NCBI GenBank assembly: GCA_029378245.1
Contig: JARKIF010000214.1
Span: 1-49,863, forward strand
Direction: 5' to 3'
Length of the DNA: 49,863 nt
From: Roridomyces roridus
Lineage: Eukaryota; Basidiomycota; Agaricomycetes; Agaricales; Mycenaceae
Part shown: positions 1 through 49,863 of the stretch, piece after piece
How positions within the stretch are numbered: position 1 is the first letter of the stretch
Layout: each line of letters opens with the position of its first letter
Translations under genes and position numbers: made by a program
Notes under the pieces: model-generated
Databases searched by the model: none
What the model saw: the letters and a program-made list of their open reading frames with translations, nothing else
Told to the model about the DNA's origin: nothing

Positions 1-23
1 TCAACTTGAACTATTCAAGTTGA
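1..23. repeat. Perfect short inverted repeat at window start
   Basis: Ten-base arms, TCAACTTGAA and TTCAAGTTGA, flank a 3 bp spacer. The arrangement could form a small hairpin, but its left context lies outside the window. No function can be assigned. Confidence 0.5.
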
Positions 24-445
24 TGGTGGTTCAAGTCGAAGCGATGCATCGGCCCGGACTCGGAGTCCGGGACGGAGTTCGGATCACGACACCCTTTTCC
101 TTCCCAGTCAACACTGTTTCTCACAAAGCTACGGCGTTGCTTGCCCGGCGCTGCCATGGGTGATGACGAGGAACGCATTGTCTTTCTTGTCTTTCTCAGG
201 CCATACTGACGGAATTTGGACCATGATGTCGCAGCTTGTCTCTGCTACCGGAGTCGGGACACCTGATCTCCTTGGGTATGGTCCCCTTCTGTGGCCTTAT
301 CTTGCCGAGAACTTCGTCCCCATGTCGCTTACTGTACCACTCTTCTGTTCTCCTTTTCGTTCAATGACAGAGAGTCTTTGGAAACCACATGAATTAATTC
401 CATGCGATTGTCAACGATCGCGTGCTTTTACTCTTCTCTTCTCAG

Positions 446-646
446 ATTGCCACCATACTTGGTCGCAACCTGTCGCAACGCTATCAAGAATCCCCGGGAA
501 GCTTCCCTCATATTGTTACGGCCAAGGACACGGCCCATACCGACGCCGTCGCCGGCACTGCTACCATGGGAGCATCATTCCTCTTCATGCCTTCGATCCT
601 GGCAATCCTCATGCCACTTCCTCTTCTCGAGCATGCTTCGAGATAA
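446..646 (+). CDS. Possible 3' end of a gene entering from the left
   Basis: After a good acceptor (CTTCTCAG) the frame reads about 66 residues to a TAA. It includes NLSQRYQ, KDTAHTDAVAGTATMG and a hydrophobic stretch near FLFMPSILAILMPLPLL. The composition looks like real coding sequence and suggests a membrane-associated C-terminus. An upstream exon candidate at about 195-275 includes the words HTDGIW and TGVGTPDLL, but I could not join the two exons in one frame. TGVGTPD resembles the sedolisin C-terminal motif TGLGTPD, so a remnant of a third sedolisin is an alternative reading for that part. I do not recognise the family. Confidence 0.25.
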   Translation: MATILGRNLSQRYQESPGSFPHIVTAKDTAHTDAVAGTATMGASFLFMPSILAILMPLPLLEHASR

Positions 647-665
647 CAAATGACCTGCGCCTGCG

Positions 666-673
666 TATAAGAG
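666..673 (+). promoter_or_regulatory. TATA box of sedolisin A
   Basis: TATAAGAG lies 42 bp before the sedolisin A start codon. The paralogue has TATAAGAA at a similar distance (21319-21326), which supports a conserved core promoter. Confidence 0.5.
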
Positions 674-715
674 CATACGAGGCTCGCAGTTCACTCCACT
701 GCCCCTCTGCTCGTC

Positions 716-2798
716 ATGTTGTGGCTCTCAGCTCTCCTGCTCGTCGCTCAGCTCAGCGCGGCCAAGCCGCTCAACAGCAAGCGATGGACCGACCTCAGCG
801 TCAAGCACGCGTGGGTCGAGATTCCTCGTGGCTGGGAGTACCACTCCGCGCCTCCGGCGGACCACTTGCTTGACATGCGAATTGGTCTCAAGCAGGACAA
901 GATCGACCAACTGATTTCTTCCCTGTATGAAGTCAGCGATCCCGCCCATGAGAAGTGGGTACTTGCCGATAATGCTACTTCGTTTCTGATCATATTCCCG
1001 CCAGGTATGGCAAGCACTTGTCGAAGGAGGAGGTCGATGCTCTTGTCGCCCCTCATCCGGATTCCGTCGACGCTGTCGAGTCATGGCTCGAGCACCACGG
1101 CATCAACCCCGCCGACGCGCACTTCCGCTCAACTGCCGGAGAATGGGTTACCATCCGTGTCTCCGTCGCTCAGGCAGAGCAGATGCTCAACACCAAATAT
1201 GGCGTCTACTACCACCCTGCCTCGGGCTCCCAGGTCGTCCGCACCATGGGATACTCCCTGCCCACCGAGCTCCATTCCCACGTGGACGTCATCTCGCCGA
1301 CCACCTACTTTGGGACTATGCACAGTATGCGCGCGACGAGCTTCGTCCTGCCGCAGACTGCCACTGGCGATGAGGATTCGTTCGCTGCCGAGATCTCGCC
1401 GCTTGCTGTCCCCGCTTCGTGCGGCACGACCATCACCCCCGCGTGCTTGAGGGCGCTCTACAACACCACGAACTACGTTCCCAAGGCCACGGCCACCAAT
1501 AAACTGGGTACTACACGGCCACCAACCAACCTAACCTAACCTAACATGACATAACCTAGGTATTACCGGCTACTTGGAGGAATTTGCCAACGATGCAGGT
1601 GAGATTCAGCTACCGTGGGAAACCAAGAGTATTAACACGCCTTGTTCAGACCTGCAGACTTTCTTCAAACAATTCCGGACTGACGCTGTCGGCGAGACCT
1701 TCACCCACGTTCAGGTCAACGGTGGTCTTAACACCCAGAGTGATCCCGGTGTGGAGGCCAACCTTGATATCCGTATGTGCATCGTTTATCCTCCACGCCT
1801 GAGATTGATCAAAGGCCCGCAGAATATTCCCTTGGAATTGCAGCACCAACGACGGCCACTTTCTGGAGCACTGGAGGTTCGCCGCCTTTCAAAGCCGACA
1901 CGTTCACGACTACCAACACCAACGAACCGTACCTTGATTGGCTCAACTTTGTGCTGAATCAGACCACCGTTACCCAGACCATCAGCACATCGTACGGCGA
2001 CGACGAACAAACTGTTCCCCTCGACTACGCCACGAGCGTCTGCAACATGTTCGCTCAACTCGGCGCACGCGGCACCACCCTCCTCTTCTCTTCCGGCGAT
2101 GAAGGTGTCGGCGGCGGCAACTGCGAAGCCAACGACGGAACCAACAAAGTCGAATTCCAGCCCGCTTTCCCTGCCTCTTGCCCCTTCGTCACCGCCGTCG
2201 GTGGCACGCGCTCTGTCAACCCCGAGGTCGCTATCAACTTTTCCGGGGGTGGATTCAGCCGGTACTTTGCTCAGCCGAGCTACCAGACTGCTTCGGTGCA
2301 GCCGTTCTTGACTGCCCTGGGCACCAAGTTCACTGGTTTGTTCAATGCGAGTGGAAGGGCGTATCCGGATGTTGCGGCACAGGCGACTGGCTTCCAGGTT
2401 GTCATTGGTGGACGTGTGAGCTCGGTTGCGGGTACGAGTTGTTCGGCGCCGGTGCGTTGTCTTGCATTTCTTCCTCCGTTCTCGAGAAACTCAACTCGAC
2501 AACACGTAGACTGTGGCAGGCGTCATCGCGCTCCTCAATGACTTCCTCATTTCCCAGGGCAAGGCGCCGCTGGGTTTCATCAACCCGCTGATTTACTCGA
2601 CCGCCAAGACGGGCTTCAACGATATCGTCAGTGGAAGCAATCCTGCTTGTGGGCAGGCGTGAGTTTTCCTTCTTTTTTTCCAAACAAGAGCGGTCAACTG
2701 ATTCGTACTGCAGTGGCTTCACCGCGGCTGCTGGTTGGGACCCTGTCACTGGTCTTGGAACCCCGGATTTCTTGAGGCTGCAGGCCCTCATTGGATGA
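716..2798 (+). CDS. Sedolisin A, secreted tripeptidyl-peptidase-like serine protease (S53)
   Basis: Seven exons: 716-954, 1005-1507, 1560-1598, 1650-1772, 1823-2451, 2510-2658, 2714-2798, giving 588 residues, the usual length for fungal sedolisins. A signal peptide (LSALLLVAQLSAA) is followed by a Pro-kumamolisin activation domain (about 30-165) and the S53 catalytic domain. The catalytic set is visible: Glu296 and Asp300 in EANLD, Asp394 in SSGDEG, and Ser507 in GTSCSAP. The C-terminal calcium-site region is recognisable by FNDIVSG and GWDPVTGLGTPDF. The family cleaves peptides from protein N-termini at acid pH outside the cell, usually for nutrition. Splice sites were fixed by alignment to sedolisin B (21390-23394), with which it is collinear to residue 511. 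Three introns here are absent from B and one B intron is absent here. Confidence 0.93.
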
Positions 2799-3090
2799 GG
2801 TGTACAAATTTAAATACAAGAATGGATGTATGTATTTAGGATGAAGAAATTGGGCTTTGTGGTACCTTTGAACAACGAAAGTTCCTTCAAGCAATCGAAT
2901 AACTTATAAGAGTCGGGCTCGGCCCACTTCGGCCCCGATCGCCGTCGCTCTATCAGTTGCCTCCGTCGTACTCCGTTCCGTTGGCTGTGTTACTCCGCAG
3001 CAACAGCGCCTCGCCCATTGTCTCTCTCTATTTCACACCCTCACAGTCACCCTGGCAATTTATTCGCATTACCTATATACCTAGCTCAAG

Positions 3091-3635
3091 ATGCTCTTCT
3101 TCATCTCCCTGCTCGCTTTCCTAGTCCTCTTCCTCATGCGTGCGTCTACCTTGTCTTATCACACTTGCGAACCCTGATTCAACTACCTTTTGCAGTCGTC
3201 TTCCGCTACCGAGCCTCCCTCCTCCCGCACGTACCCGCAGGCATCCGTGGTCTCTTCCCGACGCTCAACAACTACCAGCCGCTTTCCACCTTTGCGGCTC
3301 AGATTGGCGTGGGTATGACCTCGTCGGATTTTGACCTCGAGGCCAACGTGCGGGACGAGGACTCGCGTGCGGGGCTCGACGAGCAGGGTACGCGCGAGAT
3401 TATGGAGATTATGCGGAGGGAGCGCGTCAAGTGAGTCGTTGATTCTCGAGTGGCTCGCTCACTCACTGACAACTCTTGCGTAGCTTTGATCAAGCTCGTT
3501 TAATCCGCCATAACCGTATCCTCGCGCAGAACGGCATTGACCCAACGGGTGCGTCTCCTTTCTCTGCACACGATATATGTCTCTTACCTGCTCTCAGGCA
3601 TGCCGCTGGATTCCAAAGCCGTTACACGGCTCTAA
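3091..3635 (+). CDS. UPF0357-like small membrane protein
   Basis: Exons 3091-3139, 3196-3430, 3484-3548 and 3598-3635 give 128 residues. The N-terminus is a single hydrophobic helix (FFISLLAFLVLFLM). It is followed by a basic RYRASLLP and a conserved-looking region with PTLNNYQPLSTFAAQ, then acidic and basic helices ending in GIDPTGMPLDSKAV. Length, N-terminal anchor and the GIDPTGMPLD tail fit the UPF0357 family (yeast YCL012 type), whose function is unknown. It sits between sedolisin A and GNAT A, whereas the duplicated pair at 21-24.6 kb has nothing between its two genes. It was therefore either inserted here or lost there. The family name is from memory of its architecture. Confidence 0.7.
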
Positions 3636-4023
3636 TAACCCTCGTTCCATCTATGTGCTTCTTGCTTTCCTTGGTTCCCATTGTCACCACCATCCAAGAT
3701 ACAACTCCCATTGTACATACTTCCAAGCGTATCTTAGACCGACCCATCTCATCACCAACTAACAAACTTGTACCTGTAACTTGTATTCTGCACCAATGAC
3801 AACGATTTACTAGTCCCGGAGGGCCTGTTTCGATTGCTGAGCTTTGCGGCGAGCTCATGTCGACATTGACTTGGCTTATTCATTCGGCACACGTTTATCC
3901 AACGCCTATCATTGTCGGTCAGAGCGCTCCGCAAGCACGGTTCAAGGACACCGTTGTGAGAACCACTGAGAAGGAGACTCGTGTATAAAAGCAACCTCAG
4001 CATCTACAAGGAAGCAAGCCAAC
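3636..4023 (+). promoter_or_regulatory. Intergenic region with TATA box for GNAT A
   Basis: TATAAAAG at 3984-3991 lies 33 bp before the GNAT A start. The paralogue has CATAAAAG (23765-23772) at nearly the same spacing. The remaining 340 bp holds no gene that I can see. Confidence 0.5.
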
Positions 4024-4778
4024 ATGGACGCTCTTGAATGGAACCCCGAGACCGGCGAGCCATTCCTCCGCCTCCCCGCGCCTTTCCAAAACATGATAAT
4101 AACCCCGCCGCGGATGAGCGACGTCAAGCCGAGCGTGGCGATCCTCAAAGACCCGGCTGTGGCTCTATGGATGGGCTCCACGGGCCCAGGGAAGGAGTAC
4201 GCGGAACCCAAGGCGGAGGGATGGCTCACCAAGATTGTGGCTGAGACGGATGTTGGTGTCCAAGAGATGAAGCGTGGAGAGAGTCCGTTTAGCGTTTGTC
4301 CGATTCGGCATCTTCGAGAAGAGCGCGCTGAGGGGGGTGATGTGTTTCTTGGCGATGTGGGAGTCTACCGCGCTGGCTGGGCGCATATTCTTGACCAGGA
4401 AGCACGCGCCAGGATGATGGAGGAGAATAACGCGAAGAAGGCGGGGGATCCTGAGACTGTGTGGCATGTCGGGTGTAGGTGCATTCCTTTCCTCACCTCT
4501 CGTTTTTTTCATGCGTTCTTGTAGATTACCTCGCGCCGAGCCACCACGGTCGCGGAGTCATGACCGTCGCTGTGAAAGCGTTGATCGAGTGGAGCGTCAA
4601 GTGGTTGGGGGTGCAGAGGCTCATCTCGTCTACGTTTACTGAGAATCGGGGCAGCCTGCGGGTGCTGCAAAAGTGTGGGTTCGTTGTGGTTGATACGCTC
4701 GTCGACCATGTCCCGATGGATGATGGAAAGTGGTCGATGTATCTCTTGGAATGGAACGGGCAAACCGCGTCGGAATAG
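4024..4778 (+). CDS. GNAT-family N-acetyltransferase A (RimJ/RimL type)
   Basis: Two exons, 4024-4474 and 4525-4778, give 234 residues, exactly the length of its paralogue at 23802. The acetyl-CoA site is SHHGRG (Q/RxxGxG/A-like), followed by the helix MTVAVKALIEW. FTENRGSLRVLQKCGF matches the GNAT motif B region (N..S.....K.GF) typical of the Acetyltransf_3 group. The substrate is unknown; in this group it can be a protein N-terminus or a small amine. There is no signal peptide, so it is presumably cytosolic. The intron splits the codon before YLAPSHHG at the same place in both copies. The gene follows sedolisin A with one gene between, mirroring sedolisin B and GNAT B. Confidence 0.88.
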
Positions 4779-5640
4779 CCAAAATACAATCTCTCCTTGT
4801 CCGAGTGTTCATCTGCTATTCGAACACGTTGCTGTCTGGGGTTACACTGGAGGCAAGCTTAAGCCCACAATAAACGCGCCCGTTCACCGCCCGGCCACCC
4901 GGGCCACACCGACGTGCTCGTAGGTGCGTTGTGCGATCAAATCCAACGACTCGGAGATGGTGTTTGAGAAACTGCTGGATATGAGCGCAGTGGGGTTGGA
5001 CACGACCACGATGAGTATGGACATGGCAAAGGGCGGATGCTGCAGGCCGTGTCGGTAATCAGCTCCAATAGATCCTCACGCTCTTTCAGCCACAATAGAG
5101 AGCATGTCCTGTGTAATCCAAATTACCAAATGTTGAACGAGGGTGAGCGTATAGGGAACGCACCCAATGTTGTTCGCTCCTCGACAAGCCTTGCTCACTG
5201 CTCATTGCTCCCTCCGGAAGTTTCGGATATCCGACCACACGGTGTTATTATTGTAAGTGTCAGGACTGGAATTTACTGAGGCTGGACGCAAGCAAGGGAC
5301 GCGGTGGGTAATCGGCGCCGCTTCAGTGAATCAGCAGCTGAGGCCAGATCCATGGTACGAGAGATTTGCGATGAGTCGATTCGGCAGGCTTGCAATAAAA
5401 CCGACGCTGAGCAGTAGAGATAAACTAGAGCCAGCGTAGATGCATTCTGTGCATCACTGCATGGGCAAGCATGGGGTTATCGGCAAGCTTCGGTGACCAA
5501 ACTTGGACCAAACGTGCGGCGGCCGGGCCACATCAAACATCGCAACCCAAAACGGAGTGGAGCAGCCTGCGCCCGAAAAATTCATACGGGCTCCTCTAAT
5601 GCATAGGGCATATATCCAAGGTTTCGTTGCTGTTAAATCA
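4779..5640. other. Intergenic, no supported gene
   Basis: About 860 bp without a convincing gene. A minus-strand frame near 4920-5060 reads a short hydrophobic-to-mixed stretch (MSILIVVVSNPTALISSSF) but ends after about 46 codons and has no recognisable continuation. Confidence 0.4.
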
Positions 5641-5726
5641 GCCACCTTGGCTCAATGGATCATGATAGAATTCGGTCCAAGAACGGCGGGCTACTCCCGC
5701 CGGGGGTTCGATTCCCGGAGGTGGTC
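5641..5726 (+). other. tRNA-like element with pol III A and B boxes
   Basis: GCCACCT at the 5' end pairs with AGGTGGT at the 3' end as a seven-pair acceptor-like stem. A box TGGCTCAATGG (5648-5658) matches TRGYNNANNNG and B box GGTTCGATTCC (5705-5715) matches GGTTCRANNCC. Between them lies a perfect 7 bp hairpin (CGGCGGG/CCCGCCG, 5684-5702). A T-rich tract follows downstream. I could not fold a normal D-arm or assign an anticodon, so it may be a tRNA pseudogene, an unusual intron-bearing tRNA, or a diverged relative of the repeats at 12731 and 24641, which share the words GCTCAATGG, CATGAT and AATTCG. Confidence 0.5.
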
Positions 5727-6471
5727 GGGCATGATAATTCGCCCAGGGGCGTTAACACGTGGTGCTCTGACGTCCCGCAAATCCTTTCTTCTTTTTCTTC
5801 TTCTTCATTCCTCGTCTTATTTATGTAATTTACCATGGCGTTGCGATTTGTGATTCACCATTGGAGGTTCTCTCCCAATTCATTGTCATTCCAATAGAAA
5901 ATGAACTCAAGCCTTGGAAGAGAGGAACTCCATTACAATTTCACTAACCCTGGGATCGACCTTGTTCAAAATATCCAGCGTATCCTCCTGGAAAATATCA
6001 GCCTCTTTCTCCTCAAGCCAATGGCCACTCACCCAAATCAGACCTTCCGCCTTCTTTCCGTCGGGCGAAAGCACGAAATCACTAACCTCCTTGACACAAG
6101 ATCCAGAAATATACTCTCCACGAAGCGCGAATTCATTCTCATCTGCGAGGGCGGCCCAGACGAGCTGCCTGCTGCCGACTTCCGTTCTGAAGGCTAGCAT
6201 GAGTTGCATGAGATGGTCGACGGAAGCGCGCAAACCAGTAAAGTCGCGACGGAGTTCGGAGTAGCAGTATCTGTAGAGTGAGGTTGATTCTTGGTGGACG
6301 CCATGGAAGAAGGGAACGTGCCCCGGATTCACGGCGTTGACGACGATAGAGGAAGAGAGGCGCGAGTTTAGAGCACGAATGAAGAAAAGGTTGAGAACTG
6401 CAAATGGCCATTGGAATGCTGTGAATTGGAAGAAAGAAAGGACATACGCTTTGTGATAGGGTATCTGAACT

Positions 6472-6480
6472 GTATCGTCT
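6472..6480. repeat. Target-site duplication, left copy
   Basis: GTATCGTCT is identical to 10146-10154 and directly abuts the element's left inverted repeat. Nine base pairs is the usual duplication length for Mutator-like elements. Confidence 0.9.
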
Positions 6481-6569
6481 AGAGCCGAAAATTGGAACGG
6501 AGAGTGACAACCAGATCGGGAAGTGCACCAACGTTGACCAAACAATCCCAGAATACGGCGCAAGCGGCA
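6481..6569 (+). repeat. Left terminal inverted repeat of the MULE
   Basis: Imperfect inverted match to 10058-10145. In order, both ends share GAG at the tip, AATTGGAACGG, GGAAGTG, ACCAA, GACCAAA and AAGCGGCA, with conserved spacing. The region between GG and GGAAGTG is 18 bp at both ends. Confidence 0.85.
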
Positions 6570-6664
6570 AATTGTGATGCGGATCAAACGGCTCAATCGC
6601 TCCTTAAAATTTCTCCAAGTCCACCGACAGCTACAGAAATACAATACGAGTATTATACAACAAA

Positions 6665-8645
6665 TCAAGAGCCCTGCGGCGGTTGGTACATTACAAATTC
6701 ATGGTTAGGCTGCGTAGGATAGTTCCAATGAGAGTAGGATGTGGGTGCATGTGGGCGAGACATGGGATCGACAGACGATGACCCTGATTGAGAATACAGG
6801 AGTGGTGGCGGGTTGGGAGCAAATGGTAAGGGTACGCGGGAATGCCAGGTGGCGGGGACCGTCGTTGGGACGATCAGTGGCGGCGGTGGGGGTGGAAGGG
6901 CAGGAGGCGGCCTAGTAGAGAACATCAGTTTGAGGTACACAGAGAGAGAGATACAAGCACGCACGCGGGGGCCTTCCTGGGCTGTTTCGGCGCCTTTCCT
7001 CCACTCCTCTTCCCACCTCCGAACGCGTCATCCGTGTCCTCGCTCACGTCCTTCCGTTTGTGACCTGTCTTGACCGCGGGAACACCGGGAGTCATAGACT
7101 GCTGGGTTGCCGACCAACCTGCCTTGGAATTGGGGGCCACGAAAGTCGCAGTCGGCAACACCGATGTGCTTTCTGTACCAGCGAGCATAGCGTCGACGGC
7201 GGCCTCGAGCATGTCCAGCTCCTGCTGCGGTAGGTTCTTGGAGCTCTGGCGCAGGCGTCCCGTCAAGCGTTCCATCTTCTGGACTAGATTCGTGACTCTG
7301 GATTGGGGTCGAGAGGGTGCGGTACGGATGGTGGCAGGGACAGGGAGGAGAGCTGTGGGTGGTGGCGCCGGGGATCTGTCAACGTCCAACGTTGACAGCG
7401 CTTGACTCCGAATGTCCTCGGTCCCAAACAGTCTTTGCGTCGCAGCTAGGTGCTCGCAGAACGAGAGCTCGGTGTAGTCGTCACAGTCGCAGTTGTACTC
7501 CTCAAGATTGACCTTGAACAAATCCGTCGTGTCCGGTGGCATGACCAGGTACAAGCCGTCTTCATCAGACCAGTCGACGCAATCTGGGGCCGTGTACGAT
7601 TGGGCAGCGTCACGTATTGCCTGATACTCCCGGGCTTCGGCTTCCGGCCCTTCGAGTAGTTGCTGAGCTGCACAAAGATGCTTGCAATACGAGACGGCTG
7701 GGAACGCGGGGCAGGTACACTTGAGGGTCCGTAGATCGACGTGATACACCTTTGAGGCGTTGTTCTTCGATGTCACGGCGTACAGGGCACCGACGCGCTT
7801 GAAGTCGGCGCTGGCAAAAATTTGGCTCTGCTTGATGATCTCGTCGCGCTTCTTCTCCTCGAGGTTCTTCCCTTCGAATCCGAAGAGACATCGGCGTTGC
7901 CTGAGCTCGTAGTACTTGACAACTGAAGTCGTGAGGACGTGGAGGAGAGTGTCGATGCGTCGATTCCGCCGGTTTTCCAGAAACTTGCCCTTGAGAACAT
8001 GGTGCCAACTGGAAACTCGACGTCAGAGACAGCACATGCGGCAGACAAGGAAGCACCTTTCGACATGCATGTTGGTGTCGGAGTTGTCCAGATCTCCTGG
8101 GCCGAAGTCTTCTTACGAGCCAGTGCTGCGATAAGCTCCCGTGTCTTCTTCGACATCCGAACGTATGGAAGGTTGGCTTCGTTGGTCGGATGATTGTGCT
8201 CCTTGACGTACTTGGCGAGAACGGTGCTGACTCCAGGGTAGGTCTTCACCGTAAGGCAGCATTTACAACCGATTCTCTTGGGACCTAGTTTTCTTTGACG
8301 ATTGGGGTGCTTCTTCTTGTACTTCTTGCTGTCGCAGGAACCAGCACGAGAGCAAATGAACCGGATCCTCTTCTGAAAGTGCGGCATTCCTTTTGTCGTC
8401 CCGTCTCGCCGAAATTCGATGCAATTGACTTCCGATTCTTGTTCGAGCCACTGCTCAAAAGCCTCCCAGTCATCCCATCGCATGGTGTATTCGTGATTGA
8501 GGGAATCGGAGTCGAAGGAGCCAGGGTAGGGGTTCGTGTCGAAGGTGAATAGCTGGGGTTTTGGGGACGGAGCACTGGGAGAGTCGCAATTATCGGAGGT
8601 GAATGGGTTTGGCGCCACGCGGAACGTATTCATGAACATTTCCAT
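6665..8645 (-). pseudogene. MULE transposase with DDE core deleted (FAR1-like and SWIM fingers)
   Basis: The N-terminal part (8645 to about 8117) has a FAR1/WRKY-GCM1-like finger: Cys residues in RFICSRAGSC and GCKCC, and HNH in VKEHNHP, then TRELIAALAR. The C-terminal part resumes at LDNSDTNMHVESWHHVLKG, the region that follows the third catalytic acidic residue in MULE transposases. It continues with a basic RRNRRID helix and two SWIM fingers (CTC...YCKH and CDC...FCEH), then a Pro-rich tail. Introns at 8056-8009 and 6964-6912 look normal. The roughly 250 residues expected between the halves, containing the DDE domain, are absent and the frame breaks at about 8097-8116. A 20 bp segment there starts GTAAG and ends CCCAG. 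Removing it would restore the frame, but it is far too short for a known fungal intron. It may bind DNA but should not catalyse transposition. Confidence 0.8.
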
Positions 8646-8879
8646 CTTGGCGAGCTTTCCTGCTGGGCGGGAGACGATGTTGCGAGGTATGAGGGAGAAG
8701 ATGGTGGTCGTCGGTGATCAAGCCATAAGGATCACCTGATCGTTTCTCGTCGCCGCTTTGCGCAGAGTAAAGTGAAAGATGTCGTATTCCAGGTACATAT
8801 CCACAAAGCTACGCTAGTTACAAACCGACTGTATTGTATATATTGATAGAGTAAAGGGAGGCAGGTCGAGGGAAGGTCA

Positions 8880-9895
8880 TCACGGGCTAATGGAGATATA
8901 CGGGATGGGGGAAGTGGGTTGGTAACGAACGCGCTGGGTCGGGGAGGGAGGAGGAGGAGCGTGTCGGGCACGCTTGCGAGGCGGAGTTGCAGGAGCCTTG
9001 GCCTTCTCGTTCTTGGATGCCGCTCGCTTAACGCCAGTCTCCACTTTCTTGATCCCACCAATAACTTCCACCTCGCCATCCGCCCACGTCTGGCAGATCA
9101 CCTCAACTTCGTCTTCATCGTCATGGTCCTGCGCCGAAGCGATCAGCTCAGCCAACTGGCGGTCGGCCTGCTCCATCGCACGCCGTATCGCGCGTTCTTG
9201 AGGAGTCAGGTGTCCGAGCGCGGCGACGTAGGCACGGTTTATCTCGAGTCCTTGACGGAATTCGGTGGATGAGGACGTAAGGGCAGTATCCAGGTGGGGG
9301 AGAAACGGAGGGTTTGAGGAGGGTGAACGCGAGGAAGATGACGAGGTGTTGGAAGAGGAAGAGGAAGATGCCCGCGAGGTAGATGAAGATGCAACGTTGG
9401 GAGAGAACAGGGGAATACGAGTGCGAGGGCGGATGGAAGGTGTCGATGGAGCACGAGCATTGAGATGGGTGTCGACGCCGAACGACGCCGTGGTAGAGGA
9501 AGTCGGAGCTCGCCCAGCTGCGTGTGCAGGCACTGCGCATTCTTCGCCACTCACGCGGCGAGTGCAGCATTTCTGGCACTTGCGAGCGATACAAAGCTTG
9601 TTTCGAGGGCGTGTGAGACAGCTAGGGCAGCGGTCTGGCTGCTGCTGGGGAGGCGGGCGCGCTGATACTGCCTTCGTAGTCACAATTGGGGCTCTCAACG
9701 CACGCGGCGCGCCAGGCTCGAAGTAGTCCCAAAATCGAGTACCATCCGCATGCGACGCTACTCGAGTGCACTGCAGAACAGTTAGATCGACCCACAGGAA
9801 GCGCGAGGACGACAGACCAGAAGAAATGGGCGACCGGTCGTCGTTTCGTGCTGCACAGCGAGAGGCTGGTTACACCGAGGACAAAAATAAGGCAT
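8880..9895 (-). CDS. Cys-rich accessory protein carried by the MULE
   Basis: The minus-strand start is at 9895. The N-terminus (MPYFCPRCNQPL, then a TTTGRPFLLVC segment and another Cys) resembles a GRF-type zinc finger. A short intron or lesion near 9740-9785 interrupts the frame before a GTRFWDYFEP segment. A second module follows: CPSCLTRPRNKLC, KCQKCC and a later Cys. Next come a Ser-rich linker and a C-terminal region with LTPQERAIRRAMEQADRQL and a basic Pro-rich tail. I recall similar CxxC-rich proteins near DNA transposons in agaric genomes, but the function is unknown. The exact splice near the GRF-like segment is unresolved: a 39 bp excision keeps frame but removes a Cys. Confidence 0.55.
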
Positions 9896-10057
9896 GGCGA
9901 GGTATTTGTGGCGGGAGCAAAGGGCGAGACACAAAGTGTGAGGCTGAAGAGGGAGCAGGTGGGCGAGGAAGGAGGAGGAACGCGATGGGAGGAGGGGAGA
10001 AGCAGCTGACGCAAGCAACGGCAGAGTCGGCGGCACAGGAAGAGCCATCAGAGGGCC

Positions 10058-10145
10058 TGCCGCTTAGCTGAAGGGGGGTGTATTTGGTCTCAGTTTGGTT
10101 CACTTCCTCATCGGGAAGGTGTGACCCGTTCCAATTGCAAACTCG
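10058..10145 (-). repeat. Right terminal inverted repeat of the MULE
   Basis: Inverted partner of 6481-6569. Read on the minus strand it begins CGAG, then CAATTGGAACGG, GGAAGTG, ACCAAA, GACCAAA and AAGCGGCA, in the same order and nearly the same spacing as the left end. Confidence 0.85.
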
Positions 10146-10154
10146 GTATCGTCT
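10146..10154. repeat. Target-site duplication, right copy
   Basis: GTATCGTCT, identical to 6472-6480, directly abuts the right inverted repeat. Confidence 0.9.
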
Positions 10155-10849
10155 CAGGTGTACAGTGCTCTGCGCTTCCAAGTGTCTTGATAACCTGCGA
10201 GTTTTGTAGTACATTTTTGTCGAGTGCAGCCCAGTAGTGCATCAGAGTCGAAACTATAACAATTCGCGGGGTCGTGCCGTGTTCTTTCGCGGTTTGCATC
10301 ATCGAAGGGAGGAGGAGGAGCGCAAGAAGAGAGGTGGATAGGTGGTTGACTTGCAGACTGCCAACGCGTTATCGAATAAGATTTGCCACTGCGAGGATTT
10401 ACGCACCTCGACTCCCAGCCATCCTTTGTGGCTTCGTACGCGGCAGTACCAATACCAGCGTTGGCGACAAAAACATCCAGCCGGCCTCCATCCTGCTCGA
10501 ACTTGTCCACAAATTTCCGAACCGAGTCAAAATCCGCGAGGTCCACAATCCAGAGCTCGACTCGTTTGAATCCCGTTGAAGCCTGAATGTCTATGCCGCC
10601 GGTTCTCGCGTCGAACGCATAAAAGACGAGTTCCTACTTACTTTCAACTGCCACCTGACCCTTTGACCGATTCCTACACGCGAGAATGAGCCGCCCGGGG
10701 TTCATGGACGCAAAGTGTTTCGCCGCTTCAAAGCCGAGGCCTGTGTTGGCGCCAGTGACGAGGATTGTCTTGTCTGTGATGTCGGCTTTGAGGACTGCAG
10801 GCTGAGGTGTCCATTGGTCTCGAATGAGATCCCAGATTCCGTATTTCAT

Positions 10850-10991
10850 GGTGGCAAGAGGAAAAGCTGCATCGGATCAAAGATGCGCTTACGAAACCTG
10901 ATCCGTCTTTCGTTCCCTCGGGCGGCAACGTTCAGCCACACCGACGTTATAATGAGTACACGTACGCCTTGGACCCACACTCGTTGCTGCC
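10850..10991. promoter_or_regulatory. Shared head-to-head promoter of SDR-A and SDR-B
   Basis: Only 142 bp separate the divergent start codons (10849 minus, 10992 plus). Both start regions have an in-frame MK-GIW peptide start, so this is the axis of an inverted duplication and presumably a bidirectional promoter. I see no clear TATA box on either side. Confidence 0.5.
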
Positions 10992-12333
10992 ATGAAGTCT
11001 GGCATCTGGAACATGCTAAAGACACAATGGGCGCCACAACCCCCCGTTCTTCAAGTCGATCTGACTGGCAAGACTGTCCTTGTTCTGGGGGCGAACACTG
11101 GGCTTGGGTTTGAAGCAGCGCAGCACTTTGCGCGTATGAATCCCGGGCGAGTTATTTTGGCGTGTCGCAGCCAGAGCAAGGGCCAAGCGGCTCTCGAAAG
11201 TAACTCCAATTCTGTTCATTGTTCAAGTGCGAGACGGCTAATGGGCTGATTCGATGGACAGAACTAAAAGCTGCGACTGGCTATGAGCAGGCAGAGCTCT
11301 GGATCGTCGACCTAGTTGATTTCGAGTCGGTGAAGAAATTCGTAGACAAATTTGAACGAGACGGTGGGCGGCTGGATATCCTTATTGCCAACGCTGCCGC
11401 TGCCACGTTTACCTACGAGGCCACCAAGGACGGCTGGGAATCGAGGTATGTGTTGTTTTAGTTGCTGTGGATTCACATTCTAATCGACTCAGTCTCCAAG
11501 TTAATTATCTCGCTCCCTCACTTTTAATTCTCCTTCTGCTTCCCGTCCTTTTCAAAACGGCCGAGGAACACACCACAGTGCCTCGGATCGTCGTAGTCTC
11601 AAGCATGATGCATTACTGGCTCGAGATCGAAAAACCCGTCTCAGAAAGTCCCGAAATAATCCAGACTCTCGGGAAGGCCGAGTATTGTACTCCCAAGTCT
11701 GATTCCACTTTCTATTCTCAATCTTTCAAGTTAACTTTGTGGCAGGGCTATGGGCCCGCGGTACGCTCTAACGAAACGTAATATCTTTTGAATGCACAAA
11801 TGACAATAGCTGAAAATGGAGTATACAGTCTTGAATATCTTCTTTGTCCGTGCCTTGGATGCGCATCTCCCGTCTTCGCCCTCCCTCGTTGTCGATGCCG
11901 TTTGCCCCGGGTAAGAACTGTCTTTATAAAAATTCAGATATCCACCACTCACGAGAATGCAGGTACTGCCGCTCCGAACTCCGTCGAGTCCTCAGCGGCT
12001 TTGCAGCGTTTTTCGATCGTCTCATGGAGCTCGCTCTAGCGTTTACCACAGAGGTAGGCAGCCGACAACTCGTCTGGGCTGCACTCGCCGAGCAAGACCA
12101 TCCCGAGAAAATGCGCGGGCAATATGTTAGTGGTTCGCGTGTTCAAGAGGTCAGCGATTTTGTGCTATCGCCTCAGGGATCCAAGGTGCAGGATCTTATT
12201 TGGGTGAGTTCAATTGAACACCTCCGAGCGTATATTGCTGAAGAAATTATAGCAGAACACGCTGGATATTCTCTGCGAGGTCGATGATAGGGTGAAGGCA
12301 ATCGTAGACAATTACCTCTCGTCGTCAGCTTGA
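10992..12333 (+). CDS. SDR-B: short-chain dehydrogenase, retinol-dehydrogenase-like
   Basis: Exons 10992-11199, 11262-11445, 11493-11696, 11746-11777, 11829-11910, 11963-12203 and 12253-12333 give 343 residues. The Rossmann cofactor motif reads LGANTGLG (32-39) and the catalytic pair is Tyr205/Lys209 in YALTK. VVVSSMMHYW carries the expected catalytic Ser. Two motif positions are unusual against SDR-A and the family: Thr32 is Leu, and the structural NAG reads NAAAA. The protein may still bind cofactor, but activity is uncertain. Relative to SDR-A it has an extra 49 bp intron (11697-11745, weak donor GTCTGA) after YCTP. It is divergently paired with SDR-A and is the only intact copy. The substrate is unknown. 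Confidence 0.85.
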
Positions 12334-12730
12334 ACAACGCCTGTTGACCGGCCTTTTATTGCGCTCAAGTACCCCGAGGTGATTTCTTGGACTAGCATTG
12401 GACGCGGCCAACGGGGGTGAATCCTGGACCGCTACTGTTGTTGATATCACATCGAGTCCCGGGAAGAGAAAAGATGGCAAGACAGAGTCGCCAGCGAAGA
12501 GACGAAAGCGGAACTGAGAAAGGGAACGAGAAAGGGAACACGTTTTTCTTCTTATTTTGTGCTAGTAGGCTACGTTGAATTGTCGTAAAACGGCGGGGGC
12601 TGGTGGAGCTGGATGTCAGCGAGCGCCTCATGAAATTGATTCGATCAATCGCAATTTGTGATCTGCGGGGATCCACGCGATGAAGAGTGGACTGTGAGTG
12701 CAGTGGAAGAGGAAAGATTAAAATACCGGC
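12334..12730. other. Intergenic, nothing recognised
   Basis: About 400 bp between SDR-B and the dispersed repeat. I see no gene. Confidence 0.4.
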
Positions 12731-12916
12731 TGTGCGAGCAAAAGGAACGCGTACCCCATATGCAGCTGTTAAACTCCGGGGTTGAACCTACCACCCGGGC
12801 TCCGATTTCGAACCCTCGACCTCCCGAGAGTGTCGATCAGTGGTCGAATTATCATGACCGCTGAGCCAGTGGCGCCCTGTTGAATGCCGATTCAAGGCAG
12901 AATATATGCTGCATGT
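12731..12916 (-). repeat. Dispersed tRNA-like repeat, copy 1 (SINE-like)
   Basis: About 186 bp matches 24641-24824 in the same orientation, from the shared edge GCGAGCAAAAGGAACGCG to GCTGCATGT. On the minus strand it contains an A box (TGGCTCAGCGG), a hairpin-prone CAGCGGTC...GACCACTG pair, a second hairpin (CTC-TCGG-GAG inside TCGAC...GTCGA) and a B-box-like GGTTCGA. That is the layout of a pol III, tRNA-derived retroposon head. Homology extends beyond the tRNA-like core on both sides, which a plain tRNA gene would not show. Confidence 0.6.
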
Positions 12917-13945
12917 ATTCCGGGAATATCTGTGCCAGAGTTGGGCGGACGTGCCTCTAAGTGCTGCTTCTTCGAATCTTTGGCCCTTTCGGGCTTGCGA
13001 TGCTTGATGTGTCCCGGCAGAATTTGAGTCACCGAGGCTTGCCAACAATCTCCACGCACAGAACGAATCCTTACTATGAGAGGGGAGCTACTCAGTGCGT
13101 AGCTATCGCTCACGGCTGTTCCAGTACTTACCCTGCTCCCATTTTGAGGAAGGCATTCGTTTGGGCAAGGCGCAGCGATTCCGCTCTCTTCTGGAAGATG
13201 ACACGGTCGAGCTTGCGGAGATGGTCCTGGAACTGGCTCAATGGCACTTGGATACTTGCGGTGCGCCATCCTTTTCTACGCCTGTCCAGGTAGAACTCCG
13301 AGGCTCTTGAACCCGCACGACCAGCACCCTTCCACTCTTGTTCCACTCCGCGCATTTCCTTACTATCGCGGCAACCTGAACGCGGCCAACCATACTCAAC
13401 TTGGCCTCTGACTGATTCACGGAGCAGAAAACCACTCATCGAAGATGTCTGGGTTGCCTCGGACGCACTGGCAAGGTGTCGCCATTGACTCGCCAACGAA
13501 TGGTTGGTCTGTTCTCGTTTGATTCGTTCTTCCTTGAACTCATTCTTGTCAGGAAATAGCTTTCGTACCTGGTCTATACCATGGTCGTATTGAATCACCA
13601 CTGCTCCCATCCTCCGCTTCGACGTAGCCGTTCTTTCACCACCACCCCCCTTCGACTTGGTCGCAGACAGCGAACGAGCAAGTACTACCCAGAAGACACA
13701 ATATGAGATTGGACTGGAAGCCCGCACAAGGACGGCAATCTTGATAGATTTCGCTTCCGAGAATGTTAAACGGTACTTGAGGGTGGGACCCCCGCAACGG
13801 ATCAGAAATCGCAAGCCTAAAAGGGCAGCTGTGACTCTGGAACTGCGAATATTTGATATCTTAATTGCATTGGAGGTACATATGTAAGTAATTAATGAAT
13901 CCGAATCAACTGCCTGCGTTGGTATAATCCCATGCCCAGAACAAA
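12917..13945. other. Intergenic with a possible orphan coding fragment
   Basis: A plus frame at 13095-13310 reads a coherent acidic-helical stretch (FRSLLEDDTVELAEMVLELA) to a stop but has no recognisable family or partner exons. A longer minus frame over 13128-13814 has low-complexity composition and is not supported. A TTTCGGGCTTGCGAT word at about 12983 recurs at about 29598 and, diverged, at about 24903. Confidence 0.3.
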
Positions 13946-15725
13946 TTAAAAAACGTACGCCTCTGAATCAGATGTATCATACACCTCGGCATCCTCATCC
14001 ATCGGCGCCAACCGCCTCGCATCCATAATACCCCGCCCGTTATACCCCGGCCGCTGCAAAACGATCCAACGCTCCGGATGCGCGCGAATATCGCGCAGCT
14101 GGCGCAAGACGAATTGTTTCTCAGTCGCCCCCACTTCCTCTCCCGGCTCCTCTTCGGGCACGGTCAGGTTCCACCCTACAAAAAGGCGATTCCGTCCAGC
14201 CTCAAGGTCGGCCTCCGAAGTATGAGGGTCAAGCGAGTTGACGTGCAGGACGAGCCCTTCGTCGTGCGTGTAGCGCATGTTGAACAGGTGGATAAGCATC
14301 GGGGTGCAGCCGCGTCGTTGCATCTTGAGTAGGGCTTGGAACTGAGGGTCGGATGTGTGGAGATCCATGGCGGCCTGTGTAGGGGGTTCCCACCGCGCAT
14401 AGCTGTAGTCTCCGTGGTGTTCGCCGTCCGAGTCTGAATTCTCGCCGGCGGAAGATGATGAATCGTCTTCGTCAACGAGGTGCGCCTCCACTTCCCCATC
14501 AGAGTCCTCGCTCCCACTTGCGTAAAACCTCGCGAGCTGGTGTTGGTACGCGCTCATCCCCAATGGCATCGGATCATCCAGCTCCCCGTCCGAAAACCTG
14601 TCAAAGTCCAAAAACGGTGTGCCGTAGTCCTCCTCGGACGAGGCATACTCGTGGTACTCCTCTTCGTCGTCAGAGGCGGAGGAAGAATATTCGGGGAGGA
14701 AGAGGCCTTTCCATGGGTCTGCGTCGTCTTCTTCCGCTCCTGCAACTGAGGGGGTAGAGACGACACCGGCAGTGCGGAGGGCAGAGGCCAAGCTCTTGAC
14801 TAGGAAAATGGGGATGGGTCGACGGGTGACGCGAGCGCGGCAGCATGGGCAGGATTTGTCTCGGGTAAGAAGGAGCTCCTCCTGCGTCTCTGGGTCCATG
14901 CTCTCGTCGTCAGAACCGTTGGAGGGCGCTGAGCGAAACCATTGTTGGAGACACTCGAGGCAGAGGATATGGCCGCAGGGTACGACTGCGTACGGTTTGG
15001 AGACGAGTTCAATGCAGATTTGACACTGGAGGGAGACTTGTATCGTTTGGATTAGTTCTTCGTTTTTCACGGACTTGGCGGAGACGAGGGCGAGTTGCTT
15101 TTCGTGCTCCGCTCGCGCGGTTTCGCGAGCTTGGGTCTCTGAAACAACTTGAGCCTTCAGTTCCTCGATTGTCTGTGGTATTTCCCTTGAGCCACTGAAC
15201 TAGACAAAAAAGGAGACGCACCTTGCTCTGCTTCTTGAGCTGTTTCTTGCTATCGTGTACCGCCTTCTTGAGAGTTTCCATTTCCTTACGCATGCGCTCA
15301 TACTCTGCGGCAGCTGCTGGCCCGGCAAAGCCTGGGGACACGGCGTCGAATCTATGCACTTCCCTCCCTTTGCCTTTGTCACTGACTCTGTAAGAAGGCT
15401 GAGCATGGGGCCATTCTCTCTCCTTCTTTGGTCGATGCGACGTGGAACCAGTGGGTGCAAGCAGGACACGAGGCTGCGACAGGACCGACGGCTTTATACG
15501 GTGCCCACGATCAACTTCGTCTACAGTGGTGCTGGGTCGTACAGGGGTGGCGGAGCGTTTTCGCTTGATAGTAGGCGCAGTATCCAAAGACAATGCGAAT
15601 GGATCGGTGCGACCACTGCGCGAAGGGGAGCGGGATTTACTGCGCTCAGAGTAGACTTTTGTACGGGTGTTTGGTATGGTGCTAGTGGCCTCCTTTGTGC
15701 TTCTGGCACTTGTAGGGCGGTTCAT
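13946..15725 (-). CDS. RING-finger protein with N-terminal coiled coil (putative E3 ubiquitin ligase)
   Basis: Two exons, 15725-15222 and 15172-13946, give 576 residues. The N-terminal 110 residues are basic and Ser/Arg-rich. A coiled coil of about 140-205 is Lys/Glu-rich (EYERMRKEMETLKKAV onward). The RING finger follows: Cys218/Cys221, Cys234/His236, Cys239/Cys242 and Cys276/Cys279, with a long acidic insert before the last pair. The C-terminal third is acidic, then ends in a compact region with RYTHDEG and RLFVGWNLTVPEEE of unknown fold. RING proteins of this layout transfer ubiquitin from an E2. The chosen ATG is the first in frame; TTG codons upstream were not used. It is divergent from Doa10 with a 238 bp gap. 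Confidence 0.8.
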
Positions 15726-15963
15726 GGCTAGAGAGCTATCCCGAGCGTCGAGGTCGACGACGAGGGTGGAAGGGGACAATGGTGCAATGAGGAGAAGGGC
15801 AAGCTATAATACCCCGGCCATCAATTCCGCTTGCTTTCCAATTCCATCCTTCCTTGAAAGTTCTCCACCTTTTACAGCTCTTCACTGCTATCTCCACACA
15901 TTCCTGCCACGCCAAGGATTGACCTCTTAATTGAACGGTTTTCCTTGTGTAAAATTCTCGAGA
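15726..15963. promoter_or_regulatory. Divergent promoter region between RING protein and Doa10
   Basis: 238 bp between opposite start codons, rich in C/T tracts on the Doa10 side. No clear TATA box. Confidence 0.35.
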
Positions 15964-18900
15964 ATGCAGGAAGCCGAGGAACAAGGCACGTCCCGTTCAT
16001 ATACCATCCGCTCAAATGGACCAACCGCCCGCTTAGACACTTGTCGTATTTGCAGCGCTCCGGCGGAACCTGGGCAACCCCTCTTCTATCCCTGCAAATG
16101 CTCGGGGACTATACGGTACATCCACCAAGATTGGTACGTACTGTTAACCATTTGCCCGCTCGGGATACGACTTGAATGTTCCCCCAGCTTGACCACATGG
16201 CTGGCTCATAGCAAGAAGAAGACCTGCGATGTCTGCAAGCATCCCTACTCATTCACGAAAGGTGCGGGTGCTTGGATTGCATTGGAATGTCTTGCTGAAA
16301 TTATGGATGCTCCAGTTTATGCCACCGACATGCCCACCCGCCTGCCACCGATTCTTCTCTTGCGCCGCATAGCTCAACAGTCCTTTTTTGCCATGGTCTT
16401 CGCCGTGCGCGCCGTCGCCGTCGCCATCACATGGCTCGCGGTCCTTCCTTGGGTCACTGTAATGACATGGAGGATGTACTTTTCCATGGGGGACTCGACG
16501 TGCGTCAGCTAACTAAACTCTGGAACTGGGCTCATATTTTTCCAACAGTGCTTGGTGGATAAGCGACCGCCCACGTCCCCCTGACGCCCCCGAGATTCGC
16601 AATCCTTTCTATTTCTTCTATTCAGACACCACGACTGTTCCACGGCAAGGCACATTCGTTGCCCGAGTTGTCAACCACCCTCTTTGGTCTTCTTTGTCCT
16701 CCGACATCTTCACGGGGCAGATCATCGCGTCCCTCGTGGTGCTCACATTCGTTGCCGTCTTCCTCTTGCGCGAATGGATATCTCAAAATGCCCGTCCTGG
16801 GGTGTTTGAAGATGAAGACCTCGACCCTATGCCCGCACAATTGCCGCCTGTGCCTCTGCCTCCTCCGCCACCGCAGCAGCTCTTGGAACCACCGCCTGTC
16901 GTGGTCCATCCCAATCCCAATGTCAATGACAGGATTGCTCTGGCCCAACGACAGAGGGATGCTATGCGCGCTTTGGATGCTATGCGCGCCGGTGCTCCCG
17001 AACCCACGAGGCCGATCCGAAAACGTCGCTATGACCTCAAACGGAAGGAGCCGGAAGAAGAGGCTCGCGTCGCCAGCGGTAGTCGTCCCACGGCACGTAC
17101 TGTCTCTCGGCGGCGTGTCTTCAGGGACGACAACGATGGTGAAGTCAATCGTGTTTGGCGACCAACACGACGACGCAGTCTCCAACGATTGCAGCCTTCC
17201 GGCTCAGCCGACAGACTTCTTCTGGGGGACGACGCGGACTTCAAATTCACGTTCAGATCGACGACTCGCCTTCCGCTGAGGGTGACGAGAAGTGCTTCCG
17301 AACCACCTTTCAGATCTGATAGCCCGAATCCCGATGACAGAGAGGGTTCCGAGCCTGCCCACGATGCTCCGTCTCGAACATCGTCTCTGCAGAATCTGTC
17401 TTCCAGCTCTAGTTCCGAATCCCTTTCAGCTGCGAAACCCAACCGCCGCCGCCGCCCGCCACTTCCCAGCACGCGGCTTACGGAGAGTAATCCCTCTACG
17501 CCCGCAATGTCGTCACCGCCTACACCATTGGTTTCGCCTAGCGTGGTCACGTACCGTGCTCCAGAAGAACTGGGACCCGAGCCTGGGCCTTCGCGTTGGA
17601 ACGGCGACTATTTTGACCACCAGGAAGGGCCGTCTACATACAAAGGCAAGGGCAAGGCTCGCGTGGAAACAAGCGATGATGAAGACACGGACATGGAGTC
17701 GGAGCACGCGCGCTATTTCGCCGATTTGGAGGATGGAAACGGGAGTGCAAAGGAGAATGACGACGGTATGCCCAAGTTGCTGGCTCTCAGTGACTCTGAA
17801 GAGGAGGAGGAGGATGAGGAAGAGGAGGAAGGCTTGGGCAGTCCTGGAATTGGATTCGATCAGGAAGACGTTGATGGGGATTTAGATGAGGAAGAGGAAG
17901 AGGAGGACGAAGATGAAGATGAGATACCCGAGGACGCGAACGGCGGGGTTCGCTTTGATGCGGATGCGCCGATTTGGCAGGCCATCCAAATTGAGGACGA
18001 GGAAGTGGCGGAGGTTGCAGACGGTGAAATGGACGTAGGGCCAGCGGCAGCCGCTATGCCTGGCCCGATACCTCCGGCTGGGGCTGTGGACGCGGGTGCC
18101 ATTGACATCAACGATGATATGGAGGGTAACGTCGAGGATGATATGGAAGGTGCTATGGAAGGTGTGTTCTCACTAGACTCTTGTGAACTCGTGCTGACGT
18201 TTTCTTTAGCGATTGGGATGAGGGGCCCGGTGTACGGGGTTGTTCAAAACGTGCGTTTCCCTCTCTAGTTATCTTCGAAGCTCCCTCATCGTTTTCCCAG
18301 GCCGCACTAATGATCTTCGTGCTCGACACGGCAATTGGTTTGCTGGTGTGGATCCCGTTCACGCTGGGCAAGTCGACGGCTTTGCTCTCTGTGAGTGCTA
18401 TATCACTTTGCGCCTCCAAAATCTAATCATGAGTTCTAGCTCGATCCTCATCGTTTCTTGCAAATTCTCCACCTCCCAATCAAGGCTATCCGAGTCATCA
18501 CTGATCCCATCGTTGATTCCGTTATGTATCTCATCGTCGCTCTGCTACTCCCATTTGTGGCGCGATTGTTGTACCGAACCGTCAACATCGTCTTCCTCAG
18601 TATCCTCTTCCTGATTGCAGTACTTTTGGGAAAGGAGAGGGCGGAGAAGACCTCAGAGGCAACTTCTGCAGCGGTATGTTTGTTCCCCGTCCCTTGGTTT
18701 CGATTTAATTTTTGGCCCAGTATCTCCGCGTCCATCAGCTCTCAGACCAGCCCTTGGACCAGCTGCTCGGGTGGACGACTTCTGTTTCGTCATCCGCAGA
18801 GCCGTCACCACCCAAGGCTTTCGAGCTCTCCGAATACCAAGTGGCTGTTGTTAACGCTGCTGAGCCCTATTTTGCTGCGTTAGGCAAGGAGGTTCGTGTC

Positions 18901-21081
18901 AACGCTGAGCAGTTCCAGTCGGCCTGGACCCGCCTGGCTCTCGGGCATGGCCCGAAAGAGCGGGTGTTTGCGGTTGCCCTCGGCTACGTCGTCGTGATGA
19001 TTCTGGTGTCCATATACTTGAATCTTCTCACCGTTGGAAACATGAAAACAGCGGGTCGTGCCGTCAGGACCGCGGTGCGGGAGCAGCTACTTGTCTTGAA
19101 GGTCATTTCAATCTTTGCCAGATTTGGTCTTGTTCTAACCCCTGCATAGGTTGCGACTTTCATTTTCATCGAGCTTGTAACTTTCCCACTTGGCTGTGGC
19201 ATCGTGTTGGATGTCTGTACGGTCTTCATGTTCCCTGAAGCCAATATTGCTTCCCGCATGGCGTTCTTCAAACAAGCGCCTCTCACGGCCATGTTCTATC
19301 ATTGGATTGCTGGAACAATGTTCATGTGAGTCCACTTGCTATGTTCCTAGAGTGGCAATTAATTCTCCTTCCCAGGTATGCGTTTGCGGTATTATTGGCG
19401 GGTTGTAGGACCCTCTTGCGCAAGGGCGCCATGTGGTTCATCAAGGATCCGCAAGACCAGAACTCGCACCCGATCCGGGACATTCTCGACCGTCCCACCA
19501 TGACGCAGCTCCGCAAGATTTGTGTGAGCGGAGTCATGTACTCGATCGTTGTCGCATGCGTCGTCAGCAGCGTGGCTAGTCTGTTGTACATTGGCAGCAA
19601 ATCCATACTCCCTTTCAGATGGAAGAACAGGTCTGGTTCTCTTCATTACTTTGCTCATCGTCTTTCTCATATCACAAGCAGGGAACCTCTATCGACCGTC
19701 CCAATCGACCTGATATTCCTTCATATGGTCCTACCATACACCATGCATTATTTCAGGCCTCGAACGGGAATCAAGAAAGCTTCAAAAGCCCTTTGGAGAG
19801 TTCTCGCTGGCTGGCTTCGCTTATCGTCTTACTTTTTCGGTGGCCGATATCCGAACGAGGAATATTCGACATGGCGTTGGTCGGCGTTCTTTTACCGGTC
19901 TAATGCCGATCTGGACAACCCAAAGAATGTGAAGGACGGCACATTCCGCCGCGTGCCCGCGACGGACAACATCTCACTTCCGCGGGATATGCGTGCCACC
20001 GCTGCCGTGACGGAGCAAGGCCAACCCGTCGACGAAGAGGCTCGCAAGCTGATTGCAATGCAGGACGACGAGGCGATCAAAGCTAAACGCGCCGTCCAGG
20101 AGGATTACATGGTCGTTTACATTCCTCCCCATTTCCGGTGGCGCGTGTTTCTCTTCATTTCGATCCTCTGGGTGTTAGGTGCCGTCTTGCTCGGGGTTAT
20201 GGTCGCCATTCCCATCCAGCTCGGTCGCAGTTTCTTTCAACTGGTCATCTCACACCCTGTTCATGATGGGTATTCCTTTATCGCTGGCATTTACCTCCTC
20301 TGGGCTTGCTACCTGATTGGTCGAGCCGTCGATCGTTTGGATAAACGGCGTCAGCGTAGGGGAGGAGATGAGCCTCGGGCAGATCTCCGCCTGTTGGTGT
20401 TGAAGCGCGGCCTTTTGTGGGTGGCCAAAATCACCTACATGATTCTATGCCTGGGCTTCCTAATTCCCACCCTGATTGCTCTCGTGGTGGATCTCTACAT
20501 CATCCTTCCGATTCGTCTATCGTTGGATGCTACTCTCGTTCCGCGGATACGAATCGTCGATTCTTGGGCCATGGGCTTGTTGTACGCCAAAATCATCCTC
20601 CACGTGATGCGAACTCAAGCCCCTAATCCCATCACGCGGGGTATGCAACGTGTATGTGTTGAGCACCGTGCTATTCACAAGTTGCTGATTTTCTTTCTTA
20701 GATTACCAACAATGGGTGGACACATCCAGACCCCGTCACGGCAACGAAAGAGGTTATTGGCCCACTTGTGTTTGGCCTCCTTGGAATGATCCTCCTTCCT
20801 GGAGCCGTGTTCCTCTCTGCCCAGCAATTCATCCCGTTCATCCCGAAGAACAGCAGGCTTCTCTGTACGTGTTCCGTTTGTTTCCTGTCCAGTCTGCTAA
20901 TTGTGATTCGGCAGTCATGGAAGTCTACCCCTGCATCTTCGTGATTGTTGCTGGCGTCCGCTTCAGTGCAGTGTTGTACGACATGCTCAGCACCTGGTCT
21001 CAAGCTATCCGGGATAAGGAATTTTTGGTAGAGATGCGACTACGCAATTTGGAACCGGACTCGAAAATTAAAACGGATTAA
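15964..21081 (+). CDS. SSM4: Doa10/SSM4 (MARCH6-type) ER membrane E3 ubiquitin ligase
   Basis: Thirteen exons (15964-16133, 16188-16261, 16316-16499, 16549-18161, 18210-18250, 18301-18390, 18440-18673, 18721-19101, 19150-19325, 19376-19630, 19682-20651, 20702-20864, 20915-21081) give 1,505 residues, close to yeast Doa10. The N-terminal RING-CH finger has the C4HC3 pattern (TCRIC, PCKCSG, HQDCL, CDVC). Multiple membrane spans follow, with a long cytosolic loop containing an acidic run near residues 555-610. The conserved TEB4/Doa10 domain is seen in ELVTFPLGCGIVLDVCT and WFIKDPQDQNSHPIRDIL. Doa10 ubiquitinates misfolded ER and nuclear-envelope proteins, with Ubc6 and Ubc7 as partners in ER-associated degradation. 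All splice junctions keep frame and no lesion is present. Confidence 0.95.
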
Positions 21082-21389
21082 TACCATTGTACTAGTTGTA
21101 TCCATAAACTATTCACCTAGCTCTCATAGAGAGAATGTGTGCGACTATTTGACATTCATTGACACAACCCACCTTCTCGACTGTTTTGACATCTCTACTG
21201 GTTACCGCGAGGATCCTCGCGCATGGTGGAACTTGGGCGGAACATTGCCAAGCCACTAGCTCCACCAATCGTTCGATTTACGGCCATGGGAGCCCGCCAT
21301 TCTCGAGCGTAACGCGTGTATAAGAAAGTTCAAAACCCTACGTTGGGCCGTTGCAACTTCTTGAACTAATCCCCCACTATCTTTTCATA
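21082..21389 (+). promoter_or_regulatory. Intergenic region with sedolisin B TATA box
   Basis: TATAAGAA at 21319-21326 is 64 bp before the sedolisin B start, matching the TATA box of sedolisin A. The rest shows no gene. Confidence 0.5.
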
Positions 21390-23394
21390 ATGTTGTGGCT
21401 CTCAGCTCTCCTCGTTATCGCTCAGCTGAGTGCGGCCAAGCCGTTGTTGAACCAGCGATGGGACGACCAAAGTGTCAAGCACGCGTGGGTCGAGATTCCC
21501 AAGGGCTGGGAATATCACTCCGCTCCTCCTGCCGACCACTTGCTCGACCTGCGTATTGGGCTCAAGCAAGATAAAATTGACCAGCTTATTTCTTCCTTGT
21601 ATGAAGTCAGTGACCCTGCTCATGGAAGGTGAATGCGTCCAATCGTGATCATTTTCTATATACTCAATTCATATACTTGCAGGTATGGCAAGCACTTGTC
21701 GAAGGAGGAGGTCGACGCTCTTGTTGCCCCTCATCCCGACTCTGTCGACGCTGTCGAAGCGTGGCTCGAGCACCACGGTATCGACTCCTCCGACGCGCAT
21801 TTCCGCTCGACTGCCGGAGAATGGGTTACGATCCGTGTCTCCGTCGCGCAGGCTGAGCGTATGCTCAACACCAAATATGCTGTCTACCGGCACCCCTCCA
21901 CGGGCTCCCAAGTCGTCCGCACGATGGAGTACTCGCTGCCCACCGAGTTGCATTCTCACGTGGATGTCATCTCGCCGACGACTTACTTTGGAACCATGCA
22001 GAGCATGCGTGCGACGAGCTTCATCCAGCCGCAGGCTGCGTCTCCGGATTCCGATTCGTTCGCCACTGACATTTCGCCGTTTGACGTCCCTGCATCTTGC
22101 GGGGTGATTGTCACACCTGCCTGCCTGAGGGCACTGTACAACACGACCGACTATGTTCCCCAAGCGACTGACAACAACAGCCTGGGCATTGCCAGTTACC
22201 TCGAGCAGTATGCCAACGACGCAGATTTGCAGAGTTTCTTTACTGCATTCCGCCCCGACGCTGTTGGCAGCACCGTTGAGCACGTCCAGATCAACGGTGG
22301 GCTTGACGATCAGTCGCTCCCCGGAATTGAAGCCAACCTTGATATTCGTGAGTGAGCTCTGCCCCTGTCTTGATTTAGTAAATGACCTTGTTGCTCAGAG
22401 TACTCACTTGGGATCGCCTGGCCCACTAGGGGTACGGTTTACAGGTGAATTTCTTTCTTGTTGTGCTATTCGTTATTGACGTTCCATAGCACCGGAGGCG
22501 AGCCGCCTTTTAATGCCAGTTCCACCACGCCGACCAACACGAATGAGCCGTATCTCGACTGGTTGAACTACCTGCTCAACCAAACAACTATTCCCCAGAC
22601 CTTGAGCAACAGCTACGGCGACCAAGAGCAAACTGTCCCCCTTGACTACGCAACCAGTGTCTGCAACATGTTCGCCCAACTCGGTGTACGCGGAAGCAGC
22701 CTCTTCACCTCCAGCGGCGACCATGGCGTCGGAGGCGGTGACTGCAATACCAACGACGGCACCAACACAGTCAAGTTTCAGCCCATCTTCCCCGCTTCGT
22801 GCCCGTACATTACCGCCGTCGGTGGCACCACGGGCGTCAACCCCGAGGTCGCGGCGAGCCTGTCTGGTGGCGGATTCTCCAACTACTTCCGACGGCCCGC
22901 GTACCAGACGTCGACAGTGGCATCCTTCATCATCGCTCTCGGTGATGAGTACTCTGACTTGCACAATGCCAGTGGACGGACGTATGCTGATCTCGCGGCT
23001 CAAGCGGCGGGTTTCCAAGTCGTTAACGGTGGAGAGACGATCACGGTGGGCGGCACCAGTGCATCGGCACCGGTACGTTGTCATTCATATTCTTCTTCTT
23101 TTGAAAGAGACTCGACTCACGATCCTCGCACAGACTGTCGCCGGCGTTTTCGCGCTCCTGAACGACATGCGCATCGCCGAGGGCAAGTCTCCGCTGGGTT
23201 TCGTCAACCCACTCATCTACTCGGTTGCCAAGGATGGTTTCAACGATATCGTCTCTGGCAATGCACCTGGATGCGGCACGGACGGTTTCTCTGCTCGTGC
23301 TGGGTGGGACGCCGTCACTGGCCTTGGAACGCCAGATTTCTTGAAGTTGCAAGCGTTGCTGAAAGATGCCCGAGTTACGGACGACTATTCATGA
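21390..23394 (+). CDS. Sedolisin B, secreted tripeptidyl-peptidase-like serine protease (S53)
   Basis: Five exons, 21390-21628, 21683-22347, 22399-22444, 22490-23072 and 23134-23394, give 597 residues. The signal peptide LWLSALLVIAQLSAA is nearly that of sedolisin A. Catalytic residues sit at the same numbers: Glu296/Asp300 in EANLD, the Asp of SSGDHG, and Ser507 in GTSASAP. Conserved C-terminal words are FNDIVSG and GWDAVTGLGTPDF, followed by a nine-residue extension absent from A. Of the paralogue differences, an intron splits VYS/TGG here (22445-22489) but not in A, while three A introns are missing here. It probably acts as an acid-pH exopeptidase outside the cell. It is followed directly by GNAT B, making a duplicated protease-acetyltransferase block. 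Confidence 0.93.
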
Positions 23395-23801
23395 GTTTGA
23401 TACGTAGTGCGCTCTCTTTGAAAACGGACGCTCCTTATGATATTGGTAGTACTTTGCGTGATAGCATGCCCGGTTACTAACGTACCTCTTGGAATGGAAA
23501 GGACAAAAAGTGTAGGCATCGGAGGCTGGCCGGGTTAGAATAGCACCATGGTCACCACGCTACCTTCAACGGCTGAACGCAAGTTCGATCCCCGAAATCC
23601 GCGATCTTCCTTTTTCGCTCTTTTCCATCCCTTCCTTGTCTTGCTCTTGAATTTTCGGCAACCTGTTCAACTGTCAATGTCTTGGATGACACTAGGTTTC
23701 AGTGCCCGGCCACAACACTCCGCAGACACGGTTCACCCATACCGACGTGAGAAGGCTCCTCGTCCATAAAAGACGGTAAAAGAAAGAACTCTAAGTACTC
23801 C
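23395..23801 (+). promoter_or_regulatory. Intergenic region with TATA-like box for GNAT B
   Basis: CATAAAAG (23765-23772) lies 29 bp before GNAT B, matching the position of TATAAAAG in GNAT A. Otherwise no gene. The UPF0357 gene present in the first block is absent here. Confidence 0.45.
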
Positions 23802-24559
23802 ATGGACGCCCTCGAATGGAACCCAACCACCAATGAACCATTCCTGCGTCTCCCCGCGCCCTTTGCGCACCTGATTCTCACCCCGCCGCGGATGAGTGAC
23901 GTCGAACCGACAGTATCAATCCTCCGTGACCCCAAAGTCGCGGTCTGGATGGGCAGCATGGGACCCGGGAGAGAATACACGGCTGCCCGGGCGGAGAGCT
24001 ACCTCGCCAAGATCATAGCAGAGACGGACGTTGGTGTACAAGAGATGAAGCGCGGTGAGCATCCATTCAGCACTTGTCCCGTGCGTCATCTACGGGAGGA
24101 GCGTGCTGAGGGAGGTGGTGTCTACCTTGGGGATGTGGGCATCTATCGTGCGAATTGGGCCCATGTAGATGATCGAGAGGAACGCGTGAGGATGGTTGCA
24201 GAGAACAACGCGCGTCAGGCTGGGGATCCTCAGATTGTGTGGCACGTTGGGTGTACGTGCTGAATCTTTTTACCTCGCTTCTCGCATTGATTCAATACTC
24301 CCCAGTTTACATTGCGCCGAGTCACCACGGCCGCGGGATAACGACTGCCGCTGTGAGAGCACTCATAGACTGGAGCGTCAAGTGGATGGGCGCACGTCGC
24401 ATCATCTCGTCCATATTCACAGAAAACCACGGCAGTTTTCGAGTCCAGCAAAAGTGCGGGTTTGTTCTGGTAGATACGTTGGTCGACCATGTGCCGGTGG
24501 GGGATGAAAAGTGGTCGTTGCATCTTACAGAGTGGAAGGGAGGGAATGATGCAGTTTGA
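23802..24559 (+). CDS. GNAT-family N-acetyltransferase B
   Basis: Exons 23802-24252 and 24306-24559 give 234 residues, with exon lengths identical to GNAT A (451 and 254 bp). The acetyl-CoA loop is SHHGRG, followed by TTAAVRALIDW. FTENHGSFRVQQKCGF is the second conserved GNAT block, and the C-terminal DHVPVGDEKWSLHL matches A. There is no targeting signal. The intron position is conserved although intron sequence and length differ (53 against 50 bp). The substrate is unknown. It could modify a small molecule or protein N-terminus; linkage to a secreted protease in both copies may be chance of duplication rather than function. Confidence 0.88.
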
Positions 24560-24640
24560 ATAATATTAATGACAAGAAGTGACTATGTATGGTGCGCATG
24601 CAACCTAATTAAAAAAGAGGAAGATACTGGTGCATCCCGG

Positions 24641-24824
24641 GTGCGAGCAAAAGGAACGCGAGCCCCAAATGCAGCCGTTAGACGCTGGGGTGTTCCTACC
24701 ACAAGGGGAATTGAACCCTCGACCCTCCTAGAGGACCGATCATCAATGGTCGAATTCATCATGACCATTGAGCTAGTGGCGCCGTGGTGCAATGGCGATT
24801 GAAGGCAGGGTGTATGCTGCATGT
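24641..24824 (-). repeat. Dispersed tRNA-like repeat, copy 2 (SINE-like)
   Basis: Homologous to 12731-12916. On the minus strand it has A box TAGCTCAATGG, an 8 bp perfect inverted pair CAATGGTC/GACCATTG around an 11 bp loop, a second hairpin with CCTC-TAGG-style arms, and B-box-like GGTTCAATTCC. The edge words GCGAGCAAAAGGAACGCG and GCTGCATGT match copy 1. It lies just downstream of GNAT B, as copy 1 lies downstream of SDR-B. Confidence 0.6.
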
Positions 24825-25000
24825 TACAGCACTCAGTAATGACTCTCTTCTAAAACACCGAGATACCCCACCGAGCGAGTAACTCGAGACATGATAATTA
24901 CCTTTTTGGGGTTGCGATCTCTGATCCGTCGCGGAATCTAAACGAAACGGCAGCGTGGGACATGGAGATGAGATAAGATCAGTCCAAAAAACGGGATTAT

Positions 25001-27019
25001 TTACTTCTTCTTCCCAAAGAAATCTGCCACCGACGCCTGCCCTGACTTCCCACTCGGTTTGAGCTTTGGTTTCGCTGCAGGCACGGGTTTAGACTTTTCC
25101 TTCTCCTTCGCTGGTGCCTTCTCCTTAGCCGGCTTCTCCTTCACGGGCTTCTCCTTCGTCTTCTCCTCCTCCGTGTCGTCCATGGCCTTCTCTTTCCCCT
25201 TTCCCTTGGCCTTGACGGGAGCTTTACTCTTGCCTTTACCCTTCTTCTCTTCTTCCGCCTCTTCCTCATCCACGGACTCGTACTCGGACACGTCTTCCGT
25301 CACTGCAAAACAAAATGTCAGTAAACGCTCTACAAAACGGAAAGAAGAACGTACCCATATACCCTTTATGATCCAAAGTCGTCTTACTTTTCACCACCCT
25401 CTTCTTCTTCAGCCCATTCCGCCCTATCGGGACAACTTTCTTTGGTTTCCTTTTCACCGGCGCGCGCTTGGGCGCAGGGTCAGGATCTGACATGTCTGCT
25501 TCCACGTCCGAGGCCGGGACAGAGGCCGGGGCGGAGGCACCCGTCGCGTCGTCCATGTCCACGTCGTCGTCGCCGTGAGGAACAAACCGCGAAGCGCGTT
25601 CGACGCCATCTGCAGCTGTTCGTCAGCACAATAGAACAGGTGGGATTAGGACGCACCATCGTCGATATCCATCATTTCCCTCAACTCCTTCCCTGCCTCC
25701 GTCTCTTTGGCCTTGCCTTTAGCTTTCGGTTTGCGAGCGGGAACGTCCTCATCGGAATCAGAAAGGACGACCCCTTTGCGGACGCGCACTTCAGATTTGG
25801 ATTGGACAGGCTTGGGCTTGGGCTCCTCCTCCTCCTCCTCCGAGTCCACGAGCGCTGCGGTGGATTTGCGTTTGACACCTCGCTGTATTATCATTAGCAT
25901 ACCGTACGGCAATTTACTTGCTCAATACATACCTTCCCTTTGCTACTCTCTGCGTCAGCCATCTTGGCGTCGACCTTTTCTGAGATGGTGCTCGGGCCTG
26001 CTTTAGGCTTCACGTCCTCGTCTTCCGAGTCGGATGCAAGTGCGGATTTGCTCTTGCCGGCACTCTTTTTAGCAATGTTCTGTACGTTTGGTAAGTAGAG
26101 TTAGTTGAGACGAGAGACACAGACGCACCTTACTGCCCCCTTCCTCCACCTTGGCTTTCTCCACAGTCTTGGGCTTCTCCTTCGGCTTCACCTCTGCCTT
26201 TGGTTTCGTCTTTTCCTCTTCCTTTGGTTTCGCCTCCACCTTGGGTTTAGGTTTCGCGAAAAAGTCGAGCTTGCCCGTCTGCTTCGGCTTTGTCTCCTTC
26301 GGTTTCGCCGTTTCCTCCTTTTCTTTCGTGGATTTGGAGGTGTCGGCGGTCTTTGTCTGTGCGCTCGTCGATGCCGTGCGCCCTGGGCGTAAGGAGTTGA
26401 CGAAAGGCTTGTCTGAAAACTACAGATATCCGTCAGTGGCCCAGGTCAAACAACCAGAGGAACGAGGATAGACGCACCACGACATTCGCAGCGACGATCC
26501 TCCCCACAGTCTTCTCCATCTCTTTCCCCTTCTTCCCATTGTCCACCGCACGCACGATATCGGTGGGTGTGCATAACAAACCCTTGTCGCGAATCACACT
26601 CGGCGAGAGACTGTACACATGCATCGCTTCGAGGCGGACGAATTGTGCTTGGGCACTTTCGACATCCTTTTCGCCCACGAGGAGGACTTGCGTGCATTCC
26701 ACCACGTCTTCTTCCTCTTCATCGTCGTCGTACATGTCATCGTCCTCGTCAACGGAGAAGGGGTCCGTTGGTTCCGGGCGGATGCTGCCACTCAGGAGAT
26801 AGGTCGCAGCCATCTTCTGTCCTTCACTTGCATGGAATTCTGCAAGCTCACTACCAACCAAGTCGTCATTGTATTGAAAGAAGAAAAGCGGAATGAGGCC
26901 GACTTTTTCGCGACGTTGACGTTTAGACCGAGAGCGCGGCTCAGAGAACGGTATGTGACGATGTTGTTTTCGATAAGCAGCTGTTTGGTGAGGTAGTCGC
27001 GAACGTCTTGAGAGGACAT
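25001..27019 (-). CDS. DNA polymerase delta subunit 3 (Pol32/Cdc27/POLD3)
   Basis: Seven exons, 27019-26904, 26850-26478, 26419-26129, 26079-25933, 25882-25657, 25609-25355 and 25302-25001, give 569 residues with every junction in frame. The N-terminal winged-helix-like segment (VRDYLTKQLLIENNIVTYRSL) matches Cdc27. The middle is long, charged and Lys/Glu-rich. TTLDHKGYMVTEDVSEYES is the conserved late motif of the family. The C-terminus QASVADFF is a classical PCNA-interacting box (QxxVxxFF). A second PIP-like word, QTGKLDFF, occurs mid-protein. The subunit tethers Pol delta to PCNA in the nucleus and helps repair and translesion synthesis. Confidence 0.9.
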
Positions 27020-27147
27020 GGTGGGAAGGAGACGCGACGCGTCAACAGCTGCAAATTGATTCCAACTCAAAAAGGCAACTCAGTCCTTCTGGCGCTACGC
27101 TATTTTGCAACATCTACTGGGATGAATTTCACAACTGCATTAGCTTG

Positions 27148-28672
27148 CTAAACCGTCTGCGCCAGGCGTGTCCCCAACTCTCGTTTCAGGTGTTCAATCA
27201 TCTGGTCTTCGCTGGGCGAATCGACGACCGAGATCCCAGCCGTCATCGTCTTGCGCTCGGGGCGGTGAACCGACTCGTAGCGAACCATCCTGTGCATATG
27301 TCCCATCCGCCAAACCTAAATTGCCGCGTAAACACCAACGATCGAGCCCAAGCCGAGGAGTCACTCACCCGAAGCTGTTTCACCAACGCGTCCAATTCGG
27401 CTGTCAACGCCTCCCCCTCTTCGCCTTCCACACGCGCCTTGACCACCGCCCGGATATCGTACTCCCTCAGGTAATTGAACCAGTCACGTTGCGCCGTCGG
27501 AAGATGCAGCGACTCCTTCTCTGGAAATGGGAACGGCCGAATTCCAAGGAACGAGTCGAGTGTCCGGAAAAGAACACTCTGTCCGCCCGAACTGCCGTCA
27601 ACGCCGCCGAGCGTCCATCCTTGGTAGCCCTGCGCGTACGCCATCCACACCTCACGCGAAATGTGGGCCTCGGACATGGTGCTGAAGAAGAACTTGAATG
27701 CAGCGCGGAGGGTCTCGTTGGCAGATTTGAGGGCGGTGCAGGCGGCGGAAGCGTCTCCTTCATCGAGGTGGGCGATTGATTGTGCAAAGAGGTGGTATAC
27801 GGGAAGAGCCTTCGAAAGAAATCAGTGATTCGATCATGGTGAAATCAGTGTGCACGAACCCGGACTTCCATCTCTGAAGTAAGCTTTGTGGTCCAATATT
27901 CAGTCGACCTGTGGGCCTCTGGTAAACCCACAGTAACACTGTACTCCAAGCTGTCGTCTTCGCGCAGATTGCAGTATATGAGTGAGGTCATGCAACCGCC
28001 CGGTGACGTTGTCCCAAAACGTCGTTGCAAATATCGCCAGGGAAGTTCAAGCTCCTCGGGGAAGTCGAGAGACTGTTCGCTTTGGGCTTCACTGACTATA
28101 GGACTGACACCCCATCTTCAATATATTAGCGGAAGACCGATTAACAAATATAAGGACACGCACCGGTAGGAGTGCCGCAAAAAAGATAGACACATGAATA
28201 GTCCTAACCACACCCCTTGTGGACATGACTCGGAGTCTTCAAACGCCCTGCGGACTTGCTCCATATCCACATGCGTTTCCAGTTGCGAGCGCATTCGCGA
28301 GCGGAACGAATCAATCATTCTTCGGTTGTACGCGTTGTCGACGGAAGATTCCGGTACGGGGAAAGAGGGCTCCATGGCGCGGTATACCGAGTCATACGAT
28401 CTCAATGCTACAGGCCAAGTCTCGCGGTACGTCGCTCGCGGCGGCCAAGTCCCGGCTCCACCGACGACAATCAGAGAACGAAGGCGCGTCAAGACGTCAT
28501 GCTGAAGTGGATCGTCGAGTATTTGGGCGCTGGGCGAAGGAAGAGGGGGTTCAGGTTGGGTCCAAGAAGGTAATAGCCAGGAAAGCACTTTTGGCATGAA
28601 AGGTTCATGGCGTCGGGCTTGAAATATTGGGAGGACACACTGGTCCACGCCTAACTGTGCAGCAGAGTGCAT
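27148..28672 (-). CDS. Indoleamine 2,3-dioxygenase-like heme protein
   Basis: Exons 28672-28164, 28115-27860, 27809-27369 and 27315-27148 give 457 residues, within the fungal IDO range. DGSSGGQSVLFRTLDSFLGI matches the IDO substrate and heme-pocket segment. LPTAQRDWFNYL corresponds to the conserved block after it, and MGHMHRMVRYE matches the region of the proximal heme histidine. IDO opens the indole ring of tryptophan to N-formylkynurenine; fungal paralogues can have low activity. The block normally written MPxPHR reads LPTAQR, so catalytic competence is uncertain. It lies 128 bp upstream of Pol32 on the same strand. A relative outside strict IDO, such as a PrnB-type heme protein, is the main alternative. 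Confidence 0.65.
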
Positions 28673-31600
28673 GCTTGGGAGACAATGCGGGCGGGATCGT
28701 TTAATATGTATACTTGGTATGAATTGGATTCGATTCGATGTATTGGAGCCCCGAGGAGTTGCGTATCCCGGGTAAGAACCGAACTCAGACCTTGCGAGAC
28801 AGGGGAACCAGGGGTGTGAACGTGAACTGGGAATGAACGAGACTCCTTCTTTTGTTTTTAATGTGGCGTGTTGGAAGCAGGACGGGGAGGTCGGGTCTGA
28901 CTTGGGTCGGACACCGTATGGCAGTGTGGGTCACAAATCGGATAACGCCGCCTTTCTCTCTGATTAAGTTGGCAACCAGGGTGTCGGTAAACGGGGAGGT
29001 TGGGTCGGGGTCGGCTGGATGTCTGTGCGGACTAGGATTGACGGCGGACATCTGGCACTGGCAGGAAACGCTGTACTCGGAGAGCAAATGAAGTGGGCTA
29101 GGTCGTCCGAAGTTTCATTCCCACTTCAGTTCCGTGTCGGTTCGATCGGGCAAACGGCTAGTCTTCAGTGTCGTCACGATTCACTGTCGCGCCGGCCTCA
29201 GATCGAAGAAGCCTGGCATGCACAAGCAGGTGGCTGTGGTCGGGGGTCGAGGAGATGGCTGGCAATATTCACACCTGTTCATGGCACAGAGGAGGAGACA
29301 CAGCGTGTCTGATGTCAGCAAACACAAAGTGATTCCATCTGATCCTGAAAACGCAAGTCGGGAATAGATTAATATTAGTCTGGACTCAGTACCTGACCCT
29401 GGTAGAGGCAAGACACAAAAATGGAGAATTAGAGATGCTGTGGAATGTAGACCTGGTTATTGAAATGGAAAATGTATGGTGATGTCATATACAGAAAGGG
29501 TAATAATAGCGGGCCGCATGGCCGAAATAAGCCACGAAAGAGCAGCTGAGGCCTAACTGAACCCTGATCGGATCGCCCCTTTTCGGCAGATCTGCCATTT
29601 CGGGCTTGCGATTCTTGATCCGCTGTGGGCTGTCAAGGCGACACGTGGGATGCCGAATCGAACTTATGAGTTCAACTTCGGACGACGGATTAATGTTCGC
29701 GAACGGTAGAAATCGAAGCGTGCAAGCTGTCGTCTAACAACTCGAAAACGGAACAAAGAGCCGAAGGATGAGACACGTATTGTGCCTTGCCAGGCACGAA
29801 GGTGCGTAGATCTCATCCCACAGTGACGGAGCGCACTGCTGGCAGCAGGTCCTGAGTCGTTGAGGATTTTGCCAAGCCGTTTCACCACCCTAACGCCCAC
29901 CCCAGTTTCACGCCTTGTATTCTCTTTTGGCCCGTCGGGGACACGGGGACTCGGTCATGACCATTGACATTGATGCTCTCATTACTTGAACCCCTCAACT
30001 TCAAGAGATCTCTTGTTTCGTCTTTCCATTTGTGCTCTGGATGCAGTCGAAACGAGGGTGCTCGACGACCACAAATAACGTTGCTGTTCATCATATCGAT
30101 TCTCCACTCGGATTCCAACCCATAAACAGGTGGTGCACACGGAACCCCTCGAAGGTTTCCGAAGCCCAGGGACTACTCCACGCTGGTTGCTATACGGGTC
30201 ATAGATTGGTATTCAGGGCGGATGGACGAGAAAAATGCAGCGCGTCGTGGAATGAGAATAACGCTCCGACACACACAAGCGCCCACAGGAGCCGGATCGG
30301 GTAGTCAACAATCTGAGTCGCGGCAGCTGAGGAAAGACCGAATCGGCTAGCAAGTTTTTTTGGCAGGCTCAAGCTTGGGAAGACGATGAGGTGGGATGCA
30401 CGATCACGTGCCACCGACCCGCGCCGGGATCGGCTCGATTTCAAGGAGGAAAATTGGCAAGGATCCACGCTGCTCTTTTTCTGCAGCACTGCACATGGTA
30501 ATTGATTGCGAGTTCAACTTGAAGCCGGGGATGTGTCATGTCGCAGGTATGGCCATTGGTCTTTGCCCGAGATGCGGACAATCGCAGGAAAACTACGTAT
30601 CCGCCTGTTCATCTGGAAACTCCTCAAGTCAGAGACAGAGATCTAGAGAGCGTGCGCCAAACGTACGTGTACGATGTACCGTACCTGCTTACTGTGAGGA
30701 TTGAAACTTTAATTTCTTGAGTGTGAGTCGGCACCTGCCAAGGGGATAAATTTCTAAATCCAAGCCGATGTTGAGACATGACCGCGACTCGACGGCATGA
30801 GGCCGCCGCTGCTACCACATGGCCGTGGCCTCGAATTATTTAGGCGTCCTGGACAATTAAGGGAATACACCGAGACTAAACCAAAGTGGTTTAAAGTTTT
30901 CTTGCCGCCACGTGGGTGGTATGACGTTGCACACAAAAATATTGCTGCTGAAAAAACAGTGAGTGTGAATGAATGGTTAGGGCCAAGCGACTTCATAGCG
31001 TTGTCGTCATTTTTCTGCGGAGTGGTTCAAGTTTGGTTCAAAATAAATGGTGAGATGAATACATAGATACCTCATCCTGTGCGACATAGCGCGCCCACAT
31101 CACGTAGAGACCCACCCGATAAAAGTCGGGACCCGTCTGGAGGCCCGGCAACCAGCGGCCATTTCCAAATTGGAATTTGGATTGCATCCGCGCCAATTCC
31201 GCGGCTGCGAGGGTCGGCACCGGGAAACACCAGTGCTTATGTACGAGGAGGGTGCCGAATTCAAGACTGGAATTGTGGCTCACCGATTTCACCGCTTTGC
31301 CATGTGGCTTGAATGACGTTAATGGTGCACCTCAGAATAAGATCGCCATGCCGCAACCCGGAAATTTCCAAATCCCTGCAAGGACTCGGTGAATAGCGAG
31401 ACTCGTCGGCGTGGTTTCGTGACGTACATGCACACCTACCGGAAACAACCGAGCTGCAGGGTATCACCGGGTTTTCTTTGTTCAGTTTTTTTGTGAGAGG
31501 TCTGGACCAGGCGTGTCAGTTGCATATCCCTTCTAGTCGATTGAATGAAAGAAGGGTCACTGAAACCGTCATCGCCCAGCGGGGTTTCCAACTCTCCATT

Positions 31601-32357
31601 CCCTCGCGAAATCCTTTGAGGAAGTATGTAAAATCGATCGCGATTAAACGATGTAAAAGAGCAAGGGGGTCGAGGTCGATCTGCGTCACACCTATAGCGA
31701 GGAACAGATTTTGGAGGACTTGAACTGTGAGAAGAGAGTTATCAGGGTGTCTCCCATTTCATTGAAAAATAAACCCCAGGTCCCTAGCAGACTCCAACAC
31801 GGTTACCACTAATTCGGTTCAAAGTTTTGGACTAATCGGTTCTGTGGGCTAAATATTGGTCAATGACGGCGAGGCGGGCAGGTTGGAGGGCTCGCAAGTT
31901 CTGCGAAGGGGAGGCAAGTCCTGCCTCTCATAGCCAAGCCGACGCAGAAGTTTGGGATCCGCAGATCGGCGTACATGACGACAAGAACTATAATCAAATT
32001 GGTCAGGACCTCAGACAAAGAGAAACCAACCTTCTTCGAGGATACTGGCGTGCGTCGGTCTTCGGTACAGCTCCAGTCATCTTTCAACTGCAGTTTGAAA
32101 GTTGTACCCTGGAGAAGAGTCCGAATAGGACTCGGAGGTCCATAATCATCTAGGGGCAGTATATTTATCTCTAGTCCGAGTTTCCTAACCCAGAGAGCAG
32201 GCTTCAGCGTCGAGTCGATTCGAGTTTTTGAAGATGGTGGTTGCAAATCAAAGCTCGTGACAAACATACACACACACCGCGGGATCACGATCATTCCACG
32301 TCATTTTTGGTTGGAGCTGTACTGACCATCGACTCTACGCTCCTTTGACCTGCTTTC
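28673..32357. other. Gene-poor 3.7 kb interval with orphan ORF fragments
   Basis: No gene could be built here. Two minus-strand frames look more protein-like than chance: about 31555-31725 (LQNLFLAIGVTQIDLDPLAL and onward) and 31860-32294 (KPALWVRKLGLEINILPLDD then TLLQGTTFKLQLKDDW). A third at about 31045-31290 contains QFGNGRWLPGLQTGPDFYR. They could be decayed exons of one minus-strand gene, but no consistent splice path or family emerged. The word TTTCGGGCTTGCGAT at about 29598 repeats one near 12983. Confidence 0.35.
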
Positions 32358-35032
32358 ATGGTTGTAACACGAAAGGCGCCTGTGGCGCCCGTCCCCGTAG
32401 CCTCTCGCACAAATTCTGCTCATGCTGTTCCTCGTGCAGCAAAGGCAAAACCGCCACCGTCCGCGCTGGCCACCGACTCTGAGACGCGAGATAACGTCCG
32501 TCACTCATTCTTGCACACTCTTCTTCGCTCACCAGCACCATCTTCAGGCCGCACCGACGCCAAAACCACCTTCAAAATCAAAACACAAGAACAAAAATCA
32601 CAAAAAACCAGTCAAACGACCAAGCAGGAGCTTCTTGGATTATCTACTCTATCTATCTTTCTCCCTATTCGTCGCCTACGCGTTTACGACGTGCCCACGC
32701 GACCAACATCTCTCAAATCCGCTATGCCGTTCCTTGTCCCAATACCGCGTTCACGTCCTCGAGCCGTTCGTGCTGCCACCCATCAGACACGCCCTCGCCC
32801 ACCCCTCGGTCGCGCCCTACATCCACCAAGCCGAGAAATTCGAGCGCGAATCCGTTCGCCCCGTAATCCTCAAAACTGCCGAGATCACCGGACCCTATGC
32901 CGCCGCCGCCAAACACACCGTCTGGGACCGCGTTCTCGTCCCACAATACAAGGCTCGCGTTGTCCCATTGTACAAGCAACACGTCATCCCTCTATACGAG
33001 AAACATATCCTCCCCCGATTCAATGCCTACATCGCGCCACACTTCCGCCAAGCGTCGCCCTACATCAAACACACGTCACGGAGGTTGCAGCAGGGCGGTG
33101 TGCTCCTGCATTTTGCATATACAGACTACGTGGCTCCCGCCTCACAGATTGTCTATTCGTTTAGCAAGCCGTGGGTCGTCAAGGGGTACCGTGTCGCCCG
33201 GCCGCATGCGTTGGCCCTCGCAGCACATGGCAAGGCCCTGGCGTTGTTAACTGCGGACAAGGCTGGGGAAGCGCGGAGAACGTACGTTGACCCCCATGTC
33301 GTACGAATTTGGGACAAGGTGCTCGAACTTAGTGGCGTTGAACCCCGAGTAATCACTCCCGTTGTCGTGGTTCCGGAGGCGAGTAGCGCGGGGACTGGGT
33401 TGGCGGAGGAGCCTACGCAAGTGGCAGAATCCACCACGGAGGCCGTCGAGGCCGCCGTTACACCTGTGGAAACTCCAGGGGCTGCAGCGACACCCTCTGC
33501 GGAGGAGGAAGTGTCTGCTGTCGCCTCTGAAACCGCTACGCCCTCTTCAGCACCCACGGAGAGTGTCATCGAGGCGACGCAACTCTCTTCTGCCGCCTCG
33601 ATCGCCGTTGCATCCGCTCACGGGCGCGAGTCGCCTGTTGTCGAGGAGATCTTGTCCAAGGCATCCGAGAGCGAGAGTGCCTCCGAAGTGCCTACCTCTT
33701 CTGCGGAAACAACGACTGTGGCTCCTGTCGAGACCCAGGCTGCCGTGGTCGACGCAGAATCGGAAACACAAACGGAAGAAGCTCTCTCCGCCGCCTCTGT
33801 CGTCATCCAATCCGCACACGGCCTCGAATCGCCTGTGGTTGAGGAAATCAAGGCTTCTGCTATTCCCACCACCGAACCGGAAACCGATTCTTCCTACGAC
33901 GACTTCCTCGCTGACATGGGTATTGAAGAAGAGGAAGCTGCCCCTCCCCCAGTAGAGTCTCCGTCGGACGACTATGACGATTTCTTCTCCGAATTCGTTG
34001 ACGATGAGGACTCTGTACCCGACGCACCCCCCGCCGCGGAAACACCCTACAAGCTCACTGACGAGGACAAGGCGCGCATCACGGCCGAGAAGCGGGAGAA
34101 TTTGATGGGCCGGTTGGCGGATTCGCAAGCTGCGATGGAGGCTCTCGTCAAGGAGAAGACGAAAGAGCTGCGGAAGATGCTTGTTGCGAAGCGCAAGAAG
34201 GGCGTGGCTGTATTGAGTGATAAGCAGACGGATGTGGGTGGAGCTGTGGGGAAGCTCAAAGCGGAGGGTGACAAGTACCTCAAGGGGCTCGAGGTATACC
34301 TTGTCAAGGGGAGTGACAAGGGGACGAAGGGGGAAGAAACGATGGGCAAGTGGGAGAAGGTGGTGAAGAAGGTGGAGGAGCGTTTGCAGGAGAGTATTAT
34401 GGCGACACAGGCCAAGATACGCGAGTTCCATGCCAAGCAGAAGGAGGAGGAGGGCGAGGAGGGGATGGCTATAATCCAAGAGGTGCAGGACGCGTGTGCG
34501 CAGGAGCAGGGCTCGATTGGGTTGGAGCTTTCGTGGTTGGCCGATGTGACGTATCACGATTGGCAGCGTTATCATGATATTGCGAGGGGTGAGATCGGTT
34601 TTCTCCTTCGTCTTGTTGTGTTGCTTACTTTTTATCTCCACAGTCGGCGAAACGTTCCACAAAGACGCGTCAGCCATTCAAGCTGGGACGCACGCACACC
34701 CGCCTGTCGATCCGTTCGTGGTCAAGGTGGGCGAGGTGCAGACGGAGCTGGCTAACCTCGTGGCAGCGCTTAACGAGCTGCTGCAAGGGTTCAAGAAGCG
34801 GGGGACGGAGACGTTTTTGGACGTTGAGGAGGAGACCGAGATCGAGACCGAGCCAGAGGAACCGGAGCCGGAAGTATCCATCCTCCCTATTGACCCCGTG
34901 GACCCACCGTCCACGGAGCCAGAGCCAGAGGAGGAGGTTTTGGACCCCGCGCAGGTCATCATCGGGAAGAGCAAGGAGCAGGTTCTCGAGGCGCTCAAGC
35001 AGGCCGAAGTGCCTATCCATGAGGAGCTTTGA
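32358..35032 (+). CDS. Large membrane-anchored coiled-coil protein with perilipin-like repeats
   Basis: Exons 32358-32495, 32548-34588 and 34644-35032 give 855 residues. A basic N-terminus leads to one hydrophobic helix (FLDYLLYLSFSLFVAYAF, about 74-93). Next are tandem amphipathic repeats of the form Y-x-x-x-V-x-P-L-Y-x-x-x-V/I (RVVPLYKQHVIPLYEKHILP) to about residue 270. The middle is a long Ala/Ser/Glu/Val-rich disordered segment with two copies of the word HGxESPVVEEI. The C-terminal third is Lys/Glu-rich coiled coil, ending acidic. The layout suggests a membrane or lipid-droplet scaffold, but I do not know its function. Database entries for similar basidiomycete proteins sometimes carry a transcription-factor label that the sequence does not support. 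Confidence 0.75.
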
Positions 35033-37136
35033 GTTGGTGTGGATAGAGATGGGAGTTCGTTTTCTTTCTTATGCTGTCTCTCTGTCTGTCTGGCTGTTGT
35101 TTCCCATTCCTTCGCCATGGTGCAGTAACTTATTTGCTCCAATCCTCATCGCATGTAATTCTATGATAATCTCAGCTTTTTAGGTTTGCCACTGCCTGCT
35201 ATTGCTGTTTGTGAAGCTATTATTGTGAGCTAATTACTAGCCACACGCATTATTCCGGCATTTATTGAAGTTTTGGGGCGATGGTCTCCCATACCAGTTC
35301 TTGGGACTTGGGACTTTATCGTACCTGGACGAACTTGGGAACGCCGGTCTCCAAGCCCGCGGAAGGAGCCGAAAGCAGGGCGGTTTGCCATCACACTCGA
35401 TATTTCAATGCTTGTCCGACGGCGACTCTATTCAATCTTCTTGGGCTTGTACCTCGACGGAACCTATGAACCGATGGATTCCGCGTACGTATCCGGAATT
35501 TGTAAGGAACCACCGACGCAAACGGCTTTGAAGATCCTGTGTAAAGCCACTGGCAACGACTTTTGGGGTCGACTCGGGCAAAAGAAATAGAGTTTGAGTT
35601 TGAGATGTGCTCGAAAAGGGACGCATATGCCTGTGCGTAGCTGGAGGAGAGGGATTCAGAAGGGGTGGATGGGTGTCATACCGGTGCGACTTTCACACCC
35701 TTCGGCGTCCCAATATCGGTTTTTTTGACTGCAAGGAGAAGGTCAAACAATAACACCCGCCTCCGCGGCGGTGAGGCGGGTGCGCACTCCCACACTGACT
35801 GTCGCAAAGTCCATGGGATTCGAAATATTGCGTAGAGCAAAACAACGAAATATGGTATGATAGAGTTTCTGCCACGCAAAGGGCAATTTATCCGGGCGCT
35901 TATACCTATCAGTCGGTCAGCCACAAAGGAAGGACAGACTCCCACATACCCGAAAGGACCGACCGCCGCTGTTCGTTTGATTTTATTTTGCGTGTCGTTC
36001 GATTTTCTCGAGTTCACCGTGTTGTCCCATGGGCCAGGTGCACTGGATATCGTTCGAATCACCGCCGTCCTGGACCCACAGCGCCAAGAAACGTGGTCTG
36101 CCCTGGTTTGCCACCCAGGGGCCAGACGAGGCGAAACGTGCAAAACTAAGTCGCGTCGATACCAGGGTCATTGTCGTATTCGTAGCAGAGAATGAATCTC
36201 AATATTCTGCAATTGCGATTGTCGTCTTCTCTGGCCCCCGGTAGATAGACGTTTATTACGCTCGGCGCGCGCTGGTGATCTTTGCACCGTCAATTGTGTA
36301 CGTACTTGTTGGAATGCAGAGATCAGTGTGAGCCAGCGCTAATAGCCACCGGTTAATCGGGTACCAAGTCGTCTTGAGTAATAAGCTGTAATAAGTAAGT
36401 CATGAACCTAGGTCCTATGCCGTAGTTCGTTCGGGACGATCTGGTGAACCGTAGCGATTTTCCCCAGTCAGACTTACTCATTGACACCAGGGCTTGGTCG
36501 AATGAGCCTCCGGTCCGTTGTACCCATACATGCAGGGTTTAGCAGTAGAGCTGGTTCCATTCCTTGACTTGTTGACTTGCCTGGGTGCATTCCTCCTATG
36601 CAGGTTGCTGAGTGAAAAAAATTCCAAGTCAGTATTGCAACCGGCATGCTAGGGGGTTTCTGTACATACATAAGTCGCAGATCAGGAGGCCATTCCATAC
36701 ACTCTGCCATGCCACGTGAGGGCCACGCGACGGGGACCTCGCAGCCGTACCTTTACGTTGTTTGTGGCTGCAGATCTCTCCAGTCCAAAGGTCGAATTCA
36801 TTCACGTACCGATAATCCGGAGGGAAGATTCAGTTCGTCAAACCCTGAGGTGAGAGCTAGTTTGAAACAAACCTCCGCTCTCCGTCGTCCTTTACGGAGA
36901 TATATTGCGGCGAAGTGAGAGTAACAAATATATTCTGAAGAAATTGAGGCGACGTAACAATAGAACTAGATGCGGCGGGTCGGTAAAAAGAATTCAGAGT
37001 ACGACCCACCGAAAAGAGGGTCCGTTTTCCGTGCCCCGTGAGTTGAAGTGACCGATCATATATTCAGCAGGCTATTATACGGCAGCAAGAAAGAATCATA
37101 ACAAAAGTTGAGGAGCCATGGTGCCGAAGGGGGTGA
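35033..37136. other. Intergenic 2.1 kb, nothing supported
   Basis: Short frames at 35265-35590 and elsewhere have no coherent composition, splice signals or family words. C/T-rich sequence follows the upstream gene's stop. Confidence 0.45.
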
Positions 37137-38138
37137 CTACTGCTCGGCTTCTTTCCACCGGAGATTGGATTCGTAAAAACGCAGAAGCTGGACGGCCCGT
37201 CAGCAGAGTCTATTCTTCTCGTCGCGTGCACATACCATTTTGGGGAACTTGTCACCACAAAGTTCCGAGTCCTCTCGGATGCGTTCGCCTGTGTTACTGC
37301 AGAAAATGAGTATGGCGGCACGCACAGTCAGGAAGATGATGGCTTACAGCGTGAAATAAACGAACAGCTTATCATCCACGCGCTCGACGGTGTCGATAAT
37401 CTGGATGAGATGGCTCCAGTCGGGGTCGTCCATATGCGCCGACATGTTCCCGATTGACTCTTCGGACCCTTCCTCCTCCTGCACCCTAGCTCGAGAGCGT
37501 CCTTTCTTGTTGTCCGCAGCGGCGCTCTTCCGAGCCTTTTTCACGGGTCGCTCCTCCTCCTCCTTGGCTGCCGCTGACTTGCGACCGCGTTTCTTGGCTG
37601 CTGGAGGTGCAGATACGGACTCGCCGGCCTCTGACGCGGTCTCTTCCACGCCAGCAGACTTGCGACCGCGCTTTGACGCGGCCTTCTTCGCGTTAACTTT
37701 GTCCCAGTACAAGTTTATGAGCTCCCCCGCGCCCCTGCAGAGAGAGACAGGTGAGAAGAATGAGGCGACGCGTGAAGGACACGTACTCGGCGTCCTCCTC
37801 GGTCACCCAACTGTTTTGGTCCTCTTCGTAGCCCAGCCACTTGACAAAGTACCCGAGTTTGCCCTGGTCCAGCGTTGGCGACGTGTTTTTTTCGGGCAGC
37901 GTGGTGGGCCTACCTTTTCAAATATGCCCTTCCTCGCATCTAGGATCTCCTCAATCTCGTAGACTCCTTCCTCCTGCTCCTCCTCGTCGCCACCCTCGCC
38001 CGCTTCTTCATCAGCAGGCTCGCTCTCGGTCACGACGACCTCTTCGTTCTTCTTTGATTTAGAAGGCGATGTTTTCTTTTTTGGCTGTTCGTTGTCGCTG
38101 GTGTCTTGGGAAGGGACGGGCGATACTGCACGAGCCAT
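37137..38138 (-). CDS. HP1-type heterochromatin protein (chromodomain plus chromoshadow domain)
   Basis: Exons 38138-37914, 37863-37787, 37734-37348, 37296-37236 and 37187-37137 give 266 residues, all in frame. An acidic N-terminus leads to the chromodomain: VYEIEEILDARKG, then GYFVKWLGYEEDQNSWV with the aromatic-cage residues Tyr, Trp and Tyr/Phe, and ELINLYWDKV. The hinge is basic and carries two KRGRKSA words. The C-terminal chromoshadow domain reads WSHLIQIIDTVERV, LFVYFTLNTGERIRE and ends LLRFYESNLRW, matching the HP1/Swi6 dimerisation fold. HP1 binds histone H3 methylated at Lys9 and maintains silent chromatin. The gene lies 99 bp downstream of the Y14 stop on the same strand. Confidence 0.92.
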
Positions 38139-38237
38139 GGTGGTGTTTGTGAAGAGGCGCGGTGGGCGTGAGACAAATCAACAAGGTCTGATTTGGGTGC
38201 GAAAGCTAGTACAGTAATTCTACAAGAAAACACGATA

Positions 38238-38927
38238 TCATCGGCGACGAGGACTGGCACTGCGGCCGCGAGAACCCCTGCCCTTTTTCGGACCCGAGGG
38301 CGGTGGTCGAACGAATGCATAGTCGCAGTGGATGGTCTGCTCCAGCAGCGGCGTATTGGAGGCCCCGTCGATGGCAGCCTGGGCATCCGTCATCGTCTCG
38401 TATTCCACCAACGCGTAGCCCTAGTGGAAGACAGGTCAGAGAGAGAAAGACAGCGAACATGCAAGACGCACCTTGACGTAGCCTGTCCGGCGGTCAAGAT
38501 TGAGGTGCAGGTTTTTTATCTCCCCGAACTCGGCGAATTTGTCAGTAATCTCCTCCTCAGTAGCCTCCTCGTGCACGTTGGTGACCAGAACAATCCAGCC
38601 CTCGACCGCTGAGTTTCCGAGTCAGTGCGTGGGCGCGTTGATGCCAGACGATACTCACATCTTGCAGCGCGGGTATCCGAGTCTTTTACATGGGCCGTCT
38701 CCACGCGGTCGTATGCAGGTTCGTTGGCCACAGTGGTATCGTTTCCACCTGAAGAAATGGATGGGTATGGTGCATGCTGCAGTGCGCGTCGACTGACCGG
38801 TGTTTTGGAATCCTCTGCCCCGTCGTCGGACTGCTCCTCCCGATCCAACTAGAAAGCCCGTTAAAAAGGTGGGGTCGTGGGTTGGCTGGTGCGTACCATC
38901 GTCGATGTTCATCTCATCGTCCGACAT
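38238..38927 (-). CDS. Exon-junction complex RNA-binding protein Y14/RBM8A
   Basis: Exons 38927-38897, 38848-38798, 38748-38659, 38608-38472 and 38420-38238 give 163 residues, near human RBM8A (174). The N-terminus has the conserved basic RRRGRGF word. Then [20 protein letters not shown] opens the [23 protein letters not shown] and [14 protein letters not shown] are its RNP1 and following segments, and [16 protein letters not shown] with an RS-like tail closes the protein. Y14 pairs with Mago, sits on spliced mRNA upstream of exon junctions and works in export and decay. Its presence fits the very intron-rich genes of this genome. Confidence 0.94.
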
Positions 38928-39554
38928 GGCTGAGCTTGCAGAAGGTGATGATGACAAATATTTGCCAAATTTGGTCTGACTGTACGCCGTCCCGCCTTAC
39001 CTCCTCCGCTGCACTCCTTCTTCTGTTCAACTCGGGCAATTTCGCGCGTGTTACTCGCTTTTCACCGTCGGCAATCTGCCGCAACAAAATATACCTATAT
39101 CTGTCCCATCTCATGACGGTGAGTTTCAGCTTCTGGAAGCACAAGTACTTCGTTGAAGCTGAATATTCAGGAAAATTCAAGCAGAGCTCGCAGGGGGGTC
39201 ACCTATTAGTCGAATATGGCAATGTGACGCAGAGCATTGGTACGTACTGTTACAATCAAAGACATGGTGATCCCGATCTCATGTTTCCACGTTGTCTCAG
39301 GGAGTCTCTTGTTCCTGGACCCACCATCCCTCACACATCCCGATCTCGATGAAGCAACTTCCCCAGATGGACGCGCGAGAGAGTGTCGTCTTTCCACCAC
39401 CACTCGGGTTTCAACACGGAAACCGTAATCAACATTTTCTATAAAGCCTCAACGCGAACGGCCTTTCTCCTCACTTGTATTTTTCGTTCCTTCTCTCTCT
39501 CCCTCAACTGTATCGATTTACCTCGCTTCCAAGACCTCGTTCAAGCCGTCAATT
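38928..39554. other. Intergenic 627 bp, nothing recognised
   Basis: Divergent spacer between Y14 and the MYND gene. No gene or clear core promoter element was identified. Confidence 0.4.
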
Positions 39555-40256
39555 ATGCAACAGTACCCAACCAACCAGCCGTGTCGTGTCTGTGGCCGTG
39601 CCACTACACAATGGTGTAGCCGCTGTCAGACAGCTTGGTATTGCTCGACTGAGCACGCTCGCGGCGTATGTCCACGTTCTTGTCCACGCGACACTCTATC
39701 TCATTTACATTTGTAGGATTGGGCACGCCACCGCGAGGAGTGTCGCCCCGCATCCCATGGATATGGGAACAACATGATCGCCACTCCTCCACCTGCGGAG
39801 CCCCAGTCGATTTCCGTGTCGGCAATTCTATTCGTCGCGGAAGAAGGTACGTTTTACAGTCGTCTTTGTCGCTCTAGACTCACGACTACCCTTCCAGAAC
39901 GCCCTCGGGTCGTCACCATCAACTGCCGCCCGCCGCACCACCGTCCCCTCGAACGGATGCCCGATTCCGTTCCTGCAGCCTTACTTTGACTCCCCTCCGG
40001 AGAGCGTGGTGCTCACGCAGGGCCTCAACGGCGAGCCCCTCCGGTTCCCACTTCACATCTTCTACTCGCCCATCGCCCTCGCCAAGGCCTCGCCGATCAA
40101 CCGCGCCATCTATCACATTACCTCCGGCGCTGCCCCCAAGCCTTGGGCCGGCACTGCCGTTGTGCTCAAGTTCAACGGTGCCCGCCGCCAGGGGTACCCG
40201 ACGCTGGGGCCAATGACCTCCCGGCGCTCTCGGCGTATTTCCTCACTTACCAGTGA
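39555..40256 (+). CDS. MYND zinc-finger protein, two apparent frameshifts
   Basis: Exon 1 is 39555-39665 and exon 2 starts at 39717. The MYND finger is complete: CRVC, WCSRC, YCSTEH and HREEC. The following domain has GLNGEPLRFPLHIFYSP, ASPINRAIYHITSGAAPKPW and KFNGARRQGYPTLG, a C-terminal module I recall from other agaric MYND proteins. Two frame changes are needed: near 39930-39950 (around a CCCC run) and at about 40206, where one more G in GGGG would continue into ANDLPALSAYFLTYQ and a stop at 40254-40256. Either the gene is broken or the assembly has indels. The role is unknown; MYND fingers mediate protein contacts. Confidence 0.65.
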
Positions 40257-41919
40257 GACAAGAAGACCAATACACCAATTTGGCAAAAATCAAAATCCAG
40301 GCCCACGTGAGTACGCCAATCTGAGTTTAGCTTTTTGGCTTTTGTCTCACCTTCCTTGCAGAACACCCGTCTTTAGAATCCATCACTAATCTGCACCCTA
40401 ATCACCCCCTGTCCGTTCGTTCTTGTCCGCCTCTCGCGCTCACTGTAGCATAGTCTGTCCTTCTGGTATCCACTACTTAGTATTAGCTACTATTTAAACC
40501 CTAGATCCCTTGGCCCCTCCAAAATGGGGCCCGTAACATTCGTTCCAGTCGCTTTTGTCTTGGGAAATTTAATCGTTGATTCCGCGTGCAATTGTCAATC
40601 AGAGATCACCCCGGGTGCAAAATGTCGGACGCTTCTTCCTAACATGTCGATTCCGTAGTCTGAAACGGCAAAAACACATAATCTCTGGGCGAACGGGCGC
40701 CGGACAATGGGTAGCGGCCTGCCTGACTTACACGGCGACTGGGCATTCCGCCGGCGCGGGGGTTCGCACGCATTGAACTCAATTGTGGTGGCAAGCGTGG
40801 ATGTTCGTGGAATGCATTTTTATTCAATTTTTTCGGGCTTCTACATACATGCTCGAGCTCGCGTCGCACTATGGAATTGTTGCAGATATCGGTTTCTTCG
40901 CGGGGCCATCCAGGATGCTAAATGGGTGTGTCGTGTTACAGGCATGTCTGGCGCTGCCGTCTCAGTTCCGAAGTGCAGCGTGTATTAGGCCCTACCGCCT
41001 TCCGATGGCGGCGCAGGCGCATCTAGGCGCATGCGAGCTATACGGTGAGCTTTCTGCCTCCGTTTTCTTCCGCGGTAGCAAAATTCCGGAGGCAGATGAT
41101 CGACGACTAGGATCGACCTGATCAGGGGATCTTCACCGTCAGTATAGGCCACATAGTACGAAAGCCTGTACTTACGAGGTGTCCAGTAAGCTAACGGGGC
41201 GGATGGAACAGAAAATGGGCACTGCGCCGCGACGGCGACGTGTTTGAACGAGTCTAAGCGGTGTTTTCGCCCGGCCGCCGCGTGCTGTCGGAGGTCGTAA
41301 TTCGTACTTGACTCTGACCTAAGTCACCTAACTTGTTATCCGAAGACTGCGATCGACGGTCCTGATCTGCATCCTCGCCGCCGTCCACCGACGCTCGGCC
41401 TGATGGGGCTGCATTCAGGGCCCGCAGGCGCCTCCAACCAAGTTACTTACAAGGCCGCGGAGTGGCTATTCAATATTCAGTAAGTAGACCCGCGGCTTTC
41501 GTGATCGGTGCCCTTACCTCAAGACGTATTCGCGGCCAACTTGTCTGAGCAGTGGGGTCGGGCAAGCAGAAATAACATTGACGGAGCAGGGTGCATCGGT
41601 TGTTCCGTATTTCAAAGTTGGTTTTTGCCGACTTTTTTTTTGGTGGACTGCACGCAGCGTCGCAGTTGCCGACCTCGATACCCGCCGAATATGTTTGACA
41701 TTCGCCATCGATGATAATTTGGTCAAGCCCGAGTCCTGGAGAAACAGGCAAGAGCGAGCATCGTCGACTGTTGAGAGGAAGATCTTCATTTGATCCGCGC
41801 TTCCGATTCCGAGATCAGTGTACATCTCTGTCCTTCCACTCAACAGGTGCATGAGGTTACGAGTCTGCATTGAGTAAACTCTCCAGTTTCGCCTATTTCG
41901 ATGCTTGACGGGTACAGAT
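40257..41919. other. Intergenic, no supported gene
   Basis: About 1.6 kb with only short incoherent frames. It may hide N-terminal exons of the next gene that I could not identify. Confidence 0.35.
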
Positions 41920-44900
41920 TCTAACCGACGCCCGCCCGAAGATTCACCGCTTTCTCAGCAAGCGGGATGATGCGTACGCCGCCTCTCAGTGCATTGAGCA
42001 TCCGTCAGTCACATCCCGCCCGGTTTCTCCAATGGTCGGCGACGGCCAGGGTTTTTTCATGACAAAAGGTCCGTCCGTAACTCCACTCTCAATTTACTTG
42101 TTATTCACGCCATGCAAAAGGCTCGTCTACATCCTAGTCTGTCTTCCCAAGCTTCCCATCCTCTGTCATGCTAATAACAGCACCCAGACGCCGAGCCCGG
42201 TTTGCATCGGTACTCAAGATGCCCACAACTCTCACGTCAAGGGTTTCACACATGATTGATTATAACGCACGCAATGGGCACAAATGGTTCGACTGTTCTC
42301 AAGTAGATTGCGTTGCAATCGTCACGTCTCCCTCGCTCATACCGCTCAATTTAGAGTGGAGTGCGTTGGCCCTCGGCTCCTTGGACGTCGGACTCCGCAC
42401 GCTCTCATGCTCTCCCAGCAATCTCACGCCAGATGGAGGGTCTGTGCCCGTTCTTACACCGGTGTTTCTTTCTCCTTACGTCTTTTACTATAGATGTGTC
42501 GTAGCCATACTGAGCTCGAACATGGATCTTACGCTATGGCACACAACGAAGAACTCGATTAAGGGGAATGGATAAAGGTGCCTTATTCACCCACCCACGA
42601 AACGTCCTGTCGTCATGTCTTCAGTTGTGTGATGTCACCCGTCAATTGTCGAAACTGGTCTCAAAAGAGTCCGAGTATTCAAGTGTTGAGCAGACACTCC
42701 GATCACAAATAACTAGTGCGTTATCCAATGAGATGGACTTGAACCAACGATAAACACGGAAGTTGTAGGTTTATTATGGACAAGTCCAGCGGTGTTCAAT
42801 ATCAAGAGTCCTTCCCCGTACATCGACAGCTCCCTGGTCATAACGGGTACTCGCGCCGGAACGCTCATGTTCTTCAGGCACGTACGGCGCGCTCTGCCCA
42901 GAAAATACTGATAGAGTTCAAGATATGCCAACCTGGCACTCGACCATGTCACTACCATACAAGTTTCGATCAGTGGATACTCACCTCGCCCTTTCCCCTT
43001 GGTCTCCCGGCCAAGCGGGAGAAGCAACGTGTAATCTAGCATATGGCCTTGCGGACGGGTCCGTCGGCCTGGTTAAGATTGTCCAAATCCTCTCGTCGTC
43101 GGCATCTTCCTCCGGATTTTCTCGCGATTACACCATCGACGTCCGCGTGGAGGACTCCCAGCGGATTATCTTTGAGCCTGACAATGTTGGAATCACTGCT
43201 CTGTCTTGGGTTCTGCCCAATGGAAACGTAGGAACATCCACGCGCTCTGGAATCTAAGCTGACGTCGAGCAGATGGTCCTCGCCAGGGCTTCCCCGGTGT
43301 GTTGTCGCTGTGGACGGAAGAGGCCTGGGCTGGTCTGGGCGTCTGCATCCTTCGCTCTCTGCCACCCAAAAGATATCCGTCGGTCTTCCGCCTTGCATCC
43401 CGTATCGGGTCTGCACTACATCCACCAAGAAGACGCGCTCCCTCGTCTGTCTATTGATCGGCTCAATCCATATCGTCCACTCTGTATCCCAAGATCCGAC
43501 GCTCTCAGAGCAAGTAGTACAGAGACCAGATGAACTGACGAGTCGTGGACTTTCGGAATCTTGCGCAGCCCTTTTGAACGTACCGAAAAAGGCGCCGGCT
43601 CCAAGCGTGATATGACCGTGTGAGCGGTTTTGATCCCGTATGACTATTTTTCTGTGCTCTATGGGTCCAGAGTGAGTTCGGTAGATGGTTTTTTCCTGTC
43701 TCGTTTCCGGTTTAATTCGTGGTAAGGTCCGCTCACCATCCGATTTTGACTATAATACGATGTCTTGCAAGAGAGCACGATAGTAGGTAGGGAGTTGGTT
43801 CTTTTCCCCCCCTGATTTCGACTTGACGCCCACCCACAGCTGCTCAATTATGCAAACCGCCGACGCACGATGTTCTACTTTGTCAACTGAGAACGTGATA
43901 ACATCGTCTAAGCATGTACGCCCTTGGTCCTCTTTCCACTGCACTTGACCCAACGAAACTCAGCGACCGGTGCGACGCCGCTCCACATCTTGCGGCCTAT
44001 TTTCTTGTATCTGCCAGAACTTCTTCCTGAACTCTATCCTCGTATCGTGGAATTGGTGTCGGAGATTGCAGATGTGCCGCCCAAACCTGTGATCGCCGCG
44101 TGGGCCGGCGACGCCGTGACGCCCGACTTGCGGATGGATTTCCGGCAAAGCCTCAAGCAGCATTTGTTCGGATGCGATGTGTTGTTGTCGATCCGGTTGA
44201 AAATTTTTCGTAACTCTTTTTTGTTTGGTTCGTTTTGCAACTTTTTCTTGGTGTCGTTTACCTCATTTGATTTGCAGACTAAAACTACTGACGCGGAGAA
44301 GCGCGAAGAACTTGAGGCCGTCGCGCCAGAAACTCATCCAGTCGACTGCGCAATTGTCTTGGAGTTCTCTGCCGCCATCTGCTCGCTGTTGTTTCTTGTC
44401 TGAGAGGTACGGATCCGGATTTTTCACCTCTTGCATTTGTGCTAATTGAGCTCAGAGGTCGACATACCATTCCTCATGCGCATCGCCCTGCAGTCGTCCA
44501 TGCCTGGTGTACCGCCCGAGCTCCGAGCCGACACCGAGTCCCTTTTAAACGCCATTTCGTCCAGTATCCCTTCATTCTCCCGGGAAACGAGCGAGAAAGA
44601 TTCGCTGGAGGAGTCGTGTCCTGCATGCGGAGGAGTCATCACTCTCGATAGTGGGGCCGAATCGCGCTGCGCTCAAGGTCATATTTGGGGTGCGTACTAT
44701 GCTCCAGAGGAATTAATCTGTCTGAAGGCTGAAACCCGCTAAGGCCGATGTTCCGTGACATCTTTCATCCTTTCGACGCCGAAACTGCGTACATGTGGAG
44801 GCTGTGGTCGAAAGGCCTTTTCCGCGCCTTCGCGCGATGCGAACAACGGCAATTGGTTGCCTCCTGCTGCGCGTAGCTGGGTTGTGGAAGAGTTACTTGA

Positions 44901-44951
44901 AGCTGCTCCGAGGTGCTTGTTTGTGGGAATAATTTTGGCTGTTTCTTTTGA
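41920..44951 (+). pseudogene. TFIIIC zinc-finger subunit (TFIIIC90/GTF3C4-like), frame-broken
   Basis: Several spliced segments resemble the TFIIIC delta beta-propeller: GDGQGFFMTKG, LALGSLDVGLRTLSCSP with CVVAILSSNMDLTLWHTTKN, LVITGTRAGTLMFFR, and NLAYGLADGSVGLVKIVQIL. The C-terminus carries the zf-TFIIIC finger: CPACGG, CAQGHIW, RCSVTSF and CGGCGRK. The subunit binds DNA in the pol III factor that reads tRNA B boxes. At least four single-base losses break the frame: about 42566 (GGGG run), 42965-42980 (two), about 43440, and about 44909, where one extra T would give CLFCGNNF and a natural stop at 44951. The start is uncertain. Splice sites and motifs are otherwise preserved, so assembly error is as likely as true decay. 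Confidence 0.65.
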
Positions 44952-45491
44952 ATTGGTTTGCTTTCTTGTTGTATACTTATTGCTAGCTCGAGTTGACATT
45001 TGTAATTCTGTTCCGCGTTACGGCTCGAGTGCCGGAATCTTGCTTGTACATCTACGATGGCCAGGCCGGCAGTCGTTAACGCCGTTCAAATGACACCAAC
45101 TTGGGGGTAATAATCTACCACAGGTACAGAGTAAACCCATAGTAAACCCAAGCAGTTCAAAGATGCGCCGGTGTGGTTGAAAGTTGAACCGGAATTGTTT
45201 TGCCTCATTTTTTCTTCTAGATCACTTCCCCAAAAATCCCGAAATCCAGAGGGAAATAATCCCTGGTTCCAGTTGCAATATTCTAAAGATCATCGGATGT
45301 GAACTTGACCGTGACGTGAACCTCCAGAGATGAGTACATCAACGCCACGTGAATTTCCATATCAGGATTTGGTGAAAGATGTGCCGAGCCCCACCCAGAT
45401 TGCCATCAAACACTGGGTCAAGGATGCCCCGCTGCCTTTTTACTTAAGGTCAACGCGCGCGCTACGTCCGTCGCTCGTTCACCGCTCATTC
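44952..45491 (+). promoter_or_regulatory. Upstream region of the MFS gene
   Basis: No separate gene is seen. An in-frame upstream ATG at 45330 would extend the MFS protein by 54 residues of non-membrane sequence. The ATG at 45492 gives the usual family start. Confidence 0.3.
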
Positions 45492-47810
45492 ATGGCCACC
45501 ACGACATTGGCGCGCGGATCGTCCGACTCCGACCGGAATCTGGAGGGCCTATCCGTCAAATCCCTCGACGAGGTCGACGATTCAGAGCTTGACCCTAGAT
45601 TTTCTGCGAGAGGAGTGGCGAGGAACGCCTCTGATTCGGAGAGTACGCTACCGTCAGGTGGATTGCGAGATAATGAGAAAATATATGTGCGTACTAGCCT
45701 GCTTTGTTCCTATCTACGAGCTAAAACTTGGAGATGGATTTCAGGTCGAATTCGAAGACGGCGACCCACGAAATCCACTTTGCTTTCCTCGTTCTAAAAA
45801 ATGGGCCATAACTCTTGTCGCGTGTTGGTCCACTTTGGTTGCATGTGCGTCTGGCCCTTTCCAGGCACATTGCTATTACTTGACTCTGCTTGCCAATAGC
45901 CTCCACATGCGCCGCGTATAACCTGGGATATACTTCCATGATGGTAATACAACCCCCTCACCGCGTCACACGGCTGCTGACTCACCCGGGCAGCGCGATC
46001 TCAATTGCACCGAATTCCAGGCTACGGTTGGCTTTATCGTCTACACGCTCGGTTTCGGCATCGTCCCGCTCGTAACCTCCAGTTTCAGCGAGGAATTTGG
46101 ACGCCAGCCTCTGTATATTGTCTCGGCAATTGGGTTCATGTGCATGTATCTGCTCATTGCCTTGTGCGCTTCACCATCATTCTTCTCTGAATTTTGCTGA
46201 CAAGTTTCTTCAGAGCCAAGAATATACAGACTGTAATTGTAGCCCGATTTTGCAAGGATCGTTCGGTTCAACTTGGGCGACGATGTGAGTTTCCGCACGA
46301 AACATTTTGGTTGAATTCTGATCCAAGTCACCAAGGGTCGGCGGGACGATAGCTGGTTCGCCCATATTTTTTATTGTTTTGTGACCATCTCTAACTGTCT
46401 CTAAGATTGGAGTCCTCACGAGTCGGTCGCTTTCTCAGCTTTCATCTGCAATTGTCTAACCACTCGACAGCCGCGGTCTGCCAATGGCGATTTTTTCTGT
46501 AGCGGCTGTTGGCGGTTCAGGCATCGGCCCGCTCGTCGCCGGTTGGATCGAGGCGAATCCAAAATTAGAATGGCGTTGGATAGAATGGATTCAACTCATG
46601 TTCGTCCATCACTTCACCAACTGAATGTTACTCAACTCGGTGCAGACTCTGCGGAGCCTACTCGCTGTTCGTTCCAACCATCATGCGAGAGACGCGATCT
46701 TCGATCATCCTCACTCGTCTGGCCAAGAAGGTTCGCAAGGAAACAGGCGATGAACGGTATCGCGCTCGGGTTGAAGACGAGAGAGCCAGTTTGACAAAGC
46801 TCATCTATATGTCTTGCACTCGTCCACTACGTATGCATTCCTTCAACCCTCGGCAAATTCAACTAATAAAGACTAGTTCTCCTCACGACTGAACCCGTCG
46901 TTTCGGCTTTCAGTGTACGTCCCCGCGGCCTTTTTTTTGCTCTTGCTTATATCCACTCTTACAGCTATGGATCGGTTTCTTGTGGGGTATCCTATTCTGC
47001 ATGCTAGAGTATGTTCAATTTTGCGATAGCTCGATTTTATGACCAACATTCCCAGGTCCATCCCTGGAATCTTCCGAGATCTTCACCACTTTACTGTGGG
47101 GCAAGAAGGAACGGTATATGCAACCATGTGCGTATCCCGTTCATTTTGGTGAAACTCCACTAACGGCCTACGCTAGTGTTGGAACCGCCTTTGGTTTTGC
47201 GGGCACCTTTTACCAAGAAACTCTGTATCAGTACGTCTTCTGTTCTCTATCCTTCGACGCATTAAAACTTGTTTCAGTAAATTCGTTGACCGTAGAGGGC
47301 CAGAAGCGCGTTTGGTCATGGCTTGTGGCGCCAGCATCATGCTGCCGATTTCCATGTTCATCTATGCTTGGTGTTCGTACCCGTTCGTTCCGTGGATCGC
47401 CCTGTGTATCGCAATTACCGTAAGTCTACCCTTTTGCGTTGGCTACATAGCCTCATTGAGCTCCTTTGATAGCTGTTCGTATGGGCGACCTTCCTCGTCT
47501 ACCTCGCCGTGTTCAGCTACTTGGCTGATTGCTATGGCCCCTTCGCATCGTCGGCGTTGGCAGGTCAAAGTCTTTGCAGAAACATCAGTGCAACCGTTTT
47601 TCCTTTGTTCACGCGGAGGATGTTCCAAGCCATGGGATACAACTGGGCCAACACGATGTTTGCTTTAATATCGCTCGCGATGGTGCCGATACCTTATATC
47701 TCTTCTTCTTTGGGCCCAAGATCCGGCTACGGAGTAGGTTTTCGAGGATGGTCGCAGAGGCGGAGAGGAAGGCGGCGGAGGGGAAGCAGAAGGAGAAGGA
47801 GAAGGTATGA
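45492..47810 (+). CDS. MFS transporter, drug:H+ antiporter DHA1-like, two apparent frameshifts
   Basis: A many-exon gene with short introns. After a Ser-rich N-terminus it reads VEFEDGDPRNPLCF at the start of the membrane domain, then WAITLVACWSTL, GFGIVPLVTSSFSEEFGRQP (the loop 2-3 signature with Gly-Arg), VGGTIADWSPHDRG, MAIFSVAAVGGSGIGPLVAG (antiporter motif C-like), EANPKLEWRW and later helices to FFFGPKI. A 16 bp microexon (46406-46421) encodes part of ADWSPHD and is needed for frame. Two single-base gaps break the frame: about 46254 (FCK/GSFGSTW) and about 47701 (PYI/LFFFGPK). The family exports drugs, polyamines or metabolites. The first start candidate, 45330, is also in frame. Confidence 0.75.
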
Positions 47811-48145
47811 GGTTCATGATTTTTATGATTACGGGTAGATGATAGAGGCGCACTCTGTGTATTGTTAGAAGGAGGCGTAATTACGAGAGTAATGATATTG
47901 TATAGATATCGAATTCAAAGGCCGATACCTTCAAATCCACGGTCGAGGTTCACCAAACCGGTAGAGCCCCTAAGTGACCAGATCGCAAGATTTACTTGAC
48001 GTCACCATATAATCATGACACATGGCGGTGCAGCGGAATTTCCCTCTTCGGTGAAGAAAGTCGAAGAGGTAAATACAGAGAGTACAGGTGCAAAAAAAGA
48101 CTTGAGCTAGCCAAATGATAATATTATACATCCCTTCGCAGCGTA
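47811..48145. other. Convergent intergenic spacer
   Basis: 335 bp between the 3' ends of the MFS and FMO genes. No gene or clear terminator hairpin. Confidence 0.4.
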
Positions 48146-49863
48146 TCATGCAGTGCACGGCTTCGGCCGTACTCCAGCGACATCCGCGGCAACCTGGAGC
48201 GCCAAGAACTAGTTTATTCGAAGAGTAAGTTTGAATATCCTCTTCGATGAAAGATTCGCACCTTGCCAAAATGCCTAATCGACTGCAATTCACCACCCTG
48301 GAACCAAATCCGATCGTTCCCGCTCGGCCTAAAGCACCCGCGCACCTCGCCTTCCTCCTACACGCAAGCCTACTGTAAGCAACACAGACTAGCACAACAG
48401 TTTGACTCACGTCAAGTCCCCAAACCGGGTCCAACTTTTGCACGACCTCCTCACCAACGATAAGCGCCGCAGACTGTCGCGAGTCTTTCTGGAAGCCGGT
48501 AGCCCATACAATGACGTCCAGGTGATCCAGCTTGCTCCCGTCGTCGAAAGTGATGCCCCTTGGTGTAATAGAGGATATTGGGGTGCCTGATTTGATGAGG
48601 ATCTGTGTCGAGTGAGACATGATACCAGGAAGAGAATGAAAACAGCGTACCTCACCCGACCGAATAGCATCACAGGCCCCCACGTCGGGGTAGTGCGCCC
48701 CAATGCGACAGAATACCTGCTGATGTATCGGCCCCTCCGGCTCATGCAGGAAGCCAGCCTTGCGTAGATCTTCATAATACTCGGGGCTAGGACGAGTATC
48801 AATCAACTTCTTCTTGGGCAGTATCAGAAAGAAGACGTACTCCGCCGCGTCCTTCAACGCCTTCATCATGATCGCACTAAGCTGCGACTGCAAGATATTC
48901 GGATCCTCCGAAGCCAGCGTATCGCCCACTTCCTGAGTCATGCTCCCATCGCCAGGCCAGAAGACTTTCTGCGCAGCGGCGAGCTGGCCACGCAAGTACA
49001 AACGTGTGGGGCCCCGCTGGACGACCGTCGCAGAGGCAGCGCCTGAGTCCACACAGTCGAGGGCTACGTCCAACGCAGTGGTGCTCGCTCCGACAATAGC
49101 TACGCGTTTGCCTGCCCATCGAGAGGCGTTGGTGTACACACCCGAGTGCAAACTCTCGCCGCGGAAAGTTTCCTGTTAGTGTCGTCAATGTATACCGGCA
49201 GAAGAGGATAGCACCCGCACGTACCATGCCAGGATAGTCAGGCATGTTCGGCACGCGACCGCCGATTCCCACCGCAAAAACAGATGCTTTGCAAACAAGA
49301 CTTGCTGCCCGCCCTGTTCCGTAGTTAATGTCAACGTCACTTTCCACGCGTCCTTGTCTGCATCCCACGTAGCGGCAGTAGATCTCCTGCCAGGGTAGGC
49401 AGGAATCTGCATGTCTTTGGCGTATTGGGCGTAGTACGCGGCCATCTTCTTCGCAGGGATGTATTGCGGGAAATCATCCGGCAGGGGAACATAAGGCCGC
49501 TGTATGGCCGAGTTGTATGCAGTTTCGCGCTGTCATAACGCTAAAGCAGTTGAGATGGATGCGGAGTATTGGATGGGTGGCACACACCTTTGCCCAGCTG
49601 TCCCCAATGGCAGCGTTGGCTTCTACCAAAGCAAAGTTGACGCCCATGGCTTTGAGGTGGGAAGATACTGTCAGACCCGAGTGTCTGTATTGGTCGGTGG
49701 GATGTAAAGGGAGATGGGAGGAAAACGCACCCTCCGCCGACGATCAGGACATCCACCACGGCGTCGGCAGTCGGGAATCTCTTTAGAGACCTCCGGGGGA
49801 ACCTTGCTCACGGCATCGCGTCCATTCCAGCAACGTAGTGGTCGCTGTGAAGACGTTGATGGT
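48146..49863 (-). CDS. Flavin-containing monooxygenase, 5' end outside window, one apparent frameshift
   Basis: The gene runs leftward from beyond the window edge to a stop at 48146-48148. The FAD Rossmann motif is VDVLIVGGG followed across an intron by HSGLTVSSHLKAMG. YDSAKLHTTRPYSGLMFP and FPQYIPAKKMAAYY are typical FMO words. The second nucleotide-binding motif is KRVAIVGASTTALDVAL. DVIVWATGFQ is the conserved ATGF segment, and IWFQGGELQSIRHFGK closes the fold. These enzymes use NADPH and oxygen to oxidise soft N or S centres or carbonyls. One base seems missing near 49275-49285, between LFAKH and FAVGIGGRVPNMPDYPG. The exact start is not visible. Confidence 0.82.

Follow-up and report, generated by a model that had tools for sequence, protein, structure and literature searches.

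Within the window (the whole stretch of 49,863 nucleotides that was analysed, contig C129 of a Roridomyces roridus assembly), two genes on the minus strand lie between two copies of the 9-bp sequence GTATCGTCT, and on either side of these copies stand the halves of one predicted SDR gene, here called SDR-A. The features of the locus are as follows.

5910..6472, minus strand: 3′ part of SDR-A, starting with QFRYPITK and carrying a predicted YxxxK motif; no Pfam match on its own
6472..6480, plus strand: left copy of the target-site duplication GTATCGTCT
6481..10145, minus strand (both genes): Mutator-like element of 3,665 bp, non-autonomous, without transposase core; same ends at the C257 and C112 sites
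6481..6569, plus strand: left terminal inverted repeat, imperfect, its outermost 9 or so bases unlike the right end
6928..8645, minus strand: remnant of a transposase gene, FAR1 part upstream and SWIM part downstream (public model of the C46 copy: P0003)
about 7450-7491, minus strand: second SWIM finger, C-D-C...C-E-H
7666..7746, minus strand: first SWIM zinc finger (PF04434), a profile match
8091..8092, minus strand: deletion junction; a further 933 bp, with the MULE domain PF10551 among them, stand here in the C257 copy
8184..8369, minus strand: FAR1 DNA-binding domain (PF03101, E 1.9e-6), residues 117-178 of the reading
8880..9895, minus strand: gene 2, predicted protein of 322 aa with a cysteine-rich N-terminus; intron proposed at 9817-9771
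10058..10145, minus strand: right terminal inverted repeat, containing a 41-bp piece at 10097-10137
10146..10154, plus strand: right copy of the target-site duplication GTATCGTCT
10147..10849, minus strand: 5′ part of SDR-A, in pieces 10849-10640, 10582-10406 and 10350-10147
10992..11796, plus strand: SDR-B, the neighbouring divergent gene, first part of the gene only

Ends of the element and the gene it splits

An earlier, sequence-only reading of this DNA had proposed a 9-bp duplication and imperfect terminal inverted repeats, and both are there. The duplication GTATCGTCT is perfect at 6472-6480 and 10146-10154 (the window holds it twice on the plus strand and once on the minus strand), and an alignment of 6481-6569 with the reverse complement of 10058-10145 gives inverted repeats that are imperfect and about 88 bp long, the outermost 9 bp or so being unmatched. 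The element thus delimited measures 3,665 bp, or 3,674 bp if one duplication is included. Taken alone, the inverted repeats are of modest, moderately unusual significance, being imperfect and differing in their outermost bases: their semi-global score was equalled by 4 of 5,000 control shuffles and by 7 of 9,924 segment pairs drawn at random from the window, and their local score of 55 was also the maximum of a 1,000-shuffle control, the maximum in a repeat with 3,000 shuffles being 46. The boundaries are settled because independent copies on two other contigs, C257 and C112, share the exact ends next to other 9-bp duplications, beginning and ending at the bases that match 6481 and 10145, just as had been proposed for the window. 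The 41-bp piece of the right end, searched with up to three mismatches, occurs at four places in the assembly (three sites, one of them on two haplotypes), and the same piece reversed, as a control, at none.

Read on the minus strand, the SDR-A frame runs through ...SAEHCTPETI up to 10147 and is taken up again by QFRYPITK from 6472, and the uninterrupted SDR paralogue reads EYCTPEMMQFRYPVTK, in one frame SAEYCTPEMMQFRYPVTK. Two such paralogues (at C46:1496390 and on C104), which are 92% alike to 5558-6480 and 91% alike to 10148-10943 and are not alleles, are unbroken across the site and contain GCATCATCT once. The disruption of an SDR-like gene, another point of the earlier reading, is confirmed by the HCTPETI and QFRYPITK halves and by the paralogues running through them. 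YxxxK is the catalytic motif of SDR enzymes, and with YPITK standing at the insertion, the element lies three codons ahead of the predicted catalytic tyrosine. The 5′ frame of SDR-A continues for 12 codons into the element and then meets a stop; the split protein would end there, before the predicted tyrosine and lysine, and would presumably be inactive. As a lone exon, exon 1 of SDR-A gives only a weak match to PF00106 (adh_short, E 3.3e-4), below the curated cut-off.

Two further observations concern the surroundings of this gene. A second SDR stretch, whose similarity to the window's SDR-A/SDR-B stretch is 77-92%, lies on C46 about 98 kb away (L040, C46:1492500-1501500) and another on C104 (L041), which makes this a duplicated SDR cluster. 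A tRNA-derived SINE at 5600-5850 was considered and rejected, as no tRNA was predicted anywhere in the window by ARAGORN, set to the bacterial code; apart from itself, this stretch matches its C46 allele and the SDR paralogues and nothing else.

Sister copies and their empty counterparts

The genome search proposed by the sequence-only reading was carried out on the 90.8-Mb assembly, whose 501 contigs may miss copies, and it did find more of them. The element occupies three sites, namely that of the window (also present on C46), C257:346637-350462 and C112:1902660-1902960. The C257 and C112 insertions each have their own perfect 9-bp duplication (GCCACGATG and AGTCGTGAG, respectively), and identical ends are therefore found at three insertion sites with three different perfect duplications. 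C304 is an empty counterpart of the C112 insertion, with AGTCGTGAG once and 0.5 kb on each side 99-100% alike, and C471 is an empty counterpart of the C257 insertion, with CATCGTGGC (the reverse complement of GCCACGATG) once and flanks 95% alike; judging from these flanks, C304 and C471 would be the other haplotypes of the two sites. Since both sister insertions have empty counterparts, the family is likely to have moved recently.

About 0.4 kb beside the C257 insertion (L011, about 2189-2610) is also absent from C471, and hence another change happened there; this stretch matches other places of the genome at 71-78% and is possibly another insertion. The C112 insertion, for its part, lies inside a repeat (L012, 1160-2460), and the seven other copies of its left flank, 99-100% alike, run into the right flank without the element.

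At the window site, the insertion is present on both haplotypes: C46 carries it too, and its collinearity with the window is seen both at 6 kb and at 44 kb. What had earlier been read as an insertion is one, without being private to this contig, and the empty state of the site is seen in the paralogues only, not in an allele. The window and C46 copies of the element have 5 differences in 3,668 aligned bases, and the C46 haplotype shares the core deletion of the window copy; between the window and C257 copies there are 15 differences in 2,904 aligned bases plus a 3-nt gap (99% identity). A separate transposon of 6,045 bp is nested in the C46 copy (L009/L010, C46:1398941-1404985), at the allele of window positions 6903-6905. 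It has a Plavaka transposase frame (PF18759, E 1.9e-89), is flanked by the 3-bp repeat GGA and is absent from the window haplotype.

No undamaged copy of the element was seen in the assembly searched. The window and C46 copies are without the core, the C257 copy is without the stretch corresponding to about 8552-9315, where the transposase gene starts and gene 2 ends, and the C112 copy is without nearly everything, being a 301-bp remnant in which one end is left with 32 bp and the other with 272 bp (3 bp shared). Autonomy would be putative for any member of this family, no complete copy having been seen among the 501 contigs. The deletion junctions of the three copies share 1, 0 and 3 bp (0 in C257 and 3 in C112), which says little about the repair pathway.

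Shorter relatives of the terminal inverted repeats (TIRs) are found in the same genome. Among the element matches listed, at least eleven more cover the right end, and these belong to elements of 474-1010 bp with both ends (L013-L023). At their predicted ends, a perfect 9-bp duplication stands at zero offset in 11 of 11, and random placements, with 81 offsets allowed for each, reached 9 of 9 once in 2,000. L022 and L023 show the same insertion (their flanks are identical at 500/500 and 498/500 bases), which brings the sites to 10. These relatives are like the element in their asymmetric ends, AGA... and CGA..TTGCAATTGGAACG, and in their 9-bp duplications, but are unlike it in that their TIR matches are only 73-85% identical; none of the 8 genome places of PF10551 falls in L013-L023. 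By their sequences they form a putative separate non-autonomous family of MULE type. The TIR search was given 17 loci, of which 11 had matches, and the six loci fetched for MULE or SWIM matches (L024, L025 and L042-L045) had none.

The two genes of the element

Pfam search of the pieces encoded by the window copy found FAR1 (PF03101) and SWIM (PF04434, E 4.6e-5, two stretches) only, and no MULE domain. The spliced reading of the C257 copy, on the other hand, has the MULE domain PF10551 (E 1.7e-9, 38.4 bits with the cut-off at 27.6) in addition to FAR1 and SWIM, and one of the 8 places of PF10551 in the genome scan (C257:348441-348638) falls within the sequence that the window copy lacks. The 933 bp peculiar to C257 encode IDATHN and SDFDWAQ, and the second aspartate is nearly invariant in an alignment of ten rows. 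Read from its first internal ATG, the C257 copy still spans FAR1, MULE and SWIM; its public model, P0002, starts downstream of IDATHN. FAR1 and SWIM of the window copy are in different frames after the junction. Because its transposase remnant is without the MULE catalytic domain, the window copy is unable to encode a complete transposase, and so is non-autonomous. The cargo genes of the sequence-only reading, one of them a FAR1/SWIM transposase, are thus to be accepted as far as the two genes and the FAR1 and SWIM parts go, and not as a complete transposase, the MULE core having gone with the 933 bp.

In P0003, as the C46 copy is modelled in the public record, FAR1 and SWIM are brought into one frame by way of the splice donor GC/GTGTGC, which in the window haplotype reads GCATGTGC. 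A single-base difference between the haplotypes at window position 8037 (minus strand; GCGTGTGC on C46 against GCATGTGC in the window) removes this donor. If the model is right, a core-less FAR1-SWIM protein may be made from the C46 copy.

The two SWIM fingers of the transposase align to each other, and none of the 8 alignment rows from outside the element's family has the second. The best-scoring proteins outside this genome are SWIM-type proteins of Mycena venus, 47-49% identical, and the number of solved structures matching the transposase alignment was 0.

Gene 2 has a public model, P0001, which starts upstream of the start proposed here and has 373 aa. No Pfam family was over the cut-off, and in the protein database, in a search that needs shared 5-residue words, the sole match was the C46 allele. 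Across the genome, protein search gave 7 matches, all in element copies on C46, C129, C257 and C112. Gene 2 is, by prediction from its sequence, an orphan cysteine-rich protein, with an N-terminus that may resemble GRF-type zinc fingers; AlphaFold of P0001 alone gave a mean pLDDT of 45.9 and a pTM of 0.22.

Discussion

Mutator-like elements (MULEs) generally have target-site duplications of 8-11 bp, according to the part of PMC6446971 that deals with them. Here the duplications have the typical 9 bp at three sites as well as in 11 of 11 TIR relatives, and the long terminal inverted repeats, about 88 bp and imperfect, have the same ends at the three sites. PF10551 is present in the C257 copy and not in the window copy, and no single copy seen here has the complete transposase gene of an autonomous MULE. 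The window copy counts as a MULE, in the form of a non-autonomous derivative, on account of its ends and of being 99% identical to C257. The Mutator-like identity given to it by the earlier reading can be upheld on the strength of the ends, the 9-bp duplications and the MULE transposase domain of the family's C257 copy.

By domain make-up, the closest known group is Hop (group 35), likened to the element by listed domains and not by tree. The sections of PMC6446971 concerned describe a Hop sub-group including Basidiomycota, with SWIM among the zinc fingers, FAR1 in half, TIRs of 30-220 bp and one ORF listed; the present element differs from this sub-group in having two genes and two SWIM fingers. 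A second gene of its own is a feature that it has in common with Mutyl of Yarrowia (MutB), in what PMC6446971 gives on that element. Maize MuDR, with mudrB, is another such MULE. Gene 2, unlike any known family in the Pfam and protein searches, is set beside MutB and mudrB by gene content and not by sequence. Proteins of Mycena venus, Exidia, Panaeolus and Phanerochaete (P0004-P0007, P0010, P0012 and P0013), with SWIM-type names and precomputed MULE or ZSWIM RNaseH-like domains, are 38-48% identical to the C257 transposase; they are without the second SWIM finger in the alignment and are known here as proteins only, not as elements. A search of the available literature turned up no description of this element.

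We hold it to be very probable that 6481-10145 is a core-less Mutator-like copy which came into a predicted SDR gene, likely by cut-and-paste, and which now needs the transposase of another copy. Such a transposase would bind the ends of about 88 bp through its FAR1 and SWIM parts and would cut by its RNase-H-like MULE domain, and faulty repair after excision may produce the internal deletions; the window copy would be mobile only with a transposase supplied from another copy. One might argue instead that nothing was inserted, the paralogues having lost the stretch and the 9-bp repeat being there by chance, given that the SDR paralogues are 91-92% alike and are not alleles. However, sites unrelated to this one show the same ends, each with a 9-bp repeat of its own and with an empty counterpart, and this idea retains next to no probability. 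The element could also be a vehicle of gene capture (a Pack-MULE), with gene 2 above all as the captured host gene. Two genes do lie inside, and gene 2 is without a transposase domain, but its companion is what remains of a transposase, and the searches revealed no donor for gene 2, whose 7 genome matches are all in element copies and whose one database match is the C46 allele. Gene capture is rejected on these grounds, as very unlikely.

The order of events is less easily decided. The element could have landed at full length under its own transposase and lost its core afterwards, at the window site, which we find quite possible, if somewhat less probable than its opposite. MULEs are known to suffer internal deletions in place while a gap is repaired, and the same core deletion in the C46 haplotype fits a loss after the insertion but before the haplotypes parted. 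Even so, the shared C46 deletion fits loss of the core before insertion too, and damaged copies exist at the C112 and C257 sites as well.

Whichever way the core was lost, the core-less copy in the SDR gene belongs to a base-level record of Mutator-type transposition in a mushroom, with three sites, empty counterparts and derivatives ranging in size from 3.7 to 0.3 kb, and with a host gene interrupted where its active site is predicted to be. In public databases the parts go under ‘hypothetical protein’, and the two transposase pieces under ‘SWIM-type domain-containing’; because of such names, the transposon and the disruption both stay invisible in gene counts. The element is ordinary in kind, a member of a known superfamily, well documented and with a few unusual parts, two of which (gene 2 and the doubling of the SWIM finger) offer leads on the workings of fungal MULEs.

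It is tempting to speculate further, improbable as we consider it, that this is a two-gene Agaricomycete MULE lineage in which the orphan cysteine-rich partner and the tandem-SWIM transposase are working parts, and in which a core-less FAR1-SWIM protein would bind the ends and repress the active transposase. In Drosophila, P elements are repressed by the truncated KP protein. As regards such a repressor, a gene model predicted for the C46 copy has FAR1 and SWIM in frame, and the window haplotype has lost the donor by one base.
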